Assembly (NCBI GenBank): GCA_903821685.1
Contig: CAIJLW010000084.1
Coordinates: 1 to 64,000 of the forward strand
Direction of reading: 5' to 3'
DNA: 64,000 nucleotides
DNA from: an uncultured Sphingomonadales bacterium
GTDB lineage: Bacteria; Pseudomonadota; Alphaproteobacteria; Sphingomonadales; Sphingomonadaceae
Part shown: positions 1-64,000 of the stretch, piece after piece
How positions within the stretch are numbered: position 1 is the first letter of the stretch
Layout of the letters: each line of letters starts with the position of its first letter
Notes under the pieces: generated by a model
What the model was told of the DNA's origin: nothing
Databases searched by the model: none
What the model saw: the letters and a program-made list of their open reading frames with translations, nothing else
Translations under genes and position numbers: made by a program

Positions 1-2
1 AA

Positions 3-494
3 GCGGGCAAGATTGACCATGGCCACCATGGCGGCAATGCCTATCGCGCGTTGCAGGACACCGTGGCGCTGAATGATGCGTTGAAAGCGGCGATGGACAC
101 TGTCGACCTGCGCGATACGCTCATCGTCGTAACATCGGACCATAGCCACGTGTTCACCATGGCGGGATATCCCGAGCGCGGTAACCCGATCCTTGGCCCT
201 GTGGTCGACCAGAAAGGCAAATCAACCTTGGCCTTTGATGGCAAGGGATACACAACCTTGGGCTATATCAATGGCCCCGGCGCGGTCACGACTATGCCAC
301 GCCCCGACCCGTTGAAAGAAGATACGCAGGCGCTGAATTACCGGCAGCAGGCGTTGATCCCCACCGGTTCCGAAACGCACAGCGGCGAAGATGTCGTCGC
401 CCGCGCCGCTGGGCCAAAGGCGCATCTGTTCAAAGGTACGATTGAGCAGAACACCATCTTCCAGATCATGCGCGCGGCCCTCGGTTTTAAATAG
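3..494 (+). CDS. Alkaline phosphatase, C-terminal part (gene begins outside the window)
   Basis: The reading frame is open from the first bases and encodes the C-terminal ~160 residues of a PhoA-type alkaline phosphatase, a metalloenzyme that hydrolyses phosphate monoesters outside the cytoplasm. Visible family motifs are the metal-binding IDHGHH segment followed by GNAYRAL, a second metal motif SDHSHVFTMAGYP, and THSGEDV close to the C-terminus. The N-terminus with the signal peptide and the catalytic serine is outside the window. No in-frame start within the window is the true start. A GC-rich hairpin follows the stop. A phosphate regulon lies 49 kb away in the same window, so phosphate control is plausible, but no promoter is visible here. 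Confidence 0.9.
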   Translation, partial: AGKIDHGHHGGNAYRALQDTVALNDALKAAMDTVDLRDTLIVVTSDHSHVFTMAGYPERGNPILGPVVDQKGKSTLAFDGKGYTTLGYINGPGAVTTMPRPDPLKEDTQALNYRQQALIPTGSETHSGEDVVARAAGPKAHLFKGTIEQNTIFQIMRAALGFK

Positions 495-527
495 GGGCGG
501 GGTTCAAATAAGGCGGGTTTTAGATAA

Positions 528-548
528 GGCGGGCTTGAAAAGCCCGCC
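528..548 (+). terminator. Hairpin after alkaline phosphatase gene
   Basis: A perfect 9-bp stem (GGCGGGCTT / AAGCCCGCC) with a 3-nt loop begins 33 bases after the phosphatase stop. There is no clear T-run after it, so termination is likely but not certain. Confidence 0.5.
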
Positions 549-596
549 ACGCTGCCCACATTTCCTGTTCGGGGGCTTCTGGACAGAGGAAAAGCC

Positions 597-917
597 ATGA
601 AACGAATAATCACAGTCGCGTTGTTGCCCCTCGCGCTGGCCGCATGCGGCGAAGGCGGGGCATTGAACGATACAGTGAAGGTCAGCGTGCGCGAGTCCAT
701 CATCGCCACCTGCACCACCGCCGCCAGCGAACAAATCCCCGAGGGCATTCAGGTCGACGTCAATCAGGTCTGTGGCTGTGCAGCCGGCAAGGTGATGGAC
801 GGCAAAAGCGTATCCGACCTTGTCGCCAATCCGCCCAGCCCATCCGAGGGTATTGCCAAATTACAGGCCTGTTTGAAAGAGCTTGGGCCCGTGACGGTCA
901 ATCCAGCCGCAGGATGA
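597..917 (+). CDS. Small hypothetical lipoprotein
   Basis: A 106-residue protein with a short lipoprotein signal ending in the lipobox LAAC (Cys about residue 17). It should therefore be a lipid-anchored envelope protein. The mature part has four further cysteines (CTTAAS, VCGC and QAC contexts), which suggests one or two disulfide bonds. The pattern resembles small periplasmic proteins of sphingomonads of unknown role. Start chosen because GAGGAAAAGCC lies just upstream of the ATG. I do not recognise a function. It is followed by a strong terminator and stands alone. Confidence 0.75.
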   Translation: MKRIITVALLPLALAACGEGGALNDTVKVSVRESIIATCTTAASEQIPEGIQVDVNQVCGCAAGKVMDGKSVSDLVANPPSPSEGIAKLQACLKELGPVTVNPAAG

Positions 918-930
918 AGCGCAAACAAAA

Positions 931-959
931 CCCCGTCCGGGGGAGGGTTCCGGACGGGG
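931..959 (+). terminator. Strong hairpin terminator
   Basis: Perfect 10-bp stem CCCCGTCCGG / CCGGACGGGG with a 9-nt loop, 13 bases after the lipoprotein stop. It is preceded by an A-rich stretch and followed by CAGTTT, so it could also end the minus-strand fasciclin transcript arriving from the right. Confidence 0.75.
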
Positions 960-1033
960 TCAGTTTAGCCCTCAGTCGCCTGCTAGGGGGAAATTGAGGA
1001 CGTTCATTCAAATCGCCGAAGCGACCCGAAAGC

Positions 1034-1627
1034 TTATGGCATTAAGACGGTATCGACGACGTGGACCGTACCGTTCGACGCAACCACGTCGGCTTCGGTT
1101 ACGGTTGACTTCCCGCCCTTAGCATCGGTCAGGACAATCTTGTCACCAGCCATGCTGGCTTTAAGGTTGCCGCCATTCAACGTCTTGATGGTTGCAGTGC
1201 CCTTGCCGTCTACGATCATCTTGGCAAGATCACCCGACTTCACATTGCCAGCGACGACGTGATATGTCAGCAAAACGCCCTTGCTTGCCGGCTGTAACAA
1301 GCCATCAAGCGTTGCCTTATCCACCTTCGCAAATGCGTCGTTTGACGGCGCAAAAACGGTGAATGGACCAGTACCCGACAATGTTTCGCCAAGGCCAGCT
1401 GCGGTTACTGCGGTGACAAGTGTCGATAACTGCGGGTTTCCTTGCGCCAATTCTACGATGGTCTTGTTGCCCACTGGTTCGCTGGCAACCAGAGTGTCCG
1501 TTGCCATTGCATCGTTTTGGACAACTTCGATATCCGTTGCTGCTGGCGCTTTTTCGCTGCCGCTGCAGGCCACTAAGGCAAGCGCGGACAGACCGGCTGC
1601 CCAGGTAAGTGTTAATTTCTGCATCAT
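1034..1627 (-). CDS. Fasciclin (FAS1) domain lipoprotein
   Basis: A 197-residue secreted protein: lipoprotein signal with lipobox LVAC at about residues 18-21, an acidic Ala/Thr-rich linker, then a single FAS1 domain from about residue 55 to the end. The FAS1 signature FTVFAPSNDAF and the C-terminal VHVVDTVLMP segment are clear. FAS1 domains act in adhesion and surface protein interactions; in bacteria most single-domain members have no assigned partner. It is divergent from prmC, with about 110 bases of shared upstream DNA. Function beyond the fold is inference. Confidence 0.9.
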   Translation of the reverse strand: MMQKLTLTWAAGLSALALVACSGSEKAPAATDIEVVQNDAMATDTLVASEPVGNKTIVELAQGNPQLSTLVTAVTAAGLGETLSGTGPFTVFAPSNDAFAKVDKATLDGLLQPASKGVLLTYHVVAGNVKSGDLAKMIVDGKGTATIKTLNGGNLKASMAGDKIVLTDAKGGKSTVTEADVVASNGTVHVVDTVLMP

Positions 1628-1740
1628 CTAAATCCTTCCGTGTGATCCCCTCAACGCAAAAGAACGCGCGACGAAGGCGAAAGGGTGCATGGCAAGAAAA
1701 TATATAATTGGGATTTCTGTCCGGGTCGATATACGAGCGC

Positions 1741-2592
1741 ATGATGACTGGCCTTGCCCCTGTCCTGCGCACTGCGACAACTGCCCTTGGTAGCATTAGC
1801 CCAACGCCGCGCCTTGATGCGGAGCTTTTGTTGGCCCACGCGCTTGGTATCGATCGGTCAGCGATGCTGCTGCGACAGCATGATCTTTGTGTACCGGACA
1901 GTTTCGGCGCGCTTCTCGCCCGGCGGGCTGCGGATGAACCAATAGCCTATATTACTGGCACGCAAGCGTTCTGGGACCTTGAATTGCACGTCACGCCCGA
2001 TGTCCTTATTCCCCGCGCGGACAGCGAAACCTTGCTTGAGGCGGCAATAGACTGGTTTACGCCTAATCAAGCGCCGTCACGCATCGCAGACCTTGGAACA
2101 GGTTCCGGCGCGTTGTTGCTGGCGGCGCTGTCAATATTTCCAAATGCGCAAGGCTATGGCATGGACGCCAGCCAAGCGGCACTTGCCGTAGCGCGCGATA
2201 ATGCCGAACGCTTGGGCTTTGCCGACCGCGCGGAGCTTGCGCACCGCGATTGGACAAAGACAGGTTGGCAGGTTGGATTAGGTGTGTTTGACCTCATCCT
2301 GTGCAATCCACCGTATATTGAAGACGGCGAACAGCTTGCCCCAATGGTGTCTGCGCATGAACCGCATCATGCCCTGTTTGCGGGCGCAGACGGACTGGAT
2401 GATTACCGACTTTTGATCCCGCGATTGGGCGCGTTACTTGACCCGCGTGGGGTCGCGTTCTTTGAAATTGGCTATAATCAGGCAGAATCAGTTCAACGAC
2501 TTGCCTCAGACGCCGGTTTTCTAACAGAACTGCGCCATGATCTTGCGGGCAATTCGCGCGTCATTCGCTTTTCGCTTGGAATCAAAGAATAG
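1741..2592 (+). CDS. prmC: Peptide chain release factor N5-glutamine methyltransferase
   Basis: PrmC (HemK) methylates the glutamine of the GGQ motif in release factors RF1/RF2, using S-adenosylmethionine. The 283-residue product has the helical N-terminal domain, the SAM motif DLGTGSG at residues 117-123 and the family-defining NPPY at 189-192. Two ATGs (1741 and 1744) are possible starts; in-frame sequence further upstream reads through the promoter region and is not conserved-looking. In many alphaproteobacteria the order is prfA-prmC-DUF4167; here DUF4167 follows but prfA is not adjacent, the gene to the left being the divergent fasciclin gene. Confidence 0.95.
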   Translation: MMTGLAPVLRTATTALGSISPTPRLDAELLLAHALGIDRSAMLLRQHDLCVPDSFGALLARRAADEPIAYITGTQAFWDLELHVTPDVLIPRADSETLLEAAIDWFTPNQAPSRIADLGTGSGALLLAALSIFPNAQGYGMDASQAALAVARDNAERLGFADRAELAHRDWTKTGWQVGLGVFDLILCNPPYIEDGEQLAPMVSAHEPHHALFAGADGLDDYRLLIPRLGALLDPRGVAFFEIGYNQAESVQRLASDAGFLTELRHDLAGNSRVIRFSLGIKE

Positions 2593-2772
2593 TACGACTA
2601 GGACGTAATGGCATCGCAGCAAAAACTCCGGCTTAACGGTCTTTTAGCGCGAAGCCGCCCCCCGCGCAGATGGACAAATTGACAGGGTCAATGCTGGCCC
2701 TAGCGCAACTCAAACCGGGTTCAGGGGTTCCATGTAACATTAAGTGCCAAAACAGAGGACGGGTCAGCCCTG

Positions 2773-3516
2773 ATGAATACCAACAACAGGCAGCAGCAGA
2801 ATAACAACAATCGTCGCCGCGGTCGCAATAACAACAGCAACAACAACCGGCAACAGAACAACAACCGCAGCGGTTTTGACTATCAAAATCTGATTGATAA
2901 TCGTGCGCGCGGAAACGCAGCGCAGATGCTCGAAAAATACAAGAAACTGGCACAAGACGCGCAGTTTAATGGCGACCGCGTCAATGCCGAATATCACCTG
3001 CAATTTGCCGACCACTATTTCCGTGTGCTCGCAGATTTCCGCAGCCGCCAGGAAGCACGTCAGGAGCAGCAAGGCGAACGCCGGCCACGTGACGACGCGC
3101 GCGATGACAACCGCGACGATTGGCAGAATGACGATCGTTCGCCCAATTATGATCGCTCGCCAAATTATGACGATCATCCATCGTCAGGAAACGCAGAAGC
3201 CGCATCCGATGAGGACTCAAGCGACAGCGACCAACGGGACCAACGGGAAACGCGCGCAGGTCGCCCGGAACGCAGCGAACGTCCTGAGCGCAGCGAACGC
3301 CCCGCAAATAGCCGGAGCGCAAATCGTGGCCCACGCCGTCATCACAGCGAAGACCATGATGACGCCCCTGCCGGCCTCGACCTTGCAGTCTTGCCGCCTT
3401 CGATTGCAATATCGTCAAGCGAGGATGACAGCGCGGGTGAAAAGCCAGCCCGCAAGCCGCGTGTGCGCCGGGCAAAAGCAACTGGTGATGAAGAGGTTTC
3501 AGCCGCAGCAGAATGA
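2773..3516 (+). CDS. DUF4167 domain protein, Asn/Gln-rich N-terminus
   Basis: A 247-residue protein with an N-terminal ~35-residue run of Asn, Gln and Arg, then the compact DUF4167 domain (about 37-95: DYQNLIDNRARGNAAQMLEKY followed by the AEYHLQFADHYFRVL helix). A long disordered tail rich in Arg, Asp, Ser and Glu follows, with tandem NYDRSPNYD and RPERSERPERSER repeats. The basic N-terminus and helical core suggest nucleic-acid or ribosome association, but that is inference and no function is established for the family. It is downstream of prmC, a conserved pairing, although 180 bases of non-coding sequence separate them here. Confidence 0.9.
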   Translation: MNTNNRQQQNNNNRRRGRNNNSNNNRQQNNNRSGFDYQNLIDNRARGNAAQMLEKYKKLAQDAQFNGDRVNAEYHLQFADHYFRVLADFRSRQEARQEQQGERRPRDDARDDNRDDWQNDDRSPNYDRSPNYDDHPSSGNAEAASDEDSSDSDQRDQRETRAGRPERSERPERSERPANSRSANRGPRRHHSEDHDDAPAGLDLAVLPPSIAISSSEDDSAGEKPARKPRVRRAKATGDEEVSAAAE

Positions 3517-3523
3517 TTTTGTG

Positions 3524-3545
3524 GAGGCTCCCGCGAGGGCGCCTC
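3524..3545 (+). terminator. Possible terminator after DUF4167 gene
   Basis: GAGGC / GCCTC outer stem with an inner CCC/GGG pairing, 7 bases after the stop. There is no T-run, so this is weak. Confidence 0.35.
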
Positions 3546-3602
3546 AACTATAATCTGGCGGCTAATAAAGGCGAGCAGATAGCTTGAGGAACACCGTTGC
3601 GG

Positions 3603-3758
3603 TCAGCCCTCAGGCAATGTCCGTGGCTTATGCTCATCGTCAAGTGCGACGAAGGTGAACATACCTTCTGTGACTTTCACCCCTTGCTGGCTACGCGCAC
3701 GCGTTGCAATCACCTCGACCCGAACCCCCATTGAGGTGCGCCCGGGCCACTTGGAAGA
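3603..3758 (-). pseudogene. 5'-truncated acyl-CoA thioesterase (YciA-type hotdog) remnant
   Basis: The last ~51 codons read WPGRTSMGVRVEV, then GVKVTEGMFTFVALDDEHKP and a stop. This matches the C-terminal half of YciA-like acyl-CoA thioesterases (GRTSM..V.VEV ... KVTEG.FTFVALD..G.PR). The N-terminal ~80 residues, including the catalytic Asn/Asp helix region, are absent. Immediately upstream is unrelated sequence and then the stop of the intact small membrane-protein gene at 3775. The remaining frame is undamaged, pointing to a fairly recent deletion rather than slow decay. An apparent longer frame to 3971 exists only because it overlaps the neighbouring gene in another frame. Confidence 0.75.
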
Positions 3759-3774
3759 TTTTGAATACTTTCGG

Positions 3775-4068
3775 TTAACGGTCTGCTTCGTCCGCAAATG
3801 GGTCGTCAATAGCCTCATCATGCCCTGAGCCGCTCGATAAAAATACGAGCCCCATAAGTGCAGCCGTGAGCATGATGGCGCCAAAAATCGCGCCTGCGGT
3901 CGCAATGAAAAAGTGGATGGAAACCATACCGTTCTGCCACCAGAAGGTACCCAACGCCGCGACAGTAACAATCAATGTCACGCCGAACATCCAACGCATG
4001 AGGCGCCAATATCTCTGCCAAGCAAAGCTAGCATATAGGGGATCATCGAGGCGGGAGGGACGAGTCAT
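3775..4068 (-). CDS. Small two-helix membrane protein
   Basis: A 97-residue protein with a charged N-terminus (MTRPSRLDDPLYASFAW), two hydrophobic segments at about residues 27-47 and 53-76, and an acidic C-terminal tail (GHDEAIDDPFADEADR). Start chosen at the ATG at 4068, where the conserved-looking N-terminus begins; upstream codons run into the region before the divergent CBS gene. I do not recognise a named family; the layout suits an inner-membrane protein with both ends in the cytoplasm. It would have been co-transcribed with the thioesterase whose remnant follows it. Confidence 0.75.
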   Translation of the reverse strand: MTRPSRLDDPLYASFAWQRYWRLMRWMFGVTLIVTVAALGTFWWQNGMVSIHFFIATAGAIFGAIMLTAALMGLVFLSSGSGHDEAIDDPFADEADR

Positions 4069-4131
4069 GACTTGATAAGACCGCCTTATGCTATAAGTTC
4101 CATAAGGGGCAAGAACATAGGGAGAGAGTCG

Positions 4132-4560
4132 ATGACGATTTCTGCAATACTGGCCAATCACCGTCCGGACGTGCTTACGGCATCGCCGGATGAAAGCGTG
4201 GGAGATCTCGTGGTTCGTTTGGCGGAGAACCGGATCGGCGCGCTTCCTGTAATAGACGGCAAGTCCGTTATCGGCATTTTCTCCGAGCGCGACATTGTCT
4301 ACGGGGTCGCCAAGCACGGCGCATCCTTCCTAACCAAGACGGTTGCGGATACAATGACCGCACCTGCCATATCCGTTACGCCTGATACGGCAATACTGTA
4401 CGCGTTATCACTCATGACCAAACGCCGCATCCGCCACTTGCCAGTTATCAAAGACGGTGCCCTTGTTGGCTTTGTATCCATCGGTGACTTAGTAAAGCAC
4501 CGGATCGAAAAAATTGAAGCCGAAGCAGCGGCGATGCGCGATTATATAAACATGGCATGA
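4132..4560 (+). CDS. CBS-pair domain protein
   Basis: A 142-residue protein made almost entirely of two CBS motifs (about residues 9-62 and 75-130), with the typical phrases ENRIGALPVID..SVIGIFSERDIV and KRRIRHLPVIKDGALVGFVSIGDLV. CBS pairs bind adenosine nucleotides and act as energy or ligand sensors; stand-alone versions have few known partners. The short C-terminal helix (RIEKIEAEAAAMRDYI) is usual for this alphaproteobacterial type. The start at 4132 is supported by GGGAGAGAG seven bases upstream. Function beyond nucleotide sensing is not assigned. Confidence 0.9.
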   Translation: MTISAILANHRPDVLTASPDESVGDLVVRLAENRIGALPVIDGKSVIGIFSERDIVYGVAKHGASFLTKTVADTMTAPAISVTPDTAILYALSLMTKRRIRHLPVIKDGALVGFVSIGDLVKHRIEKIEAEAAAMRDYINMA

Positions 4561-4587
4561 ACTGGGCGTTACCAACGCCATTGACGA

Positions 4588-5325
4588 CTAACCAGGTTGT
4601 AAGGGCGTAGCGGCGCCAGCAGGCAACGCCGTCACCGGCGGGGCCATAATGTTATCAGACGGCGCATATACCGGCTTGGGCGCATATTTCATGTTCCAGT
4701 CCGCCAAGTCGCCTTGGTACTTCACATAGGCATCATGAAAATTCACAAAGAGAGTATCGATGTCGATGAGGCCGCCAATGGCATATTCGGCCAAGGCTTC
4801 CTTCGGCACCTGATTAGCCTCCGTCAGCTTGCGCAGTGACATGTCGCAATATTGAGCCCGTACTGGCGGCAGAGCGAAGTAATTGTACAAATCGGTCAAT
4901 TTCGTGTCGCGAATGCGCAAGCCGTTTTGCTTGGGGTAGCGCTTCACATATTCGCGATCGACTGCCTTGCTGGTCTTTGACAACAGCACCTTATGGATAA
5001 CGATGAACTTGTTATATTCCTTCGCAATTTGACCCCAAACTGGCCCTTGGCAATTAAGTGCAGCAACATTCAGGGCCGACCGGAAATGCCAGATCTGTTC
5101 GTCACGACTAAGACCGCGATTGGGCGTAACGCGAACGCCATCCAAACCGATTGGCGGAATAGTCATTGATACAGCAGCACCACCGGGCGGCACAGGCATC
5201 GCAGGCGAAGCGGGAGACAAAGGTAGAGGAATAGGCAGTGGCACCACCTTAACTGGTGCAGGCGCGCAAGCAGCGGCTGCACCAACGAGGATGACGGCTG
5301 CTAGATTTTTAACGCCCCAGCGCAT
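4588..5325 (-). CDS. Hypothetical lipoprotein with Pro-rich linker
   Basis: A 245-residue protein with a lipoprotein signal (lipobox AAAC, Cys at about residue 20), then a Pro/Val/Ala-rich stretch to about residue 58. A folded domain containing LSRDEQIWHFRSALNVAALNC and a second Cys (AQYCD) follows, then a Pro/Ala-rich tail. The two cysteines spaced across the domain suggest a disulfide in the periplasm. The family is common among sphingomonads as far as I recall, but I cannot give it a function. It is convergent with the CBS gene. Confidence 0.7.
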   Translation of the reverse strand: MRWGVKNLAAVILVGAAAACAPAPVKVVPLPIPLPLSPASPAMPVPPGGAAVSMTIPPIGLDGVRVTPNRGLSRDEQIWHFRSALNVAALNCQGPVWGQIAKEYNKFIVIHKVLLSKTSKAVDREYVKRYPKQNGLRIRDTKLTDLYNYFALPPVRAQYCDMSLRKLTEANQVPKEALAEYAIGGLIDIDTLFVNFHDAYVKYQGDLADWNMKYAPKPVYAPSDNIMAPPVTALPAGAATPLQPG

Positions 5326-5408
5326 TATTTAGTCTCCGGTTTGGTGAAGCTGATTCCAACAAGATTTTACACGGAAAGAAAAGCCCTGTTCGACAAGATC
5401 CCAAAGAA

Positions 5409-5438
5409 AATGGCCCAGTGGTCTCCCACTGGGCCATT
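5409..5438 (-). terminator. Bidirectional terminator after the Bax-inhibitor gene
   Basis: Perfect 13-bp stem AATGGCCCAGTGG / CCACTGGGCCATT with a 4-base loop. Reading the minus strand, a TTTTCTTTG tract follows the stem; reading plus, GTTTTTTG follows. It lies just after the minus-strand gene ending at 5468. Confidence 0.85.
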
Positions 5439-5467
5439 GTTTTTTGTCCAAGCTTAACCGCTGATGA

Positions 5468-6211
5468 TTATTCGCGGTTACCAAGGAAGCTAAGCAAAAA
5501 CTGGAACATGTTGATGAAGTCGAGATACAGCGTTAGCGCGGCCATGACCGCTGCTTTACCAATCATTTCTGGACCTTGCAGGTAGAAATACTCGCTCTTG
5601 ATACGCTGTGTATCGTAAGCCGTCAGACCTGCAAAGATGAGCACACCCGCAGCACTGATCACCCAATGAAGCGTATCAGAACCAAGGAAGATGTTTACGA
5701 TAGATGCCACGATCAAGCCGACCATACCCATCACGAGGAAGCTTCCCCAACCGCTGATGTCCTTCTTTGTGGTGTAAGCCCAAAGGCTAAGCCCAGCAAA
5801 AGCCGCGGAGGTGGCAAAGAATGTCTGTGCAATGGATTCGCCTGTGAACATCATGAAGATGCGCGCCATCGAAAGGCCCATCAGGACTGCAAAACCCCAG
5901 AACATTGCCTGAAGCGTTGACGCCGAGAATTTGCCCTGGCCAAAACTCATCGCCAGTACAACCACCAGTGGCGACAAGATAATCACCCAGCTCATCATGC
6001 TTGGGTTAGTCATTAGGTTTTGCGCCAACTCGGTTTGCGCAAACAGCATCGCGACGACGCCGGTGAGCAGTACGCCCGACGCCATATAATTATAAACCTT
6101 GAGCATGTGCGAACGCAGACCGGCGTCAAAAGCGACGTCACCGGCGCGTGAGCCGACACCTGCAAGACTTGACTGGGCCCCGGTTACCCGTGGATCGGAC
6201 CACTGTGCCAT
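5468..6211 (-). CDS. Bax inhibitor-1 / YccA family membrane protein
   Basis: A 247-residue protein with a ~30-residue soluble N-terminus and seven hydrophobic segments, matching the BI-1 (TMBIM/YccA) family. The tail region with AYDTQRIKSEY, the acidic pore motif region of this family, and the LYLDFINMFQFLLSFLGNRE ending are typical. Bacterial members are pH-sensitive calcium leak channels (BsYetJ) or modulators of FtsH (YccA); which applies here is not shown. Monocistronic, with its own strong terminator. Confidence 0.93.
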   Translation of the reverse strand: MAQWSDPRVTGAQSSLAGVGSRAGDVAFDAGLRSHMLKVYNYMASGVLLTGVVAMLFAQTELAQNLMTNPSMMSWVIILSPLVVVLAMSFGQGKFSASTLQAMFWGFAVLMGLSMARIFMMFTGESIAQTFFATSAAFAGLSLWAYTTKKDISGWGSFLVMGMVGLIVASIVNIFLGSDTLHWVISAAGVLIFAGLTAYDTQRIKSEYFYLQGPEMIGKAAVMAALTLYLDFINMFQFLLSFLGNRE

Positions 6212-6424
6212 GACTTATTTCTCCTCAAACCACGGCACTATAGCCGCATGAACATGATATTGGAGGAAATCGTCCTAATTTCAAGTAAAACACGATATAC
6301 AAAAAATGAATTTTTTTAAACCAATCCAGCCACCGCAAGTTGAATTGTAATTCATGTTGCGCCCATTGCCCGTTGTGCTAGCCCTGCCGTAACAAGTCGA
6401 CAACGGCGCATGAGGGAGAGGCCA

Positions 6425-8044
6425 GTGAGCGGGACGATCGAAGGCGAACGGAACAAGGCGGTTCCCCTAGAGCGCGACGCACCTTCCCCAGAAGCCAGCA
6501 GCTATAGCTGGTATGTACTGATGGTGCTGGTTGTAGTCTACATTCTAAATTTCATCGACCGGCAAATTCTAAGTATTTTGGCTGTTGATATTAAGGCTGA
6601 CCTTGGCCTGACAGACGCCGACATGGGGTTTTTGGGAGGTGCTGCCTTTGCGGTTTTTTACGCCTTATTCGGCATTCCGCTTGGGCGGCTCGCAGATAAC
6701 TGGAGCCGCGTGAAGCTGCTTTCGATTGGCCTTGCCTTATGGTCAATTATGACCGCCCTATCTGGCTTTACGCGCAACCAAGCTGAGTTGACCATGGCGC
6801 GCATGGGCGTAGGCGTTGGGGAAGCAACCGCAAGTCCGACGGCATATTCGCTGATTTCTGATTATTTCCCGAAAAGGCAGCGCGCAACCGCGCTCGCGAT
6901 TTACTCGTCGGGACTATACATTGGCGGAGGTGTTTCACTTTTTCTTGGCGCACTCATTGTCCAGAGTTGGAACGCTGCTTACCCGCAAGGTGGCCCGCTT
7001 GGACTATCTGGTTGGCATGCGGCGTTCGTCGCAGTTGGTATTCCGGGCGTGCTGGTCGGCTTATGGGTCGCTTCATTGCGTGAACCCGTGCGCGGCGCGA
7101 TGGATGGCCTTGTTACCCCAGCGCATCCCACCCCATTCAGAACATTCGCGCAAGACCTTTCGATGATCGTGCCGCCGTTCACCCTTTGGGGTGCCTATCA
7201 GCGCGGTCCTGCAGCACTTGTCATCAACCTTGCAACCGGAGGTGCGATTGCTGCTTTTGCTTATATGATGATCCAACTCACAGGCAATTTCCCGCAATGG
7301 TCGGCTGTTGGCTTCGGCTTCTACGCTGTGTTCTCATGGGCATCATCGCTGCGCGCAAAAGACCCAGCGACCTTCCGTTTGATTTGGGGCACGCCAGCAT
7401 TCATCTGCACCACCATTGGTTATGGCCTGGTGGCTTTGGCTGCCTACGCACTTACCTTTTGGTCAGCACCTTATGCGGAAACGGTTTTGGGCCTACCCAA
7501 GAAAGAATTGGCCTTCATCCTTGGCGCAAATGGAGCCCTCAGCGGATTTTTGGGAGTTATCATAGGCGGACGGGTCGCAGATGCGTTGCGTACGAAGAAT
7601 CCAGCGGGTCGCATCCTCGTCGTCATCATGGGGGTCGTGGGCCCCATCATTCCCATCGGCATTGGGTATACCACCGATAACGTGATCTTATTTTATGCAA
7701 TGAACTTCGTCGCCGTCATGCTCGGTGCGACGGCACTTGGCGCAGCAGCAGCCACCACGCAGGACCTGGTGTTGCCACGGATGCGCGGCACGGCGACCGC
7801 GGCGTTCTTCTTGGGTACAACGCTCGTTGGCTTGTCCTTTGGGCCTTATATTGTCGGCCAGATTTCCGATCTCGCTGGAACAATGGTCGATGGAAAGCTG
7901 GTGGGTGACTTGCGCGTCGGCATTTTGTCGCTGATCGCGGTCACGCCTGTCGCCTTGGCTTTGCTAATCGCCGCATATCGGACGGTGCCCACCGCGGAAC
8001 GGACAATAGTTGCGCGTGCCCGTGACGCAGGAGAGCTGGTTTAA
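6425..8044 (+). CDS. MFS transporter (spinster-like)
   Basis: A 539-residue major-facilitator carrier with 12 or more hydrophobic helices and the signature after TM2, IPLGRLADNWSRVKLL. The first helix contains NFIDRQILSIL, typical of the spinster-like family common in sphingomonads near catabolic genes. A long central insert between TM6 and TM7 carries extra hydrophobic stretches. The GTG at 6425 is preferred over the ATG at 6410 because GGGAGAGG lies at the correct distance. It is followed by an acyl-CoA dehydrogenase gene, so an organic-acid or lipid substrate is possible, but the substrate is unknown. Confidence 0.88.
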   Translation: MSGTIEGERNKAVPLERDAPSPEASSYSWYVLMVLVVVYILNFIDRQILSILAVDIKADLGLTDADMGFLGGAAFAVFYALFGIPLGRLADNWSRVKLLSIGLALWSIMTALSGFTRNQAELTMARMGVGVGEATASPTAYSLISDYFPKRQRATALAIYSSGLYIGGGVSLFLGALIVQSWNAAYPQGGPLGLSGWHAAFVAVGIPGVLVGLWVASLREPVRGAMDGLVTPAHPTPFRTFAQDLSMIVPPFTLWGAYQRGPAALVINLATGGAIAAFAYMMIQLTGNFPQWSAVGFGFYAVFSWASSLRAKDPATFRLIWGTPAFICTTIGYGLVALAAYALTFWSAPYAETVLGLPKKELAFILGANGALSGFLGVIIGGRVADALRTKNPAGRILVVIMGVVGPIIPIGIGYTTDNVILFYAMNFVAVMLGATALGAAAATTQDLVLPRMRGTATAAFFLGTTLVGLSFGPYIVGQISDLAGTMVDGKLVGDLRVGILSLIAVTPVALALLIAAYRTVPTAERTIVARARDAGELV

Positions 8045-8063
8045 TCAAACGATTAAATTCGGC

Positions 8064-8079
8064 TTGACGCCCACGTCAA
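8064..8079. promoter_or_regulatory. Perfect 6-4-6 palindrome, probable regulator site before acyl-CoA dehydrogenase
   Basis: TTGACG-CCCA-CGTCAA lies 56 bases before the acyl-CoA dehydrogenase start. Sites of the form TTGACG...CGTCAA are used by MerR/TetR-type regulators of branched-chain and fatty acid breakdown (LiuR/PsrA-like) in proteobacteria. Assignment to such a regulator is inference. Confidence 0.5.
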
Positions 8080-8134
8080 CTTACTGCCATTGAAGTATGC
8101 ATAACCGCAGGCCCATTTTGCAGGGGATTTTCAC

Positions 8135-9289
8135 ATGTCACTCGATACCATTCCACGTACCGCTTATAATGAAGATCATGAGGCGTTCCGCCAGTCAGTG
8201 CGCCTGTTCCTGCAAAAGGAAGTCGCCCCCCACGCAAAGCAATGGCAGGAAGACGGTATTGTTCCCAAGTCCATCTGGCCCAAGGCTGGCGAAGTTGGCA
8301 TGCTGTGCCCCACTGCGCCCGTTGAATATGGCGGCCTTGGCCTCGACTTTGGCTACAACGCCATCGTTGACGAAGAATCGGCTTATTATGGCGGCGTAGC
8401 GACTGGTTTCTCGCTACAGTCCGATATCGTAGTAAATTACATCACCAGCTATGGCAGCGAAGAGCAGAAGAAACATTGGCTGCCCAAGATGATCTCAGGC
8501 GAGGTCATCACGGCCATCGCGATGACTGAGCCCGGCACTGGTAGCGATCTTCAAGCTATGAAGACCACTGCCAAGAAGGATGGCAACCATTACGTCATCA
8601 ACGGCAGCAAAACCTATATCACCAATGGCCAGAATGCGGACCTGATCCTGGTCTGCGTCAAAACCGACACCGAAATTCAGCCCGCCTATAAGGGCATGTC
8701 GATTGTCCTTGTCGAAGCCGAGCGTGAAGGTTTCAAACGCGGTCGCAACCTTGACAAAATCGGCATGGACGAAGCCGACACATCGGAATTGTTCTTCGAA
8801 GATGTCCGCGTCCCCATGACCAATTGCTTGGGCGAAGAGGGCAAGGGCTTCATCTATCTGATGAGCGAACTGCCGCAGGAACGCCTTTCCATCGCGGTTT
8901 CGTCGATGGCGAGCACACAAAAGGCATTTGACGAAACCGTTGCCTTTTGCCGCGACCGGATTGTCTTTGGCAAGCCGTTGCTCGACTTCCAAAACACCCG
9001 TTTCGTGCTGGCCGATATCAAGACGAAACTTCAGGTCGGCTGGGCGCATCTCGATTGGGCATTGAACCGCCATTACAAGAAAGAACTTACTGCCGAAGAA
9101 GGCGCGGCCGCAAAATTATGGCACACCGACCTGCAGTGGGAGGTCGTTGATGCCTGCCTGCAACTGCATGGCGGCGCCGGGTATATGAACGAATATCCCA
9201 TCGCCCGCATGTGGCGCGCTGCCCGCGTAACGCGGATCTTTGGTGGCACAAACGAGATTATGAAAGAACTGATCGGTCGGGGTCTTTAG
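8135..9289 (+). CDS. Acyl-CoA dehydrogenase
   Basis: A 384-residue FAD enzyme introducing the 2,3-double bond into acyl-CoA during beta-oxidation. Family signatures: AMTEPGTGSDLQAMKT in the middle domain, [13 protein letters not shown], and the C-terminal QLHGGAGYMNEYPIARMWRAAR. The usual Glu of the YEG motif near the C-terminus is Gly (FGGTNEI). The catalytic base is instead likely the Glu of LPQERL (about residue 250), the arrangement of isovaleryl- and long-chain-type enzymes. GGGG lies 10 bases upstream of the ATG, and a palindromic operator precedes it. Exact acyl chain preference unknown. Confidence 0.93.
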   Translation: MSLDTIPRTAYNEDHEAFRQSVRLFLQKEVAPHAKQWQEDGIVPKSIWPKAGEVGMLCPTAPVEYGGLGLDFGYNAIVDEESAYYGGVATGFSLQSDIVVNYITSYGSEEQKKHWLPKMISGEVITAIAMTEPGTGSDLQAMKTTAKKDGNHYVINGSKTYITNGQNADLILVCVKTDTEIQPAYKGMSIVLVEAEREGFKRGRNLDKIGMDEADTSELFFEDVRVPMTNCLGEEGKGFIYLMSELPQERLSIAVSSMASTQKAFDETVAFCRDRIVFGKPLLDFQNTRFVLADIKTKLQVGWAHLDWALNRHYKKELTAEEGAAAKLWHTDLQWEVVDACLQLHGGAGYMNEYPIARMWRAARVTRIFGGTNEIMKELIGRGL

Positions 9290-9314
9290 AACGATCTATA
9301 TCCCCGGACTACTC

Positions 9315-9406
9315 CGTCACCCTGAACTCGTTTCAGGGTCCATCGTGCCACACAACCGGCGGTTGAGGCTTATAAATTGACCATGAACCAAGTTCAGGGT
9401 AACGAC
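9315..9406. repeat. REP/BIME-like inverted pair between genes
   Basis: The left arm GTCACCCTGAACTCGTTTCAGGGT contains its own CCCTGAAC/TTTCAGGG dyad. The right arm ATGAACCAAGTTCAGGGTAAC is an imperfect inverted copy; a small CAACC-GGC-GGTTG palindrome sits between. This GTCACCCTGAAC...TTCAGGGT type is a common dispersed intergenic repeat in sphingomonads. Confidence 0.6.
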
Positions 9407-9424
9407 TGTTGATAAAGGTTCCAC

Positions 9425-9859
9425 ATGCCCAAACCACAAAGCTGGCAGCTTAACCCTGCAAGCTATCCCTTCAACCACCGCGCGGAAACACGCTTTGCGG
9501 ATCTGGATTTGTTGGGCCACATCAACAATGTCTCCATGGCCGGATTGTTCGAACATGGCCGCGGCATGTTCAACCACGCTATTGAGGTTGAACGTCGCGC
9601 GCCGGGTCAACGCTGGCTGATCGTCAGCGTTGCGCTAGAGTATATTGCCGAGGCACATTTCCCCGAACATGTCGAGATTGCCAGCGGCATATTGCGGATC
9701 GGCAACAGCAGTTGGGACATCGCGTCCGCCGCATTTCAAGGCGGGGAATGCAAGGCGACTTGCATCACCACCATCGTGCTAACCGACGCCAATGGCCCAA
9801 CTGCAATCCCACAGGATCTGCGCGGCGAATTTGAACGGTTGCACGTTAAGTCGGCTTAA
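9425..9859 (+). CDS. Hotdog-fold acyl-CoA thioesterase
   Basis: A 144-residue single hotdog domain of the 4-hydroxybenzoyl-CoA thioesterase/YbgC type. The key motif ADLDLLGHINN at about residues 24-34 carries the catalytic Asp (position of D in xDxxGHVNN) followed by GHINNVSMAGLFEHGRG. Such enzymes release free acids from acyl-CoA or aryl-CoA. It lies in a block of acyl-CoA genes but after a repeat element, and overlaps the convergent crotonase gene by four bases. Substrate unknown. Confidence 0.88.
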   Translation: MPKPQSWQLNPASYPFNHRAETRFADLDLLGHINNVSMAGLFEHGRGMFNHAIEVERRAPGQRWLIVSVALEYIAEAHFPEHVEIASGILRIGNSSWDIASAAFQGGECKATCITTIVLTDANGPTAIPQDLRGEFERLHVKSA

Positions 9860-10653
9860 TCAGCAAAAATCCCTGCCCGTTTCTGCATTCCAGCCATGAC
9901 CGCTTCAATTTGATTGGGCTTGCGAATTACGCGGGCTTGGCGGACGCTTTCGGCCATTAATATCGCGTCTTCGTCCATATCGGCATATTCATTGAACAAT
10001 GCCTTTGCCTCGCGCATCGCCTCTGGGTTGCGGTCAGCAATATCGCGGGCAATCGCCAAGGCACGGCTGTGGGGGTTTTCATCCACGAAGGTCGCAAAAC
10101 CCAAGCTGAACGCCTCGGCACCCGAAAATTCCCGATTGGTGTATGTCAGCTCGCGGAGCATATCTTCGCGTACCATCCCGCGCCACAAAGCATAGCCTCC
10201 CATATCGGGGATAAGGCCCCATTTCATTTCCATCACGGCCATCCGCGCATCTGGCGCGACCACGCGGATGTCGGCGCCACTGGCAATTTGTAATCCGCCA
10301 CCAAAACACACGCCATGGACAGCCGCGATAACTGGCATTGGAAGCTTGCGCCAAAGCATAGCGACTTGCTGGAATGTGTTGGCGTTGCCGTGCGTCCGGT
10401 CGGTCAGGCTGCCCATGCCGCTGTTCGCACTCGCCCCGCCACTTGCCATGCTCGCCATATCAAGCCCGGCACAGAAGCTGCGCCCCTCGCCCGATAGAAC
10501 TACCGCGCGTACGCCCTTCATGGCTGCCAGCTCTTCGCCGGCCGCAATGATCCCCTGAAACATAGCGGGATCAAGCGCGTTCATCTTGTCCGCGCGGGTA
10601 AGCCGGACGTCAGCGACGTGATTGTCGATAGCAATGGAAACGCGGTCGTTCAT
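9856..10653 (-). CDS. Enoyl-CoA hydratase/isomerase (crotonase) family protein
   Basis: A 265-residue crotonase-fold protein. The oxyanion-hole segments are RSFCAGLDMASMA and GVCFGGGLQIASGADIRV. A Glu is kept at the first catalytic position (MEMKWGLIPDMGG). It hydrates or isomerises unsaturated acyl-CoA, consistent with the neighbouring acyl-CoA dehydrogenase and thioesterase, but the exact reaction in this superfamily cannot be read from sequence. Its start overlaps the stop of the upstream isomerase gene by four bases, so the two minus-strand genes are translationally coupled. Confidence 0.92.
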   Translation of the reverse strand: MNDRVSIAIDNHVADVRLTRADKMNALDPAMFQGIIAAGEELAAMKGVRAVVLSGEGRSFCAGLDMASMASGGASANSGMGSLTDRTHGNANTFQQVAMLWRKLPMPVIAAVHGVCFGGGLQIASGADIRVVAPDARMAVMEMKWGLIPDMGGYALWRGMVREDMLRELTYTNREFSGAEAFSLGFATFVDENPHSRALAIARDIADRNPEAMREAKALFNEYADMDEDAILMAESVRQARVIRKPNQIEAVMAGMQKRAGIFAD

Positions 10654-11270
10654 GCAGGGCTCCTGTTCAGTGCAAATTCTACCAGTGGCAATTGGTCATT
10701 GCCAAAATACATTTTCGTGGTGTCGACAAATATCGTCGGCGATCCATAGCCGCCGCGCGCGATAACCTCATCGGTGTTGGCGCGCAGACGGGCCTTAACC
10801 GCGTCAGTCTGTGATTCAGCGCGCATCGCTTCGCCGTCGAGGCCGACGCTGTTCGCTACGGCAACCAGCACATCCGCGTCATCCAGATTTTCCTGCGCGC
10901 CAAAATAGCTTTCAAACGCGGCCCGCGTGAACATTGCTAGCGCTTGCTGATCACCCTGCAACGTGCACGCCATCCGCATGGCATTGATGCTTTTCGCCGG
11001 ATGAAACGCACTTGGGAAGTTGATTTCGATGCCTGCCAGCGCCGCCCAATCCTTCATTACGCGCCAACTATGTTTGAATTTGGGGTTATCCGCCGCTTCT
11101 CGCGCAGCATATACCGACGGATTGACCGCATTAAACACACCGCCAACCAATATCGGCCGCAAACGCACTGACGCGTCAGTGCGTTCCATTACGCCTGCAA
11201 GATTATGGAAAGCGATATAGGTCCACGGGCTTGAAAGATCATAGAAAAACTCGATGCGGTTGCCGCCCAT
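10650..11270 (-). CDS. 2-hydroxychromene-2-carboxylate isomerase / DsbA-like GST-kappa family
   Basis: A 206-residue thioredoxin-fold protein of the HCCA-isomerase/GST-kappa group: FFYDLSSPWTYIA at the N-terminus supplies the glutathione-activating Ser in place of a CxxC pair, and GGYGSPTIFVD is the cis-Pro loop. Members isomerise 2-hydroxychromene-2-carboxylate in naphthalene breakdown, but many homologues sit in other catabolic settings. Here it is first of a two-gene operon with a crotonase; no aromatic dioxygenase is nearby, so a role in naphthalene catabolism is not supported. Confidence 0.85.
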   Translation of the reverse strand: MGGNRIEFFYDLSSPWTYIAFHNLAGVMERTDASVRLRPILVGGVFNAVNPSVYAAREAADNPKFKHSWRVMKDWAALAGIEINFPSAFHPAKSINAMRMACTLQGDQQALAMFTRAAFESYFGAQENLDDADVLVAVANSVGLDGEAMRAESQTDAVKARLRANTDEVIARGGYGSPTIFVDTTKMYFGNDQLPLVEFALNRSPA

Positions 11271-11506
11271 ATCACTCTCCGTTCACGTGATGTGCAATAG
11301 CATTGCCGTTCATTAATTGAAGCCGAATATTTCAGTCTGCGGCGCTTGGCCATAGGTTCCCGCGCTTGTCCCTGAATTTACACCATTTGCCTTACTTATG
11401 CTTGACCATAGCCTGTCTTAATTTGACTTTAACCATAAGGCGTCACAGGAGTAATGGCGTTAAGACGCCCGGGTGGATGGGGACAGGGTCGTGGATTATA
11501 CTCCTT

Positions 11507-13096
11507 ATGTTTGAAGGCAGAGAAACACGGCTATCTACGTCCGTTTGGGATGCCGCTTTGCCGCTGCCCGACGCAATCATCACATCCATGCGGCATAGCC
11601 CCGAAACCCGCGCCTCGGGACCAAGCTGGCGAGAGCGTCTGGCCAATCTCGATCTTGTGCCGGACCTTGGCGTAGATATCGGCTCAGTCCGGTGGTTCCG
11701 CGGTCTGGCTACCGTGACTTTGTTAAGCGTTGCCGCGCTTGCACTGGCTCCCGATTATGGTCCAATCTATGGCGTACAACCATCAATGCCGACAGACGCC
11801 GAGTTTGAAGAAGCCCGCGCGCAGATGATCATGCCCATCGCGTATGGCAGCGACAGCGGCAAACGTATGGCCCCTACTGACGCTGTCATCGCGCTGGCTG
11901 GAAGCCCGGAGCGCCCGCGCATTGAACTCACGGCATCATTAGGCCGCGGTGACAGCTTCGCCCGCATGCTGCAACGATCTGGCGTTGGCGGCGACGAAGC
12001 GGCGAGCATCGTCAATATGGTGTCAGCGGTTACCACTTTATCCGACATTGAACCTGGCACGCCCATTGATATCGTTCTCGGCCAGCGGCAGTCCAAAGAC
12101 CAGGCACGACCGCTTGAATCGGTTGCGTTTCGCGCACGCTTTGACCTCAATCTTGAAATAAACCGTGAAGGCGGCAGCTTAAGACTGAACAGGAAGCCAA
12201 TTAACGTCGACAACACACCGTTGCGTATTCGTGGAACGGTAGGCAGTCAGGGCATTTACCGTTCGGCACGAGCGGCGGGTGCACCAACCGCGGCTATTCA
12301 GGATTATCTGAAGGTTATTGCCGCGCGGGCACCATTAACATCTATTCGCCCCACCGATGAATTCGACATCATATTGGACTACAAACGCGCCGAAACCGGC
12401 GAGGTCAAAGTTGGCAATCTGGTGTATGCCGGCGTTGACCGTAATGGGAAACCTGCGATCCAGATGTTGAAATGGGCAGTAGGCGACAGCAGCCAGTGGT
12501 TTGAGGCATCTGGTGTTGGCGAATCCAAAGGCGCGTTCAGTAGCCCCGTTAACGGCGGAGTAACATCAGGATTTGGTAGCAGGCGGCACCCGATCTTGGG
12601 TTATATGCGCATGCACAGTGGTCTTGATTTCAAGGCTAGCTATGGCCAACCAATCTTTGCCGTAACCGACGGCGTTGTTGCTTATGCAGGTCGAAAAGGG
12701 GGATATGGCAATTTTGTCCAGCTCAATCATGCCGGCGGCCTTGCCAGCGGCTATGGCCATATGAGCCGGATTGCCGCGCGTCCTGGCAGCAGAGTCCGTC
12801 GCGGGCAAATCATTGGCTATGTGGGATCAACTGGCCTGTCGACTGGTCCGCATTTGCATTATGAACTGTATCGCAACGGGCGGGCTATAAACCCGATGTC
12901 AGTCAAATTCACACAACGCGCGCAGCTTTCGGGCAGCGACCTCGCGCGGTTTAAGGGCAGCCTCCAGCGCCTGAAGTCGGTGAAGGCAGGCGCAGCGCTA
13001 ACACCATTGCGAACTACACCCAAGAATGAGGACGCGCCCAAGCGGGAAATCGATCGGCTAACGCTTCGGGATGGCCACTTACCGACCAGCGGATAA
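11507..13096 (+). CDS. M23-family metallopeptidase (LytM domain), membrane-anchored
   Basis: A ~529-residue envelope protein: N-terminal cytoplasmic segment, one membrane helix at about residues 65-80 (WFRGLATVTLLSVAALALA), a long periplasmic region and a C-terminal LytM domain. Zinc-site motifs are MHSGLDFKA and HLHYELYRNG. Such proteins are peptidoglycan DD-endopeptidases or activators of amidases in cell division. The ATG at 11507 is preferred because its distance to the membrane helix suits the family; in-frame upstream starts exist. The ATG at 11454 has an excellent AGGAG but is in a different frame, so the true start or a frame problem near 11450-11510 deserves checking. Confidence 0.85.
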   Translation: MFEGRETRLSTSVWDAALPLPDAIITSMRHSPETRASGPSWRERLANLDLVPDLGVDIGSVRWFRGLATVTLLSVAALALAPDYGPIYGVQPSMPTDAEFEEARAQMIMPIAYGSDSGKRMAPTDAVIALAGSPERPRIELTASLGRGDSFARMLQRSGVGGDEAASIVNMVSAVTTLSDIEPGTPIDIVLGQRQSKDQARPLESVAFRARFDLNLEINREGGSLRLNRKPINVDNTPLRIRGTVGSQGIYRSARAAGAPTAAIQDYLKVIAARAPLTSIRPTDEFDIILDYKRAETGEVKVGNLVYAGVDRNGKPAIQMLKWAVGDSSQWFEASGVGESKGAFSSPVNGGVTSGFGSRRHPILGYMRMHSGLDFKASYGQPIFAVTDGVVAYAGRKGGYGNFVQLNHAGGLASGYGHMSRIAARPGSRVRRGQIIGYVGSTGLSTGPHLHYELYRNGRAINPMSVKFTQRAQLSGSDLARFKGSLQRLKSVKAGAALTPLRTTPKNEDAPKREIDRLTLRDGHLPTSG

Positions 13097-13135
13097 GGCG
13101 TTGAGGATATGGGCCATCGACGCTAAGTGGAGTGG

Positions 13136-14137
13136 ATGAGCAATATATCTTCTTTTCCAAATAGCCGTCTGCGCCGCACCCGTAAAACTGGCTGGAGCCG
13201 AGCGATGGTCCGCGAGACCATGCTTTCTCCTGCCGATCTCATCTGGCCATTATTTGTGACCGAAGGGCAATCCGTTGAAGATCCGATTGCGACGCTTCCG
13301 GGCGTTTCGCGCTGGTCAGTCGACCAGATTGTCATGCGCGCTGCCGAAGCTATTGAATTGAGCATACCCTGCATCGCATTGTTCCCAAATACGCAGGCCG
13401 ACCGGCGCAGCGAGGATGGTGCCGAGGCGTCTAATCCCGATAACCTCATGTGCCGCGCCATTCGTGCGATCAAGGAAGCGCATGGCGACCAGATTGGCGT
13501 CCTCACCGATGTCGCGCTTGACCCGTATACCACCCATGGACAAGACGGTTTGATCGATGATGACGGCTATGTCGTGAACGACGAAACCGTCGCGGCACTC
13601 GTGGACCAAGCGATCAATCAGGCCAATGCAGGCGCTGATATCATCGCGCCAAGCGATATGATGGATGGCCGTGTGGGCGCCATTCGCAAGGCGCTTGAAA
13701 TGAACGGGCACCATAATGTCCAGATCATGTCCTACGCCGCCAAATATGCCAGCGCCTTTTACGGCCCGTTCCGCGATGCCGTGGGATCACGCGGCCTGCT
13801 AAAGGGTAACAAGAAATGTTACCAAATGGATCCGGCAAACACCGATGAAGCCATGCGTGAAGTGGCAATGGACATTGCCGAAGGCGCAGACAGTGTCATG
13901 GTAAAGCCGGGTCTACCCTATCTCGATATCGTTCGCCGCGTGCGTGAACGCTTTGATGTGCCTGTGTTCGCATATCAAGTGTCCGGCGAATATGCGATGA
14001 TTGAGGCCGCCGCCGCAGTGGGTGCTGGCGACCGCGATGCACTTGTGCTCGAAACGCTTATGGCGTTCAAGCGCGCTGGATGTTCAGGGATACTAACCTA
14101 TCACGCGGCATTGGCGGCGCGTTTGCTTAAAGGGTAA
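13136..14137 (+). CDS. hemB: Delta-aminolevulinic acid dehydratase (porphobilinogen synthase)
   Basis: Condenses two 5-aminolevulinate molecules to porphobilinogen in haem synthesis. The 333-residue protein has the two Schiff-base lysine regions, MSYAAKYASAFYGPFR and SVMVKPGLPYLD. The metal loop reads DVALDPYTTHGQDG, lacking the three zinc cysteines, so this is the magnesium-responsive type usual in many alphaproteobacteria. Start: ATG 13136 with GGAG just upstream; an in-frame GTG at 13127 is an alternative. Followed closely by the gamma-carbonic-anhydrase gene on the same strand. Confidence 0.96.
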   Translation: MSNISSFPNSRLRRTRKTGWSRAMVRETMLSPADLIWPLFVTEGQSVEDPIATLPGVSRWSVDQIVMRAAEAIELSIPCIALFPNTQADRRSEDGAEASNPDNLMCRAIRAIKEAHGDQIGVLTDVALDPYTTHGQDGLIDDDGYVVNDETVAALVDQAINQANAGADIIAPSDMMDGRVGAIRKALEMNGHHNVQIMSYAAKYASAFYGPFRDAVGSRGLLKGNKKCYQMDPANTDEAMREVAMDIAEGADSVMVKPGLPYLDIVRRVRERFDVPVFAYQVSGEYAMIEAAAAVGAGDRDALVLETLMAFKRAGCSGILTYHAALAARLLKG

Positions 14138-14183
14138 CGCCTAAACGCAACCGCCCTTCGCACTTTAAGTTATGGAAAAACAA

Positions 14184-14747
14184 ATGACCAATCCCCGCGC
14201 AGATGTCAGCGTCATCACGTTGAATGGCAAAAGTCCGCAAATTCACGATAGTGCCTTCATCGCACCGGGTTGCCGAATTATCGGTGATGTTACCATCGGC
14301 GCAGAGGCCAGCATTTGGTACAATTGCGTCATCCGTGCAGAGGTAAACCGTGTAGTTATTGGCGCGCGGACAAATATTCAGGACGGCAGTATCATCCACT
14401 GCGACGGCCCCATGCCGGGGGTGGAGGACGGCTTTCCAACCATCATCGGTGATGATGTGCTCGTTGGGCATAATGTTATGCTGCATGGTTGTATTTTGCA
14501 TGACCGTGCCTTTGTCGGCTTATCTGCGACCGTGATGAACGGCGCAGTCATTGAAGGCGATGCGATGCTGGCCGCTGGTGCAATGCTAACACAAGGCAAG
14601 AGGATCGAGGCGCGCCAATTATGGGCGGGGTCGCCTGCACGCTTTGTCCGCGAACTCGACGACGCGGCCATCATGGGGATGCGGGTTGGCGTTGCGCATT
14701 ATGTGCTCAACGCCAAGGCCCACGGCGCGGCCATCTCCGAAGCTTAA
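14184..14747 (+). CDS. Gamma-carbonic-anhydrase-like hexapeptide-repeat protein
   Basis: A ~187-residue left-handed beta-helix protein with hexapeptide repeats from about residues 12 to 140 (IIGDVTIGAEASIW, IHCDGP, VLVGHNVMLHGCILHDRAFVGL). The histidines in NIQDGSIIHCDG and VGHNVMLHGC correspond to the zinc ligands of the gamma-class carbonic anhydrase/YrdA family. Activity of stand-alone members is often weak or absent. ATG 14172 is an alternative start; 14184 has GGAAA upstream. Downstream of hemB on the same strand, convergent and overlapping the TonB receptor gene by four bases. Confidence 0.88.
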   Translation: MTNPRADVSVITLNGKSPQIHDSAFIAPGCRIIGDVTIGAEASIWYNCVIRAEVNRVVIGARTNIQDGSIIHCDGPMPGVEDGFPTIIGDDVLVGHNVMLHGCILHDRAFVGLSATVMNGAVIEGDAMLAAGAMLTQGKRIEARQLWAGSPARFVRELDDAAIMGMRVGVAHYVLNAKAHGAAISEA

Positions 14748-16849
14748 AACTGCGCGCGAATTGTGAAGCGGCCATTGATCGGCGCGCCCGTTGAGATATT
14801 GTTATTGTTGTGCGCGTCCGAATAATAATTGGTGTCAAACAGGTTTTCGATGTTCATCTGTAACTTCACCGTGTCGCTTACGTCATAGTAAAATGCGGCA
14901 TCAATCCGCGTGAATGCAGGTAGCTTAGTCGTGTTCGCGGTCGTCCTTATGGCGGCAAACTGGCTCGATTGATGGATGATTCCAAGACCGACCGCAAAGT
15001 TGGAATGGAGGTCATAGCGGTTCCATAGGCTCGCCTGATGTTTGGGCACCTGCCCCAACCGCACGCTGTCATTGCCCACCAATTTGGCGTCTTGATAGCT
15101 GTAGCCGCCATGTACTTGCCAATGGGACGTAATCTTACCCGTCGCTGCCAGTTCAACGCCTTGCGTCCGGGTTTTGCCGATATTGATGCTCGCCAACGGA
15201 TTGAGTGGGTCAGGCGTAGTGGCGTTGCTGCGTTCCAGCTGAAAGACCGCAAGCGTAAGGTTCAAATTGGGCTGCACATCCCATTTTGCGCCCACTTCAT
15301 AGTTAGTGAATTTCTCCGGCGCGAGGTTTTCCTGCGAAACCGTGAGCGCCAAAAACTGGTCGCCTGAACGTGGCAGGAAAGACTGGCTATAGCTGCTGTA
15401 AAGCGAGATATTTTCCTGCGGCTTAAAGATGACACCAAGCCGTGGGCTTATCTTTTCATCCTTACGCGCAAAGGGCCGGTCGATTGCGGGAAGCAAATCC
15501 GTACCGCTGATGTCGAAACTATCATAGCGAAGGCCAGCAACAACATCGATATGGTCGCCAAGGCTCATCTGGTCCTGAACATAGACTGAGGAGAAGGTGA
15601 CATCTGACACAGTGTCACGTGTCAGCATGTTGAAAGCTACGGTCGGGAATACCGGATTGGCAAGGTTCAGCGTGCTGCTGGAAAGCGCCCCGTTGAAACG
15701 GCGGTTTGCAGATTGCTGGTCGCCATATTCGGCGCCGATGAGGATTTTATGTGCCAATGGACCGGTTTCGACGTCCCAGATCAGATTGGCCTGCGCGATG
15801 AAATTTTCCCGTTGTGTCGGATCGCTGTACGCGGCCAAGGCGACGGTACCGTTCTGGGCACTGGCGGCGCCATTTGCATAGACGTTGACATAAGTCTTGT
15901 CATAATCGCCATACAACATCGTCCCGCTAAAGCTGAGGTTGGTTGCCAATTGGCCATCAAGCCGAAGCTTCGCAATCTGCGCCTCAAATCGGGTGCGGTT
16001 AACGCCGGGCGTGCCAAAAAACTGGTCACGATAGCCAGAAATGGGGCGGTTTGGTTGGCCTGCTCCGGTTGCGATGGACGGGATGCCTCGGTCTGTTGTG
16101 CGGTCGTCATTCACATATTCATACGAGAACCCAAGCTTCCAAGCATCGTTGAGGTTAAAAGCGATATAGGGATTCCATGCATAGCGTTCTCCGCCAACAT
16201 AATCGCGGTGGCTGTCGAGATTTTCGTAGACCGCATTGACCCGCACTGCTGCGGCCCCACTTAACGGCGTGTTCAAATCTACCGACGCATCATATGCCCC
16301 AAAGCTGTTGATGCTGGCTGGCCCGGCATAAATGAAATCATCAATCACCGGAGATTTCTGAACACGATTGATGATACCGCCGCCACCGCCGCGACCAAAG
16401 ATCAACGCATAGGGCCCTTTGAGTATCTCGACGCGCTCAATATTATATAGGCCGCGATAATATTGCACATCGTCACGTACGCCATCCAGGAAGAAATCTG
16501 CGGTGGTGTTTTGACCACGCAAGGTGATCTGGTCGCGATTGCCCTCACCCTGCCCCACAGTAGTGCCCGGTATGTAGCGCAATATGTCGGCCAAAGAATG
16601 GTGCGCCTGATCATCCAATTGTTCACGCGTGACAACATTGATTGTCTGGGGAATGTCGATCAGCGGCGTATCAGTTTTCGTTGCCGTGACCGAGTTTGAT
16701 GCAAGATAGCCATCGCCCATGCCGGTAACGATGATTGTTCGACTATCATCGCTTGCATCGGCATCATAAGCAGCTTCTTCGGCAAAGACTGGTTGCGCGC
16801 ATAAGGATGCTGACAACACAGCGATAAGCGACGAAGACAGCCGGAACAT
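14744..16849 (-). CDS. TonB-dependent siderophore receptor (Fiu/FhuA-type)
   Basis: A ~701-residue outer-membrane receptor. A signal peptide ending near PVFAEE is followed by a plug domain (about 60-175: IDIPQTINVVTREQLDDQ, ITLRGQNTTADFFLDGVRDD, VEILKGPYALIFGRGGGGGIINRV) and a 22-strand barrel ending in the aromatic residue of RFTIRAQF. The plug wording places it with ferric catecholate/hydroxamate receptors. The ATG at 16849 begins a proper signal peptide with AAAGG upstream. The promoter carries a Fur-like box, implying induction by iron starvation. Substrate is not determinable. Confidence 0.93.
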   Translation of the reverse strand: MFRLSSSLIAVLSASLCAQPVFAEEAAYDADASDDSRTIIVTGMGDGYLASNSVTATKTDTPLIDIPQTINVVTREQLDDQAHHSLADILRYIPGTTVGQGEGNRDQITLRGQNTTADFFLDGVRDDVQYYRGLYNIERVEILKGPYALIFGRGGGGGIINRVQKSPVIDDFIYAGPASINSFGAYDASVDLNTPLSGAAAVRVNAVYENLDSHRDYVGGERYAWNPYIAFNLNDAWKLGFSYEYVNDDRTTDRGIPSIATGAGQPNRPISGYRDQFFGTPGVNRTRFEAQIAKLRLDGQLATNLSFSGTMLYGDYDKTYVNVYANGAASAQNGTVALAAYSDPTQRENFIAQANLIWDVETGPLAHKILIGAEYGDQQSANRRFNGALSSSTLNLANPVFPTVAFNMLTRDTVSDVTFSSVYVQDQMSLGDHIDVVAGLRYDSFDISGTDLLPAIDRPFARKDEKISPRLGVIFKPQENISLYSSYSQSFLPRSGDQFLALTVSQENLAPEKFTNYEVGAKWDVQPNLNLTLAVFQLERSNATTPDPLNPLASINIGKTRTQGVELAATGKITSHWQVHGGYSYQDAKLVGNDSVRLGQVPKHQASLWNRYDLHSNFAVGLGIIHQSSQFAAIRTTANTTKLPAFTRIDAAFYYDVSDTVKLQMNIENLFDTNYYSDAHNNNNISTGAPINGRFTIRAQF

Positions 16850-16896
16850 AAAAAACCTTTTATTGAGAATAGTTCGCAAAATCGATTTCCGGCACC

Positions 16897-16915
16897 TATT
16901 GAGAATCGTTATTAT
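16897..16915 (-). promoter_or_regulatory. Fur-like iron box
   Basis: On the minus strand the sequence ATAATAACGATTCTCAATA resembles the Fur consensus. The half ATTCTCAATA recurs 36 bases nearer the gene (16861-16870). It lies about 50 bases upstream of the siderophore receptor start, within the region shared with the divergent ArsC-like gene. Confidence 0.6.
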
Positions 16916-17008
16916 GTGCAACTAAAAATTTGCGAATTTTGGTTTGTTTTTGGTACAGGGACTCTTAGATGCAGAACCGATTGTGCCCTCTCAGGAAGAA
17001 CTCGAAAA

Positions 17009-17356
17009 ATGCACGCAACAATCTGGCACAATCCCGATTGCGGAACATCGCGCAAGACGCTTGCCATCCTTCAGGAAACAGACGGCGTCACAATTGACGT
17101 CATTGAATACCGCAAACAGCCATTTGACCGCGCAACGCTGGTCAAGTTGTGCGCCGACGCCGGACTAACGCCGCGTGAAGCACTTCGGACACGCGGCTCA
17201 CCCGCCGAGGAACTGGGTCTTATTGATGGCGCTTCGGCAGACCATATTCTCGACGCGATGGTAGAGCATCCCATTTTGGTCGAGCGCCCCTTTGTACGAA
17301 CCGATAAAGGTGTTCGTCTTTGCCGCCCTCAGGACAAAGTGCGCGAAATATTATAA
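17009..17356 (+). CDS. Arsenate reductase-like ArsC family protein
   Basis: A 115-residue thioredoxin-fold protein of the glutaredoxin-coupled ArsC family: NPDCGTSRKTL at residues 8-18 holds the catalytic Cys, PREALRTRG and HPILVERPFV are the usual later motifs including the catalytic Arg pair. True ArsC reduces arsenate to arsenite; no arsenite pump or ArsR regulator is adjacent, so it may be a general ArsC/Spx-like member. Start ATG 17009 begins at the fold; the frame extends further upstream without a good start. Transcribed divergently from the iron receptor. Confidence 0.85.
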   Translation: MHATIWHNPDCGTSRKTLAILQETDGVTIDVIEYRKQPFDRATLVKLCADAGLTPREALRTRGSPAEELGLIDGASADHILDAMVEHPILVERPFVRTDKGVRLCRPQDKVREIL

Positions 17357-17361
17357 AGCGG

Positions 17362-17511
17362 TCACGCGACGACGCGCCGCGGCATTTGGAATAGCCCAAG
17401 GCTATCAGCAAAACCTGTTGGCTGCCCAAAATAATAGCCCTGGATGTTCGTGCAGCCCAATTGCTGGGCCATGGCAAGCTCAGCTTCGGTTTCCACCCTG
17501 AATAAATCAGG
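17362..17511 (-). pseudogene. C-terminal remnant of an EAL-domain cyclic-di-GMP phosphodiesterase
   Basis: The frame reads FRVETEAELAMAQQLGC, then TNIQGYYFGQPTGF and a short tail to a stop. This is the last ~45 residues of an EAL domain (consensus AEGVET..QL..L..LGCD..QGY.F..P). Everything before it, including the EAL catalytic motif and four metal ligands, is missing. The remnant begins within the final codons of the fatty acyl-AMP ligase gene in a different frame, so the break lies at about 17500-17510. No start codon with a ribosome site precedes it. It cannot encode an active enzyme. Confidence 0.8.
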
Positions 17512-19234
17512 CCGCTATTGCATAAGGTTGTATCTCACCCGAAAGATACTGGTTGCGCGCCTTCGCACGGCTCATCTTACCTGAGCTTGTGCGGGGCAAG
17601 GTGCGTGGCGGCACCAGTTCCACAACGCAGTTCATACCCGTGACAGATCGCACCTTGTCACGGATCTGTTCGCGCAGCTTTACGCGCTCAACTTCGTCGG
17701 TGGTGCGGCACTGCACCAATACTGCTGGCGTTTCTTCGCCGCCAGGCGTTGTGACAGAAAAGGCCGCGATGTCACCAGCCTTGAAGCCCGGCAATTGCTC
17801 CACCGCCCATTCAATGTCCTGCGGCCAATGGTTTTTGCCGTTGATGATGATCATGTCCTTGGCGCGGCCAACGATGTAAATATAGCCGTTCGACAAATAT
17901 CCCATGTCGCCGGTATCCAGCCAGCCATCGACCAAACACGCATCGGTCGATTCCTTGTCGCGGAAATATTCTTTCATCAACGACGGACCAGTACACCACA
18001 CTTTGCCAATGGTCTTATCGGCAAGTGGCTTGTGGTTCTCATCGCGGATTTCGATGGTCATGTCTTTCACGGCACGTCCACAATTGACGATTGCGCGGTA
18101 CCGGATGGGGCGGTCAGGCGCGCCCGGATGGCCAGTCAGTTCGGTCTCTTCGACCAGCTCAACCTGAATACCTTCGCCCGGCGGCATAATCGATACCGCC
18201 AGCGTCGTTTCGGCAAGGCCATAGCTGGGCAAGAATGATGACGCCTTGAAGCCGGCATCGCCAAAGGCGTCGACAAATGCCTGCATCACGTCGGGGCGGA
18301 TCATATCCGCGCCATTACCCGCAAGCCGCCATTTTGACAGGTCAAAGCGGTCGCTCACATTGCTCTGGCTTGAAATCCGCCGCGCACAAATGTCGTAGCC
18401 GAATGTCGGCGAGTAGCTGATGACCGTCCCGTCGGCCGCGCTAATCACGTCGAGCCAGGCCAGTGGACGCCGCGCAAAATCTTCTGTCTTCATATAATCG
18501 GTCGAAACCTGATTTGCCACGGGTGACAGGAAACAACCAACAAGACCCATGTCATGATACCATGGCAGCCACGATACGCAGCGATCATTCTCGGTCACTT
18601 CCATACCGTGCGAGTGCGCCGACAGATTATTCAACAAAGCCTTGTGCGTCACCGCGACGCCGTGCGGGAAACGGGTCGACCCGCTGGAATATTGCAAGTA
18701 GCAAACTTCGTCGGTGTGCGACTCGGGCAATTCGCTTTTCAAGGCAATCAGGTCGCCGAAACTTTCCCAATCAATGCCCTCCACATCGCAAGCGCGCGCG
18801 GCGTCATTTGCCATGTCGGCAAGTTCCGCAGGGAAGAACAGTATCTTGGGATCGCAGCTTTTCAACTGCACCGACAATTGGTCGACATAGCTTTCCTTGC
18901 CGCCAAAGGAAGTCGGAAGCGGAAGCGGCACTGGCCATGCGCCAGCATACACGCAGCCAAAGAACAGCGCAGCGAAATTTGGGCCGGTTTCGGCAACCAA
19001 GGCGATACGGTCATCCTTGCGAATGCCATGGCTGATAAGGCGATAGGCCATTTTGAGGGCGTCTTCACGCATTTCGCTGTAGGCATAAGGCCGCGATAGC
19101 TGACCACGCATGTCGTGGAAGTTCAGCCCGCGCTTACCTAAAGCGGCGTAATCAAGCGCCGCACCCAAGGTGGCAAAGTCGGAAAACCGGCGCGGCAAGC
19201 TGTCCTGCGTTGGCGTGGGTGCGAGTTCGCTCAT
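17507..19234 (-). CDS. Fatty acyl-AMP ligase (FAAL-type adenylate-forming enzyme)
   Basis: A 575-residue ANL-superfamily enzyme of the FadD32/FAAL class that activates a fatty acid as acyl-adenylate, usually for transfer to an acyl carrier protein rather than CoA. Motifs: YLQYSSGSTRFPHGVAVTH (P-loop-like A3), SWLPWYHDMGLVG (FAAL signature), PSYGLAETTLAVS, GWLDTGDMGYLSNGYIYIVGRAKDMIIINGKN (A7-A8) and the C-terminal Lys region RTSSGKMSRAKAR. No polyketide synthase or carrier protein gene is adjacent. Start at 19234 is preferred over 19246 because GGGAAA lies just upstream. An EAL remnant abuts its 3' end. Confidence 0.9.
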   Translation of the reverse strand: MSELAPTPTQDSLPRRFSDFATLGAALDYAALGKRGLNFHDMRGQLSRPYAYSEMREDALKMAYRLISHGIRKDDRIALVAETGPNFAALFFGCVYAGAWPVPLPLPTSFGGKESYVDQLSVQLKSCDPKILFFPAELADMANDAARACDVEGIDWESFGDLIALKSELPESHTDEVCYLQYSSGSTRFPHGVAVTHKALLNNLSAHSHGMEVTENDRCVSWLPWYHDMGLVGCFLSPVANQVSTDYMKTEDFARRPLAWLDVISAADGTVISYSPTFGYDICARRISSQSNVSDRFDLSKWRLAGNGADMIRPDVMQAFVDAFGDAGFKASSFLPSYGLAETTLAVSIMPPGEGIQVELVEETELTGHPGAPDRPIRYRAIVNCGRAVKDMTIEIRDENHKPLADKTIGKVWCTGPSLMKEYFRDKESTDACLVDGWLDTGDMGYLSNGYIYIVGRAKDMIIINGKNHWPQDIEWAVEQLPGFKAGDIAAFSVTTPGGEETPAVLVQCRTTDEVERVKLREQIRDKVRSVTGMNCVVELVPPRTLPRTSSGKMSRAKARNQYLSGEIQPYAIAA

Positions 19235-19344
19235 AAATTTTCCCATAGCATGTTCGGGTGACCACCCGAGATGTCTCTATTAACGTGTCTTAATAGCTAA
19301 GGATAGCAGTTCAAATTTCGACCCGACTGTGGCAAGAATAGGGC

Positions 19345-19878
19345 GTGAACCGTCCGCGCCCTGCAAAAAAGCCCGCTCCACCGTTAAATGAGGAACGGAT
19401 GCGCCAGTTGGCGCTGTTTTATGTTGGGAAATATGCGACCACACAGGCGAAATTATCCGGCTATCTGGCGCGTAAGACCCGCGAGCGGGGGTGGGATGAT
19501 GAACGCCCAGCGGATATCGCAGCTTTGACCGAACAATTCGCTGCACTTGGTTATATAAACGACGCCCAATTTGCCGAGGCGCGCAGCCGGTCCTTCGTCC
19601 GCAGGGGCTTTGGCGAACGACGCCTGAACGAGGATTTGCGTGCCAGCGGCATCGGCAACGTGGATGCCATTGCGGCCAAAGTGCATATGGAAGAAAGTAT
19701 TTTCAGCGCAGCCGAAAACTTTGCGCGGCGCAAGCGGCTTGGGCCTTTTGCGCAAGACGCGGCACCGCCGGAAAAGCGGCAAAAGCAGCTAAACGCCTTC
19801 TTGCGCGCTGGACATGGTTTCGATCTAGCGAAACGGTTTGTCTACGCAGAACCCGGCGACGAGATCAGCGAAGATTAA
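19345..19878 (+). CDS. recX: RecX-family regulatory protein
   Basis: A 177-residue helical-repeat protein resembling RecX, which caps and inhibits RecA filaments. The recognisable first repeat is KYATTQAKLSGYLARKTRERGW and the second covers LGYINDAQFAEARSRSFVRRGFGERRLNEDL. The third repeat is degenerate, as often in alphaproteobacterial members. GTG start at 19345 with a moderately placed GGG. recA is not in the window. The gene ends two bases from the convergent rsh gene. Confidence 0.8.
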   Translation: MNRPRPAKKPAPPLNEERMRQLALFYVGKYATTQAKLSGYLARKTRERGWDDERPADIAALTEQFAALGYINDAQFAEARSRSFVRRGFGERRLNEDLRASGIGNVDAIAAKVHMEESIFSAAENFARRKRLGPFAQDAAPPEKRQKQLNAFLRAGHGFDLAKRFVYAEPGDEISED

Positions 19879-19880
19879 GC

Positions 19881-21974
19881 TTAGTCATAAACACGGTCCG
19901 CGGTCGCCACTGCCTCGGAGGCGCGCAACGCGGAGATTATACGCATGAGGTGCTGGAGATCATGCACCTCAAGATCTACCTCAAACGTGTGGAATTCCTC
20001 ATCGCGCGCGGTCATCCGCAAGTTGATGATATTGGCCTTGTGATAGCCAAATATCCCTGCAATTTCGCCCAATGTCCCCGGCCTGTTGTGGATAATGACA
20101 CGCAGCCGTGCGGACGCTCCATCGCTACCCTGCCCCCAACTTAAATCGACCCAGTCGGCATCCATTCCGCTTGCCAGCCGGTCGCATTCGATCGTGTGGA
20201 CCTCAACTGGCTGGTCCAGCAAACGTAATCCAACAATCCGGTCGCCCGGGATAGGGTGGCAGCATTCGCCCAGATGATAACCCACTCCGGGGGTCAGTCC
20301 GCGGATCGAAATCGCATGCTCCTGCCCCGGAAAATCCAAGGCAATGCCATTTACGTCGAACCCAGGCACCAGTGCCTCCATCAACGCGCGGTCGTTGATT
20401 TTGCCTAGGCCAATGCGACGCATCAACTCATCCTCGTCCTCCAACTTCAACCGGGTGACTGCCGCCGTCAGCGCCTTTTTACCAATTTTGCCCGGCATGC
20501 GCGCCGCCACTTCTTCATATAATTTGCGGCCAATCGCGACCAACTCGTGCCGTTCGCGATGCCGCACATGGCGCCGGATGGCGGCGCGCGCCTTGCCCGT
20601 GGTCACAAAATTCATCCACGCTTGTTGTGGTTCCTGCGCCTTTGACTTTAGTATTTCGACCATGTCGCCATTGTGCAATTGCGTTCGCAACGGGACATGC
20701 CGGCCGTTCACTTTCCCGCCAACGGCCTTGTCGCCTAGGTCAGTGTGCACAGCATAAGCAAAATCGACGACGGTAGAACCCTTGGGCAACTGATGCAGAG
20801 CGCCTTTGGGTGTGAACGCAAAAATGCGGTCCTGATACATCGCCATGCGCGTGTTTTCGAGCATATCCTCTGCGTCTTGACTGGTATCCAGAATCTCGAT
20901 CAGGTCGCGCAACCACCCTGCCTGCCCATCGGGCTTGTCGGCTTGTTTGTAAGCCCAATGCGCGGCAAAGCCATGCTCGGAGGCGCGGTGCATCTCAGCG
21001 CTTCTGATCTGCACCTCAACGCGCATGTTTTTGGCGAACATGATGGTGGTATGAACCGATTTATAGCCGTTGCGCTTGGGTGTAGAGATAAAGTCTTTGA
21101 AACGCCCGGGCACCATTTGCCACCGGCGATGAAGCACACCCAAAGCACGGTAACAATCTTCGGTCGTTTCCGTTATCACCCTAAAAGCATTGATATCGGT
21201 CAGTTGTTCAAACGCGACATGGCGTTCCTGCATTTTTTTCCAGATGGAATAGGGATGTTTCTCACGCCCCGAAATTTTGATTTTCAGTCCAGCTTGCTCC
21301 ATTTCCCAAGCGATGGTCTGGTTGATCTGGTCAATTTCGACATCGGCCTTATCGCGAATTTGCTTGAGGCGCCCTGTTATCGTTTGATACGCCTCGGGTT
21401 CCAACTGTTCAAACGCGAGCAACTGCATCTCGCGCATATATTCATACATGCCAATTCGCTCAGCGAGCGGCGCATAGATATCCATAGTTTCTTTGGCGAT
21501 ACGACTGCGCTTTTCCGGGCTTTTGATGAAGTGCAGCGTCCGCATATTATGCAGACGGTCAGCAAGCTTGACCAAAAGCACGCGGATATCATCGGAAATC
21601 GCGAGCAAAAACTTGCGCAGATTTTCTGCCGCACGCTCGTCCTCGGTCTGGGCTTCAATTTTCGACAGCTTAGTGACGCCATCAACCAAGCGCGCCACTT
21701 CAGGGCCAAAGCGGCTTTCGATATCTTCGATCGAGGTCAGCGTATCTTCAACCGTGTCATGCAGCAACGCGGTGATTATCGTGTCCTCATCCATTTTGAG
21801 GTCAGTCATCAGGCCAGCAACCTCTACGGGATGGCTGAAATAGGGATCACCTGACGCACGTTTTTGCGCCCCATGCATCTGAACCGTGAAGACATACGCC
21901 CGGTTCAGCCGATCTTCATCGACGTCAGGCGTATAAGCCCGCACCCGTTCAACCAGTTCATATTGCCGCATCAT
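19881..21974 (-). CDS. rsh: Bifunctional (p)ppGpp synthetase/hydrolase
   Basis: A 697-residue RelA/SpoT homologue controlling the stringent response. Domains in order: HD hydrolase with HDTVEDT at residues 72-78 (intact, so degradation-competent), synthetase (about 240-360, including KRNGYKSVHTT and VEVQIRSAEMH), TGS (about 390-450), helical region, and a C-terminal ACT domain (about 620-690: RLRVIIHNRPGTLGEIAGIF). As is usual in alphaproteobacteria, this is probably the main long RSH. ATGs at 21974 and 21971 are equally possible starts. Confidence 0.95.
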   Translation of the reverse strand: MMRQYELVERVRAYTPDVDEDRLNRAYVFTVQMHGAQKRASGDPYFSHPVEVAGLMTDLKMDEDTIITALLHDTVEDTLTSIEDIESRFGPEVARLVDGVTKLSKIEAQTEDERAAENLRKFLLAISDDIRVLLVKLADRLHNMRTLHFIKSPEKRSRIAKETMDIYAPLAERIGMYEYMREMQLLAFEQLEPEAYQTITGRLKQIRDKADVEIDQINQTIAWEMEQAGLKIKISGREKHPYSIWKKMQERHVAFEQLTDINAFRVITETTEDCYRALGVLHRRWQMVPGRFKDFISTPKRNGYKSVHTTIMFAKNMRVEVQIRSAEMHRASEHGFAAHWAYKQADKPDGQAGWLRDLIEILDTSQDAEDMLENTRMAMYQDRIFAFTPKGALHQLPKGSTVVDFAYAVHTDLGDKAVGGKVNGRHVPLRTQLHNGDMVEILKSKAQEPQQAWMNFVTTGKARAAIRRHVRHRERHELVAIGRKLYEEVAARMPGKIGKKALTAAVTRLKLEDEDELMRRIGLGKINDRALMEALVPGFDVNGIALDFPGQEHAISIRGLTPGVGYHLGECCHPIPGDRIVGLRLLDQPVEVHTIECDRLASGMDADWVDLSWGQGSDGASARLRVIIHNRPGTLGEIAGIFGYHKANIINLRMTARDEEFHTFEVDLEVHDLQHLMRIISALRASEAVATADRVYD

Positions 21975-22127
21975 AAGTCCAAGTTGGGTCTTTTACGCTG
22001 CGATGCAACCGTAAAGTTAATCCACACGCATTCGTGCTCGGTTAGGCGCAGAAAAAGGAGCGGCAAAAGCGACAATGGGCCTGATAAAGGCAGAGCCCCA
22101 GGATACCAACGCGAAGCAGGCACGCAA

Positions 22128-22162
22128 CAAAAACGCGCCGGAAGGATCGTCCCTCCGGCGCA
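22128..22162 (-). terminator. Terminator after CC_3452-type gene
   Basis: 8-bp stem GCGCCGGA / TCCGGCGC (22136-22143 with 22155-22162). On the minus strand it is followed by GTTTTTGTTG. It lies 85 bases beyond the stop of the minus-strand gene ending at 22247. Confidence 0.7.
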
Positions 22163-22246
22163 GTCTGTTTTCGGCTCTACAAACTGCACGAAACGTGCAG
22201 CCATGGGATAAGGGAGAGAGCAGAGCCTAAAAAATCGGCTACTGCT

Positions 22247-22606
22247 TTAGTTTTTTGCAATAGCCTTCGCGTTATCGGCATTGCATGCCGCAACTTCATC
22301 GGCTGTGAACACGCGCTCACCAGCGGTAAAAGCGGCAATCGCGCCAAACTTGCGGGCAATGCTGACGCACATGTTCTTAGGTGCGGTCGACGCCATCGGC
22401 GCACGGCAGTTGGTGCCTTCGCACGTTACAAAAACGCTACGCAGTAATTCAGGCTTTGCAGCGGTAGGCTGGGCCAGTTCAATTTTATAATAGCTGCCGT
22501 TGCTCGCGGCATGTGCCTGTGGGGCAACGAAAACAAGGGTTGCGCTCAAAGCAGAGGCAGCAGCAAGGGCGCCCAAACGAGCGGAGAAATGGGAGAGGGT
22601 CATCAT
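22247..22606 (-). CDS. CC_3452-family small secreted protein
   Basis: A ~119-residue exported protein with a signal peptide ending at QAHAAS. The mature part matches the alphaproteobacterial CC_3452 family: YYKIELAQPT, then VTCEGTNCRAPM, NMCVSIARKFGAIAAFTAGERVF and EVAACNADN. Four cysteines probably form two disulfides in the periplasm. Function unknown for the family. Start at 22606 (or 22603) follows AAGGAAAAC at proper spacing. Divergent from an HxlR-type regulator, with its own terminator. Confidence 0.8.
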   Translation of the reverse strand: MMTLSHFSARLGALAAASALSATLVFVAPQAHAASNGSYYKIELAQPTAAKPELLRSVFVTCEGTNCRAPMASTAPKNMCVSIARKFGAIAAFTAGERVFTADEVAACNADNAKAIAKN

Positions 22607-22796
22607 GTTTTCCTTAAGCTTTGCTAACATTCCAAAAGGCAGACGGGAATTTTTGATCTTTCGCCTGCGATTTGCGCTTCTGAAATTCAGTTGCGAATCA
22701 CTACTTATTATTTTAAGTTTTTATTTGCAACTTAAAATACGTATTAGGTTGATTATTTCTGGTGACGGTCCCAATCTGCGGCAAAGAGGATATGAC

Positions 22797-23315
22797 ATGG
22801 GTGAATTGCGCGAACCGTTACAGCAGCTCGCAGAATGCGGTCTTCCGACTGCGCTGGAGGCGATGGGGGAACGTTGGTCGTTCATGATCCTGCGCGCGGC
22901 CTTTAACGGTGTACGCCATTTTGAGGAGTTCCTCTCCGAGATTAGCATCGCGCGCAATATATTGGCGAACCGACTAACACGTCTAACCGAAAGCGGCATA
23001 TTGCACCGCACGCCTTGCCCCGATGACCGGCGCAAGGTTGAATATCGCCTAACGGAGAAGGGCTTGGACCTGCTGCCCACGATGATTGCTTTGCGCCAAT
23101 GGGGCGAAAAATGGGGTACGGGCGTTTTGTCCAATCCCGTTTTGGTCGACGACCGGGATCGCCAGCCAATATTGCCAGTTACCATCCGCAGCCATGATGA
23201 AAGGGTGCTTGGTTATATGGATCTGTCCTGGATGAATTCATCAGATATAACTCCTGTCAGGGTAGATGCACTCGACGATATCAGTGACCGTGTCAGGAAA
23301 CTGAGCGCAATTTAA
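22797..23315 (+). CDS. HxlR-family transcriptional regulator
   Basis: A 172-residue winged-helix protein. The HxlR fold covers about residues 8-105, with the signature CGLPTALEAMGERWSFMILRAAFNGVRHFEEF, the recognition helix region ISIARNILANRLTRLTESGIL and the wing DDRRKVEYRLTEKG. A ~65-residue C-terminal extension is typical of the longer sphingomonad members. These regulators often sense quinones or aldehydes via Cys, and a Cys sits in the N-terminal helix here (ECG). Start at 22797 has AGAGGA upstream. The region between it and the CC_3452-type gene is a natural operator site. Confidence 0.9.
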   Translation: MGELREPLQQLAECGLPTALEAMGERWSFMILRAAFNGVRHFEEFLSEISIARNILANRLTRLTESGILHRTPCPDDRRKVEYRLTEKGLDLLPTMIALRQWGEKWGTGVLSNPVLVDDRDRQPILPVTIRSHDERVLGYMDLSWMNSSDITPVRVDALDDISDRVRKLSAI

Positions 23316-23467
23316 TGTGCGCTACTGACACATAGTAAAGCAGCCGTTGAATTTTTGTTGCGAATCTGTTACACTGCTCGTCGACAGGCCAAGAATGGCC
23401 GATGACTGCGTACCTAAACCGGGTTGATGCAGGTTCATGACGCAAGGGGCGAACACGAAAGTCTTAG

Positions 23468-23486
23468 GGACAACATTTGGTTGTCC
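23468..23486 (+). promoter_or_regulatory. Hairpin in the carD leader
   Basis: GGACAAC / GTTGTCC perfect 7-bp stem with a 5-base loop, about 40 bases before the carD start and followed by AAAAAGC. Possible leader structure or attenuator; role not known. Confidence 0.4.
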
Positions 23487-23524
23487 AAAAAGCTCTTCTC
23501 CCGAATACTCAGAAAGGTCGTAAT

Positions 23525-24052
23525 ATGACGTCCAACGCGGCGATGTTTGATGTAGGCGATTATGTGGTGTATCCCAAGCATGGGGTCGGACGCGTGATCG
23601 AACTTCAGGATTCCGAAATAGCAGGGATGCAGCTTCAGCTTTATGTCCTGCGTTTTGAAAAAGAAAAAATGACGCTTCGTGTGCCGTTTAACAAGGCCGA
23701 AGGCGTTGGTATGCGTAAACTTTCGAGCGATAAGACGCTCAAGGAAGCTATGCACACATTGACGGGCAAGCCCAAGGTTAAGCGCACTATGTGGTCGCGC
23801 CGTGCGCAGGAATATGAAGCAAAGATCAACTCTGGCGATTTGGTATCCATTGCCGAAGTAACGCGCGATCTATTCCGTCCTGACGATCAGCCAGAGCAAA
23901 GCTATTCCGAGCGGCAGATTTTCGAAGCCGCATCAAGCCGTTTGGCTCGCGAGCTTGCCGCCATGGAAAAGACAGATGAAAAAGCGGCGCTCCAGAAAAT
24001 TCTCGTCATCTTGAATGAGGCGGCACCGCAATATTACGAAAAAGCGGAATAA
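23525..24052 (+). CDS. carD: CarD-family transcription regulator
   Basis: A 175-residue protein binding RNA polymerase beta through its Tudor-like N-terminal domain (about residues 5-60: FDVGDYVVYPKHGVGRVIEL, then LYVLRFEKEKMTLRVP) and DNA through a helical C-terminal domain containing TMWSRRAQEYEAKINSGDL. CarD proteins stabilise open promoter complexes, especially at rRNA and translation genes. Start at 23525 is preceded by GAAAGG; a frame extension to 23477 lacks a good site. A 200-base leader with a hairpin precedes it and a strong terminator follows. Confidence 0.95.
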   Translation: MTSNAAMFDVGDYVVYPKHGVGRVIELQDSEIAGMQLQLYVLRFEKEKMTLRVPFNKAEGVGMRKLSSDKTLKEAMHTLTGKPKVKRTMWSRRAQEYEAKINSGDLVSIAEVTRDLFRPDDQPEQSYSERQIFEAASSRLARELAAMEKTDEKAALQKILVILNEAAPQYYEKAE

Positions 24053-24073
24053 GGCTTCCTTAAAGAAAAATCA

Positions 24074-24103
24074 GAAGGGCGCTGGCAACGGCGCCCTTTT
24101 TTT
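24074..24103 (+). terminator. Rho-independent terminator after carD
   Basis: 8-bp stem AAGGGCGC / GCGCCCTT with an 8-base loop followed directly by a T-run of seven. Confidence 0.9.
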
Positions 24104-24167
24104 CGGAACAGCCATACCGCGAAACGCCCATCCTGACATACGGCTATCGTCGGTAGTAAGGAAATTT

Positions 24168-24512
24168 ATGGCTAAAGTAATCATCTGGTATGACGGGGTA
24201 TGTCCCCTGTGCATTCGCGAGGTTGCATTGATGCGTCGGCTTGATCGGCGCGGTGCCATCGACTTTCTGGATATAGCACCCACCGATGCGGTTTGCCCGC
24301 TTGACCGTCAGTTGATGCTCGCCCGCTTTCATGCCAGCGAAGATGGCATAATGCTGTCGGGTGCCGCCGCCTTCGCCGCCATGTGGCGGGCCATACCATT
24401 GCTAAAACCGCTTGGCTTAATTGCACGCAATGCCTTCGTTCTTGGACTTCTCGAACGGCTCTATAACCGCTTCCTCATCATCAGGCCGCGCCTGCAAAAA
24501 TTACTGGATTGA
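24168..24512 (+). CDS. DCC-family (DUF393) thiol-disulfide oxidoreductase-like protein
   Basis: A 114-residue protein opening with IIWYDGVCPLCIREV, the DxxCxxC motif that names the DCC (DUF393) family, thioredoxin-like small proteins of unclear redox role. A second Cys (DAVCPLDRQ) lies mid-protein and the C-terminal half is partly hydrophobic. Start at 24168 is supported by TAAGGAA. The next gene begins two bases after its stop, so this and the photolyase-type gene form an operon; DCC proteins are often near photolyase or cryptochrome genes, as far as I recall. Confidence 0.87.
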   Translation: MAKVIIWYDGVCPLCIREVALMRRLDRRGAIDFLDIAPTDAVCPLDRQLMLARFHASEDGIMLSGAAAFAAMWRAIPLLKPLGLIARNAFVLGLLERLYNRFLIIRPRLQKLLD

Positions 24513-24514
24513 AC

Positions 24515-25714
24515 ATGATCCCCGAAAGCTTCCCCGCGACGCGCGCTGCTGCGCTGGCTCGCCTCACGCACTTCGCGCCGCGCGCAGGTCAGGCTTATGC
24601 GTCCGGCCGCAATACTGACCCCGGACCAGACCAAGTGGGCGCCGTTTCGAAGCTGTCACCGTATTTGCGCTATCGCCTGATAACTGAGCAAGACGTCATT
24701 GGCGCGACATTGGGACGACACAGCCTTCCGGCTGCCGAGAAATATGTGCAGGAAGTATTGTGGCGCACATATTGGAAGGGCTGGCTTGAGATGCGTCCGT
24801 CGGTGTGGACGCAATTCCAACAAGAGCGCGACCACCAACGCGACAGCTTTCCCAACGCCCGCGCTATCCGCAGCGCAGAAGCTGGCGAAACAGGTATCGA
24901 AGGCTTTGACGATTGGGCGCGCGAATTGGTCGAGACCGGCTATTTGCATAACCACGCAAGAATGTGGTTTGCATCAATCTGGATCTTCACCCTGCGCCTG
25001 CCATGGGCCTTGGGCGCGGATTTCTTCCTGCGGCATTTGGTGGATGCAGACGCGGCAAGCAACACCTTATCATGGCGCTGGGTGGCTGGCTTGCAAACGG
25101 CTGGCAAGACGTACCTTGCGACTTCGGAAAACATCGCCCGCTTTACGAATGGCCGATTTGCACCAAAGGGCTTGGCGACCACAGCAACGATGCCCACGGA
25201 CATGGCTTCACCGGAGCTTCGGCCCTTGCCGCAAGCCACATTTTTCGACGCAAATAAGCCTGCATATCTGCTAATGACGCCGGAGGATTTGCACCCTGAG
25301 TCTGTCTTTGGCGCATCTACCAAAATCATAAGCACCGGCGTTTTACGAGACCCTGAAACCCTGTGGGGCAATAATGCCAGAGCCTTTGTCGAGGCCGCGA
25401 CCGAAGACGCTGTTGAACGCGTTGGCCAAGCGTTCAAATGCCCAACAACCGTGCTCTGTAACTTCGATACGGCGGCCCTGATTGCACAAGCACGCGCGGC
25501 AGGGGCAGAGCAAATAATCACACCCTACGCCCCAATCGGCCCAGTGGCCGATGCGCTGACCCGCATCGCTCCAATATTGGCCGCCGAAGGCGTTCCGTTA
25601 GGTCAAATCCGACGCGCTTGGGACGGAAATTTCTGGCCACTTGCAACGAAAGGCTTCTTCCCTTTCAAAGAACATATTCCAAAAATTCTTAAAGACATGG
25701 GCCTTTCGCGATAG
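24515..25714 (+). CDS. Photolyase/cryptochrome-type FAD-binding protein with inverted domain order
   Basis: A 399-residue protein. The FAD-binding domain of photolyases is at the N-terminus (about residues 45-215): LSPYLRYRLITEQDV, YVQEVLWRTYWKGWLEMRP, then GYLHNHARMWFASIW and LSWRWVAGLQTAGKTYLA. The usual N-terminal alpha/beta antenna domain is not in front of it. Instead about 190 residues follow, predicted alpha/beta (YLLMTPEDLHPES, CNFDTAALIAQARAAGAEQ, IITPYAPIGPVADAL, ATKGFFPFKEHIPKIL). I infer a rearranged or circularly permuted antenna-like domain. Whether it repairs DNA or senses light is unknown. The TTG at 24509 is an alternative start. Operon with the DCC gene. Confidence 0.75.
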   Translation: MIPESFPATRAAALARLTHFAPRAGQAYASGRNTDPGPDQVGAVSKLSPYLRYRLITEQDVIGATLGRHSLPAAEKYVQEVLWRTYWKGWLEMRPSVWTQFQQERDHQRDSFPNARAIRSAEAGETGIEGFDDWARELVETGYLHNHARMWFASIWIFTLRLPWALGADFFLRHLVDADAASNTLSWRWVAGLQTAGKTYLATSENIARFTNGRFAPKGLATTATMPTDMASPELRPLPQATFFDANKPAYLLMTPEDLHPESVFGASTKIISTGVLRDPETLWGNNARAFVEAATEDAVERVGQAFKCPTTVLCNFDTAALIAQARAAGAEQIITPYAPIGPVADALTRIAPILAAEGVPLGQIRRAWDGNFWPLATKGFFPFKEHIPKILKDMGLSR

Positions 25715-25799
25715 GCTGCAGATATCTGTTGCGTGAAAAAAGAGCGGGCGTATTGTTCGGACAATGTCAAAAGCTTCTAAACCAAGGCAACCCTAACGC

Positions 25800-26423
25800 A
25801 TGAGCAATTGGTGGGACCGGAACGTCGTTCCTCGCTTAATCGGTTGCGCATGTACGCAACCTGCGGTGATGCATGACCGAGCCAAGGTGGTGCCGTTCGC
25901 TTCCGGCGATGTTCTGGAGTTGGGCTGCGGCGCGCCTAATCTCGATTATTATAACCGTAACAATGTGCGTTCGCTGTCCGGCATAGACCCATCTGCTGAA
26001 TTGCTTGCCCGCGCAAAACTGGCGTTGGAAAGCAAAGGGATGACAGCAAACTTCATTCCCGGCATCGCAGAAGCGCTTCCTTTCGCAAACAACAGCTTCG
26101 ACTGCGTTGTCACAACCTTCACGCTGTGTTCGGTGCAGGACCCGCAAGCCGCGCTGTCGGAGGCGAAGCGTGTGCTTAAGCCGGGTGGTCGATTGCTGTT
26201 CGTTGAACATGGTCGTGCACCCGATACTGATGCCGCTGCCTGGCAGAGGCGGATTGAACCGGTTTGGAAGCGGATTGCCGGCGGTTGCCATTTGATCCGG
26301 CCCGTAACGCGGGCCATATCTGACGCTGGCTTTGTGTGTAATGCACCGCAGGGACATTATATGAAAAGGACACCGAAATGGCTTGGCTGGGTGGAATGGG
26401 GCGAGGCAAGATTGGCGGACTAA
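25800..26423 (+). CDS. Class I SAM-dependent methyltransferase
   Basis: A 207-residue Rossmann methyltransferase of the Methyltransf_11 type: SAM motif DVLELGCGAPNLDYY (about residues 37-51), acidic loop GIDPSAELLARAK, IAEALPFANNSFDCVVTTFTLCSV and the post-motif RVLKPGGRLLFVEHGR. The pattern resembles the small phospholipid/UbiE-like methyltransferases (METTL7-like), but the substrate is not identifiable. Its 3' end overlaps the GIN-domain gene by 46 bases in another frame, implying co-transcription with it and the DUF192 gene. Confidence 0.88.
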   Translation: MSNWWDRNVVPRLIGCACTQPAVMHDRAKVVPFASGDVLELGCGAPNLDYYNRNNVRSLSGIDPSAELLARAKLALESKGMTANFIPGIAEALPFANNSFDCVVTTFTLCSVQDPQAALSEAKRVLKPGGRLLFVEHGRAPDTDAAAWQRRIEPVWKRIAGGCHLIRPVTRAISDAGFVCNAPQGHYMKRTPKWLGWVEWGEARLAD

Positions 26424-27139
26424 GCAGTGTTTTATGTGTGACCACGGCTTTGGCCGCAGCAGGCCCCGCGTCTGCTGAAGAACGCAAAATGCTCGTAGGC
26501 AGCTTTGAAGATATTCAGGTATTTGGTGACATTAACGTCGAGATTTTAACGGGGAAGTCACCCACCGCTCGGGCGACAGGTGACAAGCACGTGATTGATG
26601 GGTTAAAACTGGAACGCGCCGGCATGACGCTCCGGGTGCGGCTTCAAGGCGCCTTAAACGACGCCAAAGGAGCCTCGATGACAGGACCCATCACTGTGCA
26701 GCTAACAACACAAGGCATCAAAAGCATAGCCATAGCCGGAAATGGCATATTGAAGATCTCAAATGTCGCTCAATCAGATGCGGTTCGCATGCTTGTTGCA
26801 GGCAACGGCTCAATCGCTGTTGAAAAACTGATTACCGATAAACTTTCGGCGAGTATTGCCGGCAATGGGCGCATAGACATCAAAAGCGGCAATGTTCGGA
26901 ATGGGAGAGTGTTGCTTGATGGCGCGGGTCGGTTTGATGCGCCGAACGTCAAAATGCGTACTCTTCGTCTTGAGCATAACGGAAATGCCATATCCAACGT
27001 CCAAGCCATGGAAGAGGCTAATATATTTAATCGCGGGTCAGGCAACATTACGGTTGGCGGAAGTGGAAGCTGTTTTATTAAGCAAGCAGGAAACGCCGCG
27101 ATCAATTGTACCCGAGTCGAAAAAGGATCACGTAAATGA
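26378..27139 (+). CDS. GIN-domain (DUF2807) secreted protein
   Basis: A 253-residue exported protein: signal peptide (LSSVLCVTTALAAAGPASAEE), then two beta-helical GIN domains recognised from SFEDIQVFGDINVEILTGKSP, SIAIAGNGILKIS, VRMLVAGNGSIAVEKL, SASIAGNGRIDI and the closing GSGNITVGGSGSCFIKQAGNA. These right-handed beta-helix modules occur in putative surface adhesins and periplasmic proteins. The ATG at 26378, inside the methyltransferase gene, has AAGGA at good spacing, so the overlap is real. Followed by DUF192 with a four-base overlap. Confidence 0.88.
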   Translation: MAWLGGMGRGKIGGLSSVLCVTTALAAAGPASAEERKMLVGSFEDIQVFGDINVEILTGKSPTARATGDKHVIDGLKLERAGMTLRVRLQGALNDAKGASMTGPITVQLTTQGIKSIAIAGNGILKISNVAQSDAVRMLVAGNGSIAVEKLITDKLSASIAGNGRIDIKSGNVRNGRVLLDGAGRFDAPNVKMRTLRLEHNGNAISNVQAMEEANIFNRGSGNITVGGSGSCFIKQAGNAAINCTRVEKGSRK

Positions 27140-27648
27140 AGTTAAGCCAGTTCAGCCGCCGCAGTGTCTATGCGATTGCGTTGTCGCTTACCGCATGCAC
27201 AATGCCCGCCAATGGCGACAGTCAGGTTGCTGGCTGCACCCCAGGCGCAGCTGCCGGTCAGTCAGCCGCCGGAATACAACAGGTAACTTTGTGCATTTCC
27301 AGCGCGAAAACGACTCGGGCCTTCAATGTTGAGGTCGCCGAAACCTCAGCGCAGCAAGCCAAAGGGTTGATGTTCCGAACCGAGCTTGCCGATAATGCAG
27401 GGATGATCTTTCCTTTCCCCGAACCGCGCATCGCGAGTTTCTGGATGAAAAACACCGTCATCCCCTTGGACATTATCTTCATCCGCGCGAACGGCACGAT
27501 TGAGAGTATCGCAGATAACACCACCCCATATTCAACGATACCTGTAGAAGCCGGTGAACCCGTAGTTGCCGTGCTGGAATTGCGTGGTGGTCTTGCCGCT
27601 GAATTGGGCATAGCCGCGGGCGACACCGTGAAATGGGCCACCAAATAG
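27136..27648 (+). CDS. DUF192 domain protein, exported
   Basis: A 170-residue protein with a signal sequence (possible lipobox LTAC) and a C-terminal DUF192 domain from about residue 58. Hallmarks: QAKGLMFRTELADNAGMIFPF, SFWMKNTVIPLDIIFI and VLELRGGLAAELGIAAGDTVKW. DUF192 is an extracytoplasmic beta-barrel family of unknown function common next to the NDUFA12 and aat region in alphaproteobacteria. Third gene of the methyltransferase-GIN-DUF192 run, with a four-base ATGA overlap. Confidence 0.9.
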   Translation: MKLSQFSRRSVYAIALSLTACTMPANGDSQVAGCTPGAAAGQSAAGIQQVTLCISSAKTTRAFNVEVAETSAQQAKGLMFRTELADNAGMIFPFPEPRIASFWMKNTVIPLDIIFIRANGTIESIADNTTPYSTIPVEAGEPVVAVLELRGGLAAELGIAAGDTVKWATK

Positions 27649-27697
27649 GGACAAATAAGGATTGCGCGGCAACGTGCTTGCTCCTAATCGCGAAGCC

Positions 27698-28084
27698 ATG
27701 GGTATACTGGGTAAAATCTTCACGTGGTGGGACGGCGCTACGATCGGCACGGCAATCTATAGCTGGCGTAAAGGCAAGGCTGTGGGTACCGACACCGAAG
27801 GCAACAAATATTATCAATCATCCGACGGCAAGCGCCGCTGGGTAATTTATAATGGTCCCAATGACGCCAGCCGCGTTTCGCCTGATTGGCATGGTTGGCT
27901 CCATGGCACACATGATGGTGATCCGGAGAGTTACCTCCCGCCGCATCGCGGTTATGAAACTGCGGCTGTTCCCAATCTGACAGGGACTGGAGGGGCATAT
28001 CGCCCCGCAGGATCGATTGAGCGCGGCGGCCACCGTGCGCGCGCAACTGGCGATTATGAGGCGTGGAGTCCCGACGCATTATGA
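27698..28084 (+). CDS. NADH dehydrogenase accessory subunit, NDUFA12 family
   Basis: A 128-residue protein homologous to the mitochondrial complex I subunit NDUFA12 (B17.2): WWDGATIGTAIYSWRKGKAVGTDTEGNKYY, RRWVIYNG, DASRVSPDWHGWLHGTHDGDP and the conserved proline-rich end. In alphaproteobacteria it is a supernumerary complex I subunit encoded away from the nuo operon. Start ATG 27698, about 50 bases after the DUF192 stop. Stop overlaps the DUF2155 start (ATGA). Confidence 0.93.
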   Translation: MGILGKIFTWWDGATIGTAIYSWRKGKAVGTDTEGNKYYQSSDGKRRWVIYNGPNDASRVSPDWHGWLHGTHDGDPESYLPPHRGYETAAVPNLTGTGGAYRPAGSIERGGHRARATGDYEAWSPDAL

Positions 28085-28701
28085 TCCGCACACGCGGTCT
28101 ATTGGTTCTGCCGTTGCTGGCGACGCTGGCCGCGTGTGGATCTTCTACGGACGCGTTGGAGGCGCCCGCGCAGTCGGGAAAGGCACAGCCTACAAATGAT
28201 AAAATTGCTACCATAGCTAGCGGATCCATTGGGACGCCGATGGCTGAACGCGTTGCAGTCCTCGGCCTTTTGAACAAGCGGAACGGTCAGACCCGCGATA
28301 TTGAACTAAAGCCCGGTGAAGCTATTCGATTTGACAAAGTTGTTGTCAGACTTCGCGCCTGCGAAAAAACAGCGCCATGGGAAACCTATCCCGACGAAGG
28401 TGCATTTGTGCAGCTCCTCGTCAACGAACGCCCTCCTGGCACTACCGAGGCAGAGAGATGGCGTAATGTTTTCTCCGGCTGGTTATTTAAAGAAAATCCC
28501 GCCGCCAATGTTGTCGAACATGCGATTTACGATGTATGGGTCAAGGCTTGCAAAATGAATTTCCCCGGCGAAGAAACGCCTGTAGAGGAGAAATCGTCAG
28601 ATGCCGCGACCGCAGAACCAAAAGCCCCATCAAGTGCGCCCCAATTGCCGTCCGAACCCGGGGCTAAGGCACCTGACGCAGCAACCCCGGACGCGCTCTG
28701 A
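28081..28701 (+). CDS. DUF2155 domain lipoprotein
   Basis: A 206-residue protein with lipobox LAAC (Cys about 19). The DUF2155 domain spans about residues 50-155: [76 protein letters not shown] low-complexity Ala/Pro/Glu tail follows. Conserved in alphaproteobacteria, almost always next to NDUFA12 and aat; function unknown. The last 175 bases are also coding on the other strand (aat), with both products' tails made of low-complexity sequence. Confidence 0.9.
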
Positions 28702-29279
28702 ACTGACTTTGTAAGCGCGGCTTCGAGCAGCTTTAGATATGCGCCTTGAGTCATCTCAATCGCCCCTAAGCTCTCCAAATGGTCAGTCATAAACTGGCAA
28801 TCCAACAATTTAAAACCGCCAATGTTAAGCCGCGCAACCAGCCATGCCAGAGCAACCTTGGAAGCATCGGTCGCCCGCGAGAACATGCTTTCCCCAAAAA
28901 ATGCGCGTCCTAAAGCAAGTCCATAAAGCCCACCCACAAGGCGGCCTTCCGACCAACATTCAACGCTGTGCGCCTGGCCAAGGCTGTGCAGCCGGCAGAA
29001 GGCCTCCTGGATGTCCGGGTTGATCCAGGTGTCCTGCCGATCGGCCTGCGGCGCAGCACATGTGTCAATGATCTGCGCAAAGGCAGTGTCGGAAGTTACA
29101 ACAAACCGGTCTTGCCGGATTGTTTTGGCAAGAGACTTTGACAAGCGAAAGCCATCAAGCGGCATGACAGCGCGGAATTCGGGCTCAATCCAAAAGGTGT
29201 CGGGGTCATCCCGCGCGTCGGACATCGGAAATATGCCATTGGCGTACGCCTGAAGCAGCAAATCCAGATCGATGGGCAA
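28527..29279 (-). CDS. aat: Leucyl/phenylalanyl-tRNA-protein transferase
   Basis: Adds Leu or Phe to proteins with N-terminal Arg/Lys, marking them for ClpAP through the N-end rule. The 250-residue frame has the core motifs [57 protein letters not shown] and [19 protein letters not shown]. The conserved enzyme ends at about residue 192 (LLEAALTKS); the remaining ~58 residues (Ser/Gly/Ala-rich) are an extension lying antisense to the DUF2155 gene. Either a stop was lost or the overlap is an old one. Divergent from purC. Confidence 0.92.
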
Positions 29280-29357
29280 AACATGTCCTTTCGCGTCCGA
29301 GCTAATTACCTATCTCGAATTGCGCCGACGCATGCAATGGATTATAGTAGGAAAAAT

Positions 29358-29401
29358 GCCCCGGCAGAGTTAGGCTCAGTTAGAGCCAGCCCCGCCGGGG
29401 C
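29358..29401 (+). promoter_or_regulatory. Large structured leader upstream of purC
   Basis: An outer 8-bp perfect stem GCCCCGGC / GCCGGGGC encloses an inner GGCTC / GAGCC stem, ending 32 bases before the purC start. It could be an attenuator or leader structure, or a terminator for a leader transcript. There is no T-run. It is not the terminator of aat, which runs the other way. Confidence 0.5.
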
Positions 29402-29432
29402 GCGTCATTTCAAGCAAAGTCAGGGACCGCAT

Positions 29433-30212
29433 ATGACCCGCCGCCGCAAAATATACGAAGGCAAGGCTAAGATTCTTTACGAAGGTCCCGAGCCCGGTAC
29501 GTTGATCCAATATTTCAAGGATGATGCCACCGCCTTTAATGCCCAGAAAAAGGGTACAATTTCCGGTAAGGGCGTCATCAACAATCGCGTGTCGGAGCAT
29601 GTATTCACCCGGTTGAGCCACATTGGCATTCCGACGCACTTCATCCGCCGCCTCAACATGCGCGAACAATTGATCCGTCAGGTGGAGATTGTGCCGATTG
29701 AAGTTATTGTGCGCAATGTAGCCGCAGGAACCTTATCCAAGCGTCTGGGCATTGAAGAGGGCACTCCGCTTCCACACACATTGCTCGAATATTGCTATAA
29801 GGACGACAGCCTGGGTGATCCGCTGGTTGCCGAAGAGCATATCGCTTGCTTTGGTTGGGCAACGCAGGAGGAAATGCAGGACATTTCGTCCATGGCAATT
29901 CGAATCAACGATTTTCTGTGCGGCATGTTTGCGGCCATCGGCATTCGGCTCGTCGACTTTAAACTGGAGTTTGGCCGCCTATTTGATGGCGATTTCTCAC
30001 GTATAATTCTTGCCGACGAAATCAGCCCGGATGGCTGCCGCCTTTGGGACATTGAAACAGGCGAGAAGCTTGACAAGGATCGGTTCCGCCGTGACCTGGG
30101 TGGCGAAGCAGAAGCCTATCAAGAAGTCGCCCGCCGCCTTGGCCTAATGCCCGATGAAAGCGAAGGCGCAGTGCTTGACATGGTCAGTCACAGGTTACGT
30201 AAAGGTAAGTAA
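29433..30212 (+). CDS. purC: Phosphoribosylaminoimidazole-succinocarboxamide synthase
   Basis: Joins aspartate to CAIR in step 8 of de novo purine synthesis, making SAICAR. The 259-residue protein has the ATP-grasp-like N-terminus [55 protein letters not shown] and the C-terminal [14 protein letters not shown]. Start at 29433 is the family start; the frame continues upstream to 29283 through a structured leader. purS and purQ follow after a 170-base AT-rich gap on the same strand. Confidence 0.96.
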
Positions 30213-30384
30213 ATCAATAATTTACACAAGAAGATATTGCAAAATCCAAAATTTTACGATATATTCAGAGCATTAAAAATGGGCTTTCCAAAGATAGTTA
30301 AAATTTCGCTGCCGTTAGCTTAGGCTTGAATCGCTCAACCTGGCTTCTATAGGCAGGTGAAACAATCAAGCGGATGGATCCAAA

Positions 30385-30615
30385 ATGAAAACGCGCATTT
30401 TTGTAACGCTAAAAAACGGTGTGCTTGATCCACAAGGCAAGGCCATCCATCACGCCATTGAAGGGTTAGGTTTTTCCGGCGTACATGACGTGCGCGCCGG
30501 TCGTCTTATCGAAATCGAACATGAGCCGGGGCTTTCGAAGTCAGACCTTGAGTCGATGTGCACCAAGTTGCTCGCCAATATGGTGATCGAGAATTTTGAG
30601 ATCGAGCAGGCTTGA
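30385..30615 (+). CDS. purS: Phosphoribosylformylglycinamidine synthase subunit PurS
   Basis: A 76-residue subunit of the three-part FGAM synthase that couples PurQ (glutaminase) to PurL (synthase). Whole protein matches Pur[36 protein letters not shown] and the ending [16 protein letters not shown]. The stop codon overlaps the purQ ATG by one base, so the two are translationally coupled. purL is not in this window. Confidence 0.95.
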
Positions 30616-31280
30616 TGCGGGCCGCAGTTATTCAGTTCCCCGGTTCCAATTGCGACCGCGACATGGCGGTGGCGATTCGCAACATCACAGGTGCGGAAAC
30701 GAAACTTGTATGGCATCGTACTGCCGAATTGCCTGACGGACTTGACCTCATCGCCATTCCGGGGGGTTTTTCCTATGGCGATTATCTGCGCTCCGGTGCG
30801 ATGGCGGCCAGATCACCTGTCATGCAAGCGGTCATAGCAGCAGCTGGACGCGGCGTGCCTGTTCTGGGTGTTTGCAATGGGTTCCAAATATTGACTGAGG
30901 CAGGCCTGCTGCCCGGCGCTTTAATGCGCAATGCCGGAATACGGTTCGTCTGCCGCACTGTCGCCTTGACGGTCGAGAATAGCCAATCTGCGTTTACCCG
31001 CGGCTACGCCAATGGTGAAAAGGTCCGCATTCCCGTAGCACATCATGATGGCAATTATTTCGCGGATAGCGATACGCTCGACAGACTTGAGGGGGATGGT
31101 CGCGTCGCCTTCCGCTATGCCGAAGACGTCAATGGTTCCGCGCGGAACATCGCTGGCGTGCTTAGCGCAGCTGGTAATGTCTTGGGTATGATGCCCCATC
31201 CCGAACGCATGACCGAAGCCGTGCAAGGCGGGTCAGACGGTCGCCGCTTGTTCGAGGGGCTGATCCACCAGATCGCTTGA
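30615..31280 (+). CDS. purQ: Phosphoribosylformylglycinamidine synthase subunit PurQ
   Basis: A 221-residue class I glutamine amidotransferase delivering ammonia to PurL. Triad residues: nucleophile Cys in [21 protein letters not shown] and His-Glu in [11 protein letters not shown]; the family-typical [15 protein letters not shown] is at about residues 50-65. Starts at the ATG overlapping the purS stop. purL, usually next, is absent; the 3' end instead overlaps by 48 bases a convergent, frameshifted minus-strand gene. Confidence 0.95.
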
Positions 31281-31635
31281 TTGTGCAGAATCCAGCACTT
31301 TTTCCGATTTCTTGCGCGGGAATAAAAAGCGACCCAATACTAATATGACCGTCGGCCAGAACATGGTATTGGACAGGTCATGTAACGACGCATTTAATGT
31401 CGCCTCGCCTTTTGCTCGGCCGCGCAAGGCTGCATATTCGTTAAACAGTTCGGCCATAAAAAATCAACCAACACCAGACACTGTCTGGACGGCGCCGAAG
31501 CACGACTGCGGATAGGAATAATATCAACAGCGAACCATGCACACGCATCGCGTCGTTCGTCAGGCCGACTGCTGCAATAAGCCCTGTTTTATAGCCGATC
31601 CATCGTTCGGCCAGCTGCAACAATATGTCTTGCAT
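31233..31635 (-). pseudogene. Small membrane protein gene split by a one-base frameshift in a T6 run
   Basis: Two minus-strand frames overlap here: 31635-31441 (MQDILLQLAERWIGYKTGL onwards, with a membrane helix) and 31457-31233 (MAELFNEYAALRG onwards, with FWPTVILVLGRFLFP). Deleting one T from the T6 run (A6 on plus, 31458-31463) fuses them as WLIF-MAELFNEYAALRG into one ~133-residue protein with two or three membrane helices. The whole composite looks like one conserved sphingomonad membrane protein. So this is a frameshifted gene, a sequencing error, or slippage-controlled. It is downstream of yhhQ. Confidence 0.65.
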
Positions 31636-31641
31636 GCGATC

Positions 31642-32373
31642 CTAAACTTTAGTTTTAAAAGGCGAAAAATTGGTTCCCTCGTCGAATATGTCGACGCCTT
31701 CTTTACGCTTAAGCCAGCCGACAACACCATAAGTAACGGGCGTTAAAACCACTTCCCAGCCCACTTTCAACAGCCAGTTTGTGAGCATAACGCTGATGAC
31801 CTGTTCGTTGCTCCATATACCCCCAAAGGCGAGCGGGTAAAAAATGATGCTATCAATGCCTTGCCCTGCGACAGTCGACCCAATGGTACGCGACCACAAA
31901 TGCTTTCCGCCGGTCCATATCTTCATACGCGCCATGACATAGCTGTTGATGAACTCGCCTGCCCAAAACGCGGTGATCGACGCAAAGACGATCCGCCAAA
32001 CTTGACCAAACACGCTTTCATAAGCGGCCTGCCCCGGCCAACCGGGTGCTGGCGGGAGGGCAACCACAACCCAGCTCATGAATGCCATGAACAGCAACGC
32101 GGCAAAACCAGCCCAAATAACCCTACGCGCACGGGCGAAGCCATATACTTCAGTTAAGACGTCACCAATGACATAGCCCAAGGGAAAAAATAGTATTCCG
32201 GCGCCAAATATCCATTGTTGGCCGTTGATTGCGAGCGCTGCGGGTTTAGCGGCACCGATGATGTTGGACAGCAACAATATGGCGACAAAAGCCGCCATAA
32301 CGAAATCATAATAGCGAAACTGACGGCCAGTAACCGCACTTGCGCGTTCGGAGAGAATAGGGGCATCGTGCAT
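31642..32373 (-). CDS. yhhQ: Queuosine precursor transporter (YhhQ/VUT family)
   Basis: A 243-residue membrane protein with six hydrophobic segments, importing queuosine precursors such as preQ0/preQ1. Family phrases: NIIGAAKPAALAINGQQWIFGAGILFFPLGYVIGDVLTEVYGF, FWAGEFINSYVMARMKIW and GIDSIIFYPLAFGG. Salvage would serve queuosine tRNA modification; no que synthesis genes are in the window. Followed four to seven bases later by the frameshifted membrane protein gene, suggesting one transcript. Confidence 0.92.
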   Translation of the reverse strand: MHDAPILSERASAVTGRQFRYYDFVMAAFVAILLLSNIIGAAKPAALAINGQQWIFGAGILFFPLGYVIGDVLTEVYGFARARRVIWAGFAALLFMAFMSWVVVALPPAPGWPGQAAYESVFGQVWRIVFASITAFWAGEFINSYVMARMKIWTGGKHLWSRTIGSTVAGQGIDSIIFYPLAFGGIWSNEQVISVMLTNWLLKVGWEVVLTPVTYGVVGWLKRKEGVDIFDEGTNFSPFKTKV

Positions 32374-32431
32374 AAATCGACATAAGCAGCTTTGCGTTCC
32401 AGCGCAAAGCCGTTATTGCTCCTCGCAGCGC

Positions 32432-32508
32432 GCGCCCTTAGCTCAGCTGGATAGAGCGCGAGACTTCTAATCTTGAGGCCACAGGTTCGACTCCTGTAGG
32501 GCGCGCCA
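32432..32508 (+). tRNA. tRNA-Arg (anticodon TCT)
   Basis: 77-nt cloverleaf including encoded CCA: acceptor GCGCCCT / AGGGCGC, D-arm GCTC...GAGC, anticodon stem CGAGA / TCTTG (one G-T pair) with loop CTTCTAA (anticodon TCT), T-arm ACAGG-TTCGACT-CCTGT, discriminator G. Reads AGA (and AGG by wobble). Confidence 0.97.
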
Positions 32509-32557
32509 ATTGCGAACACAGTCGCTAACGAAAGTCGTTTTCCAAAAATGCCCCAAT

Positions 32558-34012
32558 TTAAAGGACGGATCGGTCCGCCCAGTGCGCATGTGTACCGCTG
32601 CTGATTTTATGCGGGAGGGCAATCCGGCAAACAGGGCCTTCCTCAAACCGCTTGCAATCAATCAATATGCATTCGGATGTCCCACGATTTTCGTCGGTGA
32701 CAAAGCTGACGAGATAGCCGTCATCTTCGTCCACCGCGCCAACACGTGAAGCAAAGGGTGCCTCACTGCCATAAACGCCCTCAGGAAGCTGTAGAGACCA
32801 TGAATCCCCTGTCAGCATGTCGTGCTTCACAAAGCCGTTGAACAGGAACCAGCCGGGCTTAGACGTCGTGCTATAGGCATACCGATAAGGCTGCCCCAGA
32901 TAGCGTTGGTTCATCATCCCGAATTCAAGGATGCGGTCATCCAACCGCTCTTCGCGCGTCGTTCCATCGGCAAGGTTAAACCGCCAGCGGTGCAGCTTGG
33001 GCTTGAAGCTATGTTCGTCGACATAGGCCATCATATGGCCATAGCCATCGGCGTTATCGAGTGGCGGTGGATAGGGGTCTTCTTCGAAATAGCCGTCGAG
33101 TACGACCTCATCACCCTCTTCATAGGCGTTGATGAAGTGGAGGACAAAAGTTGGGTCAGCTTCAAACCAGCGGATGTCTTCTGGTTGGCCAAACCGCGGA
33201 ATAAGCGCAAAACGCGATGGCAGCCCTTCATGCAACCGCGTGACGTGGACGTTTCGCTTCAGCAGTTCCGCATCCCAAAAAAGCGGAAAATCGCATAAGA
33301 TGGACCAATTCTGCGTAAACATCATGTCATGCGGCAGGCGTGGTCCCGGAAACGGGATTGGGACATAATGCACAAGCTTTCCGCTGCGATCTACCACCCC
33401 ATAATGCATATAGGGCGCATGCTTTGAATAGTTGAAGAACAATAATTCCCCAGTACGTTGATCGACCTTCGGATGGGCGGAAATGCCGTCGAGTGGCACC
33501 CACGACGCAACGCCCTCTTGCGCCAAGGTTTCGGGGTCAAGGACATAGCCTTCGCCGCATTGGTAGAATGTCGACACAGCTTTACCGCCGTGGACAATGA
33601 TGTCGGTGCTGGATGAATCCTTAAGACTGCCATGCGCGCCAAAGCCAGGGCGCAGCGACATAGACGCTTTATCCATGAGGCCACCCCATAGAGATCCTTC
33701 CGCCTCCTGCTCCGCCTGAAAACAACGAGTGCGGACGAAGCGGTTGCGATAGCTGGCCTTGCCACCCTTAAAATCGATCTGGTGGATCATGCCGTCACCG
33801 TCAAAAGGGTGGTAACGGCCAAGTGGTTGATGCAGCTGGTTTTCGGTGTTGCGCAGATAAATGCCGTCAATATCGTTCGGAATGCGGCCCTCAATCACAT
33901 CAAGGTCAGTCGCGGTGACTTCCTCATGCTGGGGCGTCCATGCGCCATTGAGATAGGGGTGGTTGCTCGGCTGCAGCGTTGCCTTTACCGGCGGCAATTT
34001 TTCGATCTGCAT
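32558..34012 (-). CDS. Carotenoid cleavage oxygenase (RPE65/lignostilbene dioxygenase family)
   Basis: A 484-residue seven-bladed beta-propeller non-haem iron oxygenase. The four iron-binding histidines are His180 (GISAHPKVD), His228 (RLPHDMMF), His292 (FVLHFINAY) and His475 (SGTHAHW); second-sphere glutamates are in the expected surroundings (INAYEEGD). Members cleave carotenoids, apocarotenoids or stilbenes such as lignostilbene. No carotenoid genes are adjacent, so the substrate stays open; both substrate types occur in sphingomonads. It lies convergent with tRNA-Arg and shortly downstream of the ALDH7-type gene. Confidence 0.92.
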   Translation of the reverse strand: MQIEKLPPVKATLQPSNHPYLNGAWTPQHEEVTATDLDVIEGRIPNDIDGIYLRNTENQLHQPLGRYHPFDGDGMIHQIDFKGGKASYRNRFVRTRCFQAEQEAEGSLWGGLMDKASMSLRPGFGAHGSLKDSSSTDIIVHGGKAVSTFYQCGEGYVLDPETLAQEGVASWVPLDGISAHPKVDQRTGELLFFNYSKHAPYMHYGVVDRSGKLVHYVPIPFPGPRLPHDMMFTQNWSILCDFPLFWDAELLKRNVHVTRLHEGLPSRFALIPRFGQPEDIRWFEADPTFVLHFINAYEEGDEVVLDGYFEEDPYPPPLDNADGYGHMMAYVDEHSFKPKLHRWRFNLADGTTREERLDDRILEFGMMNQRYLGQPYRYAYSTTSKPGWFLFNGFVKHDMLTGDSWSLQLPEGVYGSEAPFASRVGAVDEDDGYLVSFVTDENRGTSECILIDCKRFEEGPVCRIALPHKISSGTHAHWADRSVL

Positions 34013-34031
34013 TTCGCTCTCCTCTAAGCGC

Positions 34032-35564
34032 TCAGCCTATGTCGAAAATCACCCCTTGTGCAAGTGGCAGATTATTCGAGTAATTTATCGTATTCGTCGC
34101 GCGGCGCATATAGGCCTTCCAAGCGTCGGAACCAGACTCGCGGCCACCGCCAGTTTCCTTCTCCCCACCAAATGCACCGCCAATTTCTGCGCCTGAGGTC
34201 CCTATATTCACATTGGCAATGCCGCAATCGCTGCCTTCGGCCGACAAAAACTGCTCGCACTCGCGGATGTCGGTGGAGAAAATCGATGACGACAAACCTG
34301 CCCCAACGCTGTTTTGAAGGGCGATGGCGTCGGCCAAATCATGATAGCGGACAATATACAATATGGGGGCAAAGGTCTCCCTTAAGACAGGGCCAATATG
34401 GGCTGGCATTTCGGCAATTGCCGGACGCACATATACACCATCCAACGCAATGCGTTCGCCGCCAGTTACGGTTCCGCCCAATGCCTTTGCCTCGCTGAGT
34501 GCGAGCTGCATGCCCATATACGCCTGTTCATCAATCAGCGGCCCCGCCAAATTGCTGCTGTCGAGCGGGTCGCCCACCGCCATCGAACCACTCGCCGATT
34601 TCAGTGCAGCAACGAAGCTATCGTAAATCGCGTCTTGCACGAAAAGGCGGCGTAGGCTGGTGCATCTTTGACCGCTCGTTCCAAACGCCGAAAACAGCAC
34701 TCCACGCAGCGCCAGCGCAAGGTCCGCCTTTTCACTGATAATCGCTGCGTTGTTTCCACCAAGCTCAAGGATAGTCTTGGCAAAGCGTGCGGCGGCCACT
34801 TGCCCGACCTTTCTTCCCATGTCCGTGCTGCCCGTGGCGGAGATTAGTGCAATGCGCGGGTCGGCAACCAAGGCTGCCCCGGTGTCACAGCCACCATGGA
34901 GGACTTGCGACAGATTTAAGGGCGCATCACCAAATGCAGCAACGGCCTGTTCGAAAATCGCCTGTACCGCAATGGCGGTTAATGGCGTTTTTTCGGATGG
35001 CTTCCAAATGACGCTGTTGCCGCAGACCAATGCCAGCGCCGCATTCCATGCCCATACCGCAACCGGAAAGTTGAACGCGGAGATGATGAGCACCGGGCCC
35101 AAAGGATGCCACTGTTCCATCATCCTGTGGCCGGGCCGCTCGCTAGCGATTGTCAGGCCATGCAGTTGCCGGGATAGGCCAACAGCGAAATCGCAAATGT
35201 CGATCATCTCCTGAACTTCGCCAAGCCCTTCCGAAAGCGGCTTTCCACAATCAATGGTAACAAGCCGCGCAAGATCATGCTTGTGCGCGCGCAAGGCGTT
35301 GCCGAACAACCGGACCAGTTCGCCTCGGCGCGGTGCCGGAACGCTGCGCCATTGGAGAAAGGCGATCTGCGATTGTGCGGCAGCAGCATTGATGTCGCCC
35401 GCATTTGCCGTTGCCACTGCCCCAATGCGACTGCCGTCAATCGGGCTGTGCACTTGAAGGTCGCCCGTTCCGAGGGAGCAGCCCAGCTTTTCGAGAAGAA
35501 CTGCTATATTTTGCGCTAAATCCACCACTATCCCCAGTCTTTGCTCTGTATTCCTTTTGCGCAT
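34032..35564 (-). CDS. Aldehyde dehydrogenase, ALDH7 (alpha-aminoadipate semialdehyde dehydrogenase-like)
   Basis: A ~510-residue NAD-dependent aldehyde dehydrogenase. Catalytic motifs are [10 protein letters not shown] (general-base Glu) and [17 protein letters not shown] (nucleophile Cys); [22 protein letters not shown] resembles the ALDH7/antiquitin subfamily, which oxidises 2-aminoadipate 6-semialdehyde in lysine breakdown. Divergent from glutaryl-CoA dehydrogenase, which fits lysine to glutaryl-CoA catabolism. The start is uncertain: 35564, an upstream TTG-type start near 35588, or GTG codons about 40 bases further in (the latter with GGGGAT upstream). Confidence 0.88.
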
Positions 35565-35670
35565 GGCAAGGCCTAAGGTTGTTAGCAAGGGTTGCTGTCT
35601 TGCCCGCGCGCTTATAAAGGCAAAAACAACGCAGGCGGCTATTCAGTTGGCCTTCCCAATGGAGATAAAA

Positions 35671-36855
35671 ATGGCCGAACTGGCAGCATTCGATTGGTCT
35701 GACCCTTTCCGTCTTGAGGACCAGCTGACCGAAGACGAACGCATGATCCGCGACTCCGCCCGCGCCTTTGCGCAAAGCGAGCTGCAACCGCGTGTGATCG
35801 ATGCTTACCGGACCGAATGCGACGCGCCTGAACTGTTCCCCTTGATGGGCCAAACTGGTCTGCTTGGCGCCACTATCCCTGAAGAATATGGCGGCGCTGG
35901 CGCGTCTTATGTCGCTTATGGCCTTATTGCGCGTGAAATTGAACGCGTCGATTCTGGCTATCGTTCGATGGCGTCGGTGCAGTCATCGCTGGTAATGCAC
36001 CCTATCTACGCATTCGGTTCAGAGGAACAGCGTCGCAAATATTTACCCGGTCTTGCCGCTGGCACGCTGATTGGCTGCTTTGGCCTGACCGAGCCTGATG
36101 CCGGGTCGGACCCTGCAGGGATGCGCACCTTCGCCAAAAAGGTGGATGGCGGTTATGTTATCAACGGGTCAAAGACTTGGATTTCCAATGCCCCGTTTGC
36201 CGATGTTTTTGTCGTTTGGGCTAAGTCCGAGGCGCATGGCGGCGGTATTCGCGGCTTTGTTTTGGAAAAGGGCATGAAGGGCCTCACTTCCCCTAAAATT
36301 CAAGGTAAGTTATCGCTGCGTGCATCGACCACTGGCATGATCGTCATGGAAAATGTCGAAGTCGGCGAAGATGCTTTGCTGCCTGATGTGCAAGGCTTGA
36401 AAGGTCCGTTCGGATGCCTCAACCGTGCACGTTATGGCATAAGCTGGGGCGCATTAGGTGCGGCGGAATTTTGCATGCATGCCGCACGGCAATATGGCCT
36501 TGATCGCCACCAGTTTGGCAAACCGCTGGCCGCTAATCAGTTATATCAAAAGAAATTGGCGGACATGATGACCGATATCGCGATGGGTCTTCAGGCTTCA
36601 TTGCGCGTTGGCCGCCTGATGGACGAAGGCCAGTTGGCGCCAGATATGATTTCAATCGTCAAGCGCAACAATGTCGGCAAGGCGCTCGATATCGCGCGTA
36701 CCGCGCGTGACATGCATGGCGGTAACGGCATTAGCGAAGAATATCAGGTGATGCGTCATATGGTGAATCTGGAAACGGTGAACACTTATGAAGGCGCGCA
36801 TGATGTCCACGCCCTCATATTGGGCCGCGCGATTACGGGCATTGCAGCTTTCTGA
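35671..36855 (+). CDS. gcdH: Glutaryl-CoA dehydrogenase
   Basis: A 394-residue acyl-CoA dehydrogenase family enzyme that oxidises and decarboxylates glutaryl-CoA to crotonyl-CoA in lysine/tryptophan catabolism. Subfamily marks: [29 protein letters not shown] at the start, [35 protein letters not shown] and the catalytic Glu in [30 protein letters not shown] precedes the ATG at 35671. Divergent partner of the ALDH7-like gene; a hairpin follows. Confidence 0.94.
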
Positions 36856-36864
36856 GACAAAATA

Positions 36865-36890
36865 GGCCGCCCAGCTTGTCAACGGCGGCC
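36865..36890 (+). terminator. Possible terminator after gcdH
   Basis: 7-bp stem GGCCGCC / GGCGGCC with a 12-base loop, 10 bases after the stop; only a weak T-rich tail (CTTGGCTTTT). Confidence 0.5.
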
Positions 36891-36952
36891 CAGTCTTGGC
36901 TTTTCAGCCTTTTAGGCAATATCTGGTGAAGCCTGCGCTCGCCTTTCCCTGC

Positions 36953-37351
36953 TCAGCAAGGTCCAGTTCTTCGGCCTTCCACGGCAAAGGAAAAAGGTGC
37001 GTTATCCCGGATACCTTGGGATTGAATATGGATAATCCGGTTCGATTCCTTGCGGATGGTCGTCAGACCTTGTCCTTGTCCCTTGCAGGTGTAACTGACG
37101 GTAACCGAGTTCGCGCTTGTGCGCACAATATATTGCTCGCAAGCGAGACCACTATGCCGGATTTGAATTAAGGCATTGGGATTTCCAAGGCAAATTTTGG
37201 TAAGTGACTCATCGCTGCCAGTTGCCCGTAGTTGCCAGTTCCCACGCTCTAACGTGTCGAGTAAAGCCAAACCATTATTTGGCACTACCGCAAAAGCAGT
37301 ACCTGCCGCCGACAGTAAAAACAGGCTAATAAGATAATATCGAAGCTGCAT
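36953..37351 (-). CDS. Secreted hypothetical protein (DUF3617-like)
   Basis: A 132-residue exported protein with a signal peptide (LLSAAGTAFA). The rest contains GNWQLRATGSDES, KICLGNPNALIQIRHSGLACEQYIV, VTVSYTCKGQGQGLTTIRKES and FSFAVEGRRTGPC, with four cysteines. The layout resembles the DUF3617-type small proteins widespread in sphingomonads, where the core begins with G.W..R and a Cys pair; that match is from memory of the pattern. Function unknown. Monocistronic. Confidence 0.7.
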   Translation of the reverse strand: MQLRYYLISLFLLSAAGTAFAVVPNNGLALLDTLERGNWQLRATGSDESLTKICLGNPNALIQIRHSGLACEQYIVRTSANSVTVSYTCKGQGQGLTTIRKESNRIIHIQSQGIRDNAPFSFAVEGRRTGPC

Positions 37352-37490
37352 AATCTTACGTCCGTAAACCAGTCAGTTTCAACGAAACAACCTATATTCT
37401 GCAGTTTCATTAACATAAATTTTTGCATTTTGCACGGCAGATTATGTTCTTCGAACTATAGTTGGCGCTCACTGTTCTGCGGTGCGCCGG

Positions 37491-38411
37491 TTAATTGTTG
37501 AAACTGGCAAGGCTGATCGGAAACCGGCGCGAGCAAAATTCGCAATCGACGACAATATCACCATCCTCATCGGCCATTTCGGTGCGGTCTTCTGCGGGAA
37601 ACTTCGCGATTACATCGCGGATGTGCACCGGGTCGCACCGGCAACCCTTCGACAACCGATCGCCTTGTTCAATGCGTACTTCTTGTTCTTCGTGAAAAAG
37701 CCGCCAGACAATTTCCTCAAGCGGAAGCGCAGGGTCAGCTAACTCAGCAGCAGCAATAGTCGAGGACATTACCTCAATATGCGCCCACTCCGGATGGTCG
37801 AGCCGCACATGGAGCCGTTCACGCCCTTCTTCGCCCTCTGGCAAATGCTGAACCAACAGACCACCAGCAACGCAGCGGCCATCGACACGGTCCACCGCCA
37901 CGCGAATAAAGGTCGGAATTTGTTCGGACTGCATGAAGTAGTTTTGCGCCGCATCGGCCAGCGTTTCGCCCTCAAGCGGAACAATGCCCTGATAGCGGCC
38001 ACCGCCTTCGCTGGCCGGCTTCATTCGATCAAAGGTAATCGCAAGATAGCCTTGCCCGAATACACCAAACAGCGTCGCATCCCGCGGCAAAGCAGCCGCG
38101 GTCGCGGCATCAAATTGTGCATAACCGCGCAACGCGCCGTCTTTATAGTCGCACGCCAGAAGGCGGATCGCACCCTTTTCAGTTTGTGTTTGCAGCGTAA
38201 GCTGGCTGCCCTTTTCCTTCAACGATGATCCCAACAAGGCTGTCAAAACCAATGCCTCTGCCAAGATGCGTTCAATCACGGGTGGGTAGGCGTGGGCCGC
38301 CAAAATTTCGGCAAGAACGTCATCAAGCCGAACCAGACGGCCGCGTGCATCGCGCGTGGGTATAGAAAAGCGCAATGGCTGATTGGACAATGTTTCGGAT
38401 TGTTCCGCCAT
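37491..38411 (-). CDS. hslO: Redox-regulated chaperone Hsp33
   Basis: A 306-residue redox-switched holdase, active when its zinc cysteines are oxidised. The C-terminal redox switch reads GCRCDP and CEFCSRRF (CxC...CxxC), spaced as expected. N-terminal domain begins at about residue 12 and holds the core DDVLAEILAAHAYPPVIERILAEALVLTALLGSSLK. The ATG at 38411 overlaps the argF stop (TAATG), so it is translated with argF; an upstream GTG-type extension is not needed. Third gene of the argD-argF-hslO run. Confidence 0.95.
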   Translation of the reverse strand: MAEQSETLSNQPLRFSIPTRDARGRLVRLDDVLAEILAAHAYPPVIERILAEALVLTALLGSSLKEKGSQLTLQTQTEKGAIRLLACDYKDGALRGYAQFDAATAAALPRDATLFGVFGQGYLAITFDRMKPASEGGGRYQGIVPLEGETLADAAQNYFMQSEQIPTFIRVAVDRVDGRCVAGGLLVQHLPEGEEGRERLHVRLDHPEWAHIEVMSSTIAAAELADPALPLEEIVWRLFHEEQEVRIEQGDRLSKGCRCDPVHIRDVIAKFPAEDRTEMADEDGDIVVDCEFCSRRFPISLASFNN

Positions 38412-39337
38412 TACAACTTCCCAAGGCACCATAATAAAATCGATTTTTGCGCATGAAGACGGTTTTCTGCTTCGTCCCAGATAAGCGACTGCGGCCCGTC
38501 AATCACCCCGTCGGTTACTTCTTCACCACGATGCGCAGGCAAACAGTGCAGGAATACTGCGTCTGATTTTGCCATGGCCATAAGGCGTTCGTTCACCTGA
38601 TAGGGCATCATTGCCGCCATCTTGTTATGGGCATGCTCCTGCCCCATCGACACCCAGGTGTCAGTCACAACAACATCTGCGCCCGCCACTGCTTCGCGTG
38701 CATCGCGAGCCAGGGTTATGTTCCCGCCAGCGGCCTTTGCAATCTCAATAAAGCTGCTGTCACTTTCATAGCCTTCTGGGACGGCTATGCGAAGGTTGAA
38801 CTTAAACAATCCTGCTGCCTCAACCACAGAATTCAACACATTATTGCCATCACCAAGCCACGCAAGCTCAAGACCGGGCAGAGCTTTTCCATGCTCCACC
38901 ACGGTCAGAAGGTCGGCAACGATCTGGCAGGGATGCGACAGATCAGTCAGGCCGTTGATGACGGGCACGCTGGCGTAATGTGCCAGTTCCGAAACCTTGT
39001 CATGGTTATCGGTGCGGATCATGATGGCATCGACATAGCGTGACAGCACGCGGGCTGTGTCGGCAATAGTCTCGCCGCGACCAAGCTGCATCTGTCCAGA
39101 CGCCATGAATATGCTGTCACCACCCAATTGCTTCATCGCCATTTCAAAAGACGTGCGGGTACGGGTCGAGTTTTTCTCAAACACCATCGCCAGCGTGTGC
39201 CCCGCAAGCGGCGCGTCGGCATCTGCCTGACCCTTGGGCCAACCTTGCCGCTCATTTTTCCTGTCGATGGCGTCGTTCAGCATTGCTGCAATTGCATCAC
39301 CGCCGGCGTCGCTCAAATTAAGAAAATGGCGCGTCAT
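38411..39337 (-). CDS. argF: Ornithine carbamoyltransferase
   Basis: A 308-residue enzyme making citrulline from ornithine and carbamoyl phosphate. Motifs: [21 protein letters not shown] (carbamoyl phosphate STRTR), [14 protein letters not shown] (HPCQ) and [14 protein letters not shown] (ornithine HCLP). Its start overlaps the argD stop by four bases and its stop overlaps hslO by one. The argD-argF-hslO arrangement is known in alphaproteobacteria. Confidence 0.96.
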
Positions 39338-40521
39338 GCAGCTTGCGGCATTTGGTAGCTAGCGGCACCGGCCGACAGCTTTTCCATAAATGTCTGGATT
39401 TCCGCGTCGCCAATATTCAACGGCGGCAGCACGCGGAACGTATTGTCCCCCGCTGCCACCAGCAACAACCCGTGATTGTCGCGCAAATGCGCCACAAAGG
39501 CCCGCGTTTCATGCGTCATCATCACGCCGAGCATAAGCCCCTTGCCGCGCACGCCGGTAAACAGGTCGGGATAATTGCCGATAAATTGTTCAAGCGTTGA
39601 ACGCAGCTTTTCACCAGTGGCACGCACTTGCGTCAGAAATTCCTCATTCGCCACGACATCCCAAACCGCCTGACATGCTGCCATCGCAAATGGGTTGCCG
39701 CCATAGGTCGATCCATGCGTACCAACGACCATGCCGCGTGCAGCTTCTTCAGTGGCAAGGCATGCGCCCACCGGGAATCCGCCACCAAGGCCCTTTGCGG
39801 TCGCCATGATGTCCGGAATAATGCCATATTGTTCATAGGCATATAGCGTGCCAGAACGTGCTACACCGCATTGAACCTCATCGAGGATCAGCATGATGCC
39901 GTGTTCATCGGCCAAAGCCCGAAGGCCTTGCATAAAGGCATCTGATGCAGGGCGCACTCCACCCTCCCCCTGAATAGGCTCGACCAAAAACGCAGCGGTC
40001 TTTGGCCCCATGGCCGCCTTGGCGCCCTCAAGATCGTCAAAATCAACATATTTGAAGCCTTCCAGCAACGGCAAGAAGCTTTTGTGCATCTTCTCCTGAT
40101 TGCTAGCCGAAATCGTCGCCATCGTCCGGCCGTGAAAGGCGTTCTTAAAGGTGATGATCTCAAAGCGGTCACTGCCTTGGCTTTGGTGATAGGCACGGGC
40201 GGTTTTAATAGCGCACTCTACCGCCTCAGCGCCGGAATTGGTAAAGAATACCGTATCGGCAAAGGTGGTATCCACAAGCCGCTGGGCAAAGGCTTCCCCC
40301 TGCGGGCTGCCATAAAGGTTCGACACATGGATCAGCGTTGCCGCTTGGTCTTGTATCGCTTTGGTCAGATGCGGATGACTATGGCCAAGCAGGTTCACAG
40401 CGATGCCCGCTGCGAAGTCCAGCGCGCGGCTGCCGTCTTCGGAAATCAACCAAGCGCCTTCACCACGGACCGGCCGAAAACCGCAGCGCGGATAGACTGG
40501 CATCAGGGGCGTAATCGACAT
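39334..40521 (-). CDS. argD: Acetylornithine aminotransferase
   Basis: A 395-residue PLP-dependent class III aminotransferase converting N-acetylglutamate semialdehyde to N-acetylornithine. The PLP lysine is in [17 protein letters not shown]; other marks are [34 protein letters not shown] and [12 protein letters not shown]. Start at 40521 with AAGGAAG upstream; the frame extends to 40560 without a good site. First gene of the arginine operon. Confidence 0.95.
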
Positions 40522-40564
40522 GGTTTTCTTCCTTCCGACTGAATAGTTGGCATATTCCAAAAGC

Positions 40565-40589
40565 CAAAAAGCGGCCCCACGGGACCGCT
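40565..40589 (-). terminator. Terminator after the 41-residue membrane protein gene
   Basis: Minus-strand stem AAGCGGTCC / GGGCCGCTT (one G-T) followed by TTTTTGG. It lies 45 bases beyond the small gene and just upstream of argD, insulating the two. Confidence 0.75.
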
Positions 40590-40634
40590 TGTTTCTGCCC
40601 TATCGCTATAGGCATGCGAAAATGGCAAATCAAG

Positions 40635-40760
40635 TTATGCCTCAGCGTCCTTGTTGCGCTTGGCAGTTGCGATCCGGCGCTTCACATATCCGTATAACAG
40701 CAGATGCACCCCCAACCATAGCAGGATGAATATGATAATCATTTTGGCAGCAGGGCTCAT
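40635..40760 (-). CDS. 41-residue single-helix membrane protein
   Basis: Small gene with an excellent site, GGAGGCAGTT-ATG. The product MSPAAKMIIIFILLWLGVHLL continues to a basic tail (YGYVKRRIATAKRNKDAEA): one transmembrane helix at about residues 7-26 with a positively charged cytoplasmic end. A rho-independent terminator follows. It lies between the alternative oxidase gene (upstream, same strand, its stop 46 bases before this start) and argD. Function unknown; possibly an accessory to a membrane enzyme such as the oxidase, which is inference. Confidence 0.7.
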   Translation of the reverse strand: MSPAAKMIIIFILLWLGVHLLLYGYVKRRIATAKRNKDAEA

Positions 40761-40805
40761 AACTGCCTCCATAACGCCGGCCCGACCGCGAACAACCCCG
40801 AATTG

Positions 40806-41492
40806 TTATAGCAAGCCGGTATCAAGCGACACATGGGGCGGGCAAGCCATAATGGCCTTATGGTCGGCATCACGGCCCGATAAAGTGTTGGCCATATAAT
40901 GGTTGGTATCCCGGTGGTGCGCCTCGTCCGCGCGGATGATTAGGATAACATCGCGAAGCGTCGTTCCCTCTGGCAAATTCCAATAGCGCAGCGCCACTGC
41001 CGGCGCAGGCGGGTTCGGGTGCCGTCCCTCGTCAATCTCGGCCAGGTACAAAGTATAGCTGAGCACGGCTTCCTCTTCGAAATAGCCGACGAGACGGTGC
41101 GCCGTCTTGGCCGAAAACAGATAGAGGAAGAAAAAGAAGATATAAAAAATCCACTGCACGGTCAGAATAACAACCCGTTCGAACCACGATGGCTGCGCGA
41201 TTTCGATGAACGTCATCAAATGCATACGTTCATTTTCTGCTTCGTCCATCAACGTCCTAATCCAGCCGCGATCATCCTGCATCAGGCGAAGCGCCCGCAA
41301 ATGGGACAAGGTCGCGCCGACCATGCCGGGCACCCCGGCGACAGTCTCCAACACGATCGCGCGATTGCCGTAACGCTTTGCGAAAAACGTATCCGCCCCC
41401 CAGCGCAATGTTTTGGTTATGCGCAAGGCAAACCAGTCGGAAAAACCGAGCGACTTATGATGGCTGGATTGAATATCGCTGCAATTATGCAT
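40806..41492 (-). CDS. aox: Alternative oxidase (non-proton-pumping ubiquinol oxidase)
   Basis: A 228-residue di-iron interfacial membrane protein that oxidises ubiquinol with O2 without proton pumping and is cyanide resistant. All di-iron ligand motifs are present: VLETVAGVPGMVGA (Glu49), ENERMHLMTF (Glu88, His91), YFEEEAVLSYTLY (about 138-142) and RADEAHHRDTNH (Glu190, His193). Hydrophobic helix around residues 105-127. ATG 41492 has GGAAC upstream; codons before it are poor starts. AOX is known from Novosphingobium aromaticivorans, so presence in a sphingomonad fits. Next gene downstream is the 41-residue membrane protein. Confidence 0.95.
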   Translation of the reverse strand: MHNCSDIQSSHHKSLGFSDWFALRITKTLRWGADTFFAKRYGNRAIVLETVAGVPGMVGATLSHLRALRLMQDDRGWIRTLMDEAENERMHLMTFIEIAQPSWFERVVILTVQWIFYIFFFFLYLFSAKTAHRLVGYFEEEAVLSYTLYLAEIDEGRHPNPPAPAVALRYWNLPEGTTLRDVILIIRADEAHHRDTNHYMANTLSGRDADHKAIMACPPHVSLDTGLL

Positions 41493-41867
41493 GAGCTTGT
41501 TCCATTGATTGGTTAGCGACTTAACGCGCACCAAGCCGTGTCGGGCAACACGAAAACAAATATATTCGGTTTACATTTTTGCAACTTGCGCCTTGTCAGT
41601 GGTATAGCATCCTCATGCGGGCTTCGGTCTATCGCATTTTGGCGCTTGGGGGAATTGCTGGACCCGAAGTTTAGTCTGCGCCGCAATCGTAGCCTCCGGG
41701 TTGCGCGCTTACTGTGCTTCAAGACACGCTGGACAGAAGCCTTCAGTTGCTGAGGGTTTTGGTCTCATCTTAGTTCCTTCGTCACTTCAATGAGACCAAC
41801 ATCGCTACTTGCCTAACCTCTTGGTTCGACGCATTCTAATTCAAGTGCAGAAAAGTGGGAGTACCCA
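41493..41867. other. 375-base non-coding stretch before the accessory island
   Basis: No convincing gene. Open frames here (41538-41753 plus; 41513-41722 minus) lack homology-like features or good ribosome sites. The right part holds an inverted repeat (41759-41799) and the promoter region of the two-repeat protein. The left part is the alternative oxidase promoter region. Confidence 0.5.
41759..41799. repeat. Inverted repeat TTGGTCTCAT ... ATGAGACCAA
   Basis: Perfect 10-base arms separated by 21 bases, about 70 bases before the two-repeat protein gene. Could be an operator for one of the two HTH proteins next door or an RNA stem; not a clear terminator because no T-run follows. Confidence 0.6.
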
Positions 41868-42080
41868 GTGAGCGATATCGTCACAGCAGTCCAACGAGGT
41901 AGTCAGGTCTATGTCTATGGCGCCGGACAGCGTCAGTTATGCTCAGTGTATGCCGGAACTGGACCGAATGACGGACTGAAGGGATATACCTCAAGCACGG
42001 TCAGTGTGCGTAGAGGCAGTCAAATTTACGTTTACGACAGTAAGGGTCGCCAGATTTCCAGCGTGTTTGCTGGAAAGTAA
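41868..42080 (+). CDS. 70-residue protein with two internal repeats
   Basis: Two ~24-residue repeats make up the product: VQRGSQVYVYGAGQRQLCSVYAG and, after a GTGPNDGLKGYTSST link, VRRGSQIYVYDSKGRQISSVFAG. Each looks like a pair of beta strands, so a small beta-barrel or ring-forming protein is likely. No signal peptide. GTG start with GGGAG upstream. I vaguely recall similar short repeats in other sphingomonads but cannot name a family or function. First gene of the 41.8-43.1 kb island. Confidence 0.65.
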   Translation: MSDIVTAVQRGSQVYVYGAGQRQLCSVYAGTGPNDGLKGYTSSTVSVRRGSQIYVYDSKGRQISSVFAGK

Positions 42081-42125
42081 ATTCAGATTATACAAAATTG
42101 CAATGCCGGGGGGGATGGAGGTTTG

Positions 42126-42563
42126 GTGGACGATTTACCAACGAGATTTATATCATCATTTGTAGTCGAGTTTATAAGTGATTTCATGCACTTCTGCGTT
42201 GAAAAATATGGATTTTCGACTGAAGAAATTAGTATTATTTGCGTAGTTGCAACGGAAAGCACTCGGGAAATCCGACATGATGGTTATCTGCTCAAAACCT
42301 ATGGGACTGAAGTTCAGGCAATCCCAGATGAGTTCCGATTCCCGGTCAGCGTTCAGTTCGTTTGTCGAAGGCTGGGCATGCGACGAGAAACGACGCGCCG
42401 AAAACTCGAAGACCTAGCAAGGAGAGGTTTTCTAAATAAAGTTAAGGGCGGATATGCGCTACCAGCCCAAACGGACGCTGCTGATTATACACTGGAGTTG
42501 AGGGACTTTCTGGTATCAAAAATCTGCAATCTCCGAACTTATATGGAAAAAATACCAGTCTAA
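42126..42563 (+). CDS. Winged-helix putative transcriptional regulator
   Basis: A ~145-residue protein. The N-terminal half is helical with several aromatic residues (FISSFVVEFISDFMHF); the C-terminal half contains a winged helix, FPVSVQFVCRRLGMRRETTRRKLEDLARRGFLNKVKGGYALP (about residues 74-115), resembling Crp/MarR-type DNA-binding regions. GTG 42126 follows GGAGG; TTG 42123 is the alternative. Codon use is unlike the rest of the window (frequent ATA, AGA, TCA, TTA), suggesting acquired DNA. Regulatory role is inferred from the fold only. Confidence 0.65.
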   Translation: MDDLPTRFISSFVVEFISDFMHFCVEKYGFSTEEISIICVVATESTREIRHDGYLLKTYGTEVQAIPDEFRFPVSVQFVCRRLGMRRETTRRKLEDLARRGFLNKVKGGYALPAQTDAADYTLELRDFLVSKICNLRTYMEKIPV

Positions 42564-42685
42564 TTGCGCTATTGGTGGATCCGGAGCAACTGAATATCGA
42601 TGCCCAAATTGGGCAAATCGGATTGTTGTAAAACACCCTGCTTTATATTCACCCGCCACGACTCGGGGATGTGGGAGCGAGCCTA

Positions 42686-43048
42686 GTGGCAGATGTAGAA
42701 CTAAAGGAAGCAACCGTTGCCTTGCTGGCCGTCGGGCAACGCCTTCAGACTGCCCGAAAAAGACATAAAATGTCGGTTGCTAAGTTGTCCGCGAGGACTG
42801 CTATTTCGGTACGATTTATTGAGTACATCGAAGCAGGCGAGTTCGGCAGGATTCCGGGCCGAACATATGTACTGGGTTTCACGCGATCAATCTGTCGGGA
42901 GTTAGACTTAGACCCAGAAGAGTTGCTTCAGGTGATCAAATCCGAGATGTACGTCGGTATCGGTGCCTCGCTGGAGACAGACACCACCCCCGCGAACCGG
43001 GGCAACCCCATCACAAGAGCCGTGCGTTTCATAAAATCCATTTTTTGA
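42686..43048 (+). CDS. RodZ-like HTH (HTH_25) small protein
   Basis: A ~120-residue protein with an Xre-like HTH of the type at the N-terminus of RodZ: LLAVGQRLQTARKRHKMSVAKLSARTAISVRFIEYIEAGEF then GRIPGRTYVLGFTRSICRELDLDPEELL. It lacks RodZ's transmembrane helix and periplasmic domain, so it is a soluble stand-alone regulator or adaptor; the C-terminus ends in a short basic AVRFIKSIF. GTG 42686 follows GGAGCGA. Third gene of the island; glmS is convergent. Confidence 0.75.
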   Translation: MADVELKEATVALLAVGQRLQTARKRHKMSVAKLSARTAISVRFIEYIEAGEFGRIPGRTYVLGFTRSICRELDLDPEELLQVIKSEMYVGIGASLETDTTPANRGNPITRAVRFIKSIF

Positions 43049-43183
43049 CCCGGTGTGGACCTGTCTCGCTGCGCCTGACGCGGCGGCAGCGATGGCAGAT
43101 ACTTTTGTCGAATCTTATCTGACCTCAAGGCGACCCAACGGACGACGATTTACCCCAAATATTTCAACGTCTTTCGTACAAAA

Positions 43184-45007
43184 TCACTCCACTGTAACGG
43201 ACTTGGCCAAATTGCGGGGTTGGTCAACATCCGTGCCCTTGGCGCACGCCACATGATAAGCAAGCAACTGGACGGGCACGGCATAGACCAAGGGCACAAT
43301 AAGCGGATGGACGGTCGGCATTTCTATAGTGGCGAGGCAGCCTTCGCCGGCTTCGGCAATCCCTTCGGCATCGGAAATCAACACAACCTTGCCGCCCCGC
43401 GCCATGACTTCTTGCATGTTGCTAACGGTTTTTTCGAACAACGGTCCACTTGGCGCGAGAACGATGACGGGCACCGCTTCGTCGATTAAAGCGATTGGTC
43501 CATGCTTCATTTCGCCTGAGGCATAGCCCTCGGCGTGAATGTAGCTGATTTCCTTCAGCTTCAACGCGCCTTCCATCGCCAACGGATAGTCCGGGCCACG
43601 GCCAAGATAGAGCACGTCGCGCGCGGGCGCGATCAAATGCGCCATAGCGGCAATGTCATCATCATGTGCCAGAGCGGCGTTGAGCGCGGCTGGCGCCTCA
43701 ATAAGATGCCGGACGATTGCGCGCTCTTCCTCCGCGCTCAACTTGCCTTTAACGAGCGCCAGATGTGCTGCCAGCGCGGCGAGAACCGCAAGTTGGCAGG
43801 TGAACGCTTTGGTCGACGCAACACCGATTTCGGGGCCAGCATGCGTGGGCAGCAAAAGGTCCGCTTCGCGCGCCATGCTGGACGTCGGCACGTTGACGAC
43901 AACCGCGATAGTCTGGCCATTTTCCTTGCAGTGGCGCAAGGCCGCCAGCGTATCTGCGGTCTCGCCCGATTGGGATATGAACAGCGCAAGGCCGCCTTCC
44001 TCCAACACGGGGTCGCGGTACCGAAACTCCGATGCCACATCGATATCGACGGGCACACGGGCAAAGGTTTCGAACCAGTATTTTGCGACCATGCCGGCAT
44101 AATAGCTGGTTCCGCAGGCAACTATGGTGATACGCTTCACCCCCGCCAAGTCAAAATCCATCTGCGGCAAGGCAACGGTTTGCTCAAGCGGGCGAATGTA
44201 GCTGGAAAGTGTTTGCGCGACCACAATGGGCTGCTCAAAAATCTCTTTCTGCATATAATGGCGGTAATTGCCCTTTTCGATTTGCGCGGCGGACACACCC
44301 GAGGTGGTGACTTCGCGTTCTACCGGATGGTTGTCCTTGTCAAAAATTTGTGCGCCGTCGCGTGCGACAATCACCCAGTCGCCTTCCTCCAGATAAGCGA
44401 TTTTTTGTGTCAGTGGCGCAAGGGCAAGTGCGTCGGAACCCAAAAAAGTTTCGCCATCGCCATAGCCCACAACCAATGGACTGCCCAGCCGTGCGCCGAT
44501 CAGGAAATCCGGGAACTGCCGAAACGCAATCGCCAGCGCAAATGCACCACGCAGGCGGGGAAGCACGGCCTTGACGGCATCAGCGGGGGCATGGCCAGCT
44601 TCAACCTGTTCAGAAACCAGATGCGCCACAACCTCGGTATCGGTATCGCTTTCAAACGTCCGCCCGCGCGCGGTGAGTTCATTGCGCAACTGTTTGAAAT
44701 TTTCGATGATGCCGTTGTGGACCAAAGCCACTTCGCCGGTTGCATGCGGATGCGCGTTGCTTGTGGTTGGCGCGCCATGTGTAGCCCAACGGGTATGTGC
44801 GATACCTATATTACCCGCCGCATGATCGGTCTTGAGCACGTTGACGAGGTTGGCCAACTTGCCCTCCGCGCGGCGGCGGACGAGTTGGCCGTCAAATACG
44901 GTGCAGACACCGGCACTGTCATAGCCGCGATATTCCATTCGCTTCAGCCCATCGACCAGCCGATCCGACACAGGTGATTTGCCAACAATTCCAATAATGC
45001 CGCACAT
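43184..45007 (-). CDS. glmS: Glutamine-fructose-6-phosphate aminotransferase (isomerizing)
   Basis: Makes glucosamine-6-phosphate, the first step to UDP-GlcNAc. The 607-residue protein has N-terminal glutaminase with Cys2 nucleophile (MCGIIGIVG), the Asn-Gly oxyanion region GHTRWATHG-type (IAHTRWATHGAPT), and two SIS sugar-phosphate domains (about 290-430 and 460-600; SQSGETADTLAAL, KAFTCQ). The C-terminus ends PRNLAKSVTVE, the invariant family end. In one cluster with glmU and a hexapeptide transferase. Confidence 0.97.
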   Translation of the reverse strand: MCGIIGIVGKSPVSDRLVDGLKRMEYRGYDSAGVCTVFDGQLVRRRAEGKLANLVNVLKTDHAAGNIGIAHTRWATHGAPTTSNAHPHATGEVALVHNGIIENFKQLRNELTARGRTFESDTDTEVVAHLVSEQVEAGHAPADAVKAVLPRLRGAFALAIAFRQFPDFLIGARLGSPLVVGYGDGETFLGSDALALAPLTQKIAYLEEGDWVIVARDGAQIFDKDNHPVEREVTTSGVSAAQIEKGNYRHYMQKEIFEQPIVVAQTLSSYIRPLEQTVALPQMDFDLAGVKRITIVACGTSYYAGMVAKYWFETFARVPVDIDVASEFRYRDPVLEEGGLALFISQSGETADTLAALRHCKENGQTIAVVVNVPTSSMAREADLLLPTHAGPEIGVASTKAFTCQLAVLAALAAHLALVKGKLSAEEERAIVRHLIEAPAALNAALAHDDDIAAMAHLIAPARDVLYLGRGPDYPLAMEGALKLKEISYIHAEGYASGEMKHGPIALIDEAVPVIVLAPSGPLFEKTVSNMQEVMARGGKVVLISDAEGIAEAGEGCLATIEMPTVHPLIVPLVYAVPVQLLAYHVACAKGTDVDQPRNLAKSVTVE

Positions 45008-45205
45008 TTATTTTGTTTCCCAATCTGCTTTGTAAGGGACCCTAATACCCGGCATCTCTGCACGGAAATCCTTGGTGTTTCGGGTAATAAGGATTGCACC
45101 GTTCACCTGCGCTGTAACAAGGATGTAGGCATCCATCAGCTTCATCGGTGACCGATACCTTATGTCTGCCGCAGCAGCGGCAATCCGGGCATCTATTTCT
45201 ACCAC
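45008..45205 (-). pseudogene. 5'-truncated PIN-domain (VapC-type) toxin remnant
   Basis: The frame contains VEIDARIAAAAADIRYRSPMKLMDAYILVTAQ then GAILITRNTKDFRAEMPGIRVPY, the second half of a PIN ribonuclease: the conserved Asp in MDAYILVTA and the ITRNTKDF acidic motif are kept. The N-terminal part with the first metal-binding Asp and the middle Glu is absent, and no antitoxin gene is adjacent. It overlaps the end of the hexapeptide transferase gene by seven bases, with PIN-like sequence reaching about 20 bases further into it. The stop abuts the glmS start. Confidence 0.7.
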
Positions 45206-45810
45206 TTCGAAAGATGAAATTGTTCGTTGAAGGATGCAGACTCCAATAATGCGCTAGGCGCAACAACGGCGTTAGCTCCAATCCGGCTTCCATCGCCAAC
45301 CAACGCGCCAAATTTGCTTACGCCAGTGTCAATCACCTGTCCACGGTAGGCAATCCTAATATTGCGACCTTCCAACTCGTTTCGGTAATTTGCAATAATT
45401 GCCCCGGCTTCGATGTTAACATCAGCGCCAATAATTGAATCCCCTACGAAGTTCATATGCGCGAGCTTCGACCCTGCGAACATGACCGTGGTTTTAAGTT
45501 CAGACGCCGGCCCGATTATACAATCCCGTTCGAGATACGCCCCGCCTCGCAAATAAGCGCCAGCAGCGATGAAGCAATTGGGCCCAATGATTGCGGGTCC
45601 TTTGACAACAGCGCCCGCAACAATCCTCGCGGAGTGATGGACTGCTACCCCGTCGACGCGCTGATATGAAGAGTCGAGACCAGCAATTTGCTGCCTAAGC
45701 AATTCCTCAATGTTGCCGATGAAGTGCCACGGCGCCTGATCGTTATCTGCAAAGCTGAAGGTGCGCCAAGGCTCAATGAAGGAGGATGTTAGTCCTTTGA
45801 CATCAAGCAC
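45199..45810 (-). CDS. Left-handed beta-helix transferase (GlmU C-domain-like)
   Basis: A 203-residue hexapeptide-repeat protein. A short N-terminal segment (WHFIGNIEELLRQQ) is followed by repeats resembling the acetyltransferase half of GlmU and related nucleotidyltransferases: VVKGPAIIGPNCFIAAGAYLRGGAYLERDCIIGPASELKTT, then LAHMNFVGDSIIGADVNIEAGAIIANYRNE. The GAIIANYRNE motif matches GlmU acetyl-CoA region GTI(T)CNYDG loosely. GTG start three bases after the glmU stop with GGGGAAG upstream. The last ~10 residues appear fused to PIN remnant sequence. Sugar acetylation is inferred, substrate unknown. Confidence 0.8.
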   Translation of the reverse strand: MLDVKGLTSSFIEPWRTFSFADNDQAPWHFIGNIEELLRQQIAGLDSSYQRVDGVAVHHSARIVAGAVVKGPAIIGPNCFIAAGAYLRGGAYLERDCIIGPASELKTTVMFAGSKLAHMNFVGDSIIGADVNIEAGAIIANYRNELEGRNIRIAYRGQVIDTGVSKFGALVGDGSRIGANAVVAPSALLESASFNEQFHLSKW

Positions 45811-45813
45811 CTT

Positions 45814-47157
45814 TCACTTCCCCTCTTTCTTCTTCCGCATCGCGTCACGGAAGCGGTCCGCCCAGCCGGGCTTAACCAATTGTTCGGCGCGGACCATGCG
45901 GAGTTCGCCGTCGGCTACGTCGCGGGATACGGCGCTGCCTGCGGCCACAATCGCGTCACGGCCGATTTTCACCGGAGCGATGAGCGCGCTGTTGCTGCCG
46001 ATGAACGCGCCTGCGCCAATCACCGTCTGATATTTGAAATAGCCGTCATAATTGCAGGTGATGGTGCCAGCGCCAATGTTCGCGCCGGCACCTATGGTTG
46101 CATCGCCCAGATAGGTCAGATGGTTGGCCTTAGCGCCCTTGCCCAGATGGGCTTTTTTGGTTTCGACGAAATTGCCGATCTTTGCCTTTTCCTCCAGCAC
46201 CGTTCCGGGCCGCAATCGCGCAAAGGGGCCGACTTCGCAACCCTCACCGATATTCGCGCCTTCAATATGGCTGTTTGCCCGGATTTTTACATTGTCGGCT
46301 ATGCTGACGCCAGGGCCAAAAAAGACATTGGGCTCGATCAGGACATCGCGGCCAAGCTGCGTATCCCACGCAAACCAGACGGTTTCGGGGGCAATTAAAG
46401 TTGCGCCATCATCCATGGCCTGCGTCCTGCGGCGGCGTTGCCAAGCCTGTTCCATCTCCGCCAATTGCGCGCGGCTGTTGATGCCCGCCACGTTGTAGGG
46501 TTCGGTGGTGACGGCTACGCAAATCCGCCCGTCTTCGCTAGCTATGTTGACGATATCGGTGAGATAATATTCTTTCTGCGCATTGTCGTTCGTAACGCGA
46601 TTGAGAAGCGGGAACAGGTCGCACGCTTTGACCGCCATCAGGCCGGAATTGGACAGTTTCACCGCTTTTTCCGCTTCGGTGGCGTCCTTCTGTTCGACCA
46701 TTTTGATGATGCGGCCATCTTCGACGATTACGCGGCCATAGCCCGTTGGATCTTCTGGCTCGAACGCCAACACGACCACCGCCGGCGCATCAGGCGCGTT
46801 TAACCTCTCTACCAATGCCAGCATCGTCGCCGTCGGCACGAAGGGCACGTCGCCATAGAGAATGAGGATATCGCCTGCAAAGCCCTCCAAAGCCTCATGT
46901 GCCTGCTGTACCGCATGCCCAGTACCAAATTGCGGTTCTTGCACCGCAAGCTCTGCTGAGCCTGCCAGAGCGGCTTCCAGTTGCTCTTTGCCGCTACCAA
47001 CAACCACAACCTTTTTGGTCGGGCTCAAGGCATCGACCGAAGCCATCAGGTGCATCAGCATTGGCCGGTCCGCGATGGGGTGCAGCACCTTGTGCAGGTC
47101 GGATTTCATGCGCGTGCCTTTGCCCGCGGCGAGGATTATGGCGGCTAATTCGGTCAT
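45814..47157 (-). CDS. glmU: Bifunctional UDP-GlcNAc pyrophosphorylase / GlcN-1-P acetyltransferase
   Basis: Acetylates glucosamine-1-P and uridylates it to UDP-GlcNAc for peptidoglycan and LPS. The ~447-residue protein has the N-terminal uridyltransferase motif LAAGKGTRMKSDLHKVLHP, the QEPQFGTGHAVQQA and YGDVPF loops, and a C-terminal beta-helix with LRPGTVLEEKAKIGNFVETKKAHLGKGAKANHL and TITCNYDG. GGAGATGCTC precedes the ATG at 47157. Same-strand cluster with glmS, as is common. Confidence 0.96.
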   Translation of the reverse strand: MTELAAIILAAGKGTRMKSDLHKVLHPIADRPMLMHLMASVDALSPTKKVVVVGSGKEQLEAALAGSAELAVQEPQFGTGHAVQQAHEALEGFAGDILILYGDVPFVPTATMLALVERLNAPDAPAVVVLAFEPEDPTGYGRVIVEDGRIIKMVEQKDATEAEKAVKLSNSGLMAVKACDLFPLLNRVTNDNAQKEYYLTDIVNIASEDGRICVAVTTEPYNVAGINSRAQLAEMEQAWQRRRRTQAMDDGATLIAPETVWFAWDTQLGRDVLIEPNVFFGPGVSIADNVKIRANSHIEGANIGEGCEVGPFARLRPGTVLEEKAKIGNFVETKKAHLGKGAKANHLTYLGDATIGAGANIGAGTITCNYDGYFKYQTVIGAGAFIGSNSALIAPVKIGRDAIVAAGSAVSRDVADGELRMVRAEQLVKPGWADRFRDAMRKKKEGK

Positions 47158-47323
47158 GAGCATCTCCATGCCAGCAAATTGTTGCGGTTTCCAGAACTTG
47201 CAGCCAAGAGCATTGTAATTATTCCCGTTCGTGTCGATCCCGGTCGATACAGGATGGAAAGCATATGCAATTTTAGTGTCCTGCTTTCACTCGGCACTAA
47301 TGGATTATGAAGGAGTTTTGAGT

Positions 47324-47998
47324 TTGGATTTTCCTTTCGACATCATCGGCTTTGACCTTGATGGCACCTTGATCGACACCAGCGGCGATTTAACGGCTGC
47401 GGTGAACCATGTGCTGGAAAGCGTTGGTAGACCAATGCTTTCCTCCGATACCGTGAAGCAGCATATTGGCGGCGGGGCGAAACTCATGCTGCAACAGGGG
47501 CTTGAGGCAACAGGCGGCATCCCCGATAATGATTTCAAACCACTGTATCGCCAGATGCTTGCTTACTACGAAGCGAACGTCTCGGAACACAGCCGTCCGT
47601 TTGATGGCGCGCTGGCGTTGTTGGATGCGCTCGACAATATGGGTGTGCGTTATGCCGTCGTGACCAACAAATTTGAGAGCCTTGCTGTCAAATTGCTGAC
47701 TGACTTGAATCTAGCGGACCGTATGGGATGCATCTTGGGCGCAGATACTTTGGGTAAAGAAAATGCCAAGCCGTCCGGCGCACCAATCTTTGAAATGATT
47801 AAGCGCTGTGGCGGAGGCCGGGCGGCTTATGTCGGTGACTCAATCTATGATGTCATGGCGGCGAAGAATGCCAGCGTTCCAAGCGTGGCGGTCAGCTTTG
47901 GTTTTTTACATGGTCCGGTAGAGGACATGGGGGCAGACGCAATCATTGACCATTTTGACGAGCTTTTGGGGTGTCTTAGACAATTGGGATCGAATTAG
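47324..47998 (+). CDS. gph: Phosphoglycolate phosphatase (HAD superfamily)
   Basis: A ~224-residue HAD phosphatase that removes phosphate from 2-phosphoglycolate formed in DNA repair. Motif I DIIGFDLDGTLIDTSGDL, motif II VVTNKFES, motif III Lys in GKENAKPSGAPI and motif IV YVGDSIYDVMAA are intact with a helical cap between. TTG 47324 is favoured as start (AAGGAG eight bases upstream); TTG 47318 and ATG 47300 are alternatives. Divergent from glmU. Confidence 0.92.
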   Translation: MDFPFDIIGFDLDGTLIDTSGDLTAAVNHVLESVGRPMLSSDTVKQHIGGGAKLMLQQGLEATGGIPDNDFKPLYRQMLAYYEANVSEHSRPFDGALALLDALDNMGVRYAVVTNKFESLAVKLLTDLNLADRMGCILGADTLGKENAKPSGAPIFEMIKRCGGGRAAYVGDSIYDVMAAKNASVPSVAVSFGFLHGPVEDMGADAIIDHFDELLGCLRQLGSN

Positions 47999-48185
47999 TG
48001 CGCGCAGTGGCCTAGAGGGGGCGGCGTTTATGTTCCTAGCACCCGCGCATATCCGACGTGGAAGACCGCATTATTCCATTGGCGTTGCTTGCATGTCAAA
48101 GCTGGGTCTATATGCGGGACAACCTAGCTAGGAATGCCTAAAACGGGTTTTGGCATCACGGGCGGAATTGAAGCAGGCAGACACA

Positions 48186-49427
48186 GTGATCAGTTGGTTA
48201 TCTCCCCGCATTCTTATTGCTTTTGCTTTTGCATTTGTCGGAGCTGTCTTTGCAGGCCAAATGGCTGGCGCGGCAGAACGCATCCTCGTTGTTTTTGTCT
48301 CGATGCTCATCGCATTGTTTGTTGCGGCGAACCCCGATGATCACGATGATGCGCCCTCAGACGTCCTGAATGCCTCTACTGACAATACGCAGCAGATGCC
48401 AGCGCTTAGTTCGCACCCGCAGTTGCAATCGTTCATTGATGCCTCCGCTGATGCCATATTGATGGTCGAAAACGCCCGGGTCACGGCCGCCAACCAAGTT
48501 GCACTGCGTCTCTTGGGCGGCAATATCGTTGGTCAGAATGTGCGTATGGCCTTTCGCCATGCTGGGGCCATTGAACGGTTATCGGATCCTGATGCAAATC
48601 ATAGCGGACACCCGATCCGGTTGACCGGAATTGGCCAGAAGAACCAGCTATGGGATATGCGCATTCAGACGATGGGGCCCGCTCAAAAAATCGTGTTCCT
48701 CGCTGATCGCAGCGGGACGCAGGCGGCTGAAAAAATGCGCGTCGATTTTGTGGCCAATGCCAGCCACGAACTGCTGACCCCATTGGCTGCGATCAAGGGC
48801 TTTATCGAAACGCTGGATGACCCGGCCGCAGGTGAAGATGCGGCAACGCGCAGTCGATTTTTGGGTATCATGGCCACGGAAACCAACCGGATGCAGGCGC
48901 TGGTGCGCGACCTAATGTCGCTTAGCCGGATTGAGGCCGAGAAATATGATCCACCCCAAACGCCCGTCGACTTCGCAAGCATCATCATGGAAACTGTTGA
49001 CCATCTGCGTAACAGCCAAAAGGATCGCGGCGCGGATATCGCAGTCGATGTCACCTCTGATTTGCCTCCAGTCATGGGGGATGTGGGGCAGTTGCGCCAA
49101 TTAGCGAGTAACATATTGAACAATTCGATGAAGTACGGCCACGCGGGAACGCCGGTCTCGGTCTCCCTAACGCCTTCTAAATCAGGTGCGATGATTAACT
49201 TCGCTGTAACGGATGTCGGCGACGGTATCGCGCCGGAACATTTGCCGCGTCTGACGGAACGTTTCTATCGCGTCGATTCAGGACGGAGCCGCTTGGTAGG
49301 CGGAACCGGACTTGGCCTAAGTCTGGTCAAACATATTGTTGACCGCCACCGCGGGCATCTGGAAATTCGCAGCATATTGAGCAAGGGAACTACAGTGTCG
49401 ATTTTGTTACCCGTTGCGCACAGTTGA
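48186..49427 (+). CDS. phoR: Phosphate sensor histidine kinase PhoR
   Basis: A ~413-residue sensor kinase: two N-terminal membrane helices, a PAS-like region (about 85-180), HisKA with the phosphoacceptor His194 in DFVANASHELLTPLAAIKG, and an HATPase domain with N-box NILNNSMKYGHAG, G1 VTDVGDGIAPEHL and G2 GGTGLGLSLVKHIV. Unusually the H-box reads HELLTPL instead of the near-universal HELRTPL. GTG 48186 is a likely start; TTG 48150 and 48168 are possible. Ends immediately before a Pho-like box and the pst operon. Confidence 0.93.
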   Translation: MISWLSPRILIAFAFAFVGAVFAGQMAGAAERILVVFVSMLIALFVAANPDDHDDAPSDVLNASTDNTQQMPALSSHPQLQSFIDASADAILMVENARVTAANQVALRLLGGNIVGQNVRMAFRHAGAIERLSDPDANHSGHPIRLTGIGQKNQLWDMRIQTMGPAQKIVFLADRSGTQAAEKMRVDFVANASHELLTPLAAIKGFIETLDDPAAGEDAATRSRFLGIMATETNRMQALVRDLMSLSRIEAEKYDPPQTPVDFASIIMETVDHLRNSQKDRGADIAVDVTSDLPPVMGDVGQLRQLASNILNNSMKYGHAGTPVSVSLTPSKSGAMINFAVTDVGDGIAPEHLPRLTERFYRVDSGRSRLVGGTGLGLSLVKHIVDRHRGHLEIRSILSKGTTVSILLPVAHS

Positions 49428-49445
49428 TCGTAACATTATCGTAAT
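49428..49445 (+). promoter_or_regulatory. Pho-box-like direct repeat before pstS
   Basis: TCGTAAC-ATTA-TCGTAAT: two 7-base direct repeats with a 4-base spacer, the format of the PhoB box, starting at the base after the phoR stop and about 90 bases before pstS. Confidence 0.65.
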
Positions 49446-49533
49446 ACAAGAGTCATGTATCATCCACGGGGTAGGCCTATGTGCTGCCTCAAATATAGTT
49501 CAAAACGCAAAAATCCATTACGAGGACTGCAAT

Positions 49534-50586
49534 ATGATGAAGAAAATTTCGCTCATGGCCATAAGCGCGCTCCCGCTTTCGGCATGTAATGACCAAGCCA
49601 GCACTGGTGGAGCCGCCGGCGGGTCGCGTCAGGAAATCCGCATAGTCGGCTCCTCAACGGTATTTCCCTTCGCAAAGGCAGCGTCCGAAGCATTTGCAAA
49701 GGCAGATGCGTCGCGCAAATCGCCTGTCCTTGAATCCAACGGAACTGGCGGCGGTATTGAACAATTCTGCAAAGGTGTCGGCGCAGAAAGCCCGGACATC
49801 GCCAACGCATCGCGTCGTATGAAAAAAAGCGAATTTGAAAATTGCCAGAAGAATGGCGTTAAGGATATAATCGAAGTTCAAGTGGGCATTGACGGCCTTG
49901 CGCTTGCAGAGTCGAACATGGGGGCCAAATTCGCGCTTACAACAGCCGACGTGTATAAAGCGCTTGCCGCCAATCCGTTTGGGAAGCCGCAGACCGCAAA
50001 GCTTTGGTCCGACGTCAACCCTGCGCTCCCAAAACTGCCAATTTCTGTTTATGGCCCGCCCACGACATCGGGCACGCGCGATTCCTTTCATGAATTGATC
50101 ATGGAAGTCGGTTGCAAGACCGACGCAGCGATGAAGGCTTTGAAAGAAACCAACGAAAGCAAATATACAGCAATCTGTACTGAAGTGCGAAGCGATGGCG
50201 CTTTCAAGGAACAGGGCGAAAACGATAATCTGATCGTACAGAAGCTGTCCTCCAACCCTGATATGATCGGTATTTTCGGCTATAGCTATATGGAAGAAAA
50301 TGCATCCAAGGTGCACGGCATTCAGATGAATGGCGTAAGCCCAACGACCGCAACGATCTCGGATGGTAGCTACCCTGGCGCGCGCAAGATGTTCATCTAT
50401 GTGAAAAAGGCGCACATCGACAAAATCCCGGGCATTAAGGATTTCGTGCTTGAATTCCTCAAGGGCGGTGCTGTCGGCGGATATCTTACAAAATTGGGAA
50501 TGATTGCATCCAGCGATGCAGACTATAGGTCCGCGACGGAAGCTGCAAACAGCCTCACCGTCATGACAGGCACAGATTTGAAATAA
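49534..50586 (+). CDS. pstS: Phosphate ABC transporter substrate-binding protein
   Basis: A 350-residue high-affinity phosphate binder. Lipoprotein signal with lipobox LSAC (Cys about 18), then the PstS fold: IRIVGSSTVFPFA (phosphate-binding loop), LESNGTGGGIEQFCKGVG, ISVYGPPTTSGTRDSFHEL (second loop) and the C-terminal domain. It delivers phosphate to PstCAB in the inner membrane. ATG 49534 (or 49537) follows a GAGGA. Probably PhoB-activated through the upstream box; a strong hairpin follows it before pstC. Confidence 0.95.
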   Translation: MMKKISLMAISALPLSACNDQASTGGAAGGSRQEIRIVGSSTVFPFAKAASEAFAKADASRKSPVLESNGTGGGIEQFCKGVGAESPDIANASRRMKKSEFENCQKNGVKDIIEVQVGIDGLALAESNMGAKFALTTADVYKALAANPFGKPQTAKLWSDVNPALPKLPISVYGPPTTSGTRDSFHELIMEVGCKTDAAMKALKETNESKYTAICTEVRSDGAFKEQGENDNLIVQKLSSNPDMIGIFGYSYMEENASKVHGIQMNGVSPTTATISDGSYPGARKMFIYVKKAHIDKIPGIKDFVLEFLKGGAVGGYLTKLGMIASSDADYRSATEAANSLTVMTGTDLK

Positions 50587-50611
50587 ATCTGCAACAATGA
50601 TGGCGTCTATA

Positions 50612-50656
50612 GGCCCGGATCGAATCTCCGTTGGATCCAGGCCCACGCTGTTTTTT
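50612..50656 (+). terminator. Hairpin between pstS and pstC (partial terminator)
   Basis: Ten-base arms GGCCCGGATC / GATCCAGGCC with nine pairs and one mismatch, followed eight bases later by TTTTTT. Placed between the binding-protein and permease genes, it would lower pstCAB expression relative to pstS. Confidence 0.6.
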
Positions 50657-50696
50657 GGGTTTATGACGGCTATTGGATTATTCACTCCAGGGGGGC

Positions 50697-52097
50697 ATGG
50701 TTAAGTTTATGACTGGAACGGCATTGCTCTTCCTCGTCCTTGGTCTCGGCCTTGTCGGCTGGATGTCTGGCCGTGCGCGCGCTGCTGCATTTGTGCGCAT
50801 CGCAAAGGGTGGCCCACGCGGCACCGTAAACAGCTTGCCTTATTATCACGGTTGGTTTGTCGCGATTTGCGCGATCGCTCCGGCTCTTGCCTTCATGTTC
50901 GTCTGGCAGGCAATTTCACCGTCACTGGTTACCAACATGGTGCTGTCAGCGCCTGCTGCTGCAGACTTACCGCAAGAAACTTTCGCGCGTGCCGCTATCC
51001 TGTCGGAAGCGCGGGCTATCGCTCAAGGGTTTCATACCACCGCGTTTCAGGAAGGGAGCGAAAAGCTTGTTTCCTTGTACAGAAACGCACTGTCTTATTA
51101 CCAATGGATTGGCGTTGCCGCGACGCTCTCCCTGCTGTTTGCAGGTGGCGCTTTTGCCTTTACACGCATCAAGCCAGATTTCCGCGCACGCGGCAAAGTA
51201 GAACGCGTCGTCATGTTCGGTTTGCTGGTTGCATCACTGATTGCAATCCTTACGACGCTTGGCATTTTCGCGTCATTAATCTTTGAATCCTGGCGCTTCT
51301 TCGCGATGGTTTCGCCGTTTGAATTCCTGTTTGGAACCGACTGGAATCCGAAATCGACAGTTACGCCGGGTGCCTACAATGGCTATGGGGCCATCCCCTT
51401 ATTCTGGGGCACGATTTTTATCGGCGCGATTATCGCGATGATAGTCGCCATTCCGTTGGGGTTGATGAGCGCCATTTTCCTCACGCAATATGCATCTGCA
51501 AACGTCCGCAAATGGATGAAACCCATTCTGGAAATCCTCGCCGGCGTTCCCACCGTCGTCTACGGATATTTCGCAGCATTAACCGTGGCCCCTGCCATTC
51601 GTGACTTTGCGGTGATGCTTGGCGTCAGCAACGCAGCATCGGATAATGCGTTGGCGGCTGGCATTGTCATGGGCGTCATGATCATTCCCCTGGTATCTTC
51701 TATGTCCGACGACAGCATTGCCGCTGTTCCCAACGCAATGCGCGACGGAAGTCTCGCAATGGGTGCGACAAAAAGCGAGACGATCAAGCAGGTGCTTTTA
51801 CCAGCCGCATTGCCGGGGGTGGTAGGCGGGGTATTGTTGGCAGTAAGCCGGGCCATTGGCGAGACCATGATCGTGGTCATGGCGGCTGGCTACACCGCCA
51901 ATCTTACCGCTAATCCTTTTGATACAATTTCTACCGTCACCGTTCAGATTGTCGCACTTTTAACGGGTGATCAGGATTTCGCTAGCCCGCACACCCTTGC
52001 TGCGTTTGCACTGGGGCTCGCTCTGTTCGTGACCACATTCTTCCTGAATTATGTGGCGCTGCGGGTCGTGAAAAAATATCGGGAAGCTTATGAATAA
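50697..52097 (+). CDS. pstC: Phosphate ABC transporter permease PstC
   Basis: A ~466-residue inner-membrane permease. An N-terminal extension of about 180 residues with extra helices precedes the six-helix ABC core. The EAA-type loop is seen around AMGATKSETIKQVLLPAALPGVVGG. The extended N-terminus is usual for alphaproteobacterial PstC. Start ATG 50697 next to GGGGGG; ATG 50709 is an alternative. Overlaps pstA by eight bases. Confidence 0.93.
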   Translation: MVKFMTGTALLFLVLGLGLVGWMSGRARAAAFVRIAKGGPRGTVNSLPYYHGWFVAICAIAPALAFMFVWQAISPSLVTNMVLSAPAAADLPQETFARAAILSEARAIAQGFHTTAFQEGSEKLVSLYRNALSYYQWIGVAATLSLLFAGGAFAFTRIKPDFRARGKVERVVMFGLLVASLIAILTTLGIFASLIFESWRFFAMVSPFEFLFGTDWNPKSTVTPGAYNGYGAIPLFWGTIFIGAIIAMIVAIPLGLMSAIFLTQYASANVRKWMKPILEILAGVPTVVYGYFAALTVAPAIRDFAVMLGVSNAASDNALAAGIVMGVMIIPLVSSMSDDSIAAVPNAMRDGSLAMGATKSETIKQVLLPAALPGVVGGVLLAVSRAIGETMIVVMAAGYTANLTANPFDTISTVTVQIVALLTGDQDFASPHTLAAFALGLALFVTTFFLNYVALRVVKKYREAYE

Positions 52098-53355
52098 CGT
52101 GGTTATCGCCCCTACGCCGACCGACTGGAACGGGGATGTGATGCAAAGGCGCATCGCAAGGCGCTATGCTGCGGAGCGGCGTTTCAAAGCGATGGGCTTC
52201 TTCTCCGTTGCCTTGTCCACATTATTCCTCGCTTTTTTATTGTTCACGATGCTTGGTCAGGGTCTGCGCGGTTTTCAGCGGACCGAGGTTGCGGTGGAGT
52301 TTGATTTCCCAACGCTTACCGCTGGTACTACCGCAGCTTCGATCATGGGTCCAAATGCAGATGCTGCGCTGAACTCGATGGATATTCCAGGACTGGTTGA
52401 GCTTGCCGTCGGGCAACAATATGCAGGCCTTGAAGACGGCCTGCTGACATCGGCGGCAGCAGCCAATGTTCGGCAAATGCTTGCCGATAACCCAGATCTC
52501 ATAACGTCGAAGCAGACGTTATGGCTTCCGGCAGATACGCGGCTTGATGTGGCCTTCAAGCGCAGCAGCGAACCAGCAGCAGAGAAAACTGTCGCAGCGC
52601 TCTCACAAAAAGACGCGCTGCGCACCGGCTTTAACTGGACGTTCCTGACCGGTGCTGATGCGACTGATCCATCATCTGTCGGCATCTGGGCGGCATTTAA
52701 GGGCTCGCTGATGACAATGGCGATCACCCTATTGCTGGCATTTCCCATCGGCGTGCTTTCGGCGCTCTACTTGGAAGAATATGCATCGAAGAACCGGTTA
52801 ACCGACATAATCGAAGTATCGATCAACAACCTGGCAGCGGTCCCATCAATCATTTTTGGGCTGCTCGGTCTAGCCGTGTTCCTGACCATGTTCGGCATGC
52901 CCCGATCCTCTGCCTTGGTTGGCGGCCTTACTCTTGCGCTGATGACAATGCCGGTCATCGTCATCGCCGGCCGCAACGCAGTAAAATCTGTGCCGCCATC
53001 TATTCGGGAAGCTGCCTTGGGTATCGGCGCCTCGCCCGTGCAAGTCGTGTTCCACCATGTCCTGCCACTTGCGCTCCCGGGCATCTTGACGGGAACCATC
53101 ATCGGTATGGCCCGTGCCTTGGGCGAAACTGCGCCTTTGCTGATGATCGGGATGCGCGCGTTTATTCCTGCCGCGCCTCAAGGTTTTTCTGACGCCGCGA
53201 CGGCCTTGCCGGTCCAAATTTATTTGTGGTCGGATGAGGTGAACCAAGGCTTTGTCGAAAAAACAAGTGCTGCAATCATTGTGTTGCTCATATTCTTATT
53301 GGGTATGAATGCGCTGGCTATTTATCTTCGCAACCGTTTTGAAACGCGTTGGTGA
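52090..53355 (+). CDS. pstA: Phosphate ABC transporter permease PstA
   Basis: A 421-residue permease with an N-terminal membrane helix, a long soluble/periplasmic insert (about 60-195) rich in Ala, and a C-terminal six-helix ABC core. The EAA loop is SIREAALGIGASPVQVVFHHVLPLALPGILTG. The insert is typical of sphingomonad PstA. Start overlaps the pstC stop; next gene pstB begins three bases after its stop. Confidence 0.93.
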   Translation: MNNVVIAPTPTDWNGDVMQRRIARRYAAERRFKAMGFFSVALSTLFLAFLLFTMLGQGLRGFQRTEVAVEFDFPTLTAGTTAASIMGPNADAALNSMDIPGLVELAVGQQYAGLEDGLLTSAAAANVRQMLADNPDLITSKQTLWLPADTRLDVAFKRSSEPAAEKTVAALSQKDALRTGFNWTFLTGADATDPSSVGIWAAFKGSLMTMAITLLLAFPIGVLSALYLEEYASKNRLTDIIEVSINNLAAVPSIIFGLLGLAVFLTMFGMPRSSALVGGLTLALMTMPVIVIAGRNAVKSVPPSIREAALGIGASPVQVVFHHVLPLALPGILTGTIIGMARALGETAPLLMIGMRAFIPAAPQGFSDAATALPVQIYLWSDEVNQGFVEKTSAAIIVLLIFLLGMNALAIYLRNRFETRW

Positions 53356-53358
53356 CCT

Positions 53359-54153
53359 ATGAACATGAAGGATGTCAATGTGGGTGCAACCCCTGGAAAC
53401 TCGAAAATATCCACGCGCAACGTGAATGTTTTTTATGGCGATAAACAGGCAATTAACGACGTCTCAATTGATGTTGATCGTGAGAATGTGACTGCCTTTA
53501 TCGGCCCATCTGGCTGTGGAAAGTCAACATTTCTACGTTCCTTGAACCGCATGAATGACACGGTCGCAGGCGCACGTGTGGAGGGCCAAATCCTGCTCGA
53601 CGGGCAGGACATTTATGCTTCGGCCATGGATGTTGTTCAGCTGCGCGCACGCGTTGGCATGGTGTTTCAAAAACCGAACCCCTTCCCAAAGTCGATTTAC
53701 GACAATGTCGCATATGGCCCGCGCATTCATGGGCTGGCGAGCGGAAAGGCGGAGTTGGACCACATTGTCGAAAAGTCTCTGACACGGGCGGGTTTGTGGA
53801 CTGAAGTGAAGGACCGTTTAAGCGAAAGCGGGACGGCGCTGTCGGGCGGTCAGCAACAACGCTTGTGCATTGCGCGTGCCATCGCCGTTGATCCTGAAGT
53901 TATCTTGATGGACGAGCCTTGCTCTGCCCTTGATCCAATCGCGACCGCTCGAATAGAGGAACTCATTCACGACCTGCGCGGGAAATATGCTATCATCATA
54001 GTTACGCATAATATGCAGCAGGCGGCGCGCGTGTCGCAACGAACGGCATTCTTCCATCTGGGCCATTTGATTGAATTTGGCGAAACTTCCGAAATTTTTA
54101 CCAATCCGCGCCAAGACCGCACAAAGGACTATATTACAGGCCGCTACGGTTAG
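53359..54153 (+). CDS. pstB: Phosphate ABC transporter ATP-binding protein
   Basis: A 264-residue ABC ATPase powering phosphate uptake. Walker [11 protein letters not shown]-loop [19 protein letters not shown], signature [16 protein letters not shown] and Walker [14 protein letters not shown] are complete; the switch His is in [12 protein letters not shown]. Subfamily-typical [16 protein letters not shown] follows. Tight spacing (3 bases after pstA, 12 before phoU) shows operon membership. Confidence 0.96.
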
Positions 54154-54165
54154 AAAGATTGCGAC

Positions 54166-54837
54166 ATGAGCACAGGAACAAAGCATACAATCAGCGCGTT
54201 TGACGATGACATGGACGAAATCCGTGGGCTCATTGCCGAAATGGGTGCGCGCGCCGAAGCTGCGGTCATTGCTGCCATGAAGGCTCTACGCCAGCATGAC
54301 ATAGAAGCCGCCGCCACCATTCGCGCCGAAGACAAAATTATCGATGGCCTAGAAACCGACGTAGAACGGCTCGTGGTGCGCACAATCGCCCTGCGCGCGC
54401 CGATGGCCGATGATTTGCGCGAACTGATCGCGGCGCTCAAAATGTCAGCAGTTATTGAACGCATTGGCGATTATGCAAAGAATATCGCCAAGCGTGTTCC
54501 ACAAATGAGCGGCAAGATTCCCTCATCTGCGCTGGAGCAATTAGGCCGCATGGGTGAAATCGTCGTTGAGATGATCCGGACCGCGATGGACGCCTATGCG
54601 AAGCGCGACGTGGATCTGGCCTGCGCAGTGACGGTACGTGATGAAGTTGTCGACCAACTCAACAAGGATTTGTTCGTCGACTTCGTCGCCTATGTCGTCA
54701 AAAATCCCGAAAAGGCAACGGAGGTAGCCCACCTGCTGTTCACAGCCAAAAATCTGGAGCGGATTGGCGATCACACCACCAATGTGGCGCAGATGATTTA
54801 TTTTACCGAAACAGGTGAAAACCTACCCGACGCTTAA
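54166..54837 (+). CDS. phoU: Phosphate signalling protein PhoU
   Basis: A 223-residue two-repeat helical bundle linking PstSCAB to PhoR/PhoB: it keeps PhoB signalling off when phosphate is plentiful. The two repeats are visible around IRAEDKIIDGLETDVERLVVR and VRDEVVDQLNKDLFVDFVAYV; metal/phosphate-site phrase ERIGDYAKNIAKRV and NLERIGDHTTNVAQM mark each repeat. Twelve bases after pstB and 13 before phoB. Confidence 0.95.
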   Translation: MSTGTKHTISAFDDDMDEIRGLIAEMGARAEAAVIAAMKALRQHDIEAAATIRAEDKIIDGLETDVERLVVRTIALRAPMADDLRELIAALKMSAVIERIGDYAKNIAKRVPQMSGKIPSSALEQLGRMGEIVVEMIRTAMDAYAKRDVDLACAVTVRDEVVDQLNKDLFVDFVAYVVKNPEKATEVAHLLFTAKNLERIGDHTTNVAQMIYFTETGENLPDA

Positions 54838-54850
54838 AGCGGAGAGATAT

Positions 54851-55546
54851 ATGCCCAAGGCGCAGTTGCTATTAGTAGAAGACGACAGTGCGCTTGCCGA
54901 GCTGGTGCGCTGGCATTTCGAGCGTGAGGAGTTTGACGTTCAACACACCGGAGACGGTGAAGAAGCGCTGTTGATGGCGAAGGAGCGGACGCCTGACCTC
55001 GTGTTGCTCGACTGGATGCTTGAGAATCTGTCGGGCATAGAGGTTTGTCGTCAGCTCCGGAAATCCGACAACACGGCCAATGTGCCAATCATCATGTTAA
55101 CGGCGCGCGGTGAAGAGGATGACCGTATCCGTGGCCTTGAAATCGGTGCTGACGATTATGTTACTAAGCCGTTTTCACCGCGTGAACTCGTTGCGCGTGC
55201 AAAGGCGGTTTTACGGCGCGTGCGGCCGGCACTTGCGGGCGAAGCTTTGCGGTTTGGCGATGTCGAAATGGACACCGTTGCGCACAAGGTAAAGCGGGGT
55301 GGAAAGCAGGTTCCACTTGGCCCAACCGAGTATCGCTTGCTGAAGCATTTTCTGGAATATCCAGGCCATGTGTTTTCACGTGAACGCTTGCTTGATAGTG
55401 TCTGGGGCCATGATAGCGATATCGAAATCCGCACCGTGGACGTTCATATCCGCCGCTTGCGTAAGGCTTTGAATGAAGGTTTCGAAAGCGACATCATCCG
55501 CACTGTTCGGTCAGCCGGCTATTCACTGGATCAAGACGCCGTATAA
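54851..55546 (+). CDS. phoB: Phosphate response regulator PhoB
   Basis: A 231-residue OmpR-type regulator. Receiver domain with Asp11/Asp12, phospho-acceptor Asp54 (LVLLDWML), Thr84 and Lys107; C-terminal winged helix with PLGPTEYRLLKHFLEYPG and VDVHIRRLRKALN. It binds Pho boxes when phosphate is scarce. Start 54851 has GGAGAG. Gene order phoR-pstSCAB-phoU-phoB is the common alphaproteobacterial form. Confidence 0.95.
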   Translation: MPKAQLLLVEDDSALAELVRWHFEREEFDVQHTGDGEEALLMAKERTPDLVLLDWMLENLSGIEVCRQLRKSDNTANVPIIMLTARGEEDDRIRGLEIGADDYVTKPFSPRELVARAKAVLRRVRPALAGEALRFGDVEMDTVAHKVKRGGKQVPLGPTEYRLLKHFLEYPGHVFSRERLLDSVWGHDSDIEIRTVDVHIRRLRKALNEGFESDIIRTVRSAGYSLDQDAV

Positions 55547-55690
55547 AGACGCGCTGCTAAAAACCGATGCATGTTTACCATTATTGTTCAGAACCCCGTA
55601 AGCAATCCACGCGTAATCCTGCTTAAATCAGTAGACGGAGCGTATGGTTTCGTCCGCTGACCAGATGGAAAACGGCAGGGAACCAAGCAT

Positions 55691-55852
55691 ATGAAATGGA
55701 TGTGGGCATTTTCCAAAGACCAAAAAGGCGCAACGGCCATAGAATATGGTTTAATTGCAGCATTGATCGCTGTCGCTTCGATCGCCGCGATGACCAACGT
55801 GGGTACAAGACTCTCAAATAACTTCAACAAGGTTAGCGGAAACCTGAAATAA
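55691..55852 (+). CDS. Orphan Flp-type IVb pilin
   Basis: A 53-residue prepilin with the Flp pattern: short basic leader, Gly then Ala-Thr-Ala-Ile-Glu-Tyr-Gly (KGATAIEYGLIAALIAVASIAAM), the TadV/FlpK cleavage motif G/(x4)EY with hydrophobic N-terminal helix, and a short polar tail. RBS AGGGA slightly distant. Type IVb pili of the Tad family drive tight adhesion. No tad/cpa genes are nearby; the following 250 bases lack a supported gene. Confidence 0.85.
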   Translation: MKWMWAFSKDQKGATAIEYGLIAALIAVASIAAMTNVGTRLSNNFNKVSGNLK

Positions 55853-56109
55853 GTCTTAATATTTACGTTGAGCAACGGCGCGTCCACCGAAACCCCCGGC
55901 GGTTCATTATTGTTGGCGGCACACTCGCGCTGTTACACGTGGCACTAAAATCAAGCTGCCCGCCAAAATCTTAGGCGCAGCCCTTACCCGTAGATAGCCA
56001 TCTCCTAACAACAAGAATGCGTTGCTTTACGCTTGCGTCAAGTGGGCTGTCATGCCAAGGCTCCGCCATATTTCGCGGCTTCTTTCGTTGTTCATTATGG
56101 AGATAGGGT

Positions 56110-57012
56110 ATGACCGTCAGTTTTAAAGATAAAGTTGCAATCGTAACGGGTGCAGGCGGTGGATTGGGTAAGGCCTACGCACTTGAACTCGCCAAGCGCG
56201 GCGCAAAAGTGGTCGTGAACGATCTGGGCGGCGCACGCGATGGTACAGGCACATCTGATGCCGCGGCACAGGTCGTTGAGGAAATCAAGGCCGCTGGCGG
56301 CGAAGCTATGGCCAATGGCGGTAGCGTGACCGAATATGAGCAGATGGTCGAAATGGTGGCAAAGGCGAAAGAGGTCTTTGGCGGCGTGCATATCCTGATC
56401 AACAATGCTGGTATTCTGCGTGACAAAAGCTTTGCCAAGATGGATATGCCGGACTTCAACCTCGTGCTTCAGGTGCATATCATGGGTTCCGCCAACTGCA
56501 CAAAGGCGGTTTGGGACACCATGCGTGACCAGGCTTATGGCCGCATCTTGATGACCACATCGTCGACTGGGCTCTACGGAAACTTTGGACAAGCCAATTA
56601 TGGCGCTGCCAAGCTTGGCCTTGCTGGCTTTACCAAGACACTGCATCTTGAAGGTGCGAAGTATAATGTTCGCGTCAATTCACTGGCGCCGGTTGCTGGC
56701 ACACGGATGACCGAAGACATCTTCCCAGAAGGTCTTTTCGAACAGTTTACGCCTGAAAATGTCGTGCCAGCGGCGCTTTATTTGGTGAGCGAAGACGCAC
56801 CGACAAATATGATCATTGGTGCGGGGGGCGGCGGATACCACGCAGCCTATGTCACAATGACCCCCGGCGTCGCACTGCGTCAAGAAGACCGTAATGTAGA
56901 AGGTTTCGCTGCAGCATGGGACAAAATCATCGACCGCACTGGTGAGACCGTTCCCCAGTCGGGTGGCGAACAATCGATCGCCGTGATGAAGGCGCTGCAA
57001 GCGCTCGGTTAA
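56110..57012 (+). CDS. SDR-family dehydrogenase, HSD17B4-like (3-hydroxyacyl-CoA type)
   Basis: A 300-residue short-chain dehydrogenase of the peroxisomal multifunctional enzyme type 2 style. Cofactor motif VAIVTGAGGGLGKAYALELAKRGAKVVVNDLGG, active-site Tyr-Lys in GNFGQANYGAAKLGLAGF and NNAGILRDKSF. The conserved C-terminal extension (about 190-300) is typical for those acting on acyl-CoA or steroid substrates. Preceded by GGAGATAGGGT; followed by a strong bidirectional terminator. Substrate unknown. Confidence 0.9.
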   Translation: MTVSFKDKVAIVTGAGGGLGKAYALELAKRGAKVVVNDLGGARDGTGTSDAAAQVVEEIKAAGGEAMANGGSVTEYEQMVEMVAKAKEVFGGVHILINNAGILRDKSFAKMDMPDFNLVLQVHIMGSANCTKAVWDTMRDQAYGRILMTTSSTGLYGNFGQANYGAAKLGLAGFTKTLHLEGAKYNVRVNSLAPVAGTRMTEDIFPEGLFEQFTPENVVPAALYLVSEDAPTNMIIGAGGGGYHAAYVTMTPGVALRQEDRNVEGFAAAWDKIIDRTGETVPQSGGEQSIAVMKALQALG

Positions 57013-57032
57013 GTACCGCCAATAGCCAATCG

Positions 57033-57062
57033 AAAAAGCCCGGTCATTGGCCGGGCTTTTTT
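57033..57062. terminator. Bidirectional terminator between convergent genes
   Basis: 8-bp stem AAGCCCGG / CCGGGCTT with a 7-base loop, A-run on the left and T-run on the right, serving both the plus-strand SDR and the minus-strand DUF2794 gene. Confidence 0.9.
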
Positions 57063-57405
57063 ATGCGTCGACCAATTTCATCAACTTGCGTTCGACAGGC
57101 GCCAGCACTGGTCCAAGATCATGGCCACGCTTGAGTATTGCGCCACCCTCGCCAACCAAGGCCCATATGCCCTGACGGTTGCGCAAAGCAGGTCGTTTTT
57201 CGATGCGATATTCGGGCCGTTCGGTAGCGCGCCGGAACATGCTGAACACAGCGGCGTCGCGGCCTAGGTCAATGGCGTAATCCCGCCAGTTTCCTGCCGC
57301 AACCATCCGTCCATAAAGGTTCAGGATCTGTGTCAGTTCGCCCTTTTCGAAGCCGACCTGATTATGTCGGCTGACCCCGGGAAAGGGCGTGATGACCGCG
57401 CTCAA
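57061..57405 (-). CDS. DUF2794 domain protein
   Basis: A 114-residue protein that is a whole-length match to the alphaproteobacterial DUF2794 family: [57 protein letters not shown]. The family is soluble, of unknown function, and found next to cysE in sphingomonads. Start overlaps the cysE stop by four bases. Confidence 0.92.
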
Positions 57406-58124
57406 CTGGCCGTACTTCCTTTGGATCGGCGCGGCTTGGCTGGTGCGTCAAGGGCGTTGGCATCGCGCTCTTCCATCATCTCCGCAACCTTTTTGCGTAA
57501 AGTCTCAATCTCGCATTGCATGATCTCAAGGCTTTGGGTCGCGGGGTCAAACATCTCGCGGCAGGGCGTGCCATAAGGCATGAAGTCACGCGCATAGGTT
57601 TCTGCCTGCACCAATGTCGAACGTGCTTTTTGCCCGATCATGGTTGCGCCGGCGGGCACGTCGTCGGTTACAACCGCAGCAGCCCCGATCCGCGCCCGTT
57701 CGCCAACGGTGATTGGCCCAAGTATCTGCGCGCCCGAACCAATAATGACATTATCTAATATGGTTGGATGCCGCTTGCCACCCATCCCCGTTGTCGGGTT
57801 CGTGCCGCCAAGAGTGACATTTTGATACATGGTGACATTATCACCAATTTCCGCCGTTTCGCCAATGACGCTAAAACCATGGTCGAGGAAAAAATTGCTT
57901 CCGATTTTCGCGCCGGGGTGAATATCAATTCCGGTTATAAAACGGGCGAAATGGTTTACCAGTCGCGCCAGGAAAAACATTTGGCCCAGAAACAGCCAGT
58001 GCGCCAGGCGATGATAGCCCACCGCCCAGACGCCGGGATACAACAATATTTCCAACCGCGAGCGCGGCGCCGGGTCTCGCTCTTTGATCGAGTCCAGATA
58101 ATCGATGAGATTAGAAATAAACAT
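57402..58124 (-). CDS. cysE: Serine O-acetyltransferase (EpsC/CysE)
   Basis: A 240-residue enzyme making O-acetylserine, first step of cysteine synthesis. Hexapeptide core from about residue 70: [43 protein letters not shown], then [27 protein letters not shown]. Active-site His is in the LDHG and KRHPT motifs. A ~70-residue charged C-terminal tail with a predicted coiled coil ([20 protein letters not shown]) is the EpsC-type extension. Confidence 0.93.
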
Positions 58125-58281
58125 AAATGACCCTGCTGCCCTTTGAAGGACCTGATTATCAGATCCAAGTTAAGACTTTCGTAGGAGCTTTTCCAGCGAA
58201 GGATGTATCTTTCCTATAAATAACTATGTAAAAATCGGCAAAAGCGATTATATGGCTGATATTAATTAACAAGGTCGATTT

Positions 58282-59187
58282 ATGAGCACCTACTTGCCGA
58301 CGTTGAAGCAGCTACAATATTTGGTCTCGCTGCAAGAGCATGGCCATTTCGGCAAAGCCGCAGAGGCGTGTTTCGTAACCCAGTCTACGCTTTCGGCAGG
58401 GATCCGCGAGCTTGAATCTCTGCTTGGTTTAATGTTGGTCGAACGCACACGCCGCGTTGTGCGCTTTACGCCGCTTGGTAACAGAATGGCTGCAAAGGCG
58501 CACCGCATATTGCGTGAAGCAGAAGAGCTAGCCGAAATGGCGCGCTCGGCGGGTAAGCCGCTGGCTGATGACCTGCGCATGAGCGTCATTCCAACCATCG
58601 CGCCGTTTTTACTGCCAAAATTATTGCCCGCGCTGCGCAAGCAATATCCTGATCTCAAGCTATACTTGCGCGAAGAACCCAGCGCCGCCGCAATTGAGGC
58701 ACTCCATCACGGGCAGGTCGATTGCGTCCTCTTAGCGCTTCCCTTTGCGTCCGGCGATGTTGAAAAGGCGACGCTTTTTGAGGACCTTCTTTATGTTGCA
58801 TTTCCCAAGGACGACCCACGCGATCCGCCCGAGAGCATTACGCCCGAATTGATCGATGAAAGCCGGATGCTGCTGTTGGTTGATGGACATTGCCTTAAGG
58901 ATCATGCGCTTGCCGCCTGTAACAGGCCCGAAATGCGGGCCTTTGCGACGATGCTGGGTACTTCATTGCACACATTGGTGCAAATGGTCGACAATGGCCT
59001 TGGCCTGACGATTATCCCGGAAATGGCTGTGAAAGCGGGCTTGCTCAATGGAACGGACGTCCAAGCTCGCCCGCTGAACGCCGAACATGCGTCACGCGAG
59101 ATTGCTTTGGTGTGGCGAACCAACAGCCCGCGCCGCGAAGAATTTGAGTTGCTGGCGGTCGCGCTTCGGGGCTTACACGCAAGCTAA
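58282..59187 (+). CDS. oxyR: Hydrogen peroxide-sensing LysR regulator OxyR
   Basis: A 301-residue LysR regulator. HTH in residues 1-60 (LKQLQYLVSLQEHGHFGKAAEACFVTQSTLS). Redox cysteines Cys204 and Cys213 (DGHCLKDHALAAC) have the same spacing as the Cys199/Cys208 pair of E. coli OxyR, so peroxide sensing by disulfide is likely. The C-terminal dimer signal IIPEMAVKAGLLNG is present. It activates peroxide defence genes; target genes in this window are not evident. Confidence 0.92.
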   Translation: MSTYLPTLKQLQYLVSLQEHGHFGKAAEACFVTQSTLSAGIRELESLLGLMLVERTRRVVRFTPLGNRMAAKAHRILREAEELAEMARSAGKPLADDLRMSVIPTIAPFLLPKLLPALRKQYPDLKLYLREEPSAAAIEALHHGQVDCVLLALPFASGDVEKATLFEDLLYVAFPKDDPRDPPESITPELIDESRMLLLVDGHCLKDHALAACNRPEMRAFATMLGTSLHTLVQMVDNGLGLTIIPEMAVKAGLLNGTDVQARPLNAEHASREIALVWRTNSPRREEFELLAVALRGLHAS

Positions 59188-59190
59188 AAG

Positions 59191-59631
59191 CTAGGCCCAG
59201 CGTTCGGAACGTGTGTCATCACTCAATTTGGCTTCCACCCATTTGGCGGTGCCATCGGCGTAATGTTCACGCTTCCAAAATGGCGCATCAGTCTTTAGGC
59301 GATCAATAAGAAACGCCGTGGCCTCAAGTGCCTCTGCCCGGTGCAACGACGCCGCCCCCACGACGACCACAGGATCCCCTACAGGGACGATACCAACGCG
59401 GTGGGTGACGACAGCGCCGAGCAGCGACCATCGCGCTGTAGCGGCTTCTATCAGCTGCGAGAGGCACACCTCGGTCATGCCGGGATAATGCTCCAACTCA
59501 ATGGCAGTTACCCCGCCATCATCCCGCACAATGCCCGTAAAACTGGACAGCGCACCGCCGCCTATCCCTGCAAGCGTCGAGAGCTCCGCTTCAGTCGTAA
59601 TCGGGGTATTACTGATGCGCACCTTTTTCAT
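59191..59631 (-). CDS. moaE: Molybdopterin synthase catalytic subunit MoaE
   Basis: A 146-residue subunit that adds sulfur from MoaD to precursor Z. Motifs GALSSFTGIVRDDGG, LEHYPGMTEVCL, VTHRVGIVPVGDPVVVV and the catalytic lysines in LIDRLKTDAPFWKREHY. Starts inside the end of moaD (four-base overlap), so coupled. Operon pgsA-moaD-moaE on the minus strand. Confidence 0.95.
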   Translation of the reverse strand: MKKVRISNTPITTEAELSTLAGIGGGALSSFTGIVRDDGGVTAIELEHYPGMTEVCLSQLIEAATARWSLLGAVVTHRVGIVPVGDPVVVVGAASLHRAEALEATAFLIDRLKTDAPFWKREHYADGTAKWVEAKLSDDTRSERWA

Positions 59632-59879
59632 CCGCCGGTTACCGGTGGAAAAATCGCAAGCTCCTTCCCATCGCCCAGCAACGCATCGGCGGTGACCATA
59701 TTTTGGTCCAAGGCAAAACGCAGGCGTGATAGGTCATCCAAAGCAACGGCGTGTTCTTGGGATTGCCCACGCAACCAAATCACAAAATCGCCAATAGTGC
59801 GCGCATCACAGGGAATATCGCGGTCTTCGGAAGATAGCCCGATGGCTTCGCGTACGCTGGCAAAGTAAACCAGTTTCAT
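59628..59879 (-). CDS. moaD: Molybdopterin synthase sulfur-carrier subunit MoaD
   Basis: An 83-residue ubiquitin-like protein ending in Gly-Gly (PPVTGG), which becomes the thiocarboxylate that donates sulfur to MoaE. The fold pattern MKLVYFASVREAIG...FALDQNMVTADALLGDGKELAIFPPV is typical. Four bases after the pgsA stop and overlapping moaE by four bases. Confidence 0.95.
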   Translation of the reverse strand: MKLVYFASVREAIGLSSEDRDIPCDARTIGDFVIWLRGQSQEHAVALDDLSRLRFALDQNMVTADALLGDGKELAIFPPVTGG

Positions 59880-59883
59880 GCGA

Positions 59884-60456
59884 TCAATCCATATGCTTGA
59901 TGCCGACGCGCAAGTAATCCCAACCGGTAATCATCGTCAGCACCGCTGCAATCCACAATAACCCCAACGCCGCCTGCTTAAGCAATATCCAATCAGGCAG
60001 CGATCCGGCCAATATGATGCCACCAAGCGACACGAGTTGAAATGTTGTCTTCCATTTCGCGAGCTTCGAAACTGGCACCGAAATCTGCAATCCAGCAAGG
60101 AATTCGCGTAGGCCCGATACAATCATTTCACGCAGCAGGATAACTAACGCCGCAATCACATGCCAGCCATCAACATCGCGGGTGAAAACAAGCATTAATA
60201 TAACAGCGGCCACCATTATTTTGTCGGCAATTGGATCAAGAAAGACCCCCAGCTTGGATACCGTCCCCTGCGCACGGGCGAGGTAGCCGTCGAAATAATC
60301 GGTAATGCCCATCAGGCAGTATAAGATGAAGGCGAACGCATAATCGAGGGGGACTGGCTGCGCGCCGAATGGCTTTGTTCCTGGCCACAACAGGAAAACC
60401 AATATCGGCACGGCGAAGATACGTGACATCGTCAAGATGTTGGGCAGGCTAAACAT
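59884..60456 (-). CDS. pgsA: CDP-diacylglycerol-glycerol-3-phosphate 3-phosphatidyltransferase
   Basis: A 190-residue membrane enzyme making phosphatidylglycerol-phosphate. The CDP-alcohol phosphotransferase motif DYFDGYLARAQGTVSKLGVFLDPIADK (DG..AR...G...D...D) is complete; about five hydrophobic helices. First gene of the pgsA-moaD-moaE operon, an order known from other alphaproteobacteria. Divergent from the LplT-like carrier, a possible phospholipid link. Confidence 0.95.
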   Translation of the reverse strand: MFSLPNILTMSRIFAVPILVFLLWPGTKPFGAQPVPLDYAFAFILYCLMGITDYFDGYLARAQGTVSKLGVFLDPIADKIMVAAVILMLVFTRDVDGWHVIAALVILLREMIVSGLREFLAGLQISVPVSKLAKWKTTFQLVSLGGIILAGSLPDWILLKQAALGLLWIAAVLTMITGWDYLRVGIKHMD

Positions 60457-60586
60457 GATTTAAGTGATAGCGCCATATCATAACAAAATCACGCAGCTAT
60501 TTAACCATCTGCCTAAATGCGCTTTGCCATGTTTCAGTGGGACGGCTAAGGCACGTGCAACGTTCGCACAGGGATCTGATACAGAT

Positions 60587-61882
60587 ATGGCCACCGTAAT
60601 GTCTTTGATGAATAAGCGCAGGTTTTTGCCGCTTTTCGTCACCCAGTTTCTAAACGCCTTCAACGACAATTTTTACAAAATGGCCATGGTGATATTGGTC
60701 ACCTACGAGATCTACTCGGACCCAACGCAAGAAGCTAGCTTTAACGCGATTGCTGGGGCACTCTTCATCCTGCCGTTTTTCCTTTTTTCCGCGTTAGCAG
60801 GGCAATTGGCGGATACGATTGAAAAGACAAAGGTCATCCGCATGGTGAAAACGGCGGAGATTTTCATCATGCTTTTTGGTGCCGCCGGTATCTATCTGCA
60901 CAATATCCCGCTGATGCTTGTCGCTTTGTTTGCGATGGGTGTGCACTCGACCTTTTTTGGGCCTATCAAATACGCAATCTTGCCGCAGCATCTGGGAAAA
61001 GACGAAGTGCTAGGCGGAACCGGTCTTGTGGAGGCTGGGACTTATCTTGCCATATTGGCCGGCTCGATTGCAGGCGGGATCATCCCGGGAAAGATTGCGG
61101 GCGTCTGCATCGTACTTGTCGCAGTCATAGGGCGAGTTACGGCCCAATCCGTTCCAGCCGCTCCGCCGGAAAACGACGCGCCGACCGCCAAAATGGATTG
61201 GAACATCGTCCGCAGCAGCTGGCAGCTTGTGCGTGACACCATGCATGTCCCACATCTGTTCCTAGCAATTATAGCGATCAGCTTTTTCTGGGGTATCGGC
61301 GCAGTATTCGGATCTATTTTTCCACCCATGGTCAAGAACGCACTTGGTGGCGATAACACGGTTGCAACCTTGTTCACGGCGTTTTTCTCTATCGGAATCG
61401 CGATTGGCTCAATCGCCGTCAACCGCCTTCTAAAGGGTGCAGTATCGGCAAAATATGCTCCGGCATCGGTGATCGTGATGGGGTTGTTTGTCCTCGATCT
61501 ATGGTGGACCGTAAGCCATTGGGGACCGGTCGGTGCAGAGCTGATGAATTGGCTGACATTCCTGAAGCTCGGCGCTGGAGAACGTTTGATAGTCGACCTT
61601 TTGGGCATCTCTATCGCCGGCGGGATGTTTGTGGTTCCACTATATGCATTTTTGACCACCACGGTCGCAAAGTCACAGACCGCGCGCACGATTGCCGCCA
61701 ATAACATCGTGAATTCGGGCGCGATGGTGATCGGCGCGATTGTTTACGGCCTACTGGTAAGCGCCGGCGTCAGCATCGCCGATACTTTGTTCATGATCGC
61801 CGCGGCCTGTTTGGTGTCCGCATGGATTGCTTGGCGCCTTCACAAAGCGTGCGACGTCGCCGCGCTTCAGGTCACGCAATAA
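60587..61882 (+). CDS. MFS transporter, LplT-like (lysophospholipid carrier family)
   Basis: A ~431-residue 12-helix carrier beginning with RRFLPLFVTQFLNAFNDNFYKMAMVILVTYE, the wording of LplT and the N-terminal domain of Aas-type fusions, which flip lysophosphatidylethanolamine inwards for re-acylation. VHSTFFGPIKYAILPQHL and the long TM6-7 region agree. The acyltransferase partner (PlsC/acyl-ACP synthetase) normally fused or adjacent is absent. ATG 60587 is followed by other in-frame ATGs (60599, 60608), so the start is uncertain. Divergent from pgsA. Confidence 0.85.
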   Translation: MATVMSLMNKRRFLPLFVTQFLNAFNDNFYKMAMVILVTYEIYSDPTQEASFNAIAGALFILPFFLFSALAGQLADTIEKTKVIRMVKTAEIFIMLFGAAGIYLHNIPLMLVALFAMGVHSTFFGPIKYAILPQHLGKDEVLGGTGLVEAGTYLAILAGSIAGGIIPGKIAGVCIVLVAVIGRVTAQSVPAAPPENDAPTAKMDWNIVRSSWQLVRDTMHVPHLFLAIIAISFFWGIGAVFGSIFPPMVKNALGGDNTVATLFTAFFSIGIAIGSIAVNRLLKGAVSAKYAPASVIVMGLFVLDLWWTVSHWGPVGAELMNWLTFLKLGAGERLIVDLLGISIAGGMFVVPLYAFLTTTVAKSQTARTIAANNIVNSGAMVIGAIVYGLLVSAGVSIADTLFMIAAACLVSAWIAWRLHKACDVAALQVTQ

Positions 61883-62048
61883 AGCTATTGATCGCTAAGA
61901 AAAAAGCCCTGAAGCTGAGCATGAATAGTTAGGTTTTTCCCTTTGCTGCAAAGACTTCCATTGCGGCGCCGTGCGCACCAAACTGACTGAAGGTGGCGGT
62001 TAGGTTATGTGCCTGTTAAGTTGCGTGGTTTAAATCAGGAGTTGCCGG

Positions 62049-63038
62049 ATGATGGAAAGATTTGCTCAAATTCAACGCACCGGCGGACCAGGGGTTATTG
62101 AGTGGGCCGATGTGCCGCTTACCGAACCTGCACCTGGCGAGGTCCGGATGCGCAATCTTGCAGTAGGCCTCAACTTTATCGATACCTATCATCGCAACGG
62201 GCTTTATCCGATGGCGAAGCCGTGCGGATTGGGCATGGAGGCTGCGGGTATTATAGAAGCTGTTGGTGACGGGGTCAGCGACTGGCAAGTAGGCGACCGA
62301 GTCGCTACTTTTGGACCGACGATTGGCGCTTATTGTACGGCGCGAAACATCGCGGCCAATAGCCTGTTCGGGGTACCCGACGATATCAGCCACGAGGTGG
62401 CAGCGGCGGGTTTGCTGAAGGGATGCACTACAGAATTTTTGGTCGAACGCTGTGCCAAAGTGCAACCGCAATGGGACGTCTTGGTCCATGCCGCCGCGGG
62501 CGGTGTCGGATTATTGCTTGTCCAATGGCTTAAGCATGTTGGCGCGCGCGTAATTGGTACGGTCAGCACGGACGAAAAAGCGGCACTGGCGCGCGCGGCG
62601 GGCGCAGACCATGTGATCCTTTACGGCAAGGAAGATGTCGCACGGCAGGTGCGCGAATTGACCGGTGGCAAGGGCGTTGAGGTTTCCTTCGACGGTGTTG
62701 GACTGGAGACTTGGGAAATGTCGCTTACCGCAACAGCGCGACGCGGCTTGATCGTCAGTTATGGCAATGCCAGCGGTCCCGTAAGCGGTGTTAATCTCGC
62801 CACCCTTGCCCAAAAGGGATCGCTTTATGTCTCGCGCCCCACCTTATTTGATTATTACCATAACCCAGCCGAACGCGCGGCAGGCGCCGAATATGTGTTC
62901 GACATGTTCCGGCAGGGGGTCATTGAGATGACCATCGGGCAACGTTATGCACTCGAAGATGCTGCGCAGGCGCACCGCGATTTGGAAGCACGCAAGACCA
63001 TTGGTTCATCGGTGCTGATTCCATCCGGTATAAAGTGA
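62049..63038 (+). CDS. NADPH:quinone oxidoreductase (Qor, zinc-free MDR family)
   Basis: A 329-residue medium-chain dehydrogenase/reductase lacking zinc ligands. Motifs: VGLNFIDTYHRNGLYPMAKPCGLGMEAAG, NAD(P) loop VHAAAGGVGLLLVQWLKHVGARVIGTVST and the substrate-side DGVGLETWE. Qor enzymes reduce quinones by one electron or reduce enones. CAGGAG upstream; ATG 62049 or 62052. Same strand as the following SDR, 65 bases away. Confidence 0.93.
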   Translation: MMERFAQIQRTGGPGVIEWADVPLTEPAPGEVRMRNLAVGLNFIDTYHRNGLYPMAKPCGLGMEAAGIIEAVGDGVSDWQVGDRVATFGPTIGAYCTARNIAANSLFGVPDDISHEVAAAGLLKGCTTEFLVERCAKVQPQWDVLVHAAAGGVGLLLVQWLKHVGARVIGTVSTDEKAALARAAGADHVILYGKEDVARQVRELTGGKGVEVSFDGVGLETWEMSLTATARRGLIVSYGNASGPVSGVNLATLAQKGSLYVSRPTLFDYYHNPAERAAGAEYVFDMFRQGVIEMTIGQRYALEDAAQAHRDLEARKTIGSSVLIPSGIK

Positions 63039-63102
63039 CGATTCGGTCTAGTATGTCGCTGCGTAACCACTAGATATCTAGCCTTTATAAGAAGGGAATT
63101 TC

Positions 63103-63825
63103 ATGAATATCAACGGCAAGACTGCATTGGTCACGGGCGGCACAGAAGGCATTGGTCTCGAAATCGCGCGCCAATTGCTGGCCAAAGGCGCCAAGGTCAT
63201 TGTTTGTAGTCGCCGCGAAGACCTGCTGGAGTCTGCACGTCTGGAGGGTCTCGAGGCGATACAAGCCGACCTATCGATCGCCGATGGTTGTTCTGCGCTC
63301 GCCGCTGCATTATCAGGCCGGCCGATCGATATGCTCATCAACAATGCGGGAATGAGCGGTAACTTTGGTCCCGGTGAACCGCTGGATCTGGCGCTGACTG
63401 ATCAGGCTATATTTCTTAATCTTAATGCGCCGTTGCATCTGATCGGACATTTCCTGCCGGGCTTGTTGCAACGCCCTGAAGCAGTGGTCGTTAACGTCAC
63501 GTCGGGCCTTGCCATTGCCCCGCGCTCCGGTGGGCCGGTCTATTGCGCCACAAAAGCTGGCCTGCGTAGCTTTACCCAGTCACTCCGCCACAATTTGCGG
63601 AACACGAATGTCCATGTGATTGAGGCGCTTCCACCAGTGGTAGACACCGCAATGACGCGTGGCCGCGTGAACGGTAAAAAAATGTCTGCACAAGGCTGCG
63701 CGGCGGAGATCGTTGACGCCATTGCGGCCAATTCCAAGGAGGCTAATATCGGCATGGTGAAGCTGCTTCGGTTGATTTATTCGATATCGCCAGCGCTGAC
63801 CCGGCGGATCATGATCAAATTTTAA
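63103..63825 (+). CDS. SDR-family oxidoreductase (DltE-like)
   Basis: A 240-residue short-chain dehydrogenase: cofactor motif ALVTGGTEGIGLEIARQLLAKGAKVIVCSRR, NNAGMSGNFG, catalytic Tyr-Lys in GGPVYCATKAGLRSF and a Ser in VNVTSGLAIAPRSG. The sequence is nearest the DltE/YwfD-type SDRs, a label without proven reaction here. AGAAGGGAATTTC precedes the ATG. Ends before tRNA-Leu (opposite strand). Confidence 0.9.
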   Translation: MNINGKTALVTGGTEGIGLEIARQLLAKGAKVIVCSRREDLLESARLEGLEAIQADLSIADGCSALAAALSGRPIDMLINNAGMSGNFGPGEPLDLALTDQAIFLNLNAPLHLIGHFLPGLLQRPEAVVVNVTSGLAIAPRSGGPVYCATKAGLRSFTQSLRHNLRNTNVHVIEALPPVVDTAMTRGRVNGKKMSAQGCAAEIVDAIAANSKEANIGMVKLLRLIYSISPALTRRIMIKF

Positions 63826-63882
63826 GGGAGCGCATTCAGCGGCATCAGCGGCATGACAGCCATTGATGTCAGAAAATTGTGG

Positions 63883-63966
63883 TGGTGCCCCAGGCCCGAC
63901 TCGAACGGGCACTCCTTTCAGAACAGGATTTTGAATCCAGCGCGTCTACCATTCCACCACTGGGGC
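63883..63966 (-). tRNA. tRNA-Leu (anticodon CAA)
   Basis: 84-nt cloverleaf with encoded CCA: acceptor GCCCCAG / CTGGGGC, T-arm GCCCG-TTCGAGT-CGGGC, long variable region typical of leucine tRNAs, anticodon loop TTCAAAA (CAA, reads TTG). The anticodon stem CTGGA / TCCTG contains one T-T mismatch (second pair). Confidence 0.93.
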
Positions 63967-64000
63967 ACATCTTTGACAGGCGAACCCGACTAAGCGGAGG

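Follow-up and report, generated by a model that had tools for sequence, protein, structure and literature searches.

An inverted-order photolyase gene with NewPHL features, adjoined by a DCC thiol protein gene, in an uncultured Sphingomonadales bacterium

The stretch of 64,000 nt from contig CAIJLW010000084.1 (assembly GCA_903821685.1, uncultured Sphingomonadales bacterium) that we analyzed, hereafter the window, carries a thiol protein gene followed on the same strand by a photolyase-like gene, with these features:

24168..24512, + strand, DCC1-like thiol protein gene (114 aa; ATG at 24168, stop TGA at 24510–24512; PF04134)
24515..25714, + strand, predicted NewPHL-type photolyase gene (399 aa; ATG at 24515, stop at 25712–25714; PF03441)
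24515..25201, + strand, FAD-binding catalytic domain (residues 1–229, from VIA-align of the full model)
25256..25711, + strand, C-terminal antenna-type alpha/beta domain (residues about 248–399, from the domain model, Foldseek and VIA-align)

The product of the upstream gene covers the profile of the DCC1-like family PF04134 over almost its whole length (residues 6–110, E 1.6e-20, 74.9 bits vs. a curated cut-off of 27.8), and its translation contains the DxxCxxC motif as YDGVCPLC. Only two bases separate its stop codon from the ATG of the photolyase-like gene, and both the coordinates and the gap given for this pair in the original prediction were correct; the two genes are probably co-translated. 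A scan upstream of the pair found no promoter match, vs. 0.8 expected, and the hairpin scan upstream of the DCC gene found one, vs. 2.3 expected by chance. This GC-rich hairpin, at 24075–24098 between carD and the DCC gene, was assigned by the scan to the minus strand; a run of T also lies 3′ of it on the plus strand, and it may be a terminator of carD transcription.

In the 399-aa protein, Pfam found PF03441 across residues 78–201 (E 1.5e-20) and no PF00875 antenna domain, and phmmer aligned residues 10–193 with residues 209–395 of 1tez, a class I photolyase (E 1.4e-16). The AlphaFold2 model of the full-length protein, obtained from 56 full-length sequences without templates, is confident (mean pLDDT 95.1, pTM 0.92) and has the FAD domain at the N-terminus, as in the original prediction. 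Model residues 1–229 match roughly residues 170–470 of solved photolyases, and with 1iqr the FAD domain gave Z 16.1 and rmsd 3.0 over 217 aligned residues (chain residues 170–415; VIA-align, full model). The FAD domain had been located at about residues 45–215; it is present there, but these limits are too narrow, the fold occupying model residues 1–229. Whereas ordinary class I enzymes have an N-terminal PF00875 antenna domain ahead of the FAD domain, here the FAD fold starts with residue 1 and its PF03441 match with residue 78, and models and structure searches agree with the predicted order of FAD domain first and alpha/beta part last.

The alpha/beta part of the full model has strands at residues 250–254, 271–277, 311–314, 333–337, and 362–365, and residues 226–399 were also modelled alone (pLDDT 91.3). 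Foldseek comparison of this C-terminal domain model with the PDB placed photolyases on top (3umv_A, E 4e-4); 42 of the 50 rows listed were photolyase or cryptochrome chains, and the remaining eight came from TcdA, PH0823, a universal stress protein, and citrate lyase. With VIA-align, the domain matched 1iqr with Z 11.4 and rmsd 3.5 over 147 aligned residues (chain residues 2–232), and the top 13 rows, with Z from 11.4 down to 9.8, were all photolyases or cryptochromes. Universal stress proteins came next, with Z up to 9.8 and thus within 1 Z of most photolyase rows, so that Z alone is a tie and it is the aligned length that separates them (~109 residues vs. ~147 for photolyases); the photolyase match runs past the Rossmann core to residue 399. 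Comparison of the domain profile with 37 ordinary antenna domains gave a score of 33.4 (probability 62), colinear along strands 2–5 and with strand 1 outside the alignment, against 15.1 for the reversed profile and 15.8 for the best of 40 column shuffles. PF00875 matched one of the 56 family members (E 0.014), PF04273 (BLH_phosphatase) matched a short stretch in eight of them (best E 8.7e-5), and a profile search of the PDB with the C-terminal domain retrieved no photolyase among its 13 rows (ETV6 fusions, BdcA, and others). Sequence by itself leaves the identity of this domain undecided, whereas the modelled structure and the profile comparison with its controls favor an antenna fold.

These results support the suggestion that residues 210–399 contain a Rossmann-like antenna fold, as the modelled residues 226–399 match photolyase antenna-type domains best; at the level of the models, the domain that follows the FAD domain is confirmed as an antenna-type fold. 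Its strands are modelled in the usual order, which points to the relocation of an entire domain to a position after the FAD domain. Antenna-type here refers to the predicted fold of the domain, not to a pigment. The last part of the protein had also been described as well formed and not truncated, in agreement with its conserved C-terminus, where D370, W374, G380, and F382 are invariant in the 56 sequences.

At least 577 relatives were confirmed by a scan of genome contigs, of which we kept the best 80 for study, with an alignment of 56 full-length sequences for residue counts. The full-length architecture is common to 79 of these best 80 of at least 577 relatives, and their frames have 388–427 aa, except for L072 (277 aa), which stops at a contig end; the frame of L067 has no stop codon and runs off the contig end. 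Relatives of the same order and length share 45–82% identity and occur in Alphaproteobacteria, Microbacteriaceae, and Thioalkalivibrio; their record titles mention taxa such as Sphingomonadales, Caulobacteraceae, Beijerinckiaceae, Rhodobacteraceae, Microbacteriaceae, and Thioalkalivibrio. The homologs thus repeat the inverted order (79 of the best 80 of at least 577) and not an ordinary N-terminal antenna domain, which shows by a separate route that this arrangement of photolyase domains is both stable and widespread. Of 61 genomes, namely that of the window and 60 of relatives, 24 contain a long match, with E at or below 9e-102. The genome that contains the window also has an ordinary photolyase on contig C13 (PF00875 plus PF03441) and a PF04244-type photolyase on contig C76; a PF03441 search of it found no third protein.

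A few records deserve separate mention. L008 (G004:C4:72795-73991) is otherwise full-length and has one TGA within the match, owing either to gene decay or to a mistake in sequencing, and in genome G010 the gene is found in two overlapping pieces (query 1–303 and 164–398; L017 on G010:C84, and G010:C66), which may be two copies of the gene or one that the assembly has split. Some MAGs with other labels, such as L047 (a cyanobacterium) and L052 (a Moraxellaceae), group with alphaproteobacteria on the tree, and their binning may be wrong. The match spans 80% or more of the query in 8 of the 150 plasmid records that have one, and in none of the 10 such phage records; photolyase matches H41–H44 and H47–H50 from the phage collection, of 26–28% identity, are in records labelled as Enterococcus, Staphylococcus, and Listeria phages, which possibly contain host DNA.

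We assigned active-site positions manually from the phmmer alignment to 1owl and counted them in the 56-sequence alignment. Nine of the 13 FAD-binding positions given for the 1owl enzyme in PMC9426592 are identical in the window protein (Y28, S45, L47, S48, R84, N146, D177, D179, and N183), while four are changed (V44, Y77, Y143, and S182). The nine residues are present in 56/56 sequences, except for S48 (55/56), and N183 aligns opposite N386 of 1owl. Likewise, E80, W83, M150, and W189, which correspond to CPD-pocket residues in class I photolyases, are conserved in 56/56. Two tryptophans of the Trp triad, W187 and W164, occur in 56/56, and the distal position is occupied by L, F, V, or another residue. 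No Fe-S cysteines are conserved, the richest Cys column reaching 17/56.

NewPHLs, also called short photolyase-like proteins, were reportedly founded as a class by Emmerich et al. in 2020 (Nucleic Acids Res 48:12845), who are reported to describe a C-terminal domain that seals the FAD site and NewPHLs that stand in for DASH enzymes. PMC13274461 attributes to the class an inverted domain topology and CPD repair in ssDNA, and names as members D. shibae A8LJA9, M. mesophilicum M7YZC8, Erythrobacter litoralis Q2N8F4, and Rhodospirillum centenum B6IPR5. The D. shibae enzyme has only a Trp dyad and loses about 90% of its radical pairs in nanoseconds (PMC8948257), and NewPHLs are among the families having a conserved Asn near FAD N5 (PMC12083526). 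According to PMC9426592, Phr7 has an N-terminal FAD domain and a C-terminal Z-domain and is without Fe-S cysteines, whereas Phr4/5 and Phr6 have the reversed order with Fe-S cysteines, the Phr4/Phr6 (SPL) type being the reported nearest relatives of Phr7.

The window protein has its FAD domain first and the alpha/beta domain last, and its family shares with NewPHLs, as these papers describe them, a Trp dyad (W187, W164) in place of the triad, the Asn near FAD (N183), the lack of Fe-S cysteines (as in Phr7), and a host range in Alphaproteobacteria including Sphingomonadales; no difference was found in this comparison of reported features. With class I CPD photolyases it shares the FAD domain fold, the CPD-pocket residues and two of the three triad tryptophans, whereas those enzymes have the antenna domain first and the distal Trp present. 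We therefore consider it very probable (roughly 93%) that the 399-aa protein is a NewPHL (short photolyase-like) enzyme, matched to the class by features, with a helical FAD catalytic domain first and a Rossmann-like antenna-type domain last. The original prediction saw here the best lead in the window for an unusual system; the inverted order is real but already in print under the NewPHL or short photolyase-like name, and the window protein is an uncharacterized member of a known enzyme class.

By analogy with the published NewPHLs, the window protein would bind FAD, which would receive electrons via W187 and W164; a CPD in ssDNA would be held in the pocket with W83 and W189, and would be split through blue-light-driven electron transfer from the reduced FAD. 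The FAD site is probably sealed by the C-terminal domain.

Other readings of the gene were weighed against this one. The terminal domain could be an unrelated Rossmann-like domain appended to the FAD photolyase domain, with no true relocation of an antenna; this would suit the weak sequence signal (PF00875 in 1/56, and a PDB profile search without photolyases) and the Z of up to 9.8 for universal stress proteins, yet photolyases lead both the Foldseek rows listed (42 of 50) and VIA-align (13 top rows), the match with them extends beyond the Rossmann core as far as residue 399, and the profile comparison is far above its reversed and shuffled controls, which makes this reading improbable. There is practically no chance that an ordinary photolyase gene was rearranged locally or mis-assembled here, and we found no point in favor of it: order and length recur at 45–82% identity in the Alphaproteobacteria, Microbacteriaceae, and Thioalkalivibrio named above, the genome has its ordinary photolyase elsewhere (contig C13), and this explanation is ruled out because 79 of the best 80 of at least 577 relatives have the same full-length protein, the last one being ended by its contig.

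The reversed order is also that of the iron-sulfur SPL enzymes (Xu et al. 2021) and of picocyanobacterial Phr4/Phr5 and Phr6; PMC9426592 places the Phr4/Phr6 type closest to Phr7. Phr4/Phr6 keep four Fe-S cysteines, whereas none is conserved in the window family, whose richest column has Cys in 17 of 56 sequences; membership of the Phr4/Phr6 (SPL) type is thus most unlikely. The original prediction left open a light-sensing or a repair protein. A cryptochrome-like sensor that signals through the DCC thiol protein would agree with the adjoining, probably co-translated DCC gene and with the lost distal Trp, as Trp dyads photoreduce poorly (PMC8948257); however, the CPD-pocket residues and the photolyase-type N183 are kept in 56/56, published NewPHLs repair CPDs (PMC13274461), and DCC genes lie upstream in only 17 of the best 80 of at least 577 loci. 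We regard sensing as very improbable, and it is the repair half of the proposal that stands, being the function reported for the NewPHL class.

DCC genes were searched for with an iterated DCC profile in the best 80 of at least 577 loci and were found in 18, upstream on the same strand in 17 and downstream in one (L050, 1.5 kb away). All but one of the 17 upstream genes lie within 30 bases of the photolyase start, the exception being L051 (387 bases); L039 has just 250 bases of upstream sequence, so that an upstream DCC gene cannot appear there. One of the relatives with the pair is Blastomonas aquatica (L036). Consequently, the survey of neighbors did not extend the pairing to the whole family, and a DCC protein as fixed partner of all its members is ruled out (17 of the best 80 of at least 577). 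In the long open frames of L062 and L050, Pfam places the DCC domain solely in the terminal part; a DCC fusion was considered for them and rejected, and we read them as ordinary DCC genes within over-long frames. Comparison by hand showed a DCC gene directly upstream on the same strand in 17 of the 24 genomes with a long match and elsewhere in the other seven, vs. a DCC gene in 10 of the 37 genomes without a long match (raw counts, kinship ignored); no DCC match adjoins any weaker photolyase match in the list for the 61 genomes.

On a tree of 78 rows (the window plus 77 loci; L039, L067, and L072 were excluded, being short or truncated) the DCC label requires five changes, vs. a mean of 16.4 after shuffling, and the starred branches force two. 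The 18 DCC-labelled rows (17 loci and the window) all fall in one group of 38 rows, with an SH-aLRT of 91 by the quick method and not starred. The distribution of the pairing on this tree is clustered, within a single branch of the family whose members are mainly alphaproteobacteria. The literature searched, in part as excerpts, yielded no description of a DCC-photolyase link: the NewPHL texts do not mention the upstream DCC gene, and PMC8612252 concerns heliorhodopsin neighbors; this clade-restricted pairing is the only aspect of the locus for which we found no description there. It is conceivable, although rather unlikely, that within this branch the DCC protein, whose gene is a coupled neighbor there, is a dedicated redox partner that would keep the NewPHL FAD reduced, offsetting the poor photoreduction by the Trp dyad. 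If functional, the pairing would hint at how cells keep a dyad photolyase reduced.

A second photolyase/cryptochrome-like gene, of 508–523 aa and with a photolyase-like start, which some loci have instead of a DCC gene, is the direct downstream neighbor, with a four-base overlap, in 10 of the best 80 of at least 577 loci (L037, L042, L043, L046, L051, L052, L053, L056, L060, and L065). Its product in L052, one of these ten, has PF00875 followed by PF03441, in the normal order (Pfam), and in L051 and L052 the DCC gene, the NewPHL gene and the second photolyase-like gene stand in a row. Neighbors of this kind fit a repair role. A PF04244 (6-4 type) photolyase-like gene is found nearby in L041, L042, L049, L065, and L108 (Pfam E 3.7e-45 in L108), and a flavin amine-oxidase-like gene in L050, L084, L089, L103, L104, and L107 (PF01593, E 3.4e-24 in L103).
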